Assembly: GCA_902513955.1 (NCBI GenBank)
Contig: CABXOW010000008.1
Span: forward strand, 1-59,140
Length of the DNA stretch: 59,140 bases
Source: an uncultured Pelagibacteraceae bacterium
Lineage (GTDB): Bacteria; Pseudomonadota; Alphaproteobacteria; Pelagibacterales; Pelagibacteraceae
Reading direction: 5' to 3'
A program made the position numbers and the translations under genes. The notes under the pieces were generated by a model. That model did not search any database and was not told the DNA's origin. It saw only the letters and a program-made list of their open reading frames with translations. Below are positions 1 through 59,140 of the stretch, in pieces (position 1 is the first letter of the stretch; every line of letters starts with the position of its first letter).

Positions 1-807
1 TTTATTTTAAACAGCTTTTATCAAAAAATAAAATATAATAAAGAACATTTAAATTCAGTTTCTAATAAAGAAATTTTAAAACATGGGGCTAATTTTTATG
101 AAAAACAGATTAAAGAAAGAACAGAATTAAACTTTGATAATAGTTTAAATTTGAAAATTGATAAATTAGTTTTAGATAACTCATTAAGTTTGTGTGATCC
201 TATCAATCCTTTAGTAATGACTGCCAAGGAATTATTATTAGATCCTAAAATTAAATTAGAAGAAACATCTTTGTTTAAATTTTTTCAAATTTTTAAACCT
301 AAAAATTTAATGGAAGTTTTTTTATTAAACACAGAGGATAATCATATTAGAGATTTTTCAAGGTTGAGTAACTTAAATCAATATACTTTATTTTATCCAT
401 GGTTTCATAAATATCCTCAAAGATTTCTTGTACCAGGAATGTTTGGACCTAAAGATATTTCATTTCCTAAATTAAGATACATTAGATTAAAAAACCTAAT
501 TTTTTTAATTCAAAAATACGATTACATTCCTAGTAAAGATGATCAAATTTGTGGATATAAATTAGTTAATGATAATGATTACAGATTTATAATTACAGCT
601 GGATCACATCGATCAGCTGTATTAAAAGCCCTGAATAAAAAAACACATATCGCAGTTAAATTTGATGATTTAAGAGTTAACAGAAATTTTTTTGAAATAA
701 GAATACAGGATATTAAAAGTTGGCCAGGAGTTTATAGTGGGTATATAAGCAAGAATGAAGCAGAGAGAATGTTTTTAGGTTTTTTTGAGTTTAAAACAAT
801 CAAATAA
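1..807 (+). CDS. Partial hypothetical protein with ParB/Srx-like GSHRSA motif (5' end outside window)
   Basis: The reading frame is open from base 1 to the stop at 807, so this is the C-terminal 268 residues of a longer protein; a TTG at 151 is not a convincing start because the frame continues upstream. Near the C-terminus the protein has ITAGSHRSAVLKAL followed by an IAVKF strand, which resembles the GxHR nucleotide-binding motif of ParB/sulfiredoxin-like domains. Proteins with this motif occur in surface-glycan gene clusters, where their role is unknown to me. It lies 17 bases before an ABC flippase gene, so it is probably part of the same operon. I do not recognise a specific function. 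Confidence 0.7.
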   Translation, partial: FILNSFYQKIKYNKEHLNSVSNKEILKHGANFYEKQIKERTELNFDNSLNLKIDKLVLDNSLSLCDPINPLVMTAKELLLDPKIKLEETSLFKFFQIFKPKNLMEVFLLNTEDNHIRDFSRLSNLNQYTLFYPWFHKYPQRFLVPGMFGPKDISFPKLRYIRLKNLIFLIQKYDYIPSKDDQICGYKLVNDNDYRFIITAGSHRSAVLKALNKKTHIAVKFDDLRVNRNFFEIRIQDIKSWPGVYSGYISKNEAERMFLGFFEFKTIK

Positions 808-824
808 AATTAAAATTTGAAATT

Positions 825-2600
825 ATGCGTGTAGTAAGAGATACTTGGGAAATACTAGACAAAAGAAGTAAATTAACAATTTTACTTTTACAGTTTTTTT
901 TAATTGGTTCATCATTATTGGAAACGCTTAGTATTGTTGTGCTTGCACCATTTATGGGTTTGCTATCGGGTGAATTTAAAATTCAGGACAACCAATATAT
1001 AAATTTTATCTTTGAAACAAGTAACGTTACTTATGATGAATTCATATTCTATTTTGGAATTTTTGTATTGGTTTTTTTTGTAATTTCTAATTTGATAAAT
1101 ATCTTCTCTGTTTATTTTATAAATTTTTTTTCAGAAAGAATCGGTGCAAAAATAAGTTCTAGATTATATAATGTGTATATTCAGAAACCATACACGTTTC
1201 ATATTGAAAATACTTCATCAGAGATTGTTAGCAAAATTTCATATGATGCAGATAGATTGTATACTTTAATTAAAAGAATCCTCCAATCTAATGCTGATAT
1301 TTTAAAATGTATTTTTATTATAAGTGCCTTAATTGTTTATAATGTTAAGGTTGCAATTTTCTTAACTCTAATTTTTTTACTTATATACATAATTATATTT
1401 TTATTTTTACAAAAAATTTTAGTTAAAAATAGTAGAATTCTTTCTGATAATAACTCTTTTATTTTAAGACTTATTCTAGAAGGTTTGGGTGCTATTAAAG
1501 ATATAATTATACTAAAAAGATATAATTTTTTTTCTAAAAGTTTTTTTAAATATAGATTAAGTGTTTCGAAAATAAGTGCCTTTAATCAAACATCGGCAAT
1601 TATACCCAGAAATATTATAGAAATGGTGGCATTTTCTACGCTCATTTCATTAATATTGATCAACCTAAAAGGAAATTTTATGCTAAACAATTCTTTATCA
1701 CTCTTAGCAGTTTTTGGTTTGGCAAGTTATAAATTATTGCCAGCTTTTCAAAATATTTATTTTGGCTTAACAATAATTAAATCAAGCCAAGAATCATTTT
1801 ACAAAATTAGGGACGACCTTAAAGAAAAAATAACTACAATAATTAATGATGATAGCTCAATCAAGTTACCGTTGAATAAAGTTTTGGAATTAAAAAATGT
1901 TTACTGGAATTATAAGCAATCAGAAAAAAAAGTACTAGATAATGTCAATATAACAATTAAATCAAATGAAATTGTGGGTATAGTTGGTAAAAGTGGTTCG
2001 GGCAAAACTACATTAGGAAATATTATTTTAGGACTTTTAAAACCTCAAAAAGGTAAATTTACCGCTGACGGAATTGAAATTGAAAAATCTAATGTAGATA
2101 AGTGGCAAAATAATATAAGTTTTGTACCACAAAACATATTTTTATTGGAGGGAAGTTTAAAGGAAAATATTACTTTTGGTGAAGAGCCTCATCTTTTTTC
2201 TCAAGAAAAGTTTGATAAAGCTATAAAAATGGCAGACTTAGAGGAATATGTTAACAAATCTAAGCACGGAATTGATACAATAGTTGGAGAGAGAGGAATT
2301 GCTTTATCGGGTGGTCAATCACAAAGAGTCGGAATAGCCAGAGCATTTTATACAGATAGAGATATTTTATTTTTCGATGAAGCTACTAGTTCTTTAGATG
2401 GTTTGACCGAGAGCAATGTAATAAATTCTGTAAGAAGATTAAAAAATAAAACATTGTTTTTAATATCTCATAATTTTAGTACCATCAAAAATTGTGATAA
2501 AATAATTTTTTTAGAAGATGGAAAAGTTGAGGATGTTGGAAATTATACCGAATTAGTTAAAAAAAATAAAAAATTTGCAAGATTAGCAGAGGTAAGTTGA
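825..2600 (+). CDS. ABC transporter, fused permease/ATPase (MsbA/PglK-like lipid-linked glycan flippase)
   Basis: This is a 591-residue half-transporter of the exporter type. About six hydrophobic membrane segments fill residues 1-330. The ATPase domain follows, with Walker A GKSGSGKTT near 388, signature LSGGQ near 493, Walker B ILFFDEATSSLD near 514 and the H-loop SHNFS near 548. The family acts as a homodimer in the inner membrane. Length and architecture match MsbA and Campylobacter PglK, which flips undecaprenyl-PP-linked oligosaccharide. No Wzx-type flippase is visible in the island, so I infer that this protein flips the glycan made by the neighbouring genes. A lipid A flippase role cannot be excluded from sequence alone. 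Confidence 0.85.
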   Translation: MRVVRDTWEILDKRSKLTILLLQFFLIGSSLLETLSIVVLAPFMGLLSGEFKIQDNQYINFIFETSNVTYDEFIFYFGIFVLVFFVISNLINIFSVYFINFFSERIGAKISSRLYNVYIQKPYTFHIENTSSEIVSKISYDADRLYTLIKRILQSNADILKCIFIISALIVYNVKVAIFLTLIFLLIYIIIFLFLQKILVKNSRILSDNNSFILRLILEGLGAIKDIIILKRYNFFSKSFFKYRLSVSKISAFNQTSAIIPRNIIEMVAFSTLISLILINLKGNFMLNNSLSLLAVFGLASYKLLPAFQNIYFGLTIIKSSQESFYKIRDDLKEKITTIINDDSSIKLPLNKVLELKNVYWNYKQSEKKVLDNVNITIKSNEIVGIVGKSGSGKTTLGNIILGLLKPQKGKFTADGIEIEKSNVDKWQNNISFVPQNIFLLEGSLKENITFGEEPHLFSQEKFDKAIKMADLEEYVNKSKHGIDTIVGERGIALSGGQSQRVGIARAFYTDRDILFFDEATSSLDGLTESNVINSVRRLKNKTLFLISHNFSTIKNCDKIIFLEDGKVEDVGNYTELVKKNKKFARLAEVS

Positions 2601-2631
2601 TCAAAAGAAATAAAAATTAGAAATTAATTTT

Positions 2632-3621
2632 ATGAAGATATTAGTTACAGGTGGAGCTGGTTACATTGGAAGTCATGTATGTAAAGCGTTACAAAAAAAA
2701 AATTTTCAAGTAATAGTTTTTGATAATTTAAGCAGTGGAAAAAAAAACTTTATTAAATGGGGAAAATTTATAAAAGGTGACCTTACAAATTTTAATCAAA
2801 TAAAAAATGTAATAAGCAAAACAAAACCTGACGCTGTAATTCATCTTGCGGGTAAAATAAGTGTGGAAGAGTCAGAAAAAGAGATATTTAGCTACTATAA
2901 AAATAATTTTTTTAGTACCTTAAACTTGCTTGAGGCAATGAAAATTAATGGAGTAAAAAAAATTGTATTTTCAAGCACAGCAAGTGTTTACGGTAATCAA
3001 AAAAAAATGCCAATTTCTGAGAAAGCTTCTACAAATCCATTAAATATTTATTCAAAAACTAAGTTTTTTTCAGAACAGTTGATAAAAGATTATAATCGTA
3101 TTCATGGTATTAATTTTTTTATATTAAGATACTTTAATGCTGCTGGAGCAGATTTTGATTGTGAAATTGGGGAGATTCATGACCCAGAAACACATTTAAT
3201 ACCATTAGCCATTGAAGCTTTATTAAATAATAAAAAATTTACTGTATTTGGGAGAAATTATAACACTCACGATAAGACAGCCGTAAGAGACTATATTCAT
3301 GTCAATGATTTAGCATCAGCACATATTTTAGCGTTAAAAAAAAATAATAAAAGAAATAAGAGTAATGTTCTAAATCTTGGATCTGAAAAAGGTATGAGCG
3401 TTTTAGAGGTCTTAAATTTACTTGAAAAATCAAAAAATATTAAAATTAAGAAAAAATTTTATAAAAAGAGAAAAGGTGATATGCCGAAATTAATATCAAG
3501 TTCGAAACTTGCCAACAAAGTTTTGGGTTGGAAAGCAAAGATTAGTAAAGAGGATATTTTAAATTCAGCTTACAGTTGGCATTATAAGATTTTAAAAAAA
3601 TATGAAAAAAAAAATACTTAA
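2632..3621 (+). CDS. galE: UDP-glucose 4-epimerase
   Basis: This is a 329-residue extended short-chain dehydrogenase. The NAD-binding motif GGAGYIG is at residues 7-13, and the catalytic residues are the Ser in FSSTASVYG and Tyr140/Lys144 in YSKTK. The motif LRYFNAAGAD and the segment DYIHVNDLASAH are characteristic of GalE, which interconverts UDP-Glc and UDP-Gal (or the HexNAc forms). The ATG start places the Rossmann motif at the expected distance. Its end overlaps the next gene by 20 bases, so both belong to the sugar-nucleotide part of the operon. Confidence 0.9.
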   Translation: MKILVTGGAGYIGSHVCKALQKKNFQVIVFDNLSSGKKNFIKWGKFIKGDLTNFNQIKNVISKTKPDAVIHLAGKISVEESEKEIFSYYKNNFFSTLNLLEAMKINGVKKIVFSSTASVYGNQKKMPISEKASTNPLNIYSKTKFFSEQLIKDYNRIHGINFFILRYFNAAGADFDCEIGEIHDPETHLIPLAIEALLNNKKFTVFGRNYNTHDKTAVRDYIHVNDLASAHILALKKNNKRNKSNVLNLGSEKGMSVLEVLNLLEKSKNIKIKKKFYKKRKGDMPKLISSSKLANKVLGWKAKISKEDILNSAYSWHYKILKKYEKKNT

Positions 3622-4909
3622 TTTAATATCAAAAATTAAAAATAAAAACATAACCATAGGAATTGTGGGTCTTGGATATGTGGGACTCCCTCTAGCATTA
3701 AGGTTTTCGGAAGTTGGTTTTAATGTTGTTGGTTATGATAAAGATGATAAAAAAATTATAAAATTAAAAAAATATAAGAGTTATATAAAGTCAATATCTG
3801 ATCAAGAGTTAATTAAAAAAAATTTTATACCTACATCAAATTTAAAAATTCTATCAAAATCTGATGCAATAATAATTTGTTTGCCAACACCTCTTAAAAA
3901 AAATTCTAAGGTTCCTGATATGACTTATATAAAAAACTTTGCTTCATCGATAAAAAGTTTTTTAAGAGAAAATCACATATTAATTTTGGAAAGCACAACT
4001 TATCCAGGGACTACAAGAGAATTTTTTTTACCAGTATTAAAAAATTGTGGCTTTATACCAGGTAAGAATGCGTTTTTAATTTACTCACCAGAAAGAGAAG
4101 ACCCTGGTAATAAAAAGTATCGGATAAAAGATATACCAAAAATTGTCTCTGGATATAGTGATAACTGCAAGAAAATTGGTAATTTAATATATGGAAAAGT
4201 GGCCAAAAAAACAGTTGAAGTAAAATCATTAGAACATGCAGAAATGGTTAAGCTTTATGAAAACATTTACAGATCAATAAATATTGGGTTAGCAAATGAA
4301 ATGAAAATAGTGTGTCACAAGATGGGTTTAAATATTTATGAAGTAATTAAAGCCGCATCAACTAAACCATTTGGGTTTAGTCCTTTTTATCCTGGCCCTG
4401 GTTATGGTGGTCATTGTATACCAATTGATCCATTTTACTTATCTTGGAAGAGTAAGCAGTTTGGATATAGTCCAAAATTTATTGAGCTATCAGCAAAAAT
4501 TAATAATTCAATGCCAACATATATTAAAAAAAACATAAAAAAAATTTTAAAAAAAGATAAGAAAAAATTATTTAAAATTTTAATTCTAGGAATTGCATAT
4601 AAAAAAAATGTTGATGATTTAAGAGAGTCCCCAGCAGTTCAATTGATAAATATTTTACAAAAAGAAAATAATTTTCAAATTAATTTTTATGATCCATTTA
4701 TCAAAAAAATTGACAGCAGAAATAAGAAATTTAAAGATATTAATTATTTCAATTTAAAATATAATAAATTAAATAAATTTGATTTAGTGGCAATATTGAC
4801 TGATCACGATAAACTAGATTATAAAAAGATATTAAAATATTCTAAAATAGTTGTGGATTGTAGAGGTAGGTTTTTTAACATTAAGGATAAAAAAGTAACT
4901 CAATCATGA
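3602..4909 (+). CDS. UDP-N-acetyl-hexosamine 6-dehydrogenase (WbpA/TviB-like)
   Basis: This is a 435-residue member of the UDP-glucose/GDP-mannose dehydrogenase family, which oxidises C6 of a nucleotide sugar to the uronic acid using two NAD+. The Rossmann motif GLGYVG is at residues 23-28 and the catalytic Cys272 lies in GYGGHCIPIDPFYL. That motif, followed by WKSK, matches the WbpA/TviB branch acting on UDP-GlcNAc better than the Ugd branch acting on UDP-Glc; this is a family-level judgement. It overlaps galE upstream and the uronate epimerase downstream (ATGA), so the likely products are UDP-HexNAcA and its C4 epimer. Confidence 0.85.
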   Translation: MKKKILNLISKIKNKNITIGIVGLGYVGLPLALRFSEVGFNVVGYDKDDKKIIKLKKYKSYIKSISDQELIKKNFIPTSNLKILSKSDAIIICLPTPLKKNSKVPDMTYIKNFASSIKSFLRENHILILESTTYPGTTREFFLPVLKNCGFIPGKNAFLIYSPEREDPGNKKYRIKDIPKIVSGYSDNCKKIGNLIYGKVAKKTVEVKSLEHAEMVKLYENIYRSINIGLANEMKIVCHKMGLNIYEVIKAASTKPFGFSPFYPGPGYGGHCIPIDPFYLSWKSKQFGYSPKFIELSAKINNSMPTYIKKNIKKILKKDKKKLFKILILGIAYKKNVDDLRESPAVQLINILQKENNFQINFYDPFIKKIDSRNKKFKDINYFNLKYNKLNKFDLVAILTDHDKLDYKKILKYSKIVVDCRGRFFNIKDKKVTQS

Positions 4910-5922
4910 AAAAAATTTTAGTAACTGGTGCTGCTGGTTTTATTGGCTTTCATACTTCCTTAAAATTATTGAAATTAGGAAAAAAAGTCATAGGACTTGA
5001 CAATCTTAATAACTATTACGATCCTAATTTAAAGCTTTCTAGATTAAAAATTTTACAAAAGAGTAAAAACTTTACTTTTAAGAAGATCGATTTAAAGGAT
5101 GAAAAAAAACTCAAAAAAATATTTCAAACAAATAAAATTGAAAAAGTTCTAAATCTTGCTGCCCAAGCCGGTGTAAGATATTCATTGATAAATCCTAAAT
5201 CTTACATAGATACTAATCTTGTTGGATTTTTTAACTTAATAGATTTATCCAGAAAATATAAAGTAAAACATTTTGTTTATGCAAGTACGAGTAGTGTTTA
5301 TGGTTTGACAACAAAAATGCCTTTTAAGGAGAGTTCTACAACTGATCACCCTATACAGCTTTATGCAGCAACAAAAAAATCAAATGAACTTATAGCTCAC
5401 TCTTACAGTTATATTTATAAACTGCCAACAACAGGATTAAGATTTTTCACTGTTTATGGGCCATGGGGTAGACCGGATATGGCATTATTTAAGTTTACTA
5501 AAAATATTTTATCTAATAAAAAAATTGAAATATTTAACTTTGGAGATCACAGTAGAGATTTTACATATATAGACGATATAGTTCAAGGAATTGTAAAGTC
5601 GATTAATAAAATACCAAAAAGAAATAAAAATTTTAATTTTTCACATCCAAAACTTGCTGAGAGTAGTGCACCATTTACTGTTTATAATATTGGAAATGGT
5701 AAAAAAGTAAAATTAATGAAATATATATCTGAAATTGAAAAGTATTTAAATAAGGAAGCTAAAAAAAATTATAAGCAATTACAAAAAGGTGACATAAAAG
5801 ATACTCATTCAAATTTACAAAAAATTAAAAAAAATTTAGGCTATAAGTCTAAAACATCAGTTAAAAAAGGGGTTAAAAATTTTTTAAATTGGTATTTAGA
5901 ATATTATAAAATAAAAAGATGA
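4906..5922 (+). CDS. UDP-glucuronate 4-epimerase family protein (LpsL/CapI-like)
   Basis: This is a 338-residue extended SDR. It has GAAGFIG at 8-14, the family-typical segment LDNLNNYYDPNLK, Ser in ASTSSVYG, and Tyr153/Lys157 in YAATKK. TVYGPWGRPDMA is typical of the UDP-GlcA (or UDP-GlcNAcA) C4-epimerases. It follows the 6-dehydrogenase with a 4-base ATGA overlap, which suggests translational coupling and consecutive steps to a galacto-configured uronate. The stop itself overlaps an ATG for a 49-codon reading frame. Confidence 0.88.
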   Translation: MKKILVTGAAGFIGFHTSLKLLKLGKKVIGLDNLNNYYDPNLKLSRLKILQKSKNFTFKKIDLKDEKKLKKIFQTNKIEKVLNLAAQAGVRYSLINPKSYIDTNLVGFFNLIDLSRKYKVKHFVYASTSSVYGLTTKMPFKESSTTDHPIQLYAATKKSNELIAHSYSYIYKLPTTGLRFFTVYGPWGRPDMALFKFTKNILSNKKIEIFNFGDHSRDFTYIDDIVQGIVKSINKIPKRNKNFNFSHPKLAESSAPFTVYNIGNGKKVKLMKYISEIEKYLNKEAKKNYKQLQKGDIKDTHSNLQKIKKNLGYKSKTSVKKGVKNFLNWYLEYYKIKR

Positions 5923-6068
5923 AAAAAATAATTATTTTAATTATTCTTAGAATTAATACTTTTAAAGATTTACATGTATTTGCCTTTGCAAAAAATAAAA
6001 AAAAATTTTTTGATAATAATTTTAAGAATGCTTTAGACGTCAATATTTACTTTAGTCAATTTAACTAA
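5919..6068 (+). CDS. Small 49-residue ORF with signal-peptide-like N-terminus; possible gene remnant
   Basis: An ATG overlaps the preceding stop (ATGA), the same junction used between other genes of this operon, and opens 49 codons. The peptide begins MKKIIILIIL and reaches HVFAFA near residue 24, which resembles a secretion signal with an AxA-like cleavage site, followed by a short Lys/Asn-rich tail. I recognise no family. It may be a real micro-protein or the eroded start of a lost secreted protein. Confidence 0.35.
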   Translation: MKKIIILIILRINTFKDLHVFAFAKNKKKFFDNNFKNALDVNIYFSQFN

Positions 6069-6085
6069 TTAGATTAAAAAATTTA

Positions 6086-7168
6086 ATGAAAATTTTATAT
6101 TTTTCTGTGAATATGAGTGGATATACTTCCGCAAGCTATCAGCAAGATTTAATTGATAGTTTAAAAAAAAAATGTGATATAATTTTCTGGGGACCTGGAT
6201 ACGAAAAATTTGATATAGATTTAGATTTAAATTCAATAAAAAAAAAATTATTTATATCTGATAATGACTGTATAATCGTAGGCCATTCTTGGCTTTCAGA
6301 TATTCCCTTAAAAGATGAAGTTAATTATGATAATTATTATACCTGGATAAATGAAAGATTAATTAAAAACTCTATTGAATATTGTGGAAAGATTAATTTT
6401 TTTGAACATAAGGGACCTAAGCTTTTTTTGCTTAATAAAGAATACGTTTCGCTTGGTGAAAAATTAAATTTTGCAAAACGTAATAATTTTGACTACGTAT
6501 TGACATCAAATTTAAATTTTAATGATTATGAAAAAAAAACAAATTTAAAATTTATATTTTTACCATATGCAATTAGTAAAGATTTTATTTTAAAGAAAAA
6601 TTTAAATAAAAAATATGATTTATTTTTTTCGGGATTGATAGAAAATCAATATTTTTTTAATCTTAATAAAATTAAATCTCAAAGAATTTTAATTCAAAAA
6701 AAACTTTTCTATAATTTTTTTGATATGCCTATTTTGAGAAAGAGCTCAAAATTTAAAATATTCTGGAATACTTATACTGGAACAAAAGTAAAAGATATTA
6801 TTTTAAAGATTTTAAGAAAGTATAAAAGAATGCCAAGATACGAGTACATTGAAAAACTACATGAAAGCAAAGTAGTATTAAATACACTTTCTCCAGATAA
6901 TTTAATCGGCCCAAGATTTTATGAAACTATGGCGTCTAGGGCCATTTGTTTATGCGAAGAGTCTGATTTGATTAATACTGTTTTTAAACCAATGGAACAT
7001 TATGTGCCCTTTCGTTCAACTGATGAAATTTTAGAAAAATTATCTTTTTGTCTTTCTGATAGTATTGAAATTGAAAAAATTCGTAAAAACTCATATGATT
7101 ATGTGGTATCCAATCACACTTATGATATAAGAGCTGACAAAATTCTGAATTTAATGCAGCAAATCTAA
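6086..7168 (+). CDS. Glycosyltransferase, group 1 CgeB-like
   Basis: This is a 360-residue protein without membrane segments. The C-terminal part contains VVLNTLSPDNLIGPRFYETMASRAICLCEE, the donor-binding region of the 'Glyco_trans_1_2' (CgeB/spore maturation-like) glycosyltransferases, where the Glu in YETMA is conserved. Residues before about 150 form the acceptor-binding half and are poorly conserved. Given the flanking sugar-nucleotide genes it probably adds one residue to the lipid-linked glycan on the cytoplasmic side. Donor and linkage cannot be predicted. Confidence 0.7.
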   Translation: MKILYFSVNMSGYTSASYQQDLIDSLKKKCDIIFWGPGYEKFDIDLDLNSIKKKLFISDNDCIIVGHSWLSDIPLKDEVNYDNYYTWINERLIKNSIEYCGKINFFEHKGPKLFLLNKEYVSLGEKLNFAKRNNFDYVLTSNLNFNDYEKKTNLKFIFLPYAISKDFILKKNLNKKYDLFFSGLIENQYFFNLNKIKSQRILIQKKLFYNFFDMPILRKSSKFKIFWNTYTGTKVKDIILKILRKYKRMPRYEYIEKLHESKVVLNTLSPDNLIGPRFYETMASRAICLCEESDLINTVFKPMEHYVPFRSTDEILEKLSFCLSDSIEIEKIRKNSYDYVVSNHTYDIRADKILNLMQQI

Positions 7169-7185
7169 TAAAAAAATAAAATAAC

Positions 7186-7599
7186 ATGTTGTTTAAATCT
7201 AAAATAACCAAAAGACCTCTTTTTTTAATCAAAAAATATCATAAAAAAAAAAGGATAAAAAGTAGAGAAGATTTGACTGATGCGAATAAGTTTTTACAGG
7301 TTAGTTTTTTAAATCTTAAAAAACAATACAAGGTTACACCTCACAATCATTTAAAAAATTTAAAAAAAACCAATATATCAAGTGAAGCTTGGATAGTAAT
7401 GTCGGGAAAATTAAAAGTAACATTTTACGATATAGACAATTCAAAAGTTTTTGATGACATATTAAAAAGTGGTGATATATCTATATTGTTTGAGGGAGGA
7501 CATTCCTTTAAACCTTTATTGAAAAATACTAAAATTTTTGAAATTAAAAATGGACCATATATGGGGCCAATTAAAGAAAAAGTGAATTTTAATGTTTAA
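7186..7599 (+). CDS. Cupin-like protein
   Basis: This is a 137-residue protein. The segment TPHNH, then SEAWIVMSGKLKVTFYD, then LKSGDISILFEGGHSF gives the alternating strands of a single cupin barrel; His residues at PHNH and GGHSF could bind a metal. Small cupins in glycan clusters are often sugar-nucleotide 3- or 5-epimerases/isomerases or their relatives, but no specific family is recognised. It overlaps the alternative start of gmd, so it may act in the same deoxysugar pathway. Confidence 0.6.
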   Translation: MLFKSKITKRPLFLIKKYHKKKRIKSREDLTDANKFLQVSFLNLKKQYKVTPHNHLKNLKKTNISSEAWIVMSGKLKVTFYDIDNSKVFDDILKSGDISILFEGGHSFKPLLKNTKIFEIKNGPYMGPIKEKVNFNV

Positions 7600-7600
7600 T

Positions 7601-8584
7601 ATGAAAAAAGCATTTATTACAGGTATTGGGGGTCAGGATGGAAGTTATTTATCCGAGTATTTAATAAATAAAAATTATAAAGTTTATGGAATAATTAGAA
7701 GAAATTCTGTAGTTGAACATCAAAAAAATAGATTAGAGAATTTAAATATTAATAAAAAAATTGAACTTTCTTATGGTGATGTAGAGGATAGAACATCTCT
7801 TGATAATTTATTAAAAAAAATAAAACCTGATGAAATATACAACTTAGCTGCCCAATCTCACGTGAGAATAAGTTTTGATGTACCGGAGTATACAATTAAA
7901 ACAAATGCACTTGGTGTATTTAATATGCTTGAGTCATTAAGATTTAATTCTCCAAAATCAAAATTTTATCAAGCTTCCTCATCTGAAATGTTTGGTAGAT
8001 CGGTTGATAAAAATGGTTATCAAAGAGAGACTACAAAATTTGAACCAACAAGCCCTTATGGGTGTGCTAAAGTTTTTGCATTTAATTTAGTGAAACATTA
8101 TAGGCACGCTTATAAATTGTTCTGCGCAAATGGAATTCTTTTTAATCATGAGTCTTCGCGTAGAGGATCAAATTTTGTAACAAATAAAGTAATAAAAAGT
8201 GCTGTAGAGATTAAACTAGGAATAAAAAAAAAATTATATCTTGGAAATCTCGATTCATTTAGAGATTGGGGTCATTCAAAAGATTATATTAGAGCAATGC
8301 ATTTAATTTTAAAACATAACAAACCAGATGATTTTGTGATTGCTACAGGTCAAACAAGATCGATTAGACAGTTATGTAAAATTGTATTTGATAATTTAAA
8401 TTTAGATTACAAAAAATATGTAAAGCAACAAAAAAAATTCCTCAGACCAGAAGAACTCAAGTATCTTAAAGGAGATTCATCTAAAGCAAGAAAGGTTTTA
8501 AATTGGAAACCAGAAATTTCATTTGAGCAGATGATAAATGAAATGACCGATTTTTGGATAAAATATTACAATAAAAAAACATAA
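7601..8584 (+). CDS. gmd: GDP-mannose 4,6-dehydratase
   Basis: The enzyme converts GDP-mannose to GDP-4-keto-6-deoxymannose. It begins MKKAFITGIGGQDGSYL, the hallmark Gmd nucleotide-binding segment, followed by YGIIRRNS, SSSEMFG and the Tyr/Lys pair in SPYGCAK (residues 153 and 157). NHESSRRGSNFVTNK is also Gmd-specific. I prefer ATG 7601 over the in-frame ATG at 7592 because family members start directly with MKKALITG-like sequence. At about 327 residues it is slightly short. No GDP-fucose synthase, Rmd or perosamine synthase is adjacent; the reductase-like genes further on are candidates for the next step. Confidence 0.9.
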   Translation: MKKAFITGIGGQDGSYLSEYLINKNYKVYGIIRRNSVVEHQKNRLENLNINKKIELSYGDVEDRTSLDNLLKKIKPDEIYNLAAQSHVRISFDVPEYTIKTNALGVFNMLESLRFNSPKSKFYQASSSEMFGRSVDKNGYQRETTKFEPTSPYGCAKVFAFNLVKHYRHAYKLFCANGILFNHESSRRGSNFVTNKVIKSAVEIKLGIKKKLYLGNLDSFRDWGHSKDYIRAMHLILKHNKPDDFVIATGQTRSIRQLCKIVFDNLNLDYKKYVKQQKKFLRPEELKYLKGDSSKARKVLNWKPEISFEQMINEMTDFWIKYYNKKT

Positions 8585-8602
8585 TAATGCTACTCATTTC
8601 AT

Positions 8603-8639
8603 AGGAGGTTGATGTTAAATTTGATCACATGATGATCAA
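8603..8639 (+). promoter_or_regulatory. Shine-Dalgarno, 6-codon leader ORF and start-codon hairpin before a methyltransferase gene
   Basis: A perfect AGGAGG (8603-8608) is followed by ATG at 8612 opening a six-codon frame (MLNLIT) whose TGA (8630-8632) overlaps the methyltransferase ATG at 8629. A 7-bp inverted repeat, TTGATCA (8621-8627) and TGATCAA (8633-8639), puts that start codon in the 5-base loop. The arrangement would allow translational coupling, with leader translation opening the hairpin. The structure is seen; the regulatory role is inferred. Confidence 0.45.
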
Positions 8640-9342
8640 TATTAAAAATTTTATGATAAAAAAAATTGTAAACAAAATTAATTACATATTAAAAATTAAT
8701 TTTAGAAAGATCTTTTATTATTTAAGATTTTTTAAAAATAAAAAAAAAAGTCACTGGAATGTTAAAAATTTTGATAACTATCAAGAATATATAAACTTCC
8801 AAAAAGAAAAAACTTTAGATCAAAACAGAAGATCAAAATGGTTGAATGATGAATGGGATGAAAAAGTAAATTATTTTGATAGTATTTTCAAAAAGTTATT
8901 TAAAGAAATTAATTTAGACATTAAAAGTAAATGTTTGTGTATTGGGGCTAGGACCGGTCAAGAAGTTCACGCACTTCAAAAATTAGGTTTTTCTGCAATA
9001 GGAATTGATATTGTTGAATGTAAACCTTTGGTTGAAATTGGTGATATGCATAATTTAAAATATTCTGATAATTCATTTGATTTCGTTTTTACTAATATTT
9101 TAGATCACTCTTTATATCCTGACAAATCAATTGCTGAAATAGAAAGAGTTTTAAAAAAAAATGGCCATGTATTTCTACAAATTACAGTAGGTGAGGCCAC
9201 TGATAAGTATGGTGTAACAGAGATTAAATCTGAAAAAGGTATTATAAAATTATTCAAAAAATCTGAAATTATATTTAGTAAAAGTATTAAACATTATTCC
9301 ATTGCTCAGAACTGGGAAATATTATCTAAAAAAAATTATTAA
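8629..9342 (+). CDS. Class I SAM-dependent methyltransferase
   Basis: This is a 237-residue protein with a basic, partly hydrophobic N-terminal 45 residues and a Methyltransf_11-like Rossmann domain. CLCIGARTGQEVHAL is motif I, IGIDIV ends strand 2, GDMHNLKYSDNSFDFVFTN is the acidic loop and motif II region, and EIERVLKKNGHVFLQI is the post-II strand. It lies just after gmd and before a C-methyltransferase, so a sugar or glycan substrate is likely. The start codon sits in a hairpin loop behind a short leader ORF. Confidence 0.72.
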   Translation: MMINIKNFMIKKIVNKINYILKINFRKIFYYLRFFKNKKKSHWNVKNFDNYQEYINFQKEKTLDQNRRSKWLNDEWDEKVNYFDSIFKKLFKEINLDIKSKCLCIGARTGQEVHALQKLGFSAIGIDIVECKPLVEIGDMHNLKYSDNSFDFVFTNILDHSLYPDKSIAEIERVLKKNGHVFLQITVGEATDKYGVTEIKSEKGIIKLFKKSEIIFSKSIKHYSIAQNWEILSKKNY

Positions 9343-9421
9343 TTTCATATTAATAAAAAGATATGTATAAATTATAAGAAATAACTAGAAGTTTAAAACT
9401 TTTACAAACACCCAAAATAAT

Positions 9422-10624
9422 ATGAAAAAATTTTATCTTAAAAAAAAATCTAATATAAAAATTTTTGATTTAGGCAATCATCCTTTCGCAGATACATTTA
9501 TTGCTAAAAATGATTTAAAAAAAAAAGAACCCATTTATCCTTTGAGATGTGTTCTGGATAAAAAATCTGGATGCATATTCAATGAAGTAATTACCTCTGA
9601 TAAAAAAAGGTATAATCTTTATGATTACTCTTACACATCCTCAAATTCAAACTATTCAAAAAATTACTGGAGGGAATATGCTATTGAATTTAAGAAAAAA
9701 TATAACTTTCAGGGAAAAATATTAGAAGTAGGATGTAATGACGGTTTTTTGTTGGAACATTTAAATAAAAAAGGATTTGAGTCGTACGGATGTGATGCAT
9801 CTAAATTTATTAGCAACTTATCTAAAAATAAAAAGATAAAAGTAATGAATTACATTTTTGATTTTAAAAATAGTAATAAAATCCAAAAAAAAATTGGTAA
9901 AGTAGATTACGTAATTGCAAATAATGTTGTTAATCACTCAAACAATCCTGATGATTTTGTTAAAGGTGTTAAGAATATACTGAACGATGATGGTTATTTT
10001 ATTTTTGAACAACCTTATTGGTTAGAGATGATGAAAACATCTAGAATAGATCAAATATATCATGAACATATAACTTATTTCACTATAAAGTTTTCAAAGT
10101 GGCTTCTAGAAAGACACGGTATGTTTTTATACGATTTTGAAATAACACCATATCATGGAGGATCTTTAAGACTTGTTGCTAAAAAAGATATTAAGTTTGA
10201 TAATAAAAATCAAAAAAAAATTAATTTTGGGATAAATCGAGAGATAAAATTTGGTTTATTTAATAAAAGTATTTATCAAAATATTAATACAAAATTACAA
10301 AATAAAAAAAAAATACTTTACAAAAAAATAGATTATTTTAAAAAAAAAAATTACAAGATAATAGGTATTGGTGCAGCAGCAAAAGCAAATACCTTTTTAT
10401 GTTATTTTGGATTAGATAACAAAATTATAGATTTCATAACCGATGCTTCAAAATTTAAAATAGGAAAATCAACACCTAAAACCAGAATACCTATTTATGC
10501 TGACGAAAAATTAAAAAAAATTAATGTAAAAATTGTTGCTATTATATTATCTTGGAATATATCAAACATATTAAAAAAGAAATTAAAAAAATTTAATAAA
10601 AATTTGAAATTTATAGATTTATAA
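9422..10624 (+). CDS. Sugar C-methyltransferase-like protein (TylC3/NovU family)
   Basis: This is a 400-residue protein with the three-part architecture of NDP-sugar C3/C5-methyltransferases: an N-terminal region (FDLGNHPFADTFI at 15-27), a SAM-binding domain with EVGCNDGFLLEHL, and a C-terminal Methyltransf_14-type domain with GIGAAAKANTFL. The segment FEQPYWLEM...IYHEHITYFT carries the conserved HEH thought to be catalytic. The N-terminal zinc site normally has two CxxC pairs; only Cys43 and Cys51 are present and no CxxC exists in frame upstream before a stop. These enzymes act on 4-keto sugars, which fits the nearby gmd. A gap of 79 bases precedes the gene. Confidence 0.78.
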   Translation: MKKFYLKKKSNIKIFDLGNHPFADTFIAKNDLKKKEPIYPLRCVLDKKSGCIFNEVITSDKKRYNLYDYSYTSSNSNYSKNYWREYAIEFKKKYNFQGKILEVGCNDGFLLEHLNKKGFESYGCDASKFISNLSKNKKIKVMNYIFDFKNSNKIQKKIGKVDYVIANNVVNHSNNPDDFVKGVKNILNDDGYFIFEQPYWLEMMKTSRIDQIYHEHITYFTIKFSKWLLERHGMFLYDFEITPYHGGSLRLVAKKDIKFDNKNQKKINFGINREIKFGLFNKSIYQNINTKLQNKKKILYKKIDYFKKKNYKIIGIGAAAKANTFLCYFGLDNKIIDFITDASKFKIGKSTPKTRIPIYADEKLKKINVKIVAIILSWNISNILKKKLKKFNKNLKFIDL

Positions 10625-10628
10625 TTTT

Positions 10629-11030
10629 ATGATAGTAAGAAATATTTATAAAGAGCAGAAAGCACCATTAGAATTATTCACAGATAATAGAGGAATAATT
10701 ACTGACATATTTTATAAAGAAGACATACACCATGTTGCTCAAATAGACTCTAAACCAAATGTTATAAGAGGAAATCATTATCACAAAGAAACAACCCAAC
10801 ATATGTTAATGATATCTGGATCAATGGAATATTGGTATAAGAATGTTGGATCTGAGGAGAAACCAAAAGTAGTATATTTAAAAAAAGGTGATTTAATATC
10901 AACTCCACCACTAGAAATTCATACTTTAAAAATAGGAAATGATGGTAATAGCTTTGTAGTTTTTAGCTCAGGGCTTAGAGGTGGTAAAGACTATGAGGCA
11001 GACACTTTTAGGGTAGACTCAATTATTTGA
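10629..11030 (+). CDS. Cupin-domain protein, possible sugar-nucleotide epimerase
   Basis: This is a 133-residue single cupin. VIRGNHYHKETTQHMLMISGSMEYWY is very close to the metal-binding motif of the CapF C-terminal cupin and of dTDP-sugar isomerase-like (WxcM/FdtA) proteins, followed by LKKGDLISTPPLEIHTL. CapF-like cupins epimerise C3 of a keto sugar nucleotide. Its position directly after the C-methyltransferase and overlapping a short-chain reductase suggests an epimerisation step between methylation and ketoreduction. The function is inferred from motif and context. Confidence 0.7.
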   Translation: MIVRNIYKEQKAPLELFTDNRGIITDIFYKEDIHHVAQIDSKPNVIRGNHYHKETTQHMLMISGSMEYWYKNVGSEEKPKVVYLKKGDLISTPPLEIHTLKIGNDGNSFVVFSSGLRGGKDYEADTFRVDSII

Positions 11031-11575
11031 TGAAAAGAGTTTTAATATTTGGATCAAATAGCACTCTAGCAAAGAAAATTAAATTATTTTTAAAAAATGA
11101 TTATCTAGTTACCTCGATAACAAAAAAAAAAATTAATTTTTCTAAAACAAATAGTCCCAGGCAAGTACGTAAAGTTTTATCAAAGGTAAATCCAGATATT
11201 GTAATTAATTTTGCAGGTGTGTTGGGGTCAAATAGTGACAACTATAGGGAAGTATATGATGTTAATTTTTTACCAAATTGGGAAATAATTAAATTTTACA
11301 TTAATAATAAGACTAAAAAAAAAGTTAAAATAATTTTAATTGGATCTTCTTCATATAAAAAAGGTAAAGCGAATTATATGCTTTATACCTCCTCTAAAGC
11401 AGCACTTCATAATTTATATCAGGCAGCAAAAGAAAAATTTAAAAATACATATATAAATATAGATATTTTTCATCCATCTAGGTTTCAATCAAAATTAATT
11501 AAGAGTCTTAAAAAAAAAGGAAATTTTACAAAAATAGATATCATTGCAAAAACTTTACTTAAAAAGATTAAATGA
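11030..11575 (+). CDS. Short-chain dehydrogenase/reductase
   Basis: This is a 181-residue SDR. The cofactor motif is LIFGSNSTLAKK at the N-terminus, VINFAGVLG follows strand 4, and the catalytic Ser-Tyr-Lys set is GSSS...YTSSKAAL. It is shorter than the usual 230-250 residues and lacks much of the substrate loop. The ATG at 11030 overlaps the previous TGA and is preferred to the TTG one codon earlier. A role as 4-ketoreductase for the gmd/C-methyl product is a reasonable inference. Confidence 0.7.
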   Translation: MKRVLIFGSNSTLAKKIKLFLKNDYLVTSITKKKINFSKTNSPRQVRKVLSKVNPDIVINFAGVLGSNSDNYREVYDVNFLPNWEIIKFYINNKTKKKVKIILIGSSSYKKGKANYMLYTSSKAALHNLYQAAKEKFKNTYINIDIFHPSRFQSKLIKSLKKKGNFTKIDIIAKTLLKKIK

Positions 11576-12498
11576 AATTAAGTTTTATTACTTGCACATA
11601 TAATAGATCACAATTTTTATCAAAAAATATAGAATCGGTATTAAAGCAAAATTTTAAAAATTTTGAACACTACGTTATTGATGATGGTTCTACAGATAAT
11701 ACAGAAACAATTATTAAGAAATATAAGCATATTAAATATATAAAGTTAAATAAAAATTATGGTCAACCAGGAGCTATGTTTTACTCAAAAGTTTTAAAAA
11801 AGATTAATGGAGACTATATTATGTTGTTAGATTCCGATGATTATTTATTGCCTAATGTAAAAAAAATCATTGAGACAACAATATCCAAAAATACTGAAGT
11901 TTGGAGTTTTTCATTTAACATTGTATCAAAAAATAGAAAAAGATTAAATTTTAACACAAAAAAAATGATCAATTCAAAATGTTTATATTGTGATAATCAT
12001 CCACGGTATAATAGTGGTAAGGGATTTTTAGATTTCATAGATGTAAAAAAAAAAATATTTTATAAAAAATTTTTAGAATATTATAAAAGTCCTAAATATT
12101 GGTATAGTTCTGCTACAGAAGTTTATTTTGAAAATAATTTTAACGAAGTTTTTGTTAATAAAAAAATAGCATATTATTCTTTTGACTCCAATAATGTTAC
12201 CAAAGGTCATAATTTAGTTAAATATGCGCCCATAACTTTGCATACTAGGCAGTATGTGTTTAATAAGTTTAATATTTTTATGGAAAAAAAATATTATAAT
12301 TATCACTTAAAATCGTTAATTATGAATCAGCTTATTTTTCCTGGATATAAAATAAAAAATTTAAAATTAATTTATAAAGAAAAAAAAAATTTTATTAATT
12401 ATAAAAATTATTATATGTTTCTGTTTTTGTTATTATTACCTTCAAATTTTTTATTTCTTTTAAAAAAATTATTTAAAAAATATAGATCAGACAGATGA
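11572..12498 (+). CDS. Family 2 glycosyltransferase
   Basis: This is a 308-residue GT-A fold enzyme. It starts with the canonical SFITCTYNRSQFLSKNIESVL, then YVIDDGSTDNTE binds the UDP/GDP part, and YIMLLDSDDYLLP is the DxD-type metal site. The last 30 residues are hydrophobic and may anchor it to the inner membrane. It overlaps its neighbours on both sides by 4 bases. It should transfer a sugar to the growing lipid-linked chain; the donor is unknown. Confidence 0.85.
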   Translation: MKLSFITCTYNRSQFLSKNIESVLKQNFKNFEHYVIDDGSTDNTETIIKKYKHIKYIKLNKNYGQPGAMFYSKVLKKINGDYIMLLDSDDYLLPNVKKIIETTISKNTEVWSFSFNIVSKNRKRLNFNTKKMINSKCLYCDNHPRYNSGKGFLDFIDVKKKIFYKKFLEYYKSPKYWYSSATEVYFENNFNEVFVNKKIAYYSFDSNNVTKGHNLVKYAPITLHTRQYVFNKFNIFMEKKYYNYHLKSLIMNQLIFPGYKIKNLKLIYKEKKNFINYKNYYMFLFLLLLPSNFLFLLKKLFKKYRSDR

Positions 12499-13385
12499 AA
12501 AATTTTTCAAATGAATTTAGAAATTTTTCTGGAGATAAAAAGTTAAACTTAATTGAAAAAATTATTTGGTTTTTTTTATCTTTTGCAAATATTAAATTTA
12601 ATAGCAACATTGCAAAAAGAATTAATTTAAAAAAATTTTATATTAATAAAAAATTAATCACTAAAAATGAAATTTTCAAAACTAAATCACCCGTTAGATT
12701 AATTTGTAATACTTTTTGGCAATCTATTAACTGGAAAGAAATTAATCAGAATTTAAAGAATGACTTAAGAATTTTAGAAGTTGGGTGTGGAACGGGAAGA
12801 TATTTTGATTTTTTGAAAAAATTATCTAAATCAAGAAAATTTAAATATACAGGAATAGATATAATAAATAGAAATTTTCATAAAAGAAAAGATAAATTTT
12901 TTTATTTAGATGATGCAAATAATGTTGATTTATATTTAGACAAGGTAAATTTTCTTTTTACTCAAAGTGCAATTGAACATTTTGAGCATGATTTAATTTT
13001 TTTTAAAAAAATTAGTAAATTTTTAAATAAGAAGCAAAAAAAATTTATACAGGTTCATTTGTTTCCTTCTGAAAGTTGTTTATATACATATTTATTCCAT
13101 GGATATAGGCACTATAATTACAAAATGATTTCAAAGTTGACAGAGTCTTTTGGTGATAATCATAATTTTGATTTGTTTCATATGGGGTCTAAGAATACAA
13201 ATAAATTTACATTTAAACAAATAACTCTTAACAGAATATTTAAAAAAAAAATTGATACTATTGATATTGAAAAATTGAGAGAGTCTGTTCAAAAAGATAA
13301 TAAGATTATGTCTTTTAAAAATTCATCATTTTATTGTCTTGTTATCTTGTCAAATTTAGAAATTAAAAATTTTTTAAAAAAATGA
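12495..13385 (+). CDS. Class I SAM-dependent methyltransferase
   Basis: This is a 296-residue protein. Motif I is LEVGCGTGRYFDFL, YTGIDIINR ends strand 2, and LFTQSAIEHFEHD is in the region after strand 4, as in Methyltransf_11/23 proteins. The N-terminal 90 residues have no recognised domain. ATGA overlaps join it to glycosyltransferases on both sides, which suggests methylation of a sugar in the chain or at its non-reducing end. The substrate cannot be read from sequence. Confidence 0.75.
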   Translation: MKNFSNEFRNFSGDKKLNLIEKIIWFFLSFANIKFNSNIAKRINLKKFYINKKLITKNEIFKTKSPVRLICNTFWQSINWKEINQNLKNDLRILEVGCGTGRYFDFLKKLSKSRKFKYTGIDIINRNFHKRKDKFFYLDDANNVDLYLDKVNFLFTQSAIEHFEHDLIFFKKISKFLNKKQKKFIQVHLFPSESCLYTYLFHGYRHYNYKMISKLTESFGDNHNFDLFHMGSKNTNKFTFKQITLNRIFKKKIDTIDIEKLRESVQKDNKIMSFKNSSFYCLVILSNLEIKNFLKK

Positions 13386-14461
13386 AAAATATATTGCTCA
13401 TAGCTCCACGTTTTCATACGAATCAATACTATATGATTAGACACCTTTTAAAAAAAAATAAGGTTTCTTTTATAGCTCTATATAAGGGTGGTATTGAAGA
13501 TTATACATTCGTAAAACCGCAAATACTTGTTCAAAGTAATATTTCAAAAAAATTACAATCCTTTTTTAATTTAAGATTTGACACATTATATTTCCCAAAA
13601 ATTTTTGATTTATATAGAAAGATTAAGAAGATAAAACCAGATTTAATTATTTTAAGAATTTATTCTAGGCCTTTACTTTATATTGTTAGTTCTTTAGCTA
13701 AAATATTTAGTTGTAAAATTGTTTATTATGATCAAACACCCTTAATAAGATATAACAATTTTATCTCATATTTAAAATATTGTGAGTCTATCATTGCCAG
13801 ATTTATATTTAGTGCAGCTTGGTATTCACCAATTTTATTAGAACCTAAAGAAAAATACAGTATTCCTTTTTTGGTGAAAACAAAAAAAAAAATTAATTAT
13901 ATCAAAGATAGATATAAAATATTAATGATTGGAAAATTTCAATCAAGGAAAGGTCATTTTTTACTAATTAAAGTTTTTTCTGAATTAATAAAAAAATACA
14001 GAATACATCTAACAATTATTGGTGAAGTTTCAAATCAAGAGCATATTAAAAATTTTAATTATATTAACAACTATATTAAAAATAAAAATTTAACAGATAT
14101 ATGTAAAATAAAGACCAATATTAAATTTAAAGCTATAGAAAAAGAGTATGAAGAATGCAATTTATTTGTTTTACCGTCATATTCTGAGCCAGCAGCAATT
14201 AGTATATTAGAAGCCCAAGGTTTGGGCAGACCAGTTGTGTGTAGTGATACATGTGGAACCAGAAATTATTTAAATGAATCAAGTTCTAGAATTTTTAAGT
14301 CTAACGATCCTAGTTCTTTAACAAAGTCAATAAAATATTTTTTAGATCGTCAAAATAATTATAATAAATTTATTAATAAGTCATATCAGAATGCACTAAA
14401 AAATTTTTCACAGGAAAAATTTCAAAAAGATTTTACTAACTTTTTAAATAAAAATTTTTAA
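13382..14461 (+). CDS. Family 4 glycosyltransferase
   Basis: This is a 359-residue GT-B enzyme. The C-terminal half has ILMIGKFQSRKGHFLLIKVF, then LFVLPSYSEPAAISILEAQGLGRPVVCSD, which contains the conserved E-x7-E of retaining GT4 enzymes (EPAAISILE). The N-terminal half contains one hydrophobic stretch around residue 100. It overlaps the upstream methyltransferase (ATGA) and is followed one base later by another GT4. The exact sugar is not predictable. Confidence 0.82.
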   Translation: MKNILLIAPRFHTNQYYMIRHLLKKNKVSFIALYKGGIEDYTFVKPQILVQSNISKKLQSFFNLRFDTLYFPKIFDLYRKIKKIKPDLIILRIYSRPLLYIVSSLAKIFSCKIVYYDQTPLIRYNNFISYLKYCESIIARFIFSAAWYSPILLEPKEKYSIPFLVKTKKKINYIKDRYKILMIGKFQSRKGHFLLIKVFSELIKKYRIHLTIIGEVSNQEHIKNFNYINNYIKNKNLTDICKIKTNIKFKAIEKEYEECNLFVLPSYSEPAAISILEAQGLGRPVVCSDTCGTRNYLNESSSRIFKSNDPSSLTKSIKYFLDRQNNYNKFINKSYQNALKNFSQEKFQKDFTNFLNKNF

Positions 14462-14462
14462 G

Positions 14463-15560
14463 ATGAAAAAAAATATTATTTTTTTTTTACATGATCTGTA
14501 TGTTGGAGGAGCAGAGAAAAATCTTGTAAATTATGCTAATTATCTAAGTAACAACAATATTAATGTCAAATTAATATGTTTATCAGCTAAAGGTATTTTA
14601 AAAAAAAATATTGATAGAAAAGTTAAAGTTATAGATCTAAATAAGAAAAGATTGAAAAATTCTATTTTTCCAATTTTAAAAATTATTAATAAAACAAAGC
14701 CTGATATTCTATTTTCTTCTTTACTTCATATTTCGCTTCTGCTGTGTTTTTTTAAAAAAATGAATCTTATTAAGGCCAAACTATTTGTAAGACCTTCAAA
14801 TGTTATATTGGCAAATCACATTTCGACTAAAAGTAAACCAAATTATCTAATTATTTTCTTAACAAATTTGTTTTTAAGATATGCAGATTTATTTTTTTGT
14901 ATTAGCGATAATATATTTAAGGAATTACGATTATTTAAAGTACCCACAAATAAAATTATTAAAATTAATAATGCTATTGTAGATAATGATTTTTATAAAA
15001 AATCAAAAAAACCATTAAAAAATAATAAGAGACTAAATAAAACTGATTATATTTTATCTATTGGTCGTCTAACAGAACAAAAAAATCATTTAATGTTATT
15101 AAATTCTTTTATTCAAATAAAAAAAAAATATAAAAAAAAATTATTTTTAGTGTTAATAGGTGAGGGACATTTAAAAAAAAATTTAAAGAATTTTGTCAAA
15201 ATAAATAAAATTGATAAAGATGTAATTTTTATAAAAAATTTACAAAATGTATTAAATTATATTAAATCTTGTAAATTATTTGTACAAACGTCATTATGGG
15301 AAGGTCAGCCAAATGTGTTGATAGAAGCACTACTTTTAAATAAGCAAGTTATTGCAACTAATTGTCCTGGTCAGAGCAAAAAGAATTTAAAGCAATTCAA
15401 AAACTGTCATCTTTTGAAAATTAATTCGATAAATAATTTATCTAAAACAATTTTATATTTTTTAAATAAAAAAAAAAATAATTTAAAATTAAATAAAACT
15501 ATAAATTATTTAATTAACAACTCGAGTAAAATAATTTTAGATGCAATTAAAAAAAATTAA
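14463..15560 (+). CDS. Family 4 glycosyltransferase
   Basis: This is a 365-residue GT-B enzyme that begins with LHDLYVGGAEKNLVNYA, the acceptor-side GGAE motif common in GT4 proteins. The donor domain has LSIGRLTEQKNHLMLLNSF, LIGEG and LFVQTSLWEGQPNVLIEALLLNKQVIATNCPG, with the E-x7-E pair in EGQPNVLIE. The next gene overlaps its end by 20 bases. It is likely an inner-membrane-associated glycan-assembly enzyme. Confidence 0.85.
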   Translation: MKKNIIFFLHDLYVGGAEKNLVNYANYLSNNNINVKLICLSAKGILKKNIDRKVKVIDLNKKRLKNSIFPILKIINKTKPDILFSSLLHISLLLCFFKKMNLIKAKLFVRPSNVILANHISTKSKPNYLIIFLTNLFLRYADLFFCISDNIFKELRLFKVPTNKIIKINNAIVDNDFYKKSKKPLKNNKRLNKTDYILSIGRLTEQKNHLMLLNSFIQIKKKYKKKLFLVLIGEGHLKKNLKNFVKINKIDKDVIFIKNLQNVLNYIKSCKLFVQTSLWEGQPNVLIEALLLNKQVIATNCPGQSKKNLKQFKNCHLLKINSINNLSKTILYFLNKKKNNLKLNKTINYLINNSSKIILDAIKKN

Positions 15561-16662
15561 AATAATACACTTTATTACAACCTTGGGACTGGGTGGGGCT
15601 GAAAAAGTTTTATTTAACTTATTAAAAAATAGTAACGATAAAAATTTAGAACACGAAATAATTTGTTTAAATAGAGGAGGTTTATTAAAAAATAAATTTA
15701 AACAATTAAAAATTAAAGTAATTTGCTTAAATCTTGATAAAAATTTTATCAAAGGTATTTTAAATTGTTACAATTATATTAGAAAAATAAAAAATAAAGA
15801 GAAAACTATAATTCAAACTTGGTTGCCTCACGCAGATTTAATTGGTGGATTAATCTCAAAATTTTGTGGATTGAATAAAATTATTTGGAATATAAGAATT
15901 TCAAATTTTACAAAAGGTTCATTTAAATTTAAAACTCTTTTAATAGTTTTATTTAATGGAATTTTATCTCATTTTATTCCAAAAAAAATTATTAGTTGTT
16001 CAGTAGCTGGTATTAAAACCCACACTGGGTTAGGGTATAATAAAAATTTATTTTATTTAATACACAATGGTTTTAAAAAAAAAAAAATTTTAAAAAGATC
16101 ATTTAAATTTTCTAAAAAATTTACTATCGGAATTTTTTCAAGATATCATGTGGTAAAAAATCATTCATATCTATTTAGAGCTTTAAGTATTTTAAAAAAT
16201 AAAAAATATGAATTTAACCTTTTACTTTTGGGACCAAATATTCATATTCAAAATAAAAAGTTGTTAGAAGATATTAAAATCAATAATATTTATGAGGAAG
16301 TTATATTTGTAAAAAAAAAAAATATAATTGATATATCTAAATATTTTTCATATTTAGATTTATATGTTCTTTGTTCTAAAACAGAGGGATTTCCAAATAT
16401 TTTGGGTGAAGCTATAATGAACGGAGTCAATGTATTATCAACAGATGTTGGTGATGCTAAATTGATGGTGCCTAGTAAGAAAAATATTATACATAAATCT
16501 GATGTAATAAAATTTTCAAAAAAAATTGAAAATTTAGCAAATTTATTTAGTTTCAAAAAAAGTCACAATGATATAATGAAAAAAAATAGCTTAAAATTTC
16601 ATAGTAAATTTTCTCAAAATAAAATGCTTTATAAATATCAAAAAATATGGAAATCGATTTAA
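15541..16662 (+). CDS. Family 4 glycosyltransferase
   Basis: This is a 373-residue GT-B enzyme. It opens with IHFITTLGLGGAEKVLFNLL; the donor domain has GIFSRYHVVKNHSYLFRAL and LYVLCSKTEGFPNILGEAIMNGVNVLSTDVGD, with E-x7-E in EGFPNILGE. The overall design resembles the preceding gene, so the two may be ancient duplicates. Upstream and downstream overlaps (20 and 16 bases) put it in the same transcription unit. Confidence 0.85.
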   Translation: MQLKKIKIIHFITTLGLGGAEKVLFNLLKNSNDKNLEHEIICLNRGGLLKNKFKQLKIKVICLNLDKNFIKGILNCYNYIRKIKNKEKTIIQTWLPHADLIGGLISKFCGLNKIIWNIRISNFTKGSFKFKTLLIVLFNGILSHFIPKKIISCSVAGIKTHTGLGYNKNLFYLIHNGFKKKKILKRSFKFSKKFTIGIFSRYHVVKNHSYLFRALSILKNKKYEFNLLLLGPNIHIQNKKLLEDIKINNIYEEVIFVKKKNIIDISKYFSYLDLYVLCSKTEGFPNILGEAIMNGVNVLSTDVGDAKLMVPSKKNIIHKSDVIKFSKKIENLANLFSFKKSHNDIMKKNSLKFHSKFSQNKMLYKYQKIWKSI

Positions 16663-17864
16663 ATTTAAAACAAACATTTGTATTAGATAATTTTAAAATG
16701 ATACATACGGGTGGTTTAATTGTTGAAAATATATTGGATATGCGATTACATGAATTTTTTTTTATATCTATTTATTTCATATTATTTATTTTTTTTGTAA
16801 AATTTATTATCAAAAATCAAAAACTGAATAAAAATAAAGTTTTTTTTTTAATTTCTTATCATTATTTTTTCATTATTTTGGCATACATTTATTCCTTAAT
16901 ATATGTGAATGATACAGATAGTTTTTTTCAACAAGCTTATTTATTTAATGATAGTGACGATATGCATATGGCAAATAATAATATAGTGCTCATTAATCAT
17001 TATTTAATTTATATATTTAATTTACATTATTTCTCAATATTTATATTTTTAGGATTTTTTTCTTCTATAGGATTTCTTTTATTATTTATTTCTTTCGATG
17101 AAATATTGAACAAATTTCAATTAAATAAAAATTTATTATTTGGATTATTTTTATTTCCTAGTTGGCATTTTTTTACATCTTTCCCTGGGAAAGATGCAAT
17201 TTTCTTATTTTCCATAGGCTTATTTTTTTTTTATTTAATAAAAAAAAATTTTTTTTATTTAATTACTTCGATTATTTTAATCTATTTAGTAAGGCCACAC
17301 ATCACACTTTTAGTTTTAGGCTCAGCTTTACTAGTTTGGATGCATTATTACTCAATTAATACATTAAAAAGTAAAGTATTTTATTTTATTTTATTTGTTT
17401 TAATTTCTGCAATATTATTAATCTTTCTAAAAAATTTTAGTCCAACTTATTTTAATCTAATTGTTAATTTTTCCGAACAAGGAGCTGTAGTAAGAAATTA
17501 TTCAAGTGAATTTGCAGGATGGTATGAAACAAGTAACAACATATTTTCAAATTCTTTTAAATATCTCTTATATCCATTATTTGATTTTGGCACTTTGAAA
17601 AGAACAATTATCTCCTCAGAAAATATTTTAATTCTATTATTTGTTTTAAAAGCGTCTCTAAATTATGATAAAAAAATATTTAATCAAATGATTAAAAAAA
17701 AAGAAATAATTTTTTCAATATTATTTTTTACAATTATGTTAGTTACGCTTTCAAATTTTACAGCTAATATTGGTATAAGTGCTAGACAAAAATGGATGAT
17801 GATGCCATTTTTATTCTTATTTATAATTCCATTTTTAAGTAATTTTAAATCTAGCAGATTATGA
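16647..17864 (+). CDS. Polytopic membrane protein, candidate Wzy-like polysaccharide polymerase
   Basis: This is a 405-residue protein dominated by about ten hydrophobic segments starting near residue 36. Between them lie polar pieces including FPGKDAIFLF and YLVRPHITLLVLG, a combination I associate with EpsG/Wzy-like polymerases; a longer polar loop around residues 275-300 has VRNYSSEFAGWYE. Wzy polymerases are very diverse, so the call rests on topology and on its place between glycosyltransferases. The first 30 residues overlap the previous gene and the true start may be the ATG at 16698. Confidence 0.55.
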   Translation: MEIDLNLKQTFVLDNFKMIHTGGLIVENILDMRLHEFFFISIYFILFIFFVKFIIKNQKLNKNKVFFLISYHYFFIILAYIYSLIYVNDTDSFFQQAYLFNDSDDMHMANNNIVLINHYLIYIFNLHYFSIFIFLGFFSSIGFLLLFISFDEILNKFQLNKNLLFGLFLFPSWHFFTSFPGKDAIFLFSIGLFFFYLIKKNFFYLITSIILIYLVRPHITLLVLGSALLVWMHYYSINTLKSKVFYFILFVLISAILLIFLKNFSPTYFNLIVNFSEQGAVVRNYSSEFAGWYETSNNIFSNSFKYLLYPLFDFGTLKRTIISSENILILLFVLKASLNYDKKIFNQMIKKKEIIFSILFFTIMLVTLSNFTANIGISARQKWMMMPFLFLFIIPFLSNFKSSRL

Positions 17865-18685
17865 GATATCTCATATTGGGAAGCAAAGGATTTATTGGAG
17901 AGGGAATAATTAAATATTTTAAAAAGAAAAAGATTCAATTTATTGAATATGAAAAAATTTCTGAATTAATACCTAGTCAGGTAAAGAAAAAAGATATTAT
18001 AATTAATTGTTTAGGAAAAAATATAAAAAAAACCAATACTTATGAATTAAAAAAAAAAATTCAATTAATTAAACACTTTAGGAAAAAAATATTATGGATA
18101 CAATTAAGCACACCGCTTATTTACAGGCAAAAAACAAATCATAAAAAAATAAATGAAAAAGCAAAAGAATTGCCATTTAATGAATATGCTTTATCAAAAC
18201 TTAAATTTGATAATTATTTAAAAAAACAAAAAAATTCAAACTTTAGTTACCTAATTTTAAGAATTTCAACTGTCTATGACATAAAAATGAAGAGTATGGT
18301 TCTCAAAAAACTTAAATTAATAAATAATTCTTTTTTTTATTCATTAATAGTAAATCAGAATACAATATTTAATTATATAAGTTTAGATGAATTAGTCGTT
18401 TACATCTATAAATTATCAATTAATAAAAAATCAAGAAACAGACTGATACTAATTTCACAAAATATAAATCTTATAAAGCTAATTGATAGATCTATTGAAA
18501 AAAATTATATTTTAAACAGATTTTTTATTAGCATTAAAAAAATCTTTGCATTATTTTTTAGCGAGCAAGTTCTATTTCTTACAAATGAAAATTTAATAGA
18601 AAATAATTATTTACAAAAATTTATTAAAATTGAAAGTAAAAATTATTCAAATAATAAAATTATTAATTTCTTCAAAAAATGCTAA
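17861..18685 (+). CDS. NAD-dependent epimerase/reductase-like protein
   Basis: This is a 274-residue protein that starts RYLILGSKGFIGEGIIKYF, an extended-SDR nucleotide-binding motif, and has WIQLSTPLIY followed by NEYALSKLKFDNYL, which supplies Ser, Tyr and Lys at the expected positions. ILRISTVYD follows as in RmlD/GalE relatives. It is short for the family and the C-terminal half is divergent. It may be a 4-ketoreductase (RmlD- or Rmd-like) completing a 6-deoxysugar, but the substrate is not evident. Confidence 0.68.
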   Translation: MRYLILGSKGFIGEGIIKYFKKKKIQFIEYEKISELIPSQVKKKDIIINCLGKNIKKTNTYELKKKIQLIKHFRKKILWIQLSTPLIYRQKTNHKKINEKAKELPFNEYALSKLKFDNYLKKQKNSNFSYLILRISTVYDIKMKSMVLKKLKLINNSFFYSLIVNQNTIFNYISLDELVVYIYKLSINKKSRNRLILISQNINLIKLIDRSIEKNYILNRFFISIKKIFALFFSEQVLFLTNENLIENNYLQKFIKIESKNYSNNKIINFFKKC

Positions 18686-20961
18686 AAAAAATTGCAATTG
18701 TCTCATCAAATTATTTAAGTATTAAATCTTTTTTGTCAAAACCGATTGAGAATTTATCTAAGAATTATCTTGTATATATATATACAAATATTGAAAAAAC
18801 AGATCAATTATTTGGAAATAATAATAAAAATATAAGATTTATTCATTTACCTATCAGAAGAAACGTCAATTTATTTAAAGATTTAGAATGTTTTTTTAAG
18901 TTAATATTTTTTATTTTTAAATTTAAGCCAGATTTGATAATGACATTAACACCGAAGGGTGGTTTACTTGGAATATTAACATCGTTTATATTAAACGTTA
19001 AAACAAGAATTCATTATTACACAGGTCAAGTTTGGGTTACGAGAAGAGGTTTTGTAAAAAAATTATTAAAACAGGTTGATAAAATAATTTTCAAAATGTC
19101 GACGGATTGTTTAACAGATAGCAATCTTCAAAAAAAATTTTTAGAGGATGAAAGAGTTGTAAGAAGAGATTTTTTAAAGGTTCTTGCAAATGGATCTATA
19201 TGTGGAGTTGATACCTCAAGGTTTAAACCAGATTTAGAAAATAGAAAGATCATAAGGAAACAATTGGGTATCTCGGTAGACACAATACTCTTGTTGTTTT
19301 TAGGAAGATTAAATAAAGATAAAGGAATTTTAGATTTAGCAGATGCCGCTAATGATATAATTAAAAAAGATAAAAAAAATATTTCTTTACTTATTGTTGG
19401 GCCTGATGAAGAAAATATAAAATCTAAAATACAAATTTTATGTAAAAGTTCTATAAATAAAATTCATTTTATTGAATTTACAAATGAGCCCGAGAAATAT
19501 ATGTCTGCAGCCGATATTTTCTGTCTACCAAGTTATAGAGAAGGTTTTGGAATGGCCGCATTAGAGGCGGGCGCTTGCGCTTTACCGGTTATTACTTCAA
19601 GAATATATGGATTAATTGATGCCGTTAAGGAAGATCATACTGGACTATTTCATGAGGTTAAAAATAAAGAACAAATAAAAAAATGTATAATTAGGTTAGT
19701 GGAAAATAAGGAATTACGTGAAACACTTGGAAAACAAGGACGAGAAAGAGTTTTAAAAGATTTTGAACAAAAATACGTTACTGAAGAGTTTGTTAAATTT
19801 ATAATGGAAAAAATTAATGTAAATAAATATATATCAATTGTATCATCTAATCAGTTATCAATTGAGTTATTTTTAAACAAACAAATCAAATTACTGTCAA
19901 GTTATAATCAGATAAATATTTTTACCAATTTAACATTTAATAATTTTACAAATAGTATTAATAAAAATTATTCAAATATAAAATTTTATCATATAAATAT
20001 TAAGCGGAGAGTTGCTATATTTTGGGATGCATATAGTTTTATTAGCTTAATATTTTTGTTAATAACAAAAAAAACAGATATAATTTTTACAATTACTCCT
20101 AAGGGTGGTTTTCTAGGAATATTTTCTGGCTTTATTTTAAGAATTAAGAAAAGAATTCATTGGTATGGTGGGCAAGTATGGTTTAGTAGAGAAGGTTTAG
20201 TTAAAAATATACTAAAGAATATAGATAAATTAATATCGATATTATCAACAAATGTTTTAACAGAATGTGATTCTCAAAAAAAATTTTTAGAGGATGAAAG
20301 AGTTGTAAGAAGAGATTTTTTAAAGGTTCTTGCAAATGGATCTATATGTGGAGTTGATACCTCAAGGTTTAAACCAGATTTAGAAAATAGAAAGATCATA
20401 AGGAAACAATTGGGTATCTCGGTAGACACAATACTCTTGTTGTTTTTAGGAAGATTAAATAAAGATAAAGGAATTTTAGATTTAGCAGATGCCGCTAATG
20501 ATATAATTAAAAAAGATAAAAAAAATATTTCTTTACTTATTGTTGGGCCTGATGAAGAAAATATAAAATCTAAAATACAAATTTTATGTAAAAGTTCTAT
20601 AAATAAAATTCATTTTATTGAATTTACAAATGAGCCCGAGAAATATATGTCTGCAGCCGATATTTTCTGTCTACCAAGTTATAGAGAAGGTTTTGGAATG
20701 GCCGCATTAGAGGCGGGCGCTTGCGCTTTACCGGTTATTACTTCAAGAATATATGGATTAATTGATGCCGTTAAGGAAGATCATACTGGACTATTTCATG
20801 AGGTTAAAAATAAAGAACAAATAAAAAAATGTATAATTAGGTTAGTGGAAAATAAGGAATTACGTGAAACACTTGGAAAACAAGGACGAGAAAGAGTTTT
20901 AAAAGATTTTGAACAAAAATACGTTACTGAAGAGTTTGTTAAATTTATTCAAAATTTGTAA
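18679..20961 (+). CDS. Tandem fusion of two family 4 glycosyltransferases (PglA/CapM-like)
   Basis: This 760-residue protein consists of two complete GT4 units, residues 1-375 and 376-760; ordinary family members are about 370-380 residues. Each unit starts with a similar acceptor domain (IAIVSSNYLSIKSFL versus ISIVSSNQLSIELFL, then TPKGG and GQVW) that is clearly related but diverged. The donor domains, about residues 150-375 and 532-757, are identical, with FLGRLNKDKG and EGFGMAALE in both. Met376 is encoded by an in-frame ATG at 19804 that could serve as an internal start. Unit identity comes from a 675-bp direct repeat. It is tail-to-tail with the ligase gene, overlapping by 13 bases. Confidence 0.85.
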   Translation: MLKKIAIVSSNYLSIKSFLSKPIENLSKNYLVYIYTNIEKTDQLFGNNNKNIRFIHLPIRRNVNLFKDLECFFKLIFFIFKFKPDLIMTLTPKGGLLGILTSFILNVKTRIHYYTGQVWVTRRGFVKKLLKQVDKIIFKMSTDCLTDSNLQKKFLEDERVVRRDFLKVLANGSICGVDTSRFKPDLENRKIIRKQLGISVDTILLLFLGRLNKDKGILDLADAANDIIKKDKKNISLLIVGPDEENIKSKIQILCKSSINKIHFIEFTNEPEKYMSAADIFCLPSYREGFGMAALEAGACALPVITSRIYGLIDAVKEDHTGLFHEVKNKEQIKKCIIRLVENKELRETLGKQGRERVLKDFEQKYVTEEFVKFIMEKINVNKYISIVSSNQLSIELFLNKQIKLLSSYNQINIFTNLTFNNFTNSINKNYSNIKFYHINIKRRVAIFWDAYSFISLIFLLITKKTDIIFTITPKGGFLGIFSGFILRIKKRIHWYGGQVWFSREGLVKNILKNIDKLISILSTNVLTECDSQKKFLEDERVVRRDFLKVLANGSICGVDTSRFKPDLENRKIIRKQLGISVDTILLLFLGRLNKDKGILDLADAANDIIKKDKKNISLLIVGPDEENIKSKIQILCKSSINKIHFIEFTNEPEKYMSAADIFCLPSYREGFGMAALEAGACALPVITSRIYGLIDAVKEDHTGLFHEVKNKEQIKKCIIRLVENKELRETLGKQGRERVLKDFEQKYVTEEFVKFIQNL
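19128..19802 (+). repeat. 675-bp direct repeat, copy 1
   Basis: This copy encodes the C-terminal donor domain of the first glycosyltransferase unit. I aligned it with the second copy at an offset of 1146 bases and saw no mismatch; the bases just outside both ends differ. Flanking acceptor domains are only moderately similar, so the block looks like a recent gene-conversion tract rather than a whole-gene duplication. Confidence 0.9.
20274..20948 (+). repeat. 675-bp direct repeat, copy 2
   Basis: This is the second copy of the block at 19128-19802, encoding the donor domain of the second glycosyltransferase unit and ending four codons before the stop. No transposase, terminal inverted repeat or target duplication accompanies either copy. 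Confidence 0.9.
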
Positions 20962-22232
20962 ATTTTATTTAAATAAAATAAAAAACCAATCGGAAAAAAA
21001 TATACAATTGAAAGCCAATTATTAAAAAAACTTCCTGTTGTTGTAAATGGGAATAAATTAATAAATATACATGATAAAATACAAATCCTTAAATCAAATG
21101 CATTAGGGAAAGTTTTTTTTTGATTACTGAAAAAAGATTTTAATAAGCTAAATAAGATAAATATAAAAAAAAATATTATAAAACCAAAACCAACAATTCC
21201 TGTTTCAGCAATTAGTTGAATGTACGTGTTGTGTGGGTGGTTTCCACAATTAAGTCTAAAGTTATAAAAATCAAACTCATCTATTTTATAATGTTCTTTT
21301 TTGCAATTAAACCTAAAACTTTTAACACCATGACCTAATATAGGTTTATCATTAAACATTTTAATAGCAGACAAACCCATATAAGTATATTTTTTATCCA
21401 AAATTAAAAAATATTTTTGATCCTCAAGAACTATTTTATTTGAAAAATTTAAAATTGTATTAGATATGGTTGATTGCCATTTGTCTTTAAGTACTTGATT
21501 TGATGAAGTAATGATTGAAAGTCCTAAAATTATTAATAAAAAAATATAAAATTTTGATTTATAAAAAAAATTAGTAGAAATCATAATTATCATTATAGAA
21601 ATTAAAGTTAGAATAAATGAGGCTCTTTCTCCAGAGATATAAATAGCAACAATTGAAAGACAAATTATTAAATAAGTTAACACTTTATCAATATTATTCT
21701 TGTGAAAAAAAATTAATAAACCAATTAAAATGGGTAAAAATTTTGATAAAAAACTTCCATAAATTAATTCATTACCAAAAAAACTTGATATTCTTGATTT
21801 GTTTGGATTAGTCATTCCGATAATATTTTCATAAAAAAAATATTGATAAAAACCATCAAAAATTAAGATAAAAAAAATAATTAACAAAATATTTTTTAAT
21901 AAAATTAGAAAATTATTTGAATTATTTAATATGTAATAAATTGAAAGTGTTAAAGTTAAAAATCTAATATAAAATCCAGTTTTTGTTGCAGACAGCAAGA
22001 CATAATCAGATAGTAATGAACCAACTATTATAAAAAAATAAAAAAATAAAAATCCATAGATAAAAGTTTTATTAAAATGTTTAATTTCTTTTTTTATAAT
22101 TTTATGGGCTATTAAAATAAAGATTATACCTGTAGCTATTTCTGGTAAAAGAGGTCCAGATATTAGAAGTACAGGCAGAGATAATAGTAAATATTTAATA
22201 ATTAAGTCATTATATCTTAATTTTTCATACAT
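20949..22232 (-). CDS. O-antigen ligase family protein (WaaL/PglL-like)
   Basis: This is a 427-residue inner-membrane protein with 10-12 hydrophobic segments. Its large periplasmic loop contains KPILGHGVKSFR and NCGNHPHNTYIQLIAETG, the His-containing Wzy_C signature of WaaL and of O-oligosaccharyltransferases; an Arg in SGERASF before the loop also matches. The enzyme transfers polymer from undecaprenyl-PP to lipid A-core or to protein. It is the last gene of the leftward block. Which acceptor is used cannot be decided here. Confidence 0.85.
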   Translation of the reverse strand: MYEKLRYNDLIIKYLLLSLPVLLISGPLLPEIATGIIFILIAHKIIKKEIKHFNKTFIYGFLFFYFFIIVGSLLSDYVLLSATKTGFYIRFLTLTLSIYYILNNSNNFLILLKNILLIIFFILIFDGFYQYFFYENIIGMTNPNKSRISSFFGNELIYGSFLSKFLPILIGLLIFFHKNNIDKVLTYLIICLSIVAIYISGERASFILTLISIMIIMISTNFFYKSKFYIFLLIILGLSIITSSNQVLKDKWQSTISNTILNFSNKIVLEDQKYFLILDKKYTYMGLSAIKMFNDKPILGHGVKSFRFNCKKEHYKIDEFDFYNFRLNCGNHPHNTYIQLIAETGIVGFGFIIFFFIFILFSLLKSFFSNQKKTFPNAFDLRICILSCIFINLFPFTTTGSFFNNWLSIVYFFPIGFLFYLNKIYKF

Positions 22233-22237
22233 ATGAT

Positions 22238-24040
22238 TTAATTTTTGAATGAAAATATTTCATCGATAAATTTTATATCATTGTTCTCTAAACTAGAATT
22301 TAATTTACTTTTAATTATTTGTACTTCTTCACTTGAAAAAATTTTATCTATTTTTTCTGATAAAATAAGCTTATTTGATGTTGGTTGTGACATATTTGAA
22401 TGATATAATTTTTCATGAAGTTTTTCACCATTTCTTAAGCCTGTAATTTTTATTTTTTTTATTAAACTTTCTCTACCCGAATTAATTATAATCTTTTTTA
22501 CCAATTCATAAATATTTATTGGCTTGCCCATATCTAAAACATAAATTTGTCCTTTATTACTCAGTTGAGTTGATTGTAATGTTAAGTTAACAGCGTCATT
22601 AATTGTCATAAAATATCTAGTTGCTTCAATATCTGTAACAGTTATTTCACTGTTATTACTTATTTGATTTTGAATTTTGGGAATCAAACTTCCAGAACTG
22701 CCTATGACATTTCCAAACCTGACACTACAATATTTATTTTTTTTTGGCTCAATAAAATTAAAAGAATTAGTGATTATTTCACCCAGTCTTTTTGATTTCC
22801 CCATGTAGTTTAAAGGTTCTACAGCCTTATCTGTTGAAATAAATACAAAGTCTAAACCAATTTGAGTTTTTGAAATTTCCAATATATTTATAAGACTTAC
22901 TAAGTTATTAAAAACAGAGACAATCGGGTTATCTTGAACAATTTCAACATGTTTGTACGCCGCTGCATGAAAAATAAAATCAGGTTTATTTTCTTTTATA
23001 ATTTTTTCAATTAAAGTATAAAAACACAAATTTGCCAAAACTAACTTTATTTTTATTTTGTTTGTATTTATCTTATCTAATTTTTGTTGAAGATTAGATA
23101 TTCCAATCTCATTTTTATCAATTAGTATTAATTCAGAAGGATGTTCGTTTATTAGTTGATAACAAATTTCTTCACCTATAGTTCCAGCAGCACCAGTGAT
23201 TATGATTTTTTTATTTTTATATGGTTTGGCATTATCTTTAGTTCCATTATTTAGAATAATATTTTTTTTAAAATTAAAATCTTCATGTTTATCTGTTTTT
23301 GTATTAATTGTTTTTATTTCTTCTATATCCAATTGTAATTCTTTAAGTTTTTTTTTTATTTCATTTAATTCAAAACTTGATGCACTAGGTAAACTTAAAA
23401 ATATTTTTTTTATTGTATTTTTTTTAATAAAGGTCTCCAAAGAATTAAAAGACATGATGGGTAAATTTTCAATATATCTCCCAATTTTGTTCGTATCATC
23501 ATCTACAAAAGCGACAGGATTAAAGTTTCTTGCATTAGAAATATAATCAATAGAAGCAACACCAGTATTTCCCGCTCCATAAATTAGGCACGGATTGCTT
23601 AATTTTTTAACATTATTAGAATTTTTAATTTTTAAGATTGATTGAAGCAAAAGTCTAAAATTAACACTTATCAAAAAGAAAAATATGTGTGTTAAGAAAA
23701 TATGCTTATAGTTATAAAAAATTAAAATAGTTTTTGTAAAGTTTAGATCATAATATTTCAAAAATAATAGAATGATAATATGCAAGCTATATGAAAAAAA
23801 ACTAGTTAATAATATATAAAAAACGTTTTTTATATTAAAGTAACGACTTATATCATGATAAATATTAAAGTAAGTGCCTATAGGAATAATAGTCGAGCAT
23901 AAAAGTATAGCAAAAAATAAAAGTGACTTAGATAAATTAGTTAGCTGACCATCTATAATAGTAGCAGAAATATAACAACTTATAGATATAATAGTAATAT
24001 CCAATATAACTTTAATTAAAATTTTTGAATGAGCTTTCAT
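22238..24040 (-). CDS. Membrane UDP-HexNAc 4,6-dehydratase (PglF/WbpM-like)
   Basis: This is a 600-residue protein with four N-terminal membrane helices (about 10-130), a first Rossmann-like domain (IYGAGNTG near 154-160) and the catalytic SDR domain with GAAGTIG at 283-289. The motif STDKAVEPLNYMGKSKR carries Met413/Lys417, the Tyr-to-Met replacement typical of WbpM/PglF-type dehydratases. These convert UDP-GlcNAc to the 4-keto-6-deoxy sugar. The adjacent aminotransferase and initiating transferase support a bacillosamine-type pathway, although WbpM-like enzymes also feed QuiNAc/FucNAc synthesis. Confidence 0.88.
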   Translation of the reverse strand: MKAHSKILIKVILDITIISISCYISATIIDGQLTNLSKSLLFFAILLCSTIIPIGTYFNIYHDISRYFNIKNVFYILLTSFFSYSLHIIILLFLKYYDLNFTKTILIFYNYKHIFLTHIFFFLISVNFRLLLQSILKIKNSNNVKKLSNPCLIYGAGNTGVASIDYISNARNFNPVAFVDDDTNKIGRYIENLPIMSFNSLETFIKKNTIKKIFLSLPSASSFELNEIKKKLKELQLDIEEIKTINTKTDKHEDFNFKKNIILNNGTKDNAKPYKNKKIIITGAAGTIGEEICYQLINEHPSELILIDKNEIGISNLQQKLDKINTNKIKIKLVLANLCFYTLIEKIIKENKPDFIFHAAAYKHVEIVQDNPIVSVFNNLVSLINILEISKTQIGLDFVFISTDKAVEPLNYMGKSKRLGEIITNSFNFIEPKKNKYCSVRFGNVIGSSGSLIPKIQNQISNNSEITVTDIEATRYFMTINDAVNLTLQSTQLSNKGQIYVLDMGKPINIYELVKKIIINSGRESLIKKIKITGLRNGEKLHEKLYHSNMSQPTSNKLILSEKIDKIFSSEEVQIIKSKLNSSLENNDIKFIDEIFSFKN

Positions 24041-24049
24041 GTTTAATTT

Positions 24050-25222
24050 TTAAGCTAAAATTTGATCCAATACTTTGGTAATTTTTGTTATTTTTTTATT
24101 CATCTCTATATTGCTTATAAAAGGATTTATATAGAATGCCAAAGAAACAGGTGAAAGTTTAGAGGCATTTTTTAATCTTTTTTTTGGAGACAGGTTAAAC
24201 ATTTTAAAAGAACTTTCTAAATACATCTCAGAACATGATCCTTCATTACAAATTTGTTCTTTTGAATTTAAAAGTTTTATTATTTTTTTTAAATTATATT
24301 TTTTTTTTATCATCTCTAAATTAAGTTTAATATAACACCTATATGGTGAAAGATTAATGTTTTTAGGCACTTTTGGAATTGATACAGCTTTATGGTTTTT
24401 AAGACTTCCCCAAATAAGATTATTTAAATATTTTCTTCTTGAAATAGTTTTATTTAATTTTTTGAGTTGATGAATTCCTAATACAGCTTGCATCTCTGTC
24501 ATTCTTAAATTTGTTCCAAATGTATCATGAACCCAATTAAATCCAGAAGATGTATTTTTTAAATTTTTTTTGACTTTATCAAAATTTTTTCCAATTTCTT
24601 TATAGGCCCAAATTTTTTTCCAAATTTCTTTTTTTTTAACTGCAATCATTGCCCCTTCACCACCTGTAGAAATAATTTTATCATTACAAAAGCTCCAAAT
24701 AGCTATATCCCCAAAACTTCCTACAAACTTTTTATTTATTTTTGCTCCATGTGCTTGAGAACAATCCTCAATTAAAACTAATTTTTTTTTTTTAGCTATC
24801 TTAATTATTTTATTCATTTCACAGGGCCATCCACCAAGATGTACACATATAATTGCCTTAGTTTTATTAGAAATCTTTTTTGTTAAATCATTAATTTGTA
24901 AATTTTGACTGTTAAAATCAATATCACAGAAAATTGGTTTAGCCCCAGAAGTAACTATCGCACTTGCTGAAGATTGATAAGATTTAGATGGAACCAATAC
25001 TTCATCATTTTTTTTTAAATTTAAAGATTTTAATGCTGCTTCTAAAGCTACAGTTCCATTAGCAACAGTTATGCAGTAATTTAAATTAAACTTTTTTGCG
25101 TATAGCTTCTCAAATTTTTTACAGTAATTACCGGTCCAGTAGTTTACTTTTCCAGATTTCAATACTTTAACTACTTTTTCAATTTCTTCACTTGAGTAAT
25201 AAGGCCAATTTTTACTAGTCAT
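24050..25222 (-). CDS. PLP-dependent sugar aminotransferase (DegT/DnrJ/EryC1/StrS, PglE-like)
   Basis: This is a 390-residue fold-type I aminotransferase of the sugar family. It has ANGTVALEAAL for the cofactor phosphate, EDCSQAHGA, and the PLP Lys182 in SFCNDKIISTGGEGAM. It should aminate the 4-keto sugar from the dehydratase encoded downstream. It overlaps the sugar transferase gene by 8 bases. The pairing matches PglF-PglE of the bacillosamine route; a PseC-like or perosamine-type role is less favoured by context. Confidence 0.87.
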   Translation of the reverse strand: MTSKNWPYYSSEEIEKVVKVLKSGKVNYWTGNYCKKFEKLYAKKFNLNYCITVANGTVALEAALKSLNLKKNDEVLVPSKSYQSSASAIVTSGAKPIFCDIDFNSQNLQINDLTKKISNKTKAIICVHLGGWPCEMNKIIKIAKKKKLVLIEDCSQAHGAKINKKFVGSFGDIAIWSFCNDKIISTGGEGAMIAVKKKEIWKKIWAYKEIGKNFDKVKKNLKNTSSGFNWVHDTFGTNLRMTEMQAVLGIHQLKKLNKTISRRKYLNNLIWGSLKNHKAVSIPKVPKNINLSPYRCYIKLNLEMIKKKYNLKKIIKLLNSKEQICNEGSCSEMYLESSFKMFNLSPKKRLKNASKLSPVSLAFYINPFISNIEMNKKITKITKVLDQILA

Positions 25223-25793
25223 ATTTATAACCTTTAAACTTAATCATTTTTCTAGAAAATTGATTTTTAATAAAAAAAGATTTAATTATTTTTGTTAAGG
25301 TTTTAAGGATTATTAGTAAATCAATAAATATTGATTTATTATAATAGTACCAAACATCTAAATCAAATTTTTCTTTCCAACTAATATCATCATATTCATT
25401 TACTTGTGCCCAGCCAGTAATGCCTGGTTTGAGCAAAAGTCTCAATTTATGTTTTTTTGAATAAAGTTTATTATATTCCATATATAATGGTCTTGGACCA
25501 ACTAGCGTTAAATCTCCTTTAATTAAATTAAAAATTTGTGGTAACTCGTCAAGTTTTGTTTTTCTCAGAAAAAGTCCATATTTGCTTATAGATTTTTCTT
25601 TTTGATTAAAATATTTCATAGTTCTAAATTTAATAATCATAATTTGTTTTGCCTTTAAACCACTTCTTTTATGAATAAAAAAAATAGGTTCACCTAAAAA
25701 AAATAAATTTGTCAGACAAATAATTAAAATAAATGGTAATATTAAAGGAAATATTAAAATGACAAACATAACATCAAAAATTCTTTGTAACAT
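25215..25793 (-). CDS. Initiating sugar-1-phosphate transferase (PglC-like monotopic phosphoglycosyltransferase)
   Basis: This is a 192-residue protein with one N-terminal hydrophobic hairpin (about 5-30), then HKRSGLKAKQIMIIKFRTMK and the catalytic Asp82-Glu83 in TKLDELPQIFNLIKGD, followed by LVGPRP. Its length matches minimal PglC-type enzymes, not the long WbaP/WcaJ type. It would move diNAcBac-1-P or a related sugar phosphate onto undecaprenyl phosphate at the inner leaflet, starting the lipid-linked glycan. Confidence 0.9.
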   Translation of the reverse strand: MLQRIFDVMFVILIFPLILPFILIICLTNLFFLGEPIFFIHKRSGLKAKQIMIIKFRTMKYFNQKEKSISKYGLFLRKTKLDELPQIFNLIKGDLTLVGPRPLYMEYNKLYSKKHKLRLLLKPGITGWAQVNEYDDISWKEKFDLDVWYYYNKSIFIDLLIILKTLTKIIKSFFIKNQFSRKMIKFKGYKYD

Positions 25794-25857
25794 TTACTTT
25801 TTTAATGACATTAAAGATTTAAACATTAATTTTTTAGAATAAATTTTTTTTTAATTT

Positions 25858-26661
25858 CTATTTTAAAATTTTGTCAGAGTATCTTATCAATAAATTTACT
25901 AAAAATAATAATATTAAAAAACTTATCACATATTCATTTGTATTTAAATGAAGTCGTCTAAATTTTTTACTATAATCTTTTACAATAATTAATTCCTGAT
26001 CTTGTTCTAAAAAGCTATATAATTCATTAATTACATTTTTTGTATTTAAGATATCAATGTTTATTGCTTTTAATAATGCAATTGAATCAACTTGTTCAAA
26101 AGATTTATTTGATGCAAGATCACGTAGGTCTTTTAAATGATTTTCCTTAAATTTAATCTCTTTATTTAAATTCTCGTATAACTTTTTGTGAAATTTATTT
26201 AAAATTTCTTTTATAAAATTTTTTATTAATTCATTATTTTTTTTTACCACATCTTCTTCATTATTATTTTTAAAAATAATGTTAGGCAGATTTTTTCTTT
26301 CTTTTGTTTTAAATGTGAATAATATTTTTTTATTATTGTTGTCAATAACTAAACTTATTTTATCAGCTTGATTTCCAAGTTCCATATTAGTTATCCCATA
26401 AAATTTTTTGTTAAAAGCTAAATCATTTAAAAAATATTTAATTTTATCAGAATAAAAAATAGAAGTGGTATTTTCAGAATAAAAACTAGAAGAGGTATTA
26501 TGAGCGTTAAACAATCTTTCTTGAAAAGAGTATTCTATAAAAGTCTTATAGGTATCAAATTTATTTTTGTTTAAATAAAAAAATAAAGTTGCAATAAAAA
26601 ATATAACTATATTAATGATTGTGACATGTTTTTTAATCTTTTTTATCATTTTTTTGGTCAT
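25858..26661 (-). CDS. Wzz-like chain-length regulator (tentative)
   Basis: This is a 267-residue protein with one hydrophobic segment near the N-terminus (about 14-30) and one near the C-terminus (about 243-261), enclosing a polar, helix-rich periplasmic region with coiled-coil character. This is the topology of polysaccharide co-polymerases (Wzz), and a Lys/Arg-rich N-terminal tail precedes the first helix. The usual proline-rich motif before the second helix is not obvious. ATG 26661 is preferred over the TTG one codon upstream. The call rests on topology and on the ligase and polymerase in the island. Confidence 0.55.
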   Translation of the reverse strand: MTKKMIKKIKKHVTIINIVIFFIATLFFYLNKNKFDTYKTFIEYSFQERLFNAHNTSSSFYSENTTSIFYSDKIKYFLNDLAFNKKFYGITNMELGNQADKISLVIDNNNKKILFTFKTKERKNLPNIIFKNNNEEDVVKKNNELIKNFIKEILNKFHKKLYENLNKEIKFKENHLKDLRDLASNKSFEQVDSIALLKAINIDILNTKNVINELYSFLEQDQELIIVKDYSKKFRRLHLNTNEYVISFLILLFLVNLLIRYSDKILK

Positions 26662-26712
26662 CAAATAGTACTTATATCAATATAAATTATTTACAATTAT
26701 TTATTATTTAAC

Positions 26713-28524
26713 TTAAATTTTGTACTTCTTTTTCCATATTTCAAAAAAAAGTAAACCAAATATCTTTTCAGATACATTATGGCCGATTTCATGCATCTTA
26801 AAAAGATGATCAATATAATTTTTTGAAAAAAGACAATCTTTAGATGTCAATATATAATAAATTTCATTTTTCCATTTTCTATTTTTTAATTGATTATTTA
26901 GATTAAATGAGAACCCCCTTTTTTTTTGATTTAATATTTTATTAGGAAGATAAGATTTGGAAATTTTTTTTTGTATCTTTCTTCTATTTAAAAAAGAAAC
27001 ATGATTTTTTCCAATAGAATTCTTGAAAATATAGTCTACTAATTTTTTATCAAGGTATGGAGTTCTGGCTTCTATAGAATTCAGCATACTACATCTATCA
27101 ATTTTGAACATAATATCTTCTGGAAGATAATTTTCAAAACTGTTTCTCATACCCTCCATTACAATATCTTCGTTGATATTTTTCTCTATATTGGTTTCAT
27201 AAAATAATTTTTCATCTTTAAAAATTTTTAATCTTTCCTGATTATTAAAATAGTTTGGAATATCAATTATACGTTCATTAGATTTAATCAAATCTAAATA
27301 CATCGAACCTTTTCTGTGAAAAAAAAAATCTTTATTAAAAAGTTTACCAATTAATTTTATAGTTGATTTCGAAAAGGAATTTAAAAAATTATAAATTAAG
27401 AAATTCTGAAAGTGCTTATATCCACCAAATATTTCATCTCCACCATCTCCTCCAATAACTACCTTACATTTGTCTTTAATTTGATTATATATTAAAAAGG
27501 TTGGAACTACAGAAGAGTCAATAATTGGTTCATCAAATTTTTCTAAAATTTCAAAAAAACTTGTAATATCAAATTTATCAATAGTTAAATTAATATGTTT
27601 AGTATTATACATATTTGAAACTAGCTTCGCATTTTCGCTTTCAACTTTAGAAGCATCCTCATTGTAAGAAACATTATATGTATAAATTTTTTTTTGTGAA
27701 ACTTCAGATGCAAGAGCTACAAGCAGACTAGAGTCTACACCCCCACTGAGTAAAAAACCTATCGATACATCAGATCTTAGTTGTTTTTTTAATGAATCTT
27801 TAAGCAGTTCTAAAATTTCAGAATTATCCAATTGTGATTTTTGTATTCTTTTGGGTATTTTCCAATAGGCATAAATTTGAGTTGTGTTTTTCTTATAGTC
27901 AAACTCTAAAAAATGTCCTGGAGGTAACTGATTTACATTATCTATTAAAGAATTATGTTTCACAAATCCAAAATATAAATACTTGTTTAAATTATTTATA
28001 TTTAATTTTGAATCTGTATCATTTAGAAAAAGTTGTAATTCAGATCCAAATTTTAATGTTTGATTTAAATATTTGTAATATAAAGGTTTTTGTCCATATT
28101 GATCTCTAACTAGAAAAATTTTTTTTCTTTTTTCATCACAAATACTAAATGCAAACATGCCTTCAATTTTTTTAAAACAATCCTCTTTCCATTGAATATA
28201 ACTTTTTAATAATACTTCCGTGTCACCATTTGATTTAAATCTATATCCTAGATTTTCAAGTTGAGCTCTTAAATCCAAATAATTATAAATTTCACCATTA
28301 AACACTAAAGAAACTTTTTTTTCTTCATCTACAAACGGTTGATGATTTTTAGAGGATAAATCTATGATTGAAAGTCTAGTATGACCAAAACAAACTAATT
28401 GGTCATTGGAATTCCAGATTCCTTTATCGTCTGGTCCTCTATGAGAGATTTTGAATATATTACTTTTTATCCAATTATTGTTTTGCGCAAAACCTCTACC
28501 AACTATTCCTAAAATTCCACACAT
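26713..28524 (-). CDS. asnB: Asparagine synthase-like glutamine amidotransferase
   Basis: This is a 603-residue two-domain protein. Mature Cys2 of MCGILGIVG is the glutaminase nucleophile, with SHRGPDDKG and LVFNGEIYNY completing the N-terminal Ntn domain; SGGVDSSLLVAL is the ATP pyrophosphatase motif and GGDGGDEIFGGY the second signature. Family members in O-antigen clusters (WbpS-like) amidate uronic acids, and this island encodes a UDP-HexNAc 6-dehydrogenase. I therefore infer carboxamide formation on a uronate residue, although free asparagine synthesis is possible. Confidence 0.88.
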   Translation of the reverse strand: MCGILGIVGRGFAQNNNWIKSNIFKISHRGPDDKGIWNSNDQLVCFGHTRLSIIDLSSKNHQPFVDEEKKVSLVFNGEIYNYLDLRAQLENLGYRFKSNGDTEVLLKSYIQWKEDCFKKIEGMFAFSICDEKRKKIFLVRDQYGQKPLYYKYLNQTLKFGSELQLFLNDTDSKLNINNLNKYLYFGFVKHNSLIDNVNQLPPGHFLEFDYKKNTTQIYAYWKIPKRIQKSQLDNSEILELLKDSLKKQLRSDVSIGFLLSGGVDSSLLVALASEVSQKKIYTYNVSYNEDASKVESENAKLVSNMYNTKHINLTIDKFDITSFFEILEKFDEPIIDSSVVPTFLIYNQIKDKCKVVIGGDGGDEIFGGYKHFQNFLIYNFLNSFSKSTIKLIGKLFNKDFFFHRKGSMYLDLIKSNERIIDIPNYFNNQERLKIFKDEKLFYETNIEKNINEDIVMEGMRNSFENYLPEDIMFKIDRCSMLNSIEARTPYLDKKLVDYIFKNSIGKNHVSFLNRRKIQKKISKSYLPNKILNQKKRGFSFNLNNQLKNRKWKNEIYYILTSKDCLFSKNYIDHLFKMHEIGHNVSEKIFGLLFFEIWKKKYKI

Positions 28525-28595
28525 ATAATTTTAACTTAATTGAGTTCTATCTTATCTTTAAATTTTTTTTGTTCATTAGAGATTAAGTCAAATAA

Positions 28596-29258
28596 CTAAA
28601 GATATTTTTGACCCAATTTTCTGGATTTAATAAATTTTGCTGGAACACCAAAATAAACACTGTTTTTTTTACAATTTTTGTTTACGTAAGATTTGCCACC
28701 ACATATTACATTTTCATAAATCACAATATTATTTTTCACTACACACCCAATACCTAAATGACTTAAATTTTTTAATTTTACATTGCCCCCAGTTATCACA
28801 CCTGGACCAGTGCTGCTAAAACTTTCCAGGTTGTTATCATGGTCAATAGAAGTTGAAGAGTTTATAATACAATGTTCTTTTATTTCACTTCCACTGCCAA
28901 TAAATGAATTTGCTAAAATTACTGACCCAGAACCAATATTAACATTTGATTTGACGATAGATTTTTTAGATATTATTGTCTCCCACTTAATACTTTTAAA
29001 TTGATTTTTTAATAATTTATAATTTTTATATCTTAAGTAATTATCTCCTATACCTATTACACCATATAAATTTTTAATTTTTATATTTTTTATATCGATT
29101 ATTTTAAAATTTCTTTTATTTATTTTAACTATATTACTTCCGGTTTTTTTGGAATTATCCACAAATCCAAAAAACTTATATTTGCTTTTAAAATCCAATA
29201 TTTCATTTAAAATTACTTTAGCGTGTCCACCACTTCCAAATATGACTATATTTTTCAT
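28596..29258 (-). CDS. Sugar O/N-acetyltransferase, left-handed beta-helix (PglD/NeuD-like)
   Basis: This is a 220-residue protein with an N-terminal Rossmann-like nucleotide-sugar domain (IVIFGSGGHAKVILNEI) and a C-terminal hexapeptide-repeat helix from about residue 105. The His in SIDHDNN corresponds to the catalytic base of PglD, and the segment YFGVPAKFIK closes the helix as in that family. With the dehydratase, aminotransferase and PglC-like transferase it completes a UDP-diNAcBac set. It is the first gene of the leftward block. Confidence 0.83.
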   Translation of the reverse strand: MKNIVIFGSGGHAKVILNEILDFKSKYKFFGFVDNSKKTGSNIVKINKRNFKIIDIKNIKIKNLYGVIGIGDNYLRYKNYKLLKNQFKSIKWETIISKKSIVKSNVNIGSGSVILANSFIGSGSEIKEHCIINSSTSIDHDNNLESFSSTGPGVITGGNVKLKNLSHLGIGCVVKNNIVIYENVICGGKSYVNKNCKKNSVYFGVPAKFIKSRKLGQKYL

Positions 29259-29365
29259 TAAAATATTTTTTTATATTTAATTTTTATCTTTTTTTAATAT
29301 TATTTACCATTGTTAAAAATTTATTTACTAGATCAATATCATAAAATCTATAAGGATTATAAAAT
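29259..29365. other. Divergent intergenic region
   Basis: This is a very T/A-rich 107-base gap between the leftward acetyltransferase gene and the rightward epimerase gene, so promoters for both should lie here. I see AAGGA (29352-29356) nine bases before the epimerase ATG as a likely ribosome-binding site, and a TTTACT (29324-29329) that could be a -35 element, but base composition makes any -10 call unreliable. Confidence 0.4.
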
Positions 29366-30250
29366 ATGAAAAAAAATTACATAGTTATAACTGGAGGAGC
29401 TGGTTTTGTTGGGACAAATTTAATAAAAAAATTAATAAATTATAAAAATTATAAGATAATAAGTATTGATAACTATTCTAGTGGAACTACCAATAATCAC
29501 ATAAAAAATAGTGGAGTAAAATATATTAAAGATGATACTAAACAGATTGAAAAAGCTTTAAAAAAATATAGAAGAAAAATTCATACAATTTTTCATTTTG
29601 GTGAATTTTCTAGAATTTATCAAAGCTTTTTAAAATATGATCAGTGTCTAGATTCTAATACTATTGGTAGTAATGAAGTATTTAAATTCTGTTTAAAAAA
29701 TAAAATAAAATTAATTTATTCTGCTACATCAGCAAGCCTAGGAAATAATGGGGGGGACAAAAATTTATCCCCTTATGCTTTTACTAAAGCAAAAAATTTA
29801 GAAATGCTTGAAAATTTAAAAAAATGGTTTGGATTTAAATATGAAGTAATATATTTTTATAATGTTTATGGTCCTCATCAAATTTCAAAAGGGGATATGG
29901 CAACTGTTATAGGAATATTTGAAGAAAAGTATTCTAAAAATTTACCTTTGACAATTGTACGGCCAGGAAATCAATCCAGAAGGTTCACCCATATTGATGA
30001 CACAATTAATGTTTGTTTGAAGGCTTGGAAGGAAAATAAATGTGTACATTACAGTATCTCTAATAAAAAAAGTTATAGCATTATCCAGGTTGCAAAAATG
30101 TTTAATACTAAGATTAAATTTCTACCAGCAAGAGCGGGTGAAAGATATGCGTCTGCCTTAACTAGTATGAATTTGTCAAATAAAGTGATCAGGCTTTATG
30201 GGAGTATTCAATTGAAGGATTATTTAAAAAACGCAACTAATAAAAGTTAA
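29366..30250 (+). CDS. NAD-dependent sugar-nucleotide epimerase/dehydratase
   Basis: This is a 294-residue extended SDR with GGAGFVGTNLIKKL at the N-terminus, IFHFGEFSR, YSATSASLG and Tyr/Lys in SPYAFTKAK. VYGPHQ and RRFTHIDDTINV resemble UDP-glucose 4-epimerase and related enzymes. FGEFSR instead of the usual LAA sequence is unusual and may reflect substrate choice. It is the last island gene before the 5S rRNA gene and is read toward it. Confidence 0.8.
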   Translation: MKKNYIVITGGAGFVGTNLIKKLINYKNYKIISIDNYSSGTTNNHIKNSGVKYIKDDTKQIEKALKKYRRKIHTIFHFGEFSRIYQSFLKYDQCLDSNTIGSNEVFKFCLKNKIKLIYSATSASLGNNGGDKNLSPYAFTKAKNLEMLENLKKWFGFKYEVIYFYNVYGPHQISKGDMATVIGIFEEKYSKNLPLTIVRPGNQSRRFTHIDDTINVCLKAWKENKCVHYSISNKKSYSIIQVAKMFNTKIKFLPARAGERYASALTSMNLSNKVIRLYGSIQLKDYLKNATNKS

Positions 30251-30268
30251 TTCGCTATTATTTCATTG

Positions 30269-30296
30269 TTTACAATATATATTAATTAGGTATAAC
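30269..30296 (+). promoter_or_regulatory. Candidate promoter of the separated 5S rRNA gene
   Basis: TTTACA (30269-30274) and TATAAC (30291-30296) are separated by 16 bases and resemble sigma-70 -35 and -10 elements. A start 7 bases after the -10 would fall at about 30303, which is where the 5S helix I begins. AT richness raises the chance of coincidence, but the match with the gene's 5' end is notable. Confidence 0.5.
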
Positions 30297-30302
30297 ACTA
30301 CC

Positions 30303-30417
30303 GCCGGTGATTATTGCGTAGGTGTTATACCCGATCCCATACCGAACTCGGAAGTCAAGCCCTTCAGCGCCAATGGTACTTTGTCTTAAGGCACGGAAGA
30401 GTAGGACGTTGCCGGCA
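30303..30417 (+). rRNA. rrf: 5S ribosomal RNA
   Basis: The block contains the conserved 5S core: CCCGATCCCATACCGAACTC at 30330-30349, then GGAAGTCAAGCCCTTCAGCG, AATGGTACT, and GAGTAGGACG near the 3' end. GCCGG at 30303-30307 pairs with CCGGC at 30412-30416, and the pairing can be extended with G-U pairs, giving helix I. The size of about 115 bases is normal. No 23S, 16S or tRNA gene is upstream in the window; glycan genes are there instead. Confidence 0.95.
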
Positions 30418-30429
30418 TTTAAAAAAATT

Positions 30430-30555
30430 ATGAAAATCAAAAGCTCATTAAAATCTATTAAAAAAAGAGATTTAAACTCTAAACTAGTAAGAAGAAGAGG
30501 AAGAGTTTACGTAATAAACAAAACAAATCCTAAATTTAAAGCAAGACAGAAATAA
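30430..30555 (+). CDS. rpmJ: 50S ribosomal protein L36
   Basis: This is a 41-residue basic protein, [20 protein letters not shown] then [20 protein letters not shown] and a final Lys, matching the zinc-free, longer type of L36. The ATG at 30430 is chosen because the open frame upstream is 5S rRNA sequence. The gene begins only 12 bases after the 5S 3' end with no terminator visible between them, so it may be co-transcribed with the 5S. Confidence 0.92.
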
Positions 30556-30560
30556 TTTTT

Positions 30561-30672
30561 ATGGATAACGAAAACCATAAAAACACATGGAATAATTTTA
30601 CAAAGTTTGTGTTGTGGGGGAACAGTCGCAGTTATAGGTGTTTTAGTTTTAATGGCAATATTCTTACTATAA
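30561..30672 (+). pseudogene. aa3-type cytochrome c oxidase subunit IV, apparent +1 frameshift
   Basis: The frame starting at 30561 reads MDNENHKNTWNNFTKFVLWG, which is the N-terminus of the small CoxIV_bac protein. Just after this, a run of five G (30616-30620) shifts the frame. With four G the reading continues TVAVIGVLVLMAIFLL and stops at TAA 30670-30672, giving a normal 36-residue single-helix subunit. The span is 112 bases, exactly one more than a whole number of codons. The usual alphaproteobacterial position just before pntA is kept. This is either a real frameshift or a homopolymer sequencing error. Confidence 0.75.
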
Positions 30673-30681
30673 GATAAATGC

Positions 30682-31770
30682 ATGAAAATTGCTTCTATTT
30701 TAGAAAATCAAAAAATTGAAAAAAGAATAGCAATTACTCCCGAGATTGCAAAAAAATATATATCACTCGGTCTTGAAGTTTCTTTATCTGAAAATTATGG
30801 AAGTCATCTTGGAATTAAAGATGAAAAGTATACAGAATTAGGAGTATCAATTGCAAAAGATGAAAAAGAAATATTAACTAATTCAGATATTATTGTTCAA
30901 TTAGGTTTGCTAGATGATGATAAAAGTTCTTTATTAAAAGAAAATCAAACGTTTATTGGGATCTTAAATCCATATGATAATAAAGATAAAATAAGCAATT
31001 TAGTTAAAAAAAATATTAATATCTTTTCACTCGAATTACTCCCAAGAATAACAAGAGCTCAATCTATGGATATATTATCTTCACAGGCAAATCTTGCGGG
31101 TTATAAAGCTGTGGTAGAATCGTTTGCCAATTTTGAGAAAGCAATTCCAATGATGATGACTGCAGCAGGCACAATCCCGGCTGCAAAAGTATTGGTAGTT
31201 GGCGCAGGAGTTGCAGGATTACAAGCAATTGCAACAGCAAAAAGAATGGGAGCAGTTGTGTTTGCAACAGATGTAAGAATAGCCTCAAAAGAACAGGTTG
31301 AAAGTTTAGGGGGAAAATTTTTAATCGTTGAAGGTGCAGAGAATTTAGAGACTGAGGGAGGATATGCAAAAGAAGCATCAGATGATTTTAAAAAGAAACA
31401 AGAAGATTTATTATCAGAAACATTAAAGAAAATAGATATTGTTATTTGTACAGCTCTAATTCCAGGAAAAAAAGCACCAGTAATTATTAGAGAAGATATG
31501 ATTAACAATATGAATTCTGGTTCAATAATTTATGATCTAGCAGCAATTCAAGGTGGAAACACAGCCTATACTAAAGTTAATCAAGTGGTGGATAAGAATG
31601 GCGTAAAAATAATGGGAGAGAGTAATATTTTAAATAAACTTCCAACCTCTGCATCAAATTTATACGCAAAAAATGTATTTAACTTTATCTCAAATTTATA
31701 TGATAAAGAAAATAAAAAGATAAATATAAATTTAGATGATGAAATAATTGAGAAAACTTTAATAAAATAA
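30682..31770 (+). CDS. pntAA: NAD(P) transhydrogenase, alpha subunit part 1
   Basis: This is a 362-residue soluble NAD(H)-binding component (domain I) of the proton-translocating transhydrogenase. It opens with KIASILENQKIEKRIAITPE, includes RAQSMDILSSQANLAGYKAV, and has the dinucleotide-binding VLVVGAGVAGLQAIATAKRM. The alpha subunit is split, as is common in alphaproteobacteria. It is followed by pntAB after 4 bases. The complex couples proton import to NADPH formation. Confidence 0.95.
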   Translation: MKIASILENQKIEKRIAITPEIAKKYISLGLEVSLSENYGSHLGIKDEKYTELGVSIAKDEKEILTNSDIIVQLGLLDDDKSSLLKENQTFIGILNPYDNKDKISNLVKKNINIFSLELLPRITRAQSMDILSSQANLAGYKAVVESFANFEKAIPMMMTAAGTIPAAKVLVVGAGVAGLQAIATAKRMGAVVFATDVRIASKEQVESLGGKFLIVEGAENLETEGGYAKEASDDFKKKQEDLLSETLKKIDIVICTALIPGKKAPVIIREDMINNMNSGSIIYDLAAIQGGNTAYTKVNQVVDKNGVKIMGESNILNKLPTSASNLYAKNVFNFISNLYDKENKKININLDDEIIEKTLIK

Positions 31771-31774
31771 GATT

Positions 31775-32083
31775 ATGGAAATAGATCCTTTTATATTCAG
31801 ATTAAGTATTTTTATCCTTTCAATTTTTATTGGATACTATGTGGTTTGGAGTGTGACTCCATCGCTACACACACCTTTAATGTCTGTTACTAATGCTATT
31901 TCATCAGTGATTATTGTTGGAGCAATTATTGCAGGATTAGCTGGAAACTCTGATACTATATTTAACACTTCAAGTATTTTTGGTTTTTTAGCAATATCAT
32001 TAGCGGCAATTAATATTTTTGGGGGCTTTCTAGTAACTCAAAGAATGCTAGCAATGTATAAAAAAAAGAAAAAGGATAAATAA
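31775..32083 (+). CDS. pntAB: NAD(P) transhydrogenase, alpha subunit part 2 (membrane)
   Basis: This is a 102-residue protein with three to four membrane helices. It contains GYYVVWSVTPSLHTPLMSVT and AISSVIIVGAI, the conserved start of the PntA membrane domain, and ends with a basic tail. Its stop overlaps the pntB start as TAATG, so subunit stoichiometry may be set by translational coupling. Confidence 0.95.
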   Translation: MEIDPFIFRLSIFILSIFIGYYVVWSVTPSLHTPLMSVTNAISSVIIVGAIIAGLAGNSDTIFNTSSIFGFLAISLAAINIFGGFLVTQRMLAMYKKKKKDK

Positions 32084-33480
32084 TGTTATCAGCAAATTTA
32101 TCAGCCATTTTTTATCTTATTTCAGGGGTATTATTTATTTTAGCTTTAAGAGGACTTTCTTCACCAGAGACTTCTAGACAAGGAAATTTCTTTGGAATTT
32201 TAGGAATGATTATTGCGGTTACAGTTACTTTTTTATCAATTGGTAATTTTTCAAATGGATTTGCAGTTGTTTTAATCTTTCTTTTAATAGGGGGATTAAT
32301 TGGTGCTTTTATCGCCTATAAAATTCCAATGACAGCGATGCCAGAATTAGTTGCTGGTTTTCATAGTTTAGTTGGGCTTGCAGCTGTGTTTGTTGCAATA
32401 GCTGCTTTTTTAAATCCACAAGCTTTTAATCTAGGATCTCCTGGTAACATTAAACTTGGAAGTTTAATAGAAATGTCAATTGGTGCTGCAGTTGGTGCAA
32501 TAACTTTTTCAGGTTCAATTATTGCTTTTTTAAAGCTCCAAGGAATAATGTCGGGATCACCTATAACGTTTAAAGGTCAGCATCCACTTAATGCTTTAAT
32601 TTTAATTTCAATAGTCATTATTACTTATTTTCTTTGTTCAACCCAGTCCTCTAATTTGTTTTGGATATTGCTTGTAATTTCTTTTTTAATTGGTTTTTTA
32701 TTAATAATTCCAATTGGTGGTGCAGATATGCCGGTAGTGATTTCAATGTTAAATTCTTATTCAGGTTGGGCCGCAGCTGGTATTGGATTTACCTTAGAAA
32801 ATACTGCATTAATAATTACAGGTGCACTTGTAGGATCATCTGGTGCGATATTGTCATACATTATGTGTAAAGGTATGAACCGATCTTTTTTCAATGTTAT
32901 ATTGGGAGGATTTGGAGCTACAGAACAATCATCAACATCTCAAAACAAAGAACAAAGACCAGTAAAAAGTGGAAATGCAGATGATGCTGCTTTTTTAATG
33001 AAAAATGCTTCATCAGTAATAATTGTTCCAGGCTATGGAATGGCTGTTGCTCAAGCACAACATGCTTTAAGAGAGATGGTTGATACATTGAAAAAAAATG
33101 ACATAAAAGTTTCTTATGCAATTCACCCTGTCGCAGGACGAATGCCAGGACATATGAACGTCTTATTAGCTGAAGCAAATGTTCCATATGATGAAGTATT
33201 TGAGCTTGAGGAGATCAATAACGATTTTGCTAATGCAGATGTGGCTTTTGTGATAGGTGCTAATGATGTAACAAACCCAGCTGCAAAAACAGATCCACAA
33301 AGCCCAATTTATGGTATGCCAGTTCTTGATGTTGAAAAATGTAAATCAGTATTATTTGTGAAACGAAGTTTATCACCTGGTTATGCCGGAATTGATAACG
33401 ATCTATTTTATAAAGAAAATACTTTAATGCTGTTTGCAGATGCAAAAAAAATGACAGAAGACATAACTAAAAATCTATAG
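32083..33480 (+). CDS. pntB: NAD(P) transhydrogenase, beta subunit
   Basis: This is a 465-residue subunit with about nine N-terminal membrane helices (proton channel) and a C-terminal NADP(H)-binding domain III. The latter shows VIIVPGYGMAVAQAQHAL, IHPVAGRMPGHMNVLLAEA and the conserved VIGANDVTNPAA. Length matches the family. It is the last gene of the three-gene operon; the transaldolase gene follows after 8 bases. Confidence 0.96.
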   Translation: MLSANLSAIFYLISGVLFILALRGLSSPETSRQGNFFGILGMIIAVTVTFLSIGNFSNGFAVVLIFLLIGGLIGAFIAYKIPMTAMPELVAGFHSLVGLAAVFVAIAAFLNPQAFNLGSPGNIKLGSLIEMSIGAAVGAITFSGSIIAFLKLQGIMSGSPITFKGQHPLNALILISIVIITYFLCSTQSSNLFWILLVISFLIGFLLIIPIGGADMPVVISMLNSYSGWAAAGIGFTLENTALIITGALVGSSGAILSYIMCKGMNRSFFNVILGGFGATEQSSTSQNKEQRPVKSGNADDAAFLMKNASSVIIVPGYGMAVAQAQHALREMVDTLKKNDIKVSYAIHPVAGRMPGHMNVLLAEANVPYDEVFELEEINNDFANADVAFVIGANDVTNPAAKTDPQSPIYGMPVLDVEKCKSVLFVKRSLSPGYAGIDNDLFYKENTLMLFADAKKMTEDITKNL

Positions 33481-33488
33481 GTATAAAT

Positions 33489-34187
33489 TTGAATACTAAA
33501 ATATTTTGTGACATTGCAGAGTTAGATCAAATTAAAAAATTTAATAAAAAAAAGATTGTTAAAGGATTTACGACCAATCCAAGCTTAATGAGAAAAGCTG
33601 GAGCAAAAGATTACAAATCATATTCAAAAAAAATTCTTAAGATTTGTAATAATAAACCAGTATCTCTCGAAGTATTTGCTGATGAATACAAGGAAATGAA
33701 AATTCAAGCAATGAAGATCAATACTTGGGGAAAAAATGTTTATGTAAAAATTCCGGTTGCTAATTCTAAGGGTAAGTTTATGGGTCGAATTATTAAAGAA
33801 TTAAATAGCCACAATATAAAACTCAACATAACAGCTGTTTATAATGCTATACAAACTAAAAAGATTTTAAAGTTAATTAATAAAAAAACAAAAGTAATTA
33901 TTTCTATTTTTGCAGGCAGAGCAGGTGATGCCGGTAAAGATCCAGTGCCAGAATTTGTTAAGAGTATTAGATTGGCTAAGGGATTTAAAAATGTTGAAAT
34001 ATTATGGGCTAGTGTTCGAGAGCCTTATAATTATTTGCAAGCAAAACAATTAGGCTGTCATATTATTACTGTTCCACCCAATATTATTGAAAAAATAGAA
34101 AAGTTTGGAAAATCATTTGATCAGCTCACAAAAGAAACAGTTAAAGCTTTTTTAGTAGACAGCAAAAAATCTAATTTTAAAATCTAG
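33489..34187 (+). CDS. tal: Transaldolase family protein
   Basis: This is a 232-residue TIM-barrel of the small transaldolase/fructose-6-phosphate aldolase class. KGFTTNPSLMRKAG near the N-terminus and YVKIPVANSKG, whose Lys forms the Schiff base, are the key motifs; ISIFAGRAGDAGKDP follows. The start is TTG 33489, since MNTKIFCDIAE is the expected N-terminus and no ATG is suitable. It transfers three-carbon units in the pentose phosphate pathway, complementing transketolase encoded further along. Confidence 0.88.
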   Translation: MNTKIFCDIAELDQIKKFNKKKIVKGFTTNPSLMRKAGAKDYKSYSKKILKICNNKPVSLEVFADEYKEMKIQAMKINTWGKNVYVKIPVANSKGKFMGRIIKELNSHNIKLNITAVYNAIQTKKILKLINKKTKVIISIFAGRAGDAGKDPVPEFVKSIRLAKGFKNVEILWASVREPYNYLQAKQLGCHIITVPPNIIEKIEKFGKSFDQLTKETVKAFLVDSKKSNFKI

Positions 34188-34195
34188 TTTGGAAT

Positions 34196-34272
<77 letters not shown>

Positions 34273-34278
34273 GTATAC

Positions 34279-34473
34279 TTAAATTCTATTTTTAAGTTTA
34301 TTTAACTTTTTAACTCTTTTAATGTTTTCTTGTAAAATTCTTTTTTTCTTCTCTGAAGGTTTTTCATAAGTGTTTTTAAGTTTTATGACTTTAAAAAAAC
34401 CATCACGTTGAAGTTTCCTCTTAAGCACTCTAAGAGCTTGTTCAATATTATTGTCTTTAACTTCTATTTTCAT
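34279..34473 (-). CDS. rpsU: 30S ribosomal protein S21
   Basis: This is a 64-residue basic protein beginning MKIEVKDNNIEQALRVLKRK and then LQRDGFFKVIKLKNTYEKPS, the typical S21 sequence, with a Lys/Arg-rich C-terminal helix. It sits immediately upstream, on the same strand, of the initiator tRNA gene. Confidence 0.94.
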   Translation of the reverse strand: MKIEVKDNNIEQALRVLKRKLQRDGFFKVIKLKNTYEKPSEKKKRILQENIKRVKKLNKLKNRI

Positions 34474-34528
34474 AATTTTTTTCTAAGTGTGAGTAACTAT
34501 CATTATAAAATTTTGATGTCTATTAAAT

Positions 34529-35116
34529 TTATTCAGTGTTTGAAATTTCTTTTAATTGTTTAGCTTTTTCCTTTTCTTTTTTTTCTCTTTTAATTCTTCT
34601 TTCAGCTTTTTCTAAAGCTTCTACTAAATCTTTTTGACTAAACAAATTTAAGGCAACAGGGTCTTTTGGATTTAAATTATTATAGTTCCAATAGCTTTTA
34701 TTTCTAATAGATGTAACTGAATTTTTAGTTATACCAACCAACTTTGCTATTTGAGAGTCTTTAAGCATATTATGTTGCCTGATTAACCATAACGCTGAGT
34801 CTGGTTTGTCCTGCCTTTTTGATAAGGGTATATATTTTTTTATTTTCTTTTCATTATTAGATATCTCAATATCTGTATTCTTAATTAACAGTGGTCTATT
34901 TTCATCTTTAGATGACAATTCAATTTCTTCTCTAGAAAGTTGGCCTGAGATTATTGGATTATAAGCTTTTATTCCTTTTGCAACCTCACCATCAGCTATA
35001 CCTTGAATTTCAACTTCATGTAAGTTACAAAAATTTGCAATTTGTTTAAAAGTAAGTGTTGTATTTTCAACTAGCCAAACAGCCGTAGCCATTGGCATCA
35101 AAGGTGCGTTTGACAT
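34529..35116 (-). CDS. trcR: TrcR/DUF1013 cell-cycle regulator family protein
   Basis: This is a 195-residue protein beginning MSNAPLMPMATAVWLVENTT with LTFKQIANFCNLHEVEIQGI, the strongly conserved start of the alphaproteobacterial DUF1013 family, named TrcR in Brucella. A second helix-turn-helix-like part (DSQIAKLVGITKNSVTSIRN) lies around residues 117-136, and the tail is Lys/Glu-rich. It starts directly after the rpmE stop. A DNA-binding transcriptional role is from family knowledge. Confidence 0.85.
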   Translation of the reverse strand: MSNAPLMPMATAVWLVENTTLTFKQIANFCNLHEVEIQGIADGEVAKGIKAYNPIISGQLSREEIELSSKDENRPLLIKNTDIEISNNEKKIKKYIPLSKRQDKPDSALWLIRQHNMLKDSQIAKLVGITKNSVTSIRNKSYWNYNNLNPKDPVALNLFSQKDLVEALEKAERRIKREKKEKEKAKQLKEISNTE

Positions 35117-35347
35117 TTAATTTTTTTTATTTGATTTAAAATTTTGAAATTTTTTATTAAATTTACTTATTCTACCTTTGTCCATCAGTTTTTGTTTACC
35201 ACCTGTCCACGCAGAATGAGATTTTGGGTCAATTTCAAGTTTAAGTACATCACCTTCAGCACCCCAAGTTGATTTTGTCTCAAATTGAGTGCCATCCGTC
35301 ATTTCAACTTTAATTATATGGTAATTTGGGTGTATGTCTTTTTTCAT
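35117..35347 (-). CDS. rpmE: 50S ribosomal protein L31
   Basis: This is a 76-residue protein starting [20 protein letters not shown] and containing [20 protein letters not shown], the L31 signature. It lacks cysteines, so it is the zinc-independent type common in alphaproteobacteria. It abuts trcR with no spacer. Confidence 0.95.
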
Positions 35348-35382
35348 GTCGAGACTTATAGCAAAAAAATTTTATAACACAA

Positions 35383-36123
35383 TTAAAAGTTCACTAAATT
35401 TTCCAACATTTTATCATTAATTGCAGCACTTGAAGCTTTAATATCGATCTTATTTATATCAAATTTGTTTAGATCATTTACTATTCCGCCTGCTTCTTTA
35501 ACAATTATAGCTCCAGCAGCAACGTCCCAAAGGTTAATTTTATTATGAAAAAAACCATCAAGCCTGCCAGAAGCAACGTAAGCTAAATCTAATGCAGCAC
35601 ATCCGCTATACCTCATGTTTAGATCGCTAAATTTAACACCTTCATGATTACTTGAAAATAAACAATCATCAATTGAGTTTTTTTTGGAAACTCTTAGTCT
35701 TTGATTGTTTAAGAAAGCTCCTTTGTCTTTTTCAGCAAAAAACATTTCATCTTTAATTGGGTCGAAGATTAAACCACTTACAATTTCATCTTTGGATTTA
35801 AGAGCAATGCAGATTGCAAAGTGGGGTATGCCATGTAAAAAATTTGTTGTTCCATCGATTGGGTCAATAATCCAAATATTATCTTTATCACTGTTCTTAA
35901 TTATTCCAGTTTCTTCAGTTATAAAAGAGTAGTTTTTTTTAATTTTTGATAATTCCTCAATTAAAATTTTTTCTACATGTTTGTCAGTTTTTGTAACAAA
36001 GTCATAAGGTCCTTTTTTAGATACTTGTAATTTTTCAACCTCACCAAAATCTCTGATAACAGATTTGGATGCTTTTTCCGCAGCTTTGATCATTATGTTG
36101 AGATTTGCAGATATAGAAATCAT
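35383..36123 (-). CDS. suhB: Inositol-1-monophosphatase family protein
   Basis: This is a 246-residue Mg-dependent phosphatase. The metal-binding motifs are EETG, WIIDPIDGTTNFLHGIPHFA and LWDVAAGAIIVKEAGG. Length is slightly below the E. coli protein. In bacteria SuhB also takes part in rRNA transcription and ribosome assembly, which fits the ribosomal and translation genes around it, but only phosphatase motifs are visible here. Confidence 0.9.
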   Translation of the reverse strand: MISISANLNIMIKAAEKASKSVIRDFGEVEKLQVSKKGPYDFVTKTDKHVEKILIEELSKIKKNYSFITEETGIIKNSDKDNIWIIDPIDGTTNFLHGIPHFAICIALKSKDEIVSGLIFDPIKDEMFFAEKDKGAFLNNQRLRVSKKNSIDDCLFSSNHEGVKFSDLNMRYSGCAALDLAYVASGRLDGFFHNKINLWDVAAGAIIVKEAGGIVNDLNKFDINKIDIKASSAAINDKMLENLVNF

Positions 36124-36128
36124 TCTAA

Positions 36129-36689
36129 TTATATTTTTTTTATATATTCAAGTGTTCTAGTATCAACGATAACTTCGTCACCAGAATCTATAAAAGGTGG
36201 AACCTGAATATTTAAACCATTATCTAAAGTAGCAGGTTTGTAGGATGAAGAAACCGTTTGTCCTTTTAGAGCAACATCTGTTGTTTCAATTTTGCATTTT
36301 ACCTGATTAGGAAGTTCAATTGAAATAGGACTTTCATTATGAAAACTTACTGTAACTTCAAGATTTTCAGTCAATAACTTTCCTTTTTCTCCAATAATAT
36401 CTTTTTTAATTTCAATTTGTTCAAATGTTTTTGGATCAATAAAAATATAATTATTTTCATCATTATATAGATAATTAAAATCTGTTTCTTCAAGTGATGC
36501 TTTTTCAACAGCTTCACTAGATCTAAATCTTTCATTTAATTTAGTATTTTTTCCTACACTCTTCATTTCTACTTGAGCAAATGCTCCACCTTTACCTGGT
36601 TTCACATGTTGAGTTTTTAGGATTTGCCATAAATCATTTTTGTATTCTAAAAGCATTCCTACTCTTATTTCTCCAGCATTAATCTTCAT
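36129..36689 (-). CDS. efp: Translation elongation factor P
   Basis: This is a 186-residue, three beta-barrel-domain protein. Lys33 in HVKPGKGGAF is the residue modified in many bacteria, and the C-terminal signature is GLNIQVPPFIDSGDEVIVDT. It relieves ribosome stalling at polyproline stretches. No modification enzyme gene is in the window. Its start overlaps the thiE stop by 4 bases. Confidence 0.96.
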   Translation of the reverse strand: MKINAGEIRVGMLLEYKNDLWQILKTQHVKPGKGGAFAQVEMKSVGKNTKLNERFRSSEAVEKASLEETDFNYLYNDENNYIFIDPKTFEQIEIKKDIIGEKGKLLTENLEVTVSFHNESPISIELPNQVKCKIETTDVALKGQTVSSSYKPATLDNGLNIQVPPFIDSGDEVIVDTRTLEYIKKI

Positions 36690-37300
36690 TTAAGTTTTTT
36701 TATACTTTCTATAGGTTTATATTTTTTATTATTCCAAACGTAGCCTGAGATAGCTAATAAATTAGCATTGTTCAATAACAGTTTTTTATAATTATTAAAA
36801 TTTATTCCTCCAATAGCAACTATTGGGGTTTTGGTTAACTTTTTTACTTTATTTAAAATTTTTGTTGTAGCCTTAAAGTTTACTTTTTTTGTTGTAGTAG
36901 AAAAAAAAGCTCCAAATGCGATATAACTAGCTTTTTCTTTGATGGCTGTTTTAGCTAATTTAACAGAGTTATGACAAGTGACTCCTATAATTTTATTTCC
37001 AACTATTTTTCTTGCTTCTGTTAAACTCATATCTTTTTGTCCTAAATGACAACCATCAGCATTAAGTTTTTTTGACAGTATGGGGTCATCATTTACTAAA
37101 AATTTAACCCCATTCATTTTACAAATTTCATTTATTTTTTTTCCAATTAAAATTTTTTGTTTAAATGAATATTTTTTAAGCCTCAATTGAAATATACTTA
37201 CCTTGCCAGTTTTAAGTACTTCTTTTAAATCCTGATAAAATTGAGGGTATATTTTGTTTGGGGAAATAAGATAAATAAATTTTTTTTTACTTATTTTCAA
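36686..37300 (-). CDS. thiE: Thiamine-phosphate synthase
   Basis: This is a 204-residue TIM-barrel enzyme joining HMP-PP and thiazole phosphate. It has FQLRLKKYS, VNDDPILSKKLNADGCHLGQ, VTCHN, YIAFGAFFSTTTK and IVAIGGIN, all typical ThiE motifs. The start is TTG 37300, inside the end of the aldolase gene (14-base overlap). A matching thiD gene is found at 56226. No TPP riboswitch is visible at either. Confidence 0.87.
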   Translation of the reverse strand: MKISKKKFIYLISPNKIYPQFYQDLKEVLKTGKVSIFQLRLKKYSFKQKILIGKKINEICKMNGVKFLVNDDPILSKKLNADGCHLGQKDMSLTEARKIVGNKIIGVTCHNSVKLAKTAIKEKASYIAFGAFFSTTTKKVNFKATTKILNKVKKLTKTPIVAIGGINFNNYKKLLLNNANLLAISGYVWNNKKYKPIESIKKLK

Positions 37301-38297
37301 GTTCGCTAGACCATTTACCTTGAGCAGCTAAAGTATTCATTTTTGCTCTATGATTAAAAATATTTTGAGTTCCTTTAATATCTTTAATATCTTTTGACCA
37401 AAATTTTAGCGCACTTTGTTGCAGAGCTCTTCCATAAGAGTAAGTCATTATAAAATTAGTATCATTATTTTTATTTATTATGTTTAAATTTTCTGTTGCC
37501 TCAATCTCTGATTGACCTCCTGATAAAAAAGCAATTCCAGGCACTTCATTTGGAACAGATTTTTTAAGGCATTCAAGTGTTTTAGAGGAAACCTCTTCAT
37601 TAGAAATTTTATTTTTTGACTTGTTTCCTGCTAGGATCATATTTGGTTTTAAAATTATTCCTTTGAGATCAATTTTGTGAATTATAAGTTCTTCAAAACA
37701 TTTTTGAATTACTTCAGATGTTTTAATTAAACAGTCTTCTGCTGAGTGTCCGCCATCCATTAAGACTTCTGGCTCTACAATCGGAACCATTCCACACTCT
37801 TGTACTAAAGCAGAATATCTTGCCAGCGCGTGCGCATTTGAATTGATTGCAAGCTTACTAGGATATTTTTCTCCAATACTATAAACACCTCTCCATTTTG
37901 TAAATCTTGCACCAAATTCATGATATTTTTTTAATCTTTCTCTTAGTCCATCTAAACCCTCAGTAACTTTTTCATCTAATGAATTAGCTAAATCTTTTGC
38001 TCCAGTATCTACTTTTATTCCTGGAACAGCTCCAGTTTCAGAGATCAAAGTTGGTATTGTTTTTCCAAAACTCGATTTCTGATTGATTGTTTCATCATAT
38101 AAGATAACGCCACCAATACAGTCTCTCAAGCTGTCTGCTGTAAAAAGTGTTTCTCTGAAAAGGAGTCTATTTTCTGGTGATGATTGAATATTTACTGAGT
38201 CCAATCTTTTAGTCATAGTTCCATTGCTTTCGTCTGCAGCAAGTATTCCTTTACCGTTTGAAAGAATTTTTAGAGCAATTTTATTAAGTTCTGACAT
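37287..38297 (-). CDS. fba: Class I fructose-bisphosphate aldolase
   Basis: This is a 336-residue class I (Schiff base) aldolase. It has GKGILAADESNGTMTKRL, ARFTKWRGVYSIG, PIVEPEVLMDGGH and the substrate Lys in IILKPNMILAG. It cleaves or forms fructose 1,6-bisphosphate. It is in line with pgk, gap and tkt, forming one leftward central-carbon operon. SAR11 lacks a standard lower Embden-Meyerhof route, so a gluconeogenic direction is likely; that is general knowledge, not seen here. Confidence 0.95.
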   Translation of the reverse strand: MSELNKIALKILSNGKGILAADESNGTMTKRLDSVNIQSSPENRLLFRETLFTADSLRDCIGGVILYDETINQKSSFGKTIPTLISETGAVPGIKVDTGAKDLANSLDEKVTEGLDGLRERLKKYHEFGARFTKWRGVYSIGEKYPSKLAINSNAHALARYSALVQECGMVPIVEPEVLMDGGHSAEDCLIKTSEVIQKCFEELIIHKIDLKGIILKPNMILAGNKSKNKISNEEVSSKTLECLKKSVPNEVPGIAFLSGGQSEIEATENLNIINKNNDTNFIMTYSYGRALQQSALKFWSKDIKDIKGTQNIFNHRAKMNTLAAQGKWSSELENK

Positions 38298-38298
38298 T

Positions 38299-39480
38299 TT
38301 AGTTTAAAGCTTTTATACCAGGAAGTTCTTTGCCTTCAAGATATTCCAAAAAAGCTCCTCCAGCAGTCGAAACAAAGTTAAATGTGTCTAATTTATTAAA
38401 TTTATTTATGACAGCTACAGTTTCTCCACCACCAGCAACAGCATAAATTTCATTTTTAACTCTTTTGTCAGCAATAATTTCTAAAATTTTTTTTGTTCCG
38501 TTAGCAAAGCTTGAATTTTCAAAATATCCAGCTGGACCATTCCATAATACAGTATTTGAAATATTAATTATATTTTTTATAGAGGCGATAGTCTTAGGTC
38601 CAATATCCAATATCATCTCATCATTATTAACTTTATTAATCTCTTTTATTGTTCCATTCCCATCAAGTGTTTTTGATACCACAACATCAAGAGGATAGTA
38701 TATTTTGCAATCATGAGTTTCAGATTTTTTTAATATTTCTCCCACAAGATCTTTATAACCTTCATCACACACAGATTTTCCTATATTTATTCCTATATTT
38801 TTAAGCATTGCATTACCCATTCCACCTACAATAATTATATTATCAAAATCTTTAATTAAATTTGAAATAATTTTAATTTTTGTGGAAATTTTTGAACCTC
38901 CAATTATACAAGTAACAGGTCTTAAAATTTGAGAAGTTATTCTTTTTAAAGCATTTATTTCTTCAACAAATTGTAAACCACAATATGAAGGAATGTATTT
39001 AGTAATTCCTTCAATTGAAGAATGTGCTCTATGTGAACATGAAAAAGCATCATTAACATATATATCACCTAGACCCGAAATTTTTTTTGAGAAAGAGTCT
39101 TCATTTTTTTCCTCTCCTTCATAAAAACGTATATTTTCCATCATCATAACTGAACCATCTGTAATTTTATCAATTTCAGCTAAAGTTTTTTTATTAATCG
39201 CATCTTCATTGAATATAACTTCTTTGTTTAAAAGATCAGATAATTTTTTTGAAATTGGTTTTAGAGACATTCCATTAACAACTTTTCCTTTCGGACGCCC
39301 AATATGAGAAAATATTATTATTTTGGCTTTTTTTTCAATTAATAATTTAATCGTAGGTAGGATCTTTGTTATTCGTGATGTTTCGGTTATTGTTCCATCT
39401 TTCATGGGAACATTCAAGTCTACTCTGACTATTACTTTTTTTCCTTTTAAAATAAGATCTTGATCTAAAATACTTTTCAT
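38299..39480 (-). CDS. pgk: Phosphoglycerate kinase
   Basis: This is a 393-residue two-domain kinase. VIVRVDLNVPMKDG, IIFSHIGRPKG, NDAFSCSHRAHSS, CIIGGSKISTK, LWNGPAGYFE and AVAGGGETVA are all present in order. It catalyses 1,3-bisphosphoglycerate + ADP to 3-phosphoglycerate + ATP. It is separated from fba by a single base and from gap by 6 bases. Confidence 0.97.
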   Translation of the reverse strand: MKSILDQDLILKGKKVIVRVDLNVPMKDGTITETSRITKILPTIKLLIEKKAKIIIFSHIGRPKGKVVNGMSLKPISKKLSDLLNKEVIFNEDAINKKTLAEIDKITDGSVMMMENIRFYEGEEKNEDSFSKKISGLGDIYVNDAFSCSHRAHSSIEGITKYIPSYCGLQFVEEINALKRITSQILRPVTCIIGGSKISTKIKIISNLIKDFDNIIIVGGMGNAMLKNIGINIGKSVCDEGYKDLVGEILKKSETHDCKIYYPLDVVVSKTLDGNGTIKEINKVNNDEMILDIGPKTIASIKNIINISNTVLWNGPAGYFENSSFANGTKKILEIIADKRVKNEIYAVAGGGETVAVINKFNKLDTFNFVSTAGGAFLEYLEGKELPGIKALN

Positions 39481-39486
39481 TAAAAT

Positions 39487-40491
39487 TTAAATCTTGTGAA
39501 TATATTCTGCAATATCACACATTCTATTTGAAAAGCCCCATTCATTATCATACCAGGCTGAAATTTTTCCCATATTTTTACCAACTACGCTAGTAAGCGT
39601 TGAATCTACTATAGCTGATGATGAATTATGATTAAAATCTATAGATACTAATTTTTCAGAGGTTATTTCTAGCACTTTTTTAGATTGATTTTTTATAACC
39701 TCTTTAAAAGCATCATTAATTTTTTCAACGTTTATTTCCTTTTTGGTACAAAAAACTAATTCAATAAGAGATACATTGGGAGTTGGAACTCTCATAGCAA
39801 CACCTTCCAATTTCCCTTTTAATGATGGAATTATTTCTCCAATAGCTTTCGAAGCTCCTGTGGAAGTTGGAACAATCGATTGGCTAGCAGATCTCGCTCT
39901 TCTTGGATCTTTATGAGAATTATCTAAAATTCTTTGATCACTTGTAAAAGCATGAATTGTGGTCATAAAACCTTTTTCAATATCAAAATTTTTATGGAGA
40001 ATATTTGCAACAGGTGCTAGACAATTTGTAGTGCACGAAGCAGCAGAAATTATTTTATCATTTTTTGCAAGCTCACCTTCATTTACACCAAAAACAATAG
40101 TTTTGTCAGCATTTTTACATGGAGCAGAAACTATAACTTTTTTTGCACCATTGTTAATATGTGCCAATAATTTTTCTTTTGAATTAAATTTTCCAGTGCA
40201 CTCAAAAACGTAATCAACACCAAATTTTTTCCAATCAATATCTTCAATTTTTGACTCTTGAGAAAAAGTAATTTTATTTTTATCTATGATTAAATGATTT
40301 TCATCATAACTAAGATCTGCATTAAATTTTCCATGAACTGAATCATATTTAATTAAGTTGCAACTTGCTTCTGAATTAGACCTATTATTGATATGTTTTA
40401 TTTTGATATCTTTATTTTGGCTTTCAATAATCGCTCTAATAACCATTCGTCCAATTCTTCCCATTCCATTGATTCCAACATTTATAGTCAT
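39487..40491 (-). CDS. gap: Glyceraldehyde-3-phosphate dehydrogenase, type I
   Basis: This is a 334-residue enzyme beginning INVGINGMGRIGRMVIRAI for NAD binding, with the catalytic Cys in SAASCTTNCLAP, followed by IHAFTSDQ and ARSASQSIVPTSTGA. WYDNEWGFSNRM is at the C-terminus. It lies between pgk and tkt in the same operon. Confidence 0.97.
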   Translation of the reverse strand: MTINVGINGMGRIGRMVIRAIIESQNKDIKIKHINNRSNSEASCNLIKYDSVHGKFNADLSYDENHLIIDKNKITFSQESKIEDIDWKKFGVDYVFECTGKFNSKEKLLAHINNGAKKVIVSAPCKNADKTIVFGVNEGELAKNDKIISAASCTTNCLAPVANILHKNFDIEKGFMTTIHAFTSDQRILDNSHKDPRRARSASQSIVPTSTGASKAIGEIIPSLKGKLEGVAMRVPTPNVSLIELVFCTKKEINVEKINDAFKEVIKNQSKKVLEITSEKLVSIDFNHNSSSAIVDSTLTSVVGKNMGKISAWYDNEWGFSNRMCDIAEYIHKI

Positions 40492-40493
40492 AT

Positions 40494-42452
40494 TTACTTT
40501 CTAACTAGTTTTTTTGATTTGTTAGCAATGTTTGCTGATGTTAAATCAAAATGTTTATAAATTTCTTTATATGGTGCACTTTTCCCAAATGTATCAATTC
40601 CAAAAGACAGGCCTTCATTGCCCACATACTTTTTCCAACAATCTGTTGATGCTGCTTCTATAGAAATCTTAATTTTTGTTTCATTAATTATTTTTTGTTT
40701 GTATGACCTAGATTGTGTGTCAAAAAGATTTTGGCAAGGCATCGATATGACTTTTGAATATATCTTATCTTTGGCCAATTTATGACAAGTCTCGATTGCT
40801 AAATTAACCTCAGAACCACTCGCAAGTATTGTTAAATGAATTTTTTTATTTGTCCTCAAAACCTCATATGCACCAAGAGAACATTTATTAGTGTTTGAAA
40901 TTTTTTTTCTTATCGGATCAAGATTTTGCCTGGTCAAAGACAAAACACTCGGTGTTTTTGAATTTTTTAATGCATGCTCCCAACATTCAACTGTTTCCAT
41001 TCTATCTGCGGGTCTAAAGACATTTAGATTTGGAATAGCTCGTAAGCCTGACAATTGTTCTATTGGTTGATGAGTTGGGCCATCTTCTCCAAGACCAATA
41101 GAGTCGTGTGTCATGACATAAATAACTCTTTGTTCCATTAATGCTGATAGTCTTATTGATGGTTTACAATAATCTGAAAATATTAAAAATGTCCCACCAT
41201 ATGGAATAAAATTACTATGAAGAGCAAGTCCATTCATTATTCCACTCATTGCATGTTCTCTAACACCATAGTGAATGTAATTGCCATTAAATTCACCAGG
41301 CTTAATTATTTTATGATATTTAGTTTTAGTGTTATTTGATCCTGCTAAATCAGCAGAACCTCCAATTAAATTATTATTAATACTAGTTAATGCATTTAAA
41401 GTAAGCTCTGAAGATTTTCTTGTGGCTAAACTTTTTAGTTCTTTAATTGCATTTTTTTTTTCAGTTTTTAAAATTTTAGTAAAATTATTTTTTAGTAAAT
41501 TATTTATTATTACTTTTTTCTTTTTATAAACTTTACTCCAATTGTTCTCTAATTTTTGACCTTTTTTGCCAATTTTTTTCCATTCATTTAAAATATTATT
41601 TGGAATTTCAAAAGGTTTGTAATTCCAATTTAAAGCTTTTCTTACAAGTTTAATTTCATTTAGACCTAGAGGACTTCCATGAGATGATGATTTGCCTGAT
41701 TTATTTGGAGAACCATAACCAATTTTTGTTTTACAGGAAATAACAGTTGGTTTTTTTGCATTTTGAACTTTTTTTAAAGCGTTATAAATTTCTTTTTCAT
41801 TGTGACCATTTATAAGAATGTATTTCCAGCCATAACTTTCAAATCTTTTCTTGAAGTTATCTGAAACTGCTAAACTTGTTGGTCCGTCAATCGATATTGA
41901 ATTATTATCAAAAAGCATCACTAAATTTTTAAGTTTCAAATGTCCAGCCAAACTCATTGCTTCATGACTTATTCCTTCCATTAAACATCCATCCCCAGCA
42001 AAAACATAGGTTTTGTGATTTATAATTTCTTTACCAAGTTTTTTTTTTAAAATTTCCTCAGCAACCGCAAAGCCAACAGCATTTGCAATTCCCTGACCAA
42101 GAGGACCAGTTGTAGTCTCAATACCAGTTTTAGGACGATACTCTGGATGACCTGCACAAATTGAATTAAGCTGTCTAAACTTTTTTATACTATTGAGTGA
42201 AATACTTTTATATCCAGTTAAGTACAATAAAGAGTAAAGCAACATAGAGCCATGACCTGCAGACAAAACAAATCTGTCTCTGTTTAGCCAATTTGGATTT
42301 TTAGGATTAAATCTTAAAAATTTTTTAAATAGAACAGTTGCAACATCTGCCATACCCATTGGCATACCAGGGTGACCAGAATTTGCTTTCTGTACAGCAT
42401 CAATTGAAAGAAATCTGATGCAATTTGCCAAATCATTGTGTAGTTTGCTCAA
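40494..42452 (-). CDS. tkt: Transketolase
   Basis: This is a 652-residue thiamine-diphosphate enzyme. It starts at TTG 42452; [34 protein letters not shown] (ThDP motif), [21 protein letters not shown] and [20 protein letters not shown] are all conserved. It exchanges two-carbon units in the pentose phosphate pathway. It is the first gene of the leftward tkt-gap-pgk-fba run, facing away from the coiled-coil/zapA operon across a 53-base divergent gap. Confidence 0.96.
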
Positions 42453-42505
42453 AATTATCCTGACTAGACTAAGAAGAATCTATTTAATAATATAAACATA
42501 TATAT

Positions 42506-42829
42506 ATGAATTCTATAATCGAAAAAGAAAAAAAATTAAATGAGGCTTTATCGGAGTTAAAAAATTTAGATCTTAGTAATCCTGATTTAAAAAATAATAT
42601 TGATAATTTGAATTCCCAAAAAACTCAATTAGAAATTGAAAAATTACAATTAGAGGATAAATATAAATCTCTGCTAGAAGAACATACAAATTTAACAAAA
42701 AAAATTGAAGAAATTCAAAATAAAGAAAAATTAGAACAAAAAAAACAAGCTGAGTTCTCTGAAAAAATTGATGAATTAAATCAGGAAACAGATACTTTAT
42801 TAGAAGAAATAGATAAATGGCAAATGTAA
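42506..42829 (+). CDS. Small coiled-coil protein upstream of zapA
   Basis: This is a 107-residue Glu/Lys/Leu-rich protein, nearly all predicted coiled coil with heptads through residues 10-100 and no membrane segment. Alphaproteobacteria often carry a DUF4164-like coiled-coil gene just before zapA, and the 13-base overlap with zapA here fits that pair. A role in cell division with ZapA is inferred from position only. Confidence 0.7.
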   Translation: MNSIIEKEKKLNEALSELKNLDLSNPDLKNNIDNLNSQKTQLEIEKLQLEDKYKSLLEEHTNLTKKIEEIQNKEKLEQKKQAEFSEKIDELNQETDTLLEEIDKWQM

Positions 42830-43263
42830 GTATTAAATTTAATAATAAAGAGTTTTTGTTGTCCTGTGAGGACGGACAAGAGGAGCATCTTGAGGAATTG
42901 CTAATTCACATTAATCAAAAATTTAATGATCTAAAAAATAATCTTGGAAATTTAGGAGAAAATAAGCTTCTTTTAATTACTGCAGTAAAAATAATGGATG
43001 AGTACTACGAGACTAAAAAAAGAGTTGATCAAAAAAAAAATGAATTAAAAGATCTTTCAACTAAATTTAAAGAATTAAAATCACTTATTTATGATTACAG
43101 AGACAAAAAAGAGGAAGAAATTAAAGAATTAAATATTAATCATTTAAATTTTAAAAATGAAATTGAGACAAATCATAAAAAATATGAACAATTAATTGAT
43201 GAGGCAGCAGATGAAATATCTAATTTTATTGAAAAAGCTAAATTAGAAAATATCTCTCAATAA
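42817..43263 (+). CDS. zapA: Cell division protein ZapA
   Basis: This is a 148-residue protein. The N-terminal ZapA domain includes VSIKFNNKEFLLSCEDGQEE followed by LEELLIHINQKF and LLLITAVKIMDEYYE, followed by a long coiled coil to the C-terminus. ZapA bundles FtsZ filaments at the Z-ring. The coiled-coil tail makes it longer than E. coli ZapA (109 residues). The cyclo-ligase gene follows after 6 bases, so no 6S RNA gene lies in this gap. Confidence 0.85.
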   Translation: MANVSIKFNNKEFLLSCEDGQEEHLEELLIHINQKFNDLKNNLGNLGENKLLLITAVKIMDEYYETKKRVDQKKNELKDLSTKFKELKSLIYDYRDKKEEEIKELNINHLNFKNEIETNHKKYEQLIDEAADEISNFIEKAKLENISQ

Positions 43264-43269
43264 ATTTCT

Positions 43270-43815
43270 GTGAATAAATCTCAAATAAGAAAAAAAATTT
43301 TAAAAATCAAAAAAAAAAAATTTGATAAAAATTTAAAAATTAACTTAGAAAAATTTATTTTATTTTTAAAAATAAATAAATTAAATACTAAAAGTGTTGG
43401 AGGTTATTACCCAACAAATTATGAAATAGATGATTTAGATATTTTAGATTTATTAGAAAAAAAAAATTTTAAAGTATCGCTTCCAATTATTAAACAAAAT
43501 AATCAAATGAACTTTTATAAGTGGTCTAGCAATGAACCATTAAAAATAAATAAATTTGGTATTCCCGAACCTTTGCCCTCTAAGATTTTTTATCCAGATA
43601 TTCTGTTAGTCCCATTAGTAGCTTATGACAATAATTTAAATCGATTAGGTTATGGTGGTGGTTTTTATGATCGATATATTGAAAGAATTGAAAAAATTAA
43701 AAAAGTTATAAAAATTGGTTTAGCTTTTTCTTTCCAAAAAATTTCATCTATACCAATAAATCAATATGATAAAAAATTAGATTTTATAATTACAAATAAA
43801 GAAATTTTAAGATGA
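43270..43815 (+). CDS. 5-formyltetrahydrofolate cyclo-ligase
   Basis: This is a 181-residue enzyme converting 5-formyl-THF to 5,10-methenyl-THF with ATP. The N-terminal KSQIRKKILKIKK, the segment SVGGYYPTNYEID and the C-terminal NRLGYGGGFYDRYIERI are typical. The start is GTG 43270. It overlaps the next gene by ATGA. The zapA-cyclo-ligase pairing is conserved in many proteobacteria. Confidence 0.88.
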   Translation: MNKSQIRKKILKIKKKKFDKNLKINLEKFILFLKINKLNTKSVGGYYPTNYEIDDLDILDLLEKKNFKVSLPIIKQNNQMNFYKWSSNEPLKINKFGIPEPLPSKIFYPDILLVPLVAYDNNLNRLGYGGGFYDRYIERIEKIKKVIKIGLAFSFQKISSIPINQYDKKLDFIITNKEILR

Positions 43816-44615
43816 GGATATTATTTTTAGGTGATGTGGTTGGAATTTCAGGTTGTTCAAAATTGTTGAGCAACTTAATGAATGAAATTAAATTAAAAAA
43901 AATAGATTTTGTAATTGTAAATGGTGAGAATGCAGCTTCCCAAGGTGTTGGTTTGACAAAAGAAATATGTCTTGATTTTTTCAATAGTGGAGTGGATGTT
44001 ATTACAACTGGAAATCATGTATGGGATCAAAAAGAAATAATGGAATATATAGACAAAGAAGAAAGATTATTACGTCCAAAAAATCTTTTTGAGCCAGCCC
44101 CAGGAAGAGGATTTAATATTTATAACACTAAAGAAAATATCAAAATTGGAGTGCTTAATTTAATGGGAAATGTTTTCATGAAAAAATGTGAGGATGTTTT
44201 TGAAATTTCAGAAAAATTTATGAAACAATATAAGTTAAAGAAAGATTATGATTTTCTTGTAGTTGATTTTCATGGTGAAATAACAAGTGAAAAAAATGCA
44301 ATAGGTCATTATTTTGATGGTAAAGCCTCTTTAGTGATTGGAACACATACACATATCCCAACTAATGATGCAAGAATATTAACAGGTGGTACGGGTTACC
44401 AAACTGATGCTGGTATGTGTGGTGACTATAACTCTGTTATAGGTATGAATGCAGAGAACTCACTTAACAGATTTTTAAAAAAGAATTCAATAAAACATTT
44501 TCCTGCAATAGGCGATGCCACCTTGTGTGGTGTTATTATTGAATGTAATATACAAACCGGATTAGCTACAAATATTGAAAGTTATATTTATGGAGCTCAA
44601 CTAAAAAATACATAA
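43812..44615 (+). CDS. YmdB-like metallophosphoesterase (TIGR00282 family)
   Basis: This is a 267-residue protein. MRILFLGDVVGISG, FVIVNGENAASQGVGLT, TTGNHVWDQKEI, VDFHGEITSEK and IGTHTHIPTNDARIL hold the Asp, Asn and His residues of a dinuclear metal site. The family has phosphodiesterase activity on 2',3'-cyclic nucleotides in Bacillus. It lies between the cyclo-ligase and yebC, as in other alphaproteobacteria. Confidence 0.9.
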   Translation: MRILFLGDVVGISGCSKLLSNLMNEIKLKKIDFVIVNGENAASQGVGLTKEICLDFFNSGVDVITTGNHVWDQKEIMEYIDKEERLLRPKNLFEPAPGRGFNIYNTKENIKIGVLNLMGNVFMKKCEDVFEISEKFMKQYKLKKDYDFLVVDFHGEITSEKNAIGHYFDGKASLVIGTHTHIPTNDARILTGGTGYQTDAGMCGDYNSVIGMNAENSLNRFLKKNSIKHFPAIGDATLCGVIIECNIQTGLATNIESYIYGAQLKNT

Positions 44616-44622
44616 TAAAGTT

Positions 44623-45348
44623 ATGGCAGGACACTCACATTGGGCAGGGATTAAACACAAAAAGGGAAAAGCTGATAAGCAGCGTTCTAAAATTTTTTCA
44701 AAATTATCAAAAGAAATTACAGTAGCAGCAAAACTTGGCGATAAAGACCCAGCAATGAATCCAAGATTAAGATCTGCAATTCAGGCAGCAAGATCTGCTA
44801 ATATGCCAAAAGATAATATTGAACGAGCAATAGATAAATCCTCAGCTGCAACAGGTGTTAATTTTGAAAACCTTAGATACGAAGGATTTGGTCCAGATAA
44901 AATTGCAGTAATTGTAGAAACTTTGACAGACAACAAAAATAGAACAGCCTCTAATATTAGAACTTTATTTCAAAAAAGTGGTGGAAGTTTAGGTACACAA
45001 GGATCGGCATCACATAATTTTAATCAATTAGGCATTATTAAAATTGATAAACAAGAAATTTCTGATGAAAAAATTTTTGAGCTAGCAATTGACTCTGGGG
45101 CTGATGAATGTATTTCTCATGATGAATTTCATGAAATTCAATGTTCAATCAGCGAAATTTATAATGTTAAGAAAAAATTAGAAGCAGTTGTTGCAAATTT
45201 TATTTCGACAGACATAGAATGGATACCTCTAAATAATGCTAATGTTGAAAAAGACAGACAAGAAACTGTAATTGAATTTATAGACTCATTAGAAGATGAT
45301 GATGATGTTCAAAATGTTTTTTCTAATGCAAACTTTGGAAATAATTAA
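44623..45348 (+). CDS. yebC: YebC/PmpR family protein
   Basis: This is a 241-residue protein starting MAGHSHWAGIKHKKGKADKQ, the family hallmark, with MPKDNIERAIDK and DNKNRTASNIR. Members act as transcriptional regulators and, in the YebC type, help ribosomes pass proline-rich stretches. The stop overlaps the start of the RuvC-like gene (TAATG). Confidence 0.95.
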   Translation: MAGHSHWAGIKHKKGKADKQRSKIFSKLSKEITVAAKLGDKDPAMNPRLRSAIQAARSANMPKDNIERAIDKSSAATGVNFENLRYEGFGPDKIAVIVETLTDNKNRTASNIRTLFQKSGGSLGTQGSASHNFNQLGIIKIDKQEISDEKIFELAIDSGADECISHDEFHEIQCSISEIYNVKKKLEAVVANFISTDIEWIPLNNANVEKDRQETVIEFIDSLEDDDDVQNVFSNANFGNN

Positions 45349-45842
45349 TGCTTGTAATTGGAATTGACCCAGGTATTTCAGGATCTATATGTTTCTTACA
45401 AGATGGAAAAATAATTGATGTAGTAGAAATGCCCACAATGACTGAAGGAAAAAAAAATAAAAAACAAGTCAATGGTGCCCAAATTTTTAATGAAATTTTT
45501 GATAGAATTAAAAAATTAGATAAAAAGGATATAAAGGTAGTTATTGAACATGTATCAGCAATGCCAGGCCAAGGTGTAACTAGCATGTTTAACTTTGGTC
45601 AATCATTTGGAATTTTAAAAGGAATATGTTCTGCAATGCAATTATCGATGTACTTTGTAAGACCTGCTAAATGGAAGAAATATTTTAATCTTATTAATTC
45701 TGAAAAAGATGCTAGTAGAACAAGAGCAATTGAGATTTTTCCCTATTTTTCAAGTCATTTATCAAGAAAAAAAGACTCTAATAAGGCTGATGCTATATTG
45801 ATAGCAAGTTTTTATTATGAAACTTACAAAATTGAAGAATAG
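45348..45842 (+). CDS. RuvC-like Holliday-junction endonuclease, phage-type
   Basis: This is a 164-residue RNase H-fold nuclease. Conserved acidic positions are Asp in IGIDPGISGS, Glu in VVIEHVSAMPG, and Asp in NKADAILIA. The segments MPGQGVTSMFNFGQSFGIL and RPAKWKK are more like the RuvC-related resolvases of phages than E. coli RuvC. It occupies the usual ruvC position after yebC, but ruvA, ruvB and ybgC do not follow; tolQ comes next. Confidence 0.78.
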   Translation: MLVIGIDPGISGSICFLQDGKIIDVVEMPTMTEGKKNKKQVNGAQIFNEIFDRIKKLDKKDIKVVIEHVSAMPGQGVTSMFNFGQSFGILKGICSAMQLSMYFVRPAKWKKYFNLINSEKDASRTRAIEIFPYFSSHLSRKKDSNKADAILIASFYYETYKIEE

Positions 45843-45893
45843 ATAAAAATATTAAGACAAATTCATGACACATTTAAGTGTGAAGAGTTAAAC

Positions 45894-46568
45894 ATGGAAG
45901 CTGATATCGCATCACAGGCAGTAGGATTAGGTGCTAATACTGATTTTTCTTTGATGAGTCTATTTTTAAGGGCTGATATAGTTGTTAAATCAGTAATGAT
46001 TATTTTGATAGTTTGCTCAATTTATTCATGGGCGGTAATAATAGAAAAAATTAGATTATTTAAAAAAATAAATAAATCATCAGAGGAGTTTGAGGAAAAA
46101 TTTTGGAACTCTAAATCAGCAGAAACATTTTATAATAGTTTACCAGCTAAAGTTGATGACCCTATGGCAGTAGTTTTTCAAGATGCTATGGAAAGTTTAC
46201 TTAAAAAAAAAAATAAAAATAATTTAAGCGAGAGAATGACTACTTTTCTAGAAGTTGGAATTGAAAAACAGATGTCTAAAATTGATAAAGGTTTTACTTT
46301 TTTGGCAACAGTAGGATCTACAGCACCTTTCATTGGTTTATTTGGTACTGTGTGGGGAATAATGAATTCATTTCAATCTATTGCAATTTCAAGAAATACA
46401 AGTTTGGCAATTGTAGCTCCGGGGATAGCAGAAGCACTTTTTGCTACTGCGTTAGGATTGTTGGCTGCAATCCCTGCTGTAGTTGCCTATAACAAATTTA
46501 ATACAGACTCACAAAAATATTCGCAAAAATTAGAAAATTTCTCAAAAAGATTTCTAACAATAATTTAA
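45894..46568 (+). CDS. tolQ: Tol-Pal system proton channel subunit TolQ
   Basis: This is a 224-residue protein with three membrane helices (about 30-50, 140-160 and 172-192). FLATVGSTAPFIGLFGTVWG and GIAEALFATALGLLAAIPAV are the ExbB/TolQ signatures. With TolR it forms the proton-motive-force-driven motor at the division site. No ybgC thioesterase gene precedes it. Confidence 0.94.
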   Translation: MEADIASQAVGLGANTDFSLMSLFLRADIVVKSVMIILIVCSIYSWAVIIEKIRLFKKINKSSEEFEEKFWNSKSAETFYNSLPAKVDDPMAVVFQDAMESLLKKKNKNNLSERMTTFLEVGIEKQMSKIDKGFTFLATVGSTAPFIGLFGTVWGIMNSFQSIAISRNTSLAIVAPGIAEALFATALGLLAAIPAVVAYNKFNTDSQKYSQKLENFSKRFLTII

Positions 46569-46985
46569 ATGGCATTTAAATTAAATCGTTCATCAAAAGA
46601 ACCTATGAGTGAAATTAACGTGACTCCATTCGTAGATGTAATGCTGGTACTTCTCATCATTTTTATGGTCACAGCTCCATTATTAACTGTTGGAGTACAA
46701 GTAGATTTACCAGAAAGTTCTGCGGACTCACTTCCCGAAGAGGCAGAACCACTTACTTTATCTATTAACTCAAAAGGTGAGATATTCATTCAAGAGGCAA
46801 AAGTTGAATTTGATAGCATAATTGCAAAAGTTTTGGCAGTTTCAAAGAATAGAACAGACACAAGAATTTATGTTCGTGGTGACAAAACTATTAATTATGG
46901 AAGAGTACTTGAAATAATGGGATTATTATCAGGTTCCGGCTTCACAAAGGTGGCACTAATATCAGAACCATTAAAGCAAAGGTAA
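46569..46985 (+). CDS. tolR: Tol-Pal system protein TolR
   Basis: This is a 138-residue protein with one N-terminal helix. INVTPFVDVMLVLLIIFMVT contains the proton-carrying Asp (second D-position of the TolR/ExbD signature). The periplasmic part ends with LISEPLKQR. It follows tolQ directly with no spacer. Confidence 0.95.
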   Translation: MAFKLNRSSKEPMSEINVTPFVDVMLVLLIIFMVTAPLLTVGVQVDLPESSADSLPEEAEPLTLSINSKGEIFIQEAKVEFDSIIAKVLAVSKNRTDTRIYVRGDKTINYGRVLEIMGLLSGSGFTKVALISEPLKQR

Positions 46986-46990
46986 TTTAA

Positions 46991-47869
46991 GTGAATAGAA
47001 GTTTGATCATTTCTTCTCTTTTACATGGAGCTTTAATTTTTATCACAGCTATGAGTTTGCCTTTTTTAACAAATAAACCATTTGATATTCCGCCAATAGT
47101 TTCAGTTGAACTTATACAGATCGCAGAAAAAACAAATATACCGTTTGCACCTAAAGCAAAAAAAATAATTGAAAAAAAAAAGAAAAAAAAATTGAAGGAA
47201 AAAGAAAAAAAATTAGTATCAGAACAAGCACCACCAAAAAAAGTTAAAAAAACAAAAACCAAAACTGTTGTTTCATTAGATGAAAAAAAACAAAAAATTG
47301 ATAACCAAACTCCTGAAGCAGTTCCATTACCAGATAAAACAGTTAAGAAAATTGAGACAAAAAAAGAAAATAAACAAAACCCTGACAAATTAGATGAAGA
47401 GGTAAAACAAGTTTCAGAGTTTGAAAAAAAAGAATTAGTTGACCTTGATAATATTGCAAAATTAATTGACAAAGCAAAAGAAGATACTTCAGAGATAATT
47501 AAAAAAAATAAAGACATTACTCAAGATCAAGATAAAAATACTGTAACTTCAGGATTAACTATAAGTGAAGAGGATGCTTTAAAAGCTCAAATTTTTGGAT
47601 GTTGGAGTATTCCTCTTGGGTTACCTTATAATGAAGACTTATTAGTAAGAATTAAACTATTACTTGAGCCAGATGGCTCAGTAGCAAAAACTGAAATTTT
47701 AGATCATGCTAGAATGAATAAACCAGGTCAAGGTTTTTATAAAGTATTAGCCGAAAGTGCATTGAGAGCTGTAAAATTATGCCAACCTCTAAGAGTTCCA
47801 ACAACAGGCTATGAAAGATGGAAAGAATTACAATTAAATTTTGATGCAAGAGAGATGTTACAAGGTTAA
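46991..47869 (+). CDS. tolA: Tol-Pal system protein TolA
   Basis: This is a 292-residue protein. A short cytoplasmic start (GTG 46991) is followed by a membrane helix (about 6-22), a very Lys/Glu-rich helical region to about residue 190, and a C-terminal domain with QIFGCWSIPLGLPYNEDLLV and LRVPTTGYERWKELQLNFDA, typical of TolA domain III. It spans the periplasm to contact Pal/TolB. Its low-complexity Lys-rich stretch matches the AT-rich genome. Confidence 0.88.
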   Translation: MNRSLIISSLLHGALIFITAMSLPFLTNKPFDIPPIVSVELIQIAEKTNIPFAPKAKKIIEKKKKKKLKEKEKKLVSEQAPPKKVKKTKTKTVVSLDEKKQKIDNQTPEAVPLPDKTVKKIETKKENKQNPDKLDEEVKQVSEFEKKELVDLDNIAKLIDKAKEDTSEIIKKNKDITQDQDKNTVTSGLTISEEDALKAQIFGCWSIPLGLPYNEDLLVRIKLLLEPDGSVAKTEILDHARMNKPGQGFYKVLAESALRAVKLCQPLRVPTTGYERWKELQLNFDAREMLQG

Positions 47870-47878
47870 GGTAAAGAA

Positions 47879-49222
47879 ATGAAAAAAAATTTTTTAATTT
47901 TATTTTTAATAATTTTGATCCCAATTAATGCTTTTGCTTTAATCGAGGTTGATATTACAAGAGGAAATTTAAATCCACTTCCATTAGCAGTTTCGCCTTT
48001 ATCAATTGATAATAAATCTAAAAAAAGTTTTGAAAAAATTCTGAAAAAAGAAAATATTGGCTCTGAAATTTCTACTATAGTTGAAAATAATTTAAAAACA
48101 TCTGGTCTATTTAATCCATTGAGTAAAGAAGCGTTCTTACAAGCACCAGATATTGCAAATTTAAAACCTAGATTTGAAGATTGGAATTTAATTAAAGCTC
48201 AAGCGCTTATTACTGGCAAAGTGACATATGTTGATGAAAAATTAAGAGTTGAATTTAGATTGTGGGATGTTTTGGTAGCCAAAGAGATGATGGCATTAGC
48301 ATTCACTACAGTACCAAGTAATTGGAGAAGAGTGGGGCACATTATATCAGATAAAGTTTATGAGAGATTGACTGGTGAAAAAGGATATTTTGACACAAGA
48401 ATAATTTATGTTGCTGAAGAGGGCCCAAAAACACAAAGAAAAAAAAGATTGGCTATTATGGATCAAGACGGTGCAAATAATAAATTTCTGACACTTGGAA
48501 ATGAGCTTGTGCTAACTCCTAGATTTAATCCTACAAGTCAAATGGTAACATATTTGTCTTACTTTAAAAATTTACCAAGAGTATATCTTTTAGATATTGA
48601 GACAGGAACTCAAGAGGTTGTTGGTGATTTCCCTGGAATGACATTTGCACCAAGATTTTCTCCTGATGGTAAAAAAATAATAATGAGTTTTGCTAAAGAT
48701 GGAAAATCAGACATATACACAATGGATTTAGAAAATAGACTGGTTGAAAAAATTACAAATCATCCTTCAATTGACACATCACCATCTTATTCTCCAAATG
48801 GAAAGTTTATAGCTTTTAATTCTGATAGAAGTGGATATCAGCAAATTTATATTATGAAAAGTGATGGAACCGATGTTAAAAGAATTTCATTTGGAAATGG
48901 TATTTATGGAACTCCTGTGTGGTCGCCTAGAGGGGATTTGATAGCCTTTACTAAATTACATAAAGGAAAATTTTATATTGGAGTTATGAGAACTAATGGT
49001 AAGGGTGAAAGATTACTGACTGAAAATTACTACCAGGAAGCACCATCCTGGTCTCCAAATGGTAGAGTTTTAATTTTTTATAGAGAAACAAAGACTAACG
49101 CAAAAGGTGAAGGATTTTCTGCTAAGTTATGGTCAATAGATTTAACCGGCTATAATGAACGTTTAGTAGAAACAGAAACGGATGCTTCTGACCCATCATG
49201 GTCATCTTTATTGAGTAATTAA
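47879..49222 (+). CDS. tolB: Tol-Pal system beta-propeller protein TolB
   Basis: This is a 447-residue periplasmic protein. Residues 1-20 form a signal peptide ending AFA. After the N-terminal alpha/beta domain, propeller blades repeat as [35 protein letters not shown] and [11 protein letters not shown]. TolB binds Pal and TolA C-terminal regions. It starts 9 bases after tolA. Confidence 0.96.
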
Positions 49223-49294
49223 GTTAATTAACTTGATTTTTTGACTTGAAACCTCTAATTAGTTGTGAAAAAGTATGTTATTGAAATTATCAGC

Positions 49295-49300
49295 AAGGAG
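49295..49300 (+). promoter_or_regulatory. Strong Shine-Dalgarno site deciding the pal start
   Basis: AAGGAG lies 7 bases before the ATG at 49308. It supports 49308 over the in-frame ATG at 49275, which has no such site and would put 11 polar residues ahead of the lipoprotein signal. Strong sites like this are uncommon in this window. Confidence 0.75.
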
Positions 49301-49307
49301 CAATTTA

Positions 49308-49802
49308 ATGATACTAAGCAAAATTTTAAAAAACGGATTTCTAATACTAGCGGCGTGCCTGGTTTTAACAGCCTGTGCAACAAAAAAAGAAGTTGCCGCT
49401 CCTGATGTTTCGGGTCAAATGCAAGGTGACACTTATACAGGAACAGATACAGTTAACTATTTAGCTGATGGAGTTCCAGATAGAGTTTTCTTTGCAACAA
49501 ATGAATCAATTTTAACTACAGCTTCTAGAGAAACGTTAAGAGCACAAGCTGCTTGGTTAAGAAAAAATTCTAACATCAATGTTGTTCTAGAAGGACATGC
49601 TGATGAGAGAGGAACAAGGGAATATAATTTAGCTTTAGGAGAAAGAAGAGCTAATTCAGCTAAAGACTATTTAATGACCTATGGAATTTCTTCAGACAGA
49701 ATTTCTGTACTAAGTTATGGAAAAGAAAGACCAGTTGATGCTGGCTCTACACCTCTGGCTTGGTCAAAAAACAGAAGATCAGTAACTGTTAAAGCAAATT
49801 AA
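49308..49802 (+). CDS. pal: Peptidoglycan-associated lipoprotein Pal
   Basis: This is a 164-residue outer-membrane lipoprotein. The signal peptide ends with the lipobox LTAC, Cys23 being the lipidated residue. The OmpA-like C-terminal domain has VFFATNESILT, VVLEGHADERGTREYNLALG and RANSAKDYLMTYGI, with the Asp/Arg that bind diaminopimelate in peptidoglycan. It is the last gene of this transcription unit, as a terminator follows. Confidence 0.95.
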   Translation: MILSKILKNGFLILAACLVLTACATKKEVAAPDVSGQMQGDTYTGTDTVNYLADGVPDRVFFATNESILTTASRETLRAQAAWLRKNSNINVVLEGHADERGTREYNLALGERRANSAKDYLMTYGISSDRISVLSYGKERPVDAGSTPLAWSKNRRSVTVKAN

Positions 49803-49814
49803 AAATTTTAATTT

Positions 49815-49853
49815 AAAGACCCTAAAACTTTTAAGCTTTAGGGTCTTTTTTTT
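49815..49853 (+). terminator. Rho-independent terminator after pal
   Basis: A 12-bp perfect stem, AAAGACCCTAAA (49815-49826) with TTTAGGGTCTTT (49837-49848), encloses a 10-base loop and runs into an unbroken T-tract to 49853. It separates tolQRAB-pal from the cpoB-tilS unit. Confidence 0.93.
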
Positions 49854-49884
49854 GCCATTTTTATAACCATAAATCTAAATATCA

Positions 49885-50877
49885 ATGAGATTTACATCAA
49901 AATTAATTTTACTAATTCTTTTTAATCTAAGTTTTTTTTATAATTCTTTTGCTGACAATCATAATATTTATGAAACTTTGGAAATTATTAAGAATGACCT
50001 TAAAACTCTTGAAAGAGCAGTTTATTCTGGGTCAATTGAAATCAAAAAATCTAATAATGAAGACTCAAATATTGAGCTAGGCACTAACTCCGAAGATGTA
50101 CTTACTAGGCACTTATTAAAATTATCTGAGGTAGAGGATCAATTTAGACAATTAACTAATAAGTTTGAGGAAATTAATTTTAAGTTAGATAAATTATCCA
50201 ATAGGTTGTCTAAAATTCAAGCTGATAATCAGTTGCGATTTCAAGATATAGAATTTAAGATAAGTTCGGGTGATATTACGACGCAATTAACTTCCAAACC
50301 AAAAATAGATACAAAAAATGAAATATTACCAGGGAGTTCTCAGCCTCAAGATCTTGGTTCAATTTCATATAAAGATACTGAGACATCAGAAACATCTCAA
50401 CAAATTCAATCAGTTGATACTACGGCAACTGTTTTGACCGAAACTTTTCAAGCAGAAGAAAAAATATTACCTCAAGATTTAACTCCAAAAAAACAGTATG
50501 AATTTGCTACAAGTTTTTTAAAAGTTGGTGATTATAGTACTGCTGAAAGAGCTTTTAGAGAATTTGTTTTAACTAATAGTGAGCATGAATTAGCTGGAAG
50601 TGCTCAATATTGGTATGCTGAAACATTTAGAATAAGACAACTTTATACTGATGCTGCATCAGCTTATTTAGAGGGTTATCAAAAATATCCAAAAGGTAGT
50701 AAGGCTCCTATAAATCTATTAAAACTTGGTGTATCAATGGTTAATATTGGAGAAAAAGATCAAGGTTGTAAAATGATAAATGGAGTAAAGTTACAATATC
50801 CTGAGGCAAACCAATCAGTAATTCAAAAAGCAAAATATGAGTCCAAAAAATTTGAATGCACTAAAGAAGACTCATAA
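49885..50877 (+). CDS. cpoB: Tol-Pal system protein CpoB/YbgF
   Basis: This is a 330-residue periplasmic protein. A signal peptide (1-23, cleaved after SFA) precedes a coiled-coil region (about 60-140) that mediates trimer formation and binds TolA. A polar linker follows, and the C-terminal TPR domain contains YEFATSFLKVGDYSTAERAF, YWYAETFRIRQLYTDAASAY and KAPINLLKLGVSM. It coordinates envelope constriction with PBP1B/LpoB in E. coli. Its end overlaps tilS by 41 bases. Confidence 0.9.
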   Translation: MRFTSKLILLILFNLSFFYNSFADNHNIYETLEIIKNDLKTLERAVYSGSIEIKKSNNEDSNIELGTNSEDVLTRHLLKLSEVEDQFRQLTNKFEEINFKLDKLSNRLSKIQADNQLRFQDIEFKISSGDITTQLTSKPKIDTKNEILPGSSQPQDLGSISYKDTETSETSQQIQSVDTTATVLTETFQAEEKILPQDLTPKKQYEFATSFLKVGDYSTAERAFREFVLTNSEHELAGSAQYWYAETFRIRQLYTDAASAYLEGYQKYPKGSKAPINLLKLGVSMVNIGEKDQGCKMINGVKLQYPEANQSVIQKAKYESKKFECTKEDS

Positions 50878-51862
50878 GTTTTTATTAAATAAATTAAAAG
50901 ATAGACGAACTCTTCAAATTTACAAAAAATTTGAGACTGAATTAACTATTAATAAAAATTTTATTGTAGCTGTTTCAGGTGGCCCAGATAGTCTTGCATT
51001 GTCTTTTTTAACAAAGATTTATTCAATTAAAAAATCTTTAGATGTAAAATATTTTATTATCGATCACAGATTAAGAAAAAATTCGAAATCAGAAGCTGAA
51101 TATGTTCAAAAAAAATTAAATAATTTTTCTATAAAACTAAATATTTTAACATGGAGAGGATTAAAGCCTAAAAAAAATATTCAGGCTATAGCTAGAGATA
51201 AAAGGTATCAATTATTAGGAGATATGGCAAAAAAATACAGAATACAAAATATTTTGCTCGGCCATCATTTAGATGATTTATTTGAAAATTTTTTTATAAG
51301 AATTTTAAGAGGAAGTGGTCTACAAGGATTAATTTCATTAGATAGAGAAACTAAGATAAATAAAATTAATCTTATTAGACCTTTAATCAATATAGATAAA
51401 AAAGATTTAATTTATATTAGTAATTATATTTTTGGGTCATATATAAAAGACCCATCAAATGAAGATGATAAATTTAAAAGAGTAAAAATAAGAAATTTTT
51501 TAAATCAATTAAATTTAGAAGGACTTGATAGAAAAAAGTTTTTTTTAACAATTAAAAACTTAAAAATTGCTAATGAAAATATAAGATTTTATACAAAAAA
51601 AAATTTAGAGAAAAATGTAACAATTTTGAAAAATAAACAAAATGCTATCTTAAAAGAAAATTTTTTTTCTCAATCTAATGAAGTTATTTTTAGATCATTA
51701 GCCGAAGTAATAAAAATTATTGGAAAAAAATATTATTCTGTCAGAGGAAAAAAAATTGATAAAATTATCAGTTTAATAAATTCCAAATCTTCATTTAAAG
51801 TTACTTTAGGCGGCTGTATAATTAAAAAGGTTAATGAAACAGTAATTTTGTCTAAAGAGTAA
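50837..51862 (+). CDS. tilS: tRNA(Ile)-lysidine synthase
   Basis: This is a 341-residue N-type ATP pyrophosphatase. The P-loop SGGPDS is at 47-52, followed by IIDHRLRKNS and LLGHHLDDLFENFFIRILRGSG, the TilS signature. It modifies the wobble C of tRNA-Ile(CAU) to lysidine. It is shorter than E. coli TilS (432 residues), mostly at the C-terminal domains. The start overlaps cpoB; a later start is possible because 46 residues before the P-loop is long. Confidence 0.9.
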   Translation: MSPKNLNALKKTHKFLLNKLKDRRTLQIYKKFETELTINKNFIVAVSGGPDSLALSFLTKIYSIKKSLDVKYFIIDHRLRKNSKSEAEYVQKKLNNFSIKLNILTWRGLKPKKNIQAIARDKRYQLLGDMAKKYRIQNILLGHHLDDLFENFFIRILRGSGLQGLISLDRETKINKINLIRPLINIDKKDLIYISNYIFGSYIKDPSNEDDKFKRVKIRNFLNQLNLEGLDRKKFFLTIKNLKIANENIRFYTKKNLEKNVTILKNKQNAILKENFFSQSNEVIFRSLAEVIKIIGKKYYSVRGKKIDKIISLINSKSSFKVTLGGCIIKKVNETVILSKE

Positions 51863-51928
51863 TAAAATTCATTTATTTAATGATATTTTGTCACTTGTTA
51901 AACTCATAATAATTCTTATCTTATAACC

Positions 51929-53836
51929 ATGAATTTAAAAAATTTAGCAATGTGGGGTATCATTGTCTTTTTGACTATAGGCCTTTACAATATGTTTAAA
52001 AATCCTCAGTCAAATATCAGGGGAGGCAACCAAATTATTTTTTCAGAATTTTTGACTTCCGTGGAAAATGGAGAAGTTTTAAAAGTTGAAATTCAAGGCA
52101 ACAATATAAAAGGAGTATTTTCAAATGGTAACTCATTTACCACATATTCTCCTAATGACCCGAATTTAATTGAAAAATTATCTGACAAAGGAGTAAGCAT
52201 TTCTGCTTCGCCTTTAGATGAAAAAATGCCCTCATTATTTGGTGTTCTTTTATCTTGGTTTCCAATGTTGCTACTTATAGCGGTATGGATTTTTTTTATG
52301 AGACAAATGCAAGGTGGCAAAGGTGGTGCGATGGGATTTGGAAAATCTAAAGCTAAAATGATGAATGAACTAAAAGGAAAGGTTACATTTAACGATGTTG
52401 CTGGGATCGAAGAAGCAAAAGAAGAAGTAGAAGAAATAGTAGAATTTTTAAAAGATCCAAAAAAATTTAGCCGATTGGGAGGAAAAATTCCAAGAGGAGC
52501 TCTATTAGTTGGGCCTCCGGGTACTGGAAAAACATTATTAGCAAGAGCAATTGCTGGTGAAGCTGGTGTTCCTTTTTTTACAATTTCAGGTTCAGATTTT
52601 GTAGAAATGTTTGTTGGAGTTGGTGCTTCAAGAGTAAGAGATATGTTTGAGCAAGGTAAAAAAAATTCGCCATGTATAATTTTTATAGATGAAATAGATG
52701 CAGTTGGTAGAAGTAGGGGCGCAGGTTTAGGTGGCGGAAATGATGAAAGAGAACAAACTTTAAACCAATTATTAGTAGAAATGGATGGATTTGATACTAA
52801 TGAAGGCGTTATTATAATAGCAGCAACTAACAGACCTGACGTGCTTGATCCAGCCTTATTAAGACCCGGAAGATTTGATAGACAGGTAGTTGTTTCAAAT
52901 CCAGATATTATAGGAAGAGAAAAAATCTTAAAAGTCCACGTCAAGAAAATTAAGATGGCACCAGATGTAAATTTAAGAACTATAGCTAGAGGAACCCCAG
53001 GTTTTTCAGGAGCAGATCTTGCTAATCTAGTTAATGAGTCAGCTTTATTGGCCGCAAGGAAAAATAAAAGAATTGTTACTTTAGTTGAGTTTGAAGAGGC
53101 CAAAGATAAGGTAATGATGGGATCCGAAAGACGCTCAATGGTAATGACAGAAGATGAAAAAAAATTAACAGCATATCATGAAGGGGGTCATGCTTTGGTG
53201 TCATTTAATATGCCTAGTTACGACCCAATTCATAAAGCTACAATAATTCCAAGAGGTAGAGCACTTGGTATGGTTATGAATTTACCAGAGAGAGATAAAC
53301 ATGGATATTCAATTAAATACTTAAAAGCAAGAATGGCTGTATGTTTTGGTGGTAGAGTCGCAGAAGAATTAATTTTTGGGAAAGACAATATATCTACAGG
53401 TGCTGGTGGTGGTAGTGGGTCAGATATCAACCAAGCAACTCAACTTGCCAGAGCCATGGTAACAAAGTATGGAATGAGTGAAGAAATGGGCCCAATTGAA
53501 TATGGTGAAAACCAGGAAGAAGTATTTTTAGGAAGATCAGTTACTCAAACACAATCAGTTTCAGAAGATATAGCTCAAAAAATAGATAAAGAAATTAGAA
53601 AACTAATTGATGAGGGGTATAATCAGGCTACAAAAATATTAACTGAAAAAATTGATGATCTACACAAAATTGCTAAAGCCCTGATTACTTATGAAACTTT
53701 AACAGGTGAAGAAATTGAGAATATTATCAACAAAAATTTATACCCAAAAGATAAAATACTTGAAAAACCAGAAGAAAATGAAGATCAAAACTCAGCTTTA
53801 GGTGCTATGGGTTTAAAACCAAAAATAGTTCATTAA
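51929..53836 (+). CDS. ftsH: ATP-dependent zinc metalloprotease FtsH
   Basis: This is a 635-residue inner-membrane AAA+ protease. Two helices flank a periplasmic domain (about 7-23 and 107-125). Walker A GPPGTGKT is near 195, Walker [12 protein letters not shown] follows, the second region of homology is [20 protein letters not shown], and the zinc site HEGGH is at 417-421. It degrades membrane and short-lived soluble proteins, including RpoH in E. coli, whose gene is nearby here. The tilS-ftsH order is standard. Confidence 0.98.
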
Positions 53837-53845
53837 CAAAGAGAA

Positions 53846-54898
53846 ATGAAGAGATATTACACTAGAGCGTGTAATTTCTATTATGGTAATGAGTCCAAGT
53901 TATTAGTTAATAACAATAAAACAATTCCCCTTAATGGAAATAAAAAAATTTCGTTTAACCATATTGAAATAATATCAAGAACTTTAAAAAAAAAAATTTC
54001 TGTGAAAAAAATTAATAGTTTAACAAAATCATTAAGAGAACAAATCAAAATAGATTTAAAGAAAATAAGAGCGAAAAAAAAAAATTTTGCAAATTTAAAT
54101 TTTTTAAAAGTGCCAAATTTAATGGGAGTATTAAATCTAACTCCAGACAGTTTTTCTGATGGAGGAAAATTTAATATAGGTAATAAAGGTTTAAAACATG
54201 CATTAGAGATGTTTAACTCAGGAGCAAATATTATTGATATAGGTGGAGAGTCTACAAGACCGGGATCAAAAACAATTGATAATGAAGTAGAATGGAAAAG
54301 AATAGAAAAACTTATTAAATCAATAGGTAAAAAAATTCCAATTTCATTAGATACTAGAAAATCTGAAGTTATGAAAAAAGGAATTAAATATGGTGTTAAA
54401 ATTATAAATGATGTGTCTGGATTAAATTATGACTCTGAAACTATTAATGTTTTAAAAAAATATAAAACTCCATTTGTTATCCAACATTCACAAGGAACAC
54501 CTGAAAAAATGCAAATTAAACCGAGTTATAAAAATGAATTATTAGATATTTATGATTTTTTTGAAGATAAAATAAAATTTTTAAGAAAAATAGGTATTCA
54601 GCATAACAATATAATTATTGATCCAGGTATAGGTTTTGGAAAAAATTTAAACCATAATATTAATCTAATTAGTAATATTTCCATTTTTCATTCACTTGGT
54701 TTTCCTATACTTGTTGGTAATTCAAGAAAAAGATTTATTAAAGAAATAGTGGGAAAAAATGACACTAAAAGCAGAATTGGAGGAACAGTTGCATCTTCAA
54801 TTTATCTAATGATGCAAGGTGTTCAAATTTTAAGAATTCATGATGTAAATGAATTGCTTCAGGGCGTAAAAGTCTTTAAAGAAATGATAAAACATTAA
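53846..54898 (+). CDS. folP: Dihydropteroate synthase
   Basis: This is a 350-residue TIM-barrel enzyme. The core starts near residue 92 with LMGVLNLTPDSFSDGGKF, then IIDIGGESTRPGS, SLDTRKSEV, IINDVSGL, IIDPGIGFGK and GNSRKRFI. The roughly 90-residue N-terminal extension is usual in related alphaproteobacteria and absent from E. coli FolP. It condenses pABA with the pterin diphosphate in folate synthesis. TAATG links it to glmM. Confidence 0.93.
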   Translation: MKRYYTRACNFYYGNESKLLVNNNKTIPLNGNKKISFNHIEIISRTLKKKISVKKINSLTKSLREQIKIDLKKIRAKKKNFANLNFLKVPNLMGVLNLTPDSFSDGGKFNIGNKGLKHALEMFNSGANIIDIGGESTRPGSKTIDNEVEWKRIEKLIKSIGKKIPISLDTRKSEVMKKGIKYGVKIINDVSGLNYDSETINVLKKYKTPFVIQHSQGTPEKMQIKPSYKNELLDIYDFFEDKIKFLRKIGIQHNNIIIDPGIGFGKNLNHNINLISNISIFHSLGFPILVGNSRKRFIKEIVGKNDTKSRIGGTVASSIYLMMQGVQILRIHDVNELLQGVKVFKEMIKH

Positions 54899-56229
54899 TG
54901 TCAAAAAAATATTTTGGAACTGATGGAATAAGAGGTGCAATTAATAGCAAGCATATTAATGGGGATATGTTTTTTAAGTTTGGATTAGCATCAGGAACAT
55001 ATTTTAAATCTCAAAAAAAAAGAAAACAAATAGCGATTATAGCTAAAGATACAAGGCTATCTGGTTATGCCTTAGAACCTGCGCTTGTATCAGGATTAGC
55101 TTCAGCCGGAATGCATGTTTATACATTTGGGCCTATGCCAACAAATGGTTTGGCCATGTTAACTAAAACAATGAAAGCTAATATGGGTATTATGATAACT
55201 GCTTCTCATAATCCTCATAATGATAACGGTTTAAAATTATTTGGTCCAGATGGAATGAAATTATCTGACAAAATTGAAAAAAAAATTGAAAAATTAATAG
55301 ATAAAAAAATTTCAAAAAATCTTTCTAGTCCTGAAAAGTTAGGTAGAGTAAAAAGATTAGAGAATGGGACAAAAGAATATTTAAAAATAATAAAAAAAAA
55401 TTTTCCAAAAGAATTTAATTTAAGAGGACTAAGAATAGTAATCGATTGTGCAAATGGTGCAGGTTATAAAGCTGGACCAGAATTACTGAAGTCTTTAGGA
55501 GCAAAAGTGATTGCAATTGGTGTAAATCCAAATGGAGTAAATATTAATCAAAACTGTGGTTCGACATATCCCAATAAGATTAAACTTGCAGTAAAAAAAT
55601 ACAAAGCTCATCTTGGTATTTCTCTAGATGGTGATGCTGATAGAATTATTATGAGCGATGAAGTGGGAAATATAATTGATGGAGATCAAATAATCGCAGC
55701 AATAGCCACTAGATGGAAAAATAAAAAAATGTTAAGAGGTGGAGTTATTGGAACTTTAATGTCTAATTATGGTTTGGAAAAATTTTTTGAAGTAAATAAA
55801 ATAAAATTTATAAGAGCAAATGTTGGAGACAGATATGTAAAAGAACAAATGCAAAAAAATAATTTTAACCTAGGTGGAGAGCAATCTGGACATATTATTT
55901 TGGGTAAATTTGCAACAACAGGAGATGGGTTGTTAGTGGCATTAGAAGTTTTATTTGCAATAAGAAAAGGAAAAAAAGCCAGTTCTTTCTTCAATAAGTT
56001 TAAAAAAACTACTCAAATTTTAGAAAATATCTTAGTTAAAGATAGATCAGTAATTAAAAACCCAGATGTAAAAAAATCTATTAAAAAAGCGGAAAAATTA
56101 ATGAATGGTCATGGAAGAATACTAGTGAGAGCATCAGGCACAGAGTCAAAAATAAGAGTTATGGGTGAAAGTGAAAACAAAAAACTTTTAGAGAAGTGTT
56201 TAAATATTATTTTAGCTAAAATAAAGTGA
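54898..56229 (+). CDS. glmM: Phosphoglucosamine mutase
   Basis: This is a 443-residue alpha-D-phosphohexomutase. KYFGTDGIRG is the N-terminus, Ser103 in MITASHNPHNDNG is the phosphorylated residue, DGDADR binds Mg, GGEQSGH binds substrate, and RASGTESKIRVMGE is the phosphate-binding site. It makes glucosamine-1-phosphate for UDP-GlcNAc, which feeds both the cell wall and the amino sugars used in the glycan island. The folP-glmM order is conserved. Confidence 0.97.
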   Translation: MSKKYFGTDGIRGAINSKHINGDMFFKFGLASGTYFKSQKKRKQIAIIAKDTRLSGYALEPALVSGLASAGMHVYTFGPMPTNGLAMLTKTMKANMGIMITASHNPHNDNGLKLFGPDGMKLSDKIEKKIEKLIDKKISKNLSSPEKLGRVKRLENGTKEYLKIIKKNFPKEFNLRGLRIVIDCANGAGYKAGPELLKSLGAKVIAIGVNPNGVNINQNCGSTYPNKIKLAVKKYKAHLGISLDGDADRIIMSDEVGNIIDGDQIIAAIATRWKNKKMLRGGVIGTLMSNYGLEKFFEVNKIKFIRANVGDRYVKEQMQKNNFNLGGEQSGHIILGKFATTGDGLLVALEVLFAIRKGKKASSFFNKFKKTTQILENILVKDRSVIKNPDVKKSIKKAEKLMNGHGRILVRASGTESKIRVMGESENKKLLEKCLNIILAKIK

Positions 56230-57038
56230 AGCCTAACTCTAAAGTATTAATCATTGCGGGATCTGACTCATCAGGTGGGGCTGGAATTCAGGCTGATATA
56301 AAAACTGTTACTACACTTGGATCTTACGCAATGACAGCTATTACTGCTATTACAGCTCAAAATACAACAGGAGTTAATTCAATTGTTTCAATTCCACCAA
56401 AAGAAATTTCAAATCAGATTTTATTTACGGCTAAAGATATTAAACCTGATGCAATTAAGATAGGTATGTTACATTCTACTAAGGTAATAGAGTCTGTTAT
56501 TAATTCTCTTAAAATTATTAAAGTAAATAAAATAGTTCTTGATCCTGTAATGGTAGCAAAGGGGGGGACAAAATTAATAGATGATAAAGCTATTAAACTA
56601 TTAAAAAACAAACTTGTAAAAAGAGTTGCATTAATCACTCCCAATATTCCTGAAGCTGAAATATTAACTAATACAAAAATAATAAGTAAAGAGGATATGA
56701 TCTTTGCAGCTTACAGATTAATAGAAATTGGTGCAAATAATGTATTAATTAAAGGTGGACATCTAACCTCAAAAACTGTCCAAGATATATTTGTTTCAAA
56801 ATCTGATATTAAAATTTTTAACAGTCAAAGATACAATACAAAAAATACCCATGGAACAGGTTGCACTTTATCTAGCGCAATCACTACATTTTTGTCATGT
56901 GGAAAACCTATAATGAAATCTTGTGAGCTTGGCATTAAGTATGTAAGTTCTGGAATTAAAACTAATCCTAAATACGGAAAAGGTCATGGTCCAATTAATC
57001 ACCTTCATACAATCAATATAGAAAGAAAATTCAAGTAA
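56226..57038 (+). CDS. thiD: Hydroxymethylpyrimidine/phosphomethylpyrimidine kinase
   Basis: This is a 270-residue ribokinase-fold kinase. [52 protein letters not shown] and [11 protein letters not shown] are all diagnostic for ThiD. It phosphorylates HMP to HMP-PP for ThiE. The GTG start overlaps the glmM stop. SAR11 is known to depend on external HMP, so this enzyme would serve salvage; that is literature knowledge. Confidence 0.94.
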
Positions 57039-58330
57039 TGAAAAATATAGTTGTAGTTGGGTCTCAGTGGGGCGATGAAGGAAAAGGTAAAATTGTTGAC
57101 TGGCTTTCAGAACAAGCAGATGTAGTAATTAGATTTCAAGGAGGACATAATGCAGGTCACACACTGGTAATTGATGGTGTGACTTATAAATTAAGACTAT
57201 TACCATCTGGAATTGTAAGAAAGAATAAAATTTCAATTATAGGAAATGGAGTTGTAGTTGATCCATGGGCATTATTGGAAGAAATTGAAGAAATAAAATC
57301 AAAAGGAGTAGATGTAAACACCAATAATTTTATTATTTCTGAGGCTGCAAATTTAATTTTACCATTTCATAGAGAAATGGATGAAATTAGAGAAGATGCA
57401 GCAGGAAAAAGTAAAATTGGAACAACTAGAAGAGGAATTGGCCCAGCATACGAAGACAAAGTTGGAAGAAGATCTATTCGAGTGATGGATCTCAGGTCTG
57501 AAAAAAATTTAGATCAAAGATTAGAGTCTGTCTTAGTTCATCACAATGCAATCAGAAAAGGACTTGGAAAAAAAATTTTTGAAAAAGAACAATTAAAATC
57601 AGACTTATTGAAAATTGCCCCTCAAATACTGAAGTTTTCTCAGCCAGTTTGGCTTAAGATTGATGAGTTTAAAAAACAAAAAAAGAAAATTTTGTTTGAA
57701 GGTGCTCAGGGAATTTTACTAGATGTGGATCATGGTACTTACCCCTATGTAACATCTTCTAACACTGTTGCATCTAGTGCTGCAACAGGTACAGGATGTG
57801 GTCCAAACTCAATTAATTATGTTTTAGGAATTACAAAAGCCTACACAACAAGAGTTGGCGAAGGTCCTTTTCCAACTGAATTAACAGATGATGTAGGAGA
57901 ACTATTAGGTACTCGAGGAAAAGAGTTTGGAACTGTCACAAGTAGAAAAAGAAGATGTGGTTGGTTTGATGGAGTATTGGTTAGGCAAGCAATAAAAATT
58001 TCAGGTATAGATGGTATTGCACTTACTAAACTTGATGTTCTTGATGAATTAGATGAAATTAAAATGTGTGTTGAATATGAGTTTGATGGAAAAAAAATAG
58101 ATTATTTACCTGCAGCAGTTGAAGATCAATTAAAAATAAAACCAGTCTATAAAATATTTCCAGGATGGAAAACATCTACTAATGGTATTAAAGATATGGA
58201 TGCTTTACCTGATAATGCAAAAAAATATATTTCTGCAGTAGAAGAGTTTATAGGTGCCAAAGTTTCAAGTGTATCAACTAGCCCAGAGAGAGACGACACT
58301 ATTTTAGTTGAAAATCCTTTTGATATTTAA
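57038..58330 (+). CDS. purA: Adenylosuccinate synthetase
   Basis: This is a 430-residue GTP-dependent enzyme. [66 protein letters not shown] and [14 protein letters not shown] are conserved. It catalyses IMP + Asp to adenylosuccinate. TAATG joins it to thiD, and it converges on rpoH with a 4-base overlap. Confidence 0.98.
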
Positions 58331-59140
58331 TTTACTGGTAGTAGATTTTTAGATTTTGCCATTAGTAGCATTTGCTTTTGTAATTTCTCAAACGCTTTAT
58401 TTTCAATTTGTCTTACTCTTTCTCTACTAATCTTATGTTTTTTACTTAAATCCTCCAAAGTTGTTGGATTATCATTTAGTCTTCTGGAGTATAAAATTTC
58501 TTTTTCTCTTTCATTTAAGACTTTGATTGAATTTTTTAATAAATCTTTTCTTTGTTCCATTTCTTCCTGGTGTGCAAATTTTAAATCATGGTCTAATTCT
58601 TTATCAACTAACCAATCTAGCCACTCATCCCCATCTTCACCAACTTGAGCATTTAATGAAAATTCTTTACCTGAAAGTCTTCTATTCATTGAAACAACTT
58701 CATCTTTACTAACATCTAATTTGTTAGCTATTTCATTCACATGCTCATCTCTTAAGTCACCTTCTGTTTGAGGTGCTATTTGATTTTTTATTTTTTTAAG
58801 ATTAAAAAATAATTTCTTTTGAGCTGTAGTAGTTCCTATTTTGACCAAACTCCAAGATCTTAATATATATTCTTGAATAGAGGCTTTGATCCACCACATA
58901 GCGTATGTAGCTAATCTAAAACCTTTTTCAGGTTCAAATTTTTTAACTGCTTGCATAAGACCAACATTTCCTTCAGAAATCATTTCATTTACAGGAAGCC
59001 CATATCCTTTGTAGCCCATTGCAATTTTAGCTACTAGTCTTAAATGGCTTGTTACTAACTTTTCAGCAGCTTTGATATTACCTGTAGTTTTCCAATTTTT
59101 TGCTAACATGTATTCCTCTTCTGCAGCTAGCATTGGAAAT
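58327..59140 (-). CDS. rpoH: RNA polymerase heat-shock sigma factor RpoH (sigma-32), 5' end outside window
   Basis: The last 271 codons of the gene are visible. The frame stays open upstream of the ATG at 59133, giving [16 protein letters not shown], which is internal in RpoH (region 1.2), so the true start is beyond the window. [20 protein letters not shown] and [20 protein letters not shown] mark region 2, [20 protein letters not shown] region 2.4, [11 protein letters not shown] the RpoH-typical part, and [16 protein letters not shown] region 4.2. Confidence 0.94.

Follow-up and report, generated by a model that had tools for sequence, protein, structure and literature searches.

Evidence for recurrent donor-domain conversion in a fused tandem glycosyltransferase of Pelagibacteraceae

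Organization of the fused gene and its neighbourhood

The window (the whole stretch of DNA that was analysed, 59,140 nucleotides) carries a fused glycosyltransferase gene between an epimerase-like gene and a convergent Wzy_C gene. The features of the locus are:

17861-18685, plus strand: epimerase-like gene, directly upstream (PF01370); relatives stand at the same place in loci L038, L040 and L135
18679-20961, plus strand: fused GT4-GT4 gene, 760 aa; open frame without stop, PF00534 found twice, AlphaFold2 model
18679-19127, plus strand: acceptor domain of unit 1 (TGQVW at 19021-19035, LTDS at 19111-19122)
19128-19802, plus strand: donor domain copy 1, 675 bp (GRLNKDKG at 19303-19326, EX7E at 19537-19566)
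19803-20273, plus strand: junction and acceptor domain of unit 2 (GGQVW at 20167-20181, LTEC at 20257-20268)
20274-20948, plus strand: donor domain copy 2, 675 bp (GRLNKDKG at 20449-20472, EX7E at 20683-20712)
20949-20961, plus strand: unique tail and stop codon of the fused gene, which overlap the convergent Wzy_C gene at its end
20949-22232, minus strand: convergent Wzy_C gene, of the O-antigen ligase/polymerase/O-oligosaccharyltransferase type (PF04932); same place in AG-909-E04 and G033
22238-24040, minus strand: PglF-like sugar dehydratase (Polysacc_synt_2, PF02719)
24050-25222, minus strand: DegT-type aminotransferase, PglE-like role (PF01041)
25215-25793, minus strand: bacterial sugar transferase, a PglC-like initiating phosphoglycosyl transferase (PF02397)
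28596-29258, minus strand: PglD-like acetyltransferase (PglD_N, PF17836)

These genes belong to a large surface-glycan cluster (825-30250) that is partly like pgl glycosylation loci and includes an ABC exporter (825-2600), the PglF/E/C/D-like genes and Wzy_C. The PglF/E/C/D-like genes together with the exporter suggest a lipid-linked glycan begun by a bacillosamine-type sugar. Promoter-like sites were no more numerous than in shuffled sequences, and no terminator-like site was found.

A first-pass annotation made from the sequence had described a 760-residue protein with two GT4 units, and the open reading frame at 18679-20961 (2283 bp, 760 residues) indeed matches PF00534 (Glycos_transf_1) in two stretches, at 263.7 bits against a curated cut-off of 26.4. 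The AlphaFold2 model of the protein contains two complete GT-B units (mean pLDDT 90) joined by a helix, their relative placement being uncertain (pTM 0.58). Its matches in the PDB include PglA, MshA and BshA, all in keeping with a GT-B fold, and the nearest ones by fold as well as by sequence are PglA entries, with ~21% identity to Pgl enzymes. No NCBIfam equivalog cut-off was reached by any listed model, neither that of PglJ (NF050063, 105.8 bits against a cut-off of 500) nor that of PglH (NF050056, 100.3 bits against 600). The EX7E glutamates of PglH make contact with ribose and GalNAc, and R191 and K196 of the same enzyme hold the pyrophosphate (PMC5792488). The equivalent donor motifs lie wholly inside the identical blocks of both units: EX7E (REGFGMAALE, residues 287-296 and 669-678) is intact in each, and the R/K pyrophosphate residues are present in each GRLNKDKG motif (residues 209-216 and 591-598).

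Base-by-base alignment of 19128-19802 with 20274-20948, a check that the first-pass annotation had proposed, revealed 675 of 675 identical positions, although both the exact identity and the number of units (two) come from draft assemblies, in which a few differences may be merged and extra units hidden. The block edges that had been placed by eye were also correct, identity ending at the first base beyond either edge with zero extension. Each of the four domain junctions of the gene consists of unique sequence, and the reading frame is kept across the fusion; a repeat search with 20-bp seeds detected no other repeat family in the window. Three further adjacent GT4 genes directly upstream (13382-16662) share no long DNA tract, indicating that adjacency alone does not produce homogenisation.

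The two acceptor domains are, as had been noted, only moderately alike: 70 of 150 aligned residues are identical (47%), different codons are used at 29 of the 70 residues common to both, and dS between the acceptor halves is ~1.06. Over the ~137 synonymous sites of the donor half we found a single difference, in the codon just beyond the block edge. Set against the acceptor dS, this synonymous identity excludes chance and purifying selection. The inequality of the two halves had itself been taken as a sign of conversion or swapping. This part of the argument did not hold as worded, given that a donor half better conserved than the acceptor half is not unusual per se in the family (amino-acid identity between the window and AG-909-E04 is 61-63% for the donor and 41-45% for the acceptor); the unusual features are the identity at synonymous sites and the sharp block edges.

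The unit pair and its relatives in other genomes

Searching SAR11 genomes for homologues, a further proposal of the first-pass annotation, was done in draws of ~400 genomes each from the order, the genus and the family, the draws overlapping. Close full-length relatives were rare; besides single-unit relatives of 31-41% identity, the draws yielded a pair in AG-909-E04 and a broken copy in G033. In AG-909-E04 (a Pelagibacteraceae single cell, locus L038) the units are separate, overlapping genes with the same flanks as the pair in the window, an epimerase gene on one side and a convergent Wzy_C gene on the other; the donor halves form a mosaic of 80-100% identity and the acceptor halves have diverged. 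Fused pairs of ~755-757 aa were found in AG-891-K19 and AG-891-E17 (hereafter K19 and E17), single cells titled uncultured Alphaproteobacteria that belong to another alphaproteobacterial group than SAR11, and in G1086, recovered among 162 genomes of the order of K19. Thus the same unit pair occurs in four other genomes, next to an epimerase gene and pgl-type genes. Exact donor tracts over the EX7E region measure 244 bp in K19, 241 bp in E17 and 293 bp in G1086.

In the SAR11 genome G033 the locus is split, unit 1 being cut at one contig end and a donor domain at another (L036:1-457 at the start of contig C1, and L149 at the start of contig C8), the latter piece standing before Wzy_C and pgl-type genes that are the same as in the window. 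Such a split is what an unresolved repeat would cause, and it illustrates that draft genomes can be broken or blurred by repeats within glycan clusters. Apart from G033, a DNA-level search in the relatives gave only noise. Single units of ~374-396 aa are present in G271, G175, G176, G325, G369 and G442, and long direct repeats were absent at the four loci searched in this set. A class-wide search returned single units only and no further pair. No mobile source for the fused gene emerged from phages (nine weak glycosyltransferase matches), from viral contigs (no match) or from plasmids, among which the sole match at E 1e-30 was a single-unit relative of ~40% identity in Sulfitobacter pontiacus (NZ_CP081119.1:39607-40719).

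The point of fusion differs between loci. In the window, donor copy 1 continues in frame into an ATG (19804-19806), which fits a former start codon. No ATG is left at the corresponding place in K19 and E17, so their fusion may be older. Our reading is that the units were probably overlapping genes that became fused at least once. In AG-909-E04 a shift of one base separates the frames of the two units beside a run of nine A (L038:2980-3083), at which slippage or an indel would decide between fused and separate products.

Recurrent overwriting of the donor domains

Comparison of the EX7E region between the two units of one genome gave a dS of 0 in four genomes and 0.16 in one, whereas between genomes the donor EX7E regions differed by a dS of ~1 or more, up to saturation. 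Tract dS was 0 within K19 and 0 within E17 and 1.09 between the two, a value resembling that of the rest of their genes, indicating that both copies changed together in each lineage; for the window it was 0 within and at least 1.5 against AG-909-E04. Copies within a genome are thus closer at synonymous sites than orthologues between genomes, the mark of concerted evolution. The trees of K19, E17 and G1086 bear the same mark in that they conflict: the acceptor domains, which are the unconverted part, place unit 1s and unit 2s in separate clades (100/100 and 99/99), whereas the tracts group by genome (97/94 and 100/98). The donor domains have been repeatedly overwritten by each other while the acceptor domains were kept distinct, and in the window the conversion spans the whole donor domain. 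We therefore hold it very probable that gene conversion recurs between the donor domains of an old tandem pair.

The edges of the tracts bear on whether this copying has functional meaning. The long identity of the two SAR11 pairs, those of the window and of AG-909-E04, sets in at residue 150-151, right after the DS/EC site, and AG-909-E04 is also identical over 62 bp lying between one signature site and the other. Conversions seem to stop at, or to skip, sites that differ between the units. These edge positions, in two pairs, may reflect selection for distinct acceptors. The homogenisation could instead be neutral, with a conserved EX7E segment that recombines without functional consequence and with donors that may differ or one unit that is inactive. 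In K19 and E17 the tract covers only the most conserved segment, with coinciding edges, as would follow if no other segment remained alike enough for recombination. Yet different donors are hard to reconcile with an identical donor domain, the catalytic motifs are intact in both units, and the onset of SAR11 identity right after the DS/EC site suggests constraint at acceptor sites; we consider neutrality the strongest of the alternatives, though unlikely. Less probable still is that conversion is a selected device, which would keep both modules on the same sugar while recombination between the direct repeats, under pressure from phages or grazers, switches glycan length. If so, one donor mutation would change two residues of the surface glycan at once, and the second unit could be lost or regained with the reading frame kept, its loss leaving behind a clean enzyme of one unit and ~378 aa.

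The history of the acceptor domains was approached through their signature sites. GGQ together with EC occurs in 5 of 90 distinct motif instances of the family, namely in the unit 2s of the five loci, while TGQ with DS, the common state of the family, is found in all five unit 1s. The confinement of GGQ and EC to the five unit 2s indicates that the second acceptor domain most likely had a single origin, which would predate the homogenisation. KGG, a unit-2 state, is present in unit 1 of the window (18955-18972), the four other unit 1s carrying KAG; it suggests an older, shorter exchange within the acceptor half.

The first-pass annotation had left the choice between a recent conversion and a domain swap. 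Of these, conversion stands, as a recurrent process evident in four further genomes rather than one event, and a recent acceptor swap is disfavoured because the GGQ and EC domain is common to five loci and older than the homogenisation. Specifically, a recent duplication of a whole unit, after which a foreign acceptor domain replaced one of the two, would leave identical donor halves and, in one genome, the same pattern. The acceptor domains of the window do cluster together (94/93; a common unit-2 clade was not rejected, AU p 0.087), which for the window pair alone leaves room for a separate duplication. However, the unit-2 acceptor type shared by all five loci would require five separate swaps of the same type, and each locus has homogenised tracts of genome-specific sequence, making this explanation quite improbable.

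An assembly artefact, in which the second donor copy or the exact identity arose when the assembler combined two strains or merged near-identical copies, deserved attention given a draft genome of 38 contigs, the window being one of them in full, that is 83% complete, exact 675-bp repeats that are difficult for short reads, and an assembly of G033 that breaks at the same locus. Merging may hide a few differences but not the pair; the two-unit order recurs in four independently assembled genomes, one of them with non-identical donor copies, and the four unique junctions and the in-frame fusion also argue against an artefact, to which we assign a slightly smaller chance than to duplication and swap. 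Protein-level purifying selection alone, suggested by the donor being the more conserved half in the family, was rejected, as the identity extends to synonymous sites (dS 0 within genomes, ~1 to saturation between them).

Predicted function and comparison with known systems

The account that we favour, at a probability of about 0.65, combines recurrent conversion of a PglA-like fused pair with double transfer of the same sugar. It takes the gene to encode two PglA-like GT4 glycosyltransferases joined head to tail and to descend from an old tandem pair within a pgl-type surface-glycan cluster. Copying would proceed by ordinary homologous recombination between direct repeats, and selection would purge conversions that erase acceptor determinants such as GGQ/EC versus TGQ/DS. 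Given that the donor domains are identical, the same nucleotide sugar is predicted for both units. The PglF/E/D/C-like enzymes encoded nearby would begin an undecaprenyl-PP-linked acceptor, onto which two residues of this sugar may be added one after the other, each unit recognising a different acceptor. We rate two successive transfers of one sugar onto a pgl-type lipid-linked glycan as slightly better than an even chance; use of the same donor on two acceptors in sequence, as the first-pass annotation had suggested, is plausible, with PglA/PglJ/PglH and WbdA as precedents.

In Campylobacter N-glycosylation the GT4 enzymes PglA, PglJ and PglH act one after another on a lipid-linked glycan as it grows, all with UDP-GalNAc as donor (PMC5792488). 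The window protein is likewise a GT4 enzyme, with PglA nearest in fold and sequence and PglF/E/D/C-like neighbours, and a PglA-type mode of action is consistent with PglA as the nearest solved relative and with the pgl-type sugar genes alongside. The Pgl enzymes are separate proteins, unlike the one fused polypeptide here, identity to them is ~21%, and homogenised donor domains are not described for them in the literature consulted for the comparison. Several modules in one polypeptide are known from WbdA of E. coli O9 and Klebsiella O3 and O5, which has two or three glycosyltransferase modules that all use GDP-mannose (PMC11231755). The window protein resembles WbdA in having two GT4 modules in one polypeptide, its shared donor being predicted from the identical donor domains. 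WbdA is a WbdD-recruited chain polymerase of an ABC-transporter O-antigen system, whereas the window protein is closest to PglA, and, unlike the window gene, WbdA has no long identical donor DNA reported. In the vertebrate UGT1 cluster (GT1) a single identical donor domain, supplied by constant exons, serves many acceptor domains, and gene conversion is not prevalent (PMC1885805); in the window gene sharing is achieved by DNA copying between two modules.

Same-donor glycosyltransferase modules and gene conversion are each already known; the open-access literature searched contained no matching report of bacterial glycosyltransferases that undergo intragenic conversion or concerted evolution, nor one of the two features combined. 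The series from separate to fused genes and from partly to fully homogenised donors separates donor-fixing from acceptor-fixing parts of GT4 enzymes. GGQ/TGQ and EC/DS, distinct despite repeated conversion, are candidate positions for acceptor specificity, a long-standing obstacle in the assignment of glycosyltransferases. As in the concerted evolution of tandem genes, likeness within a genome exceeds likeness between genomes, trees conflict and synonymous sites are homogenised; unlike the usual case, the process affects one functional domain of a fused two-module enzyme while the other domain is kept distinct.
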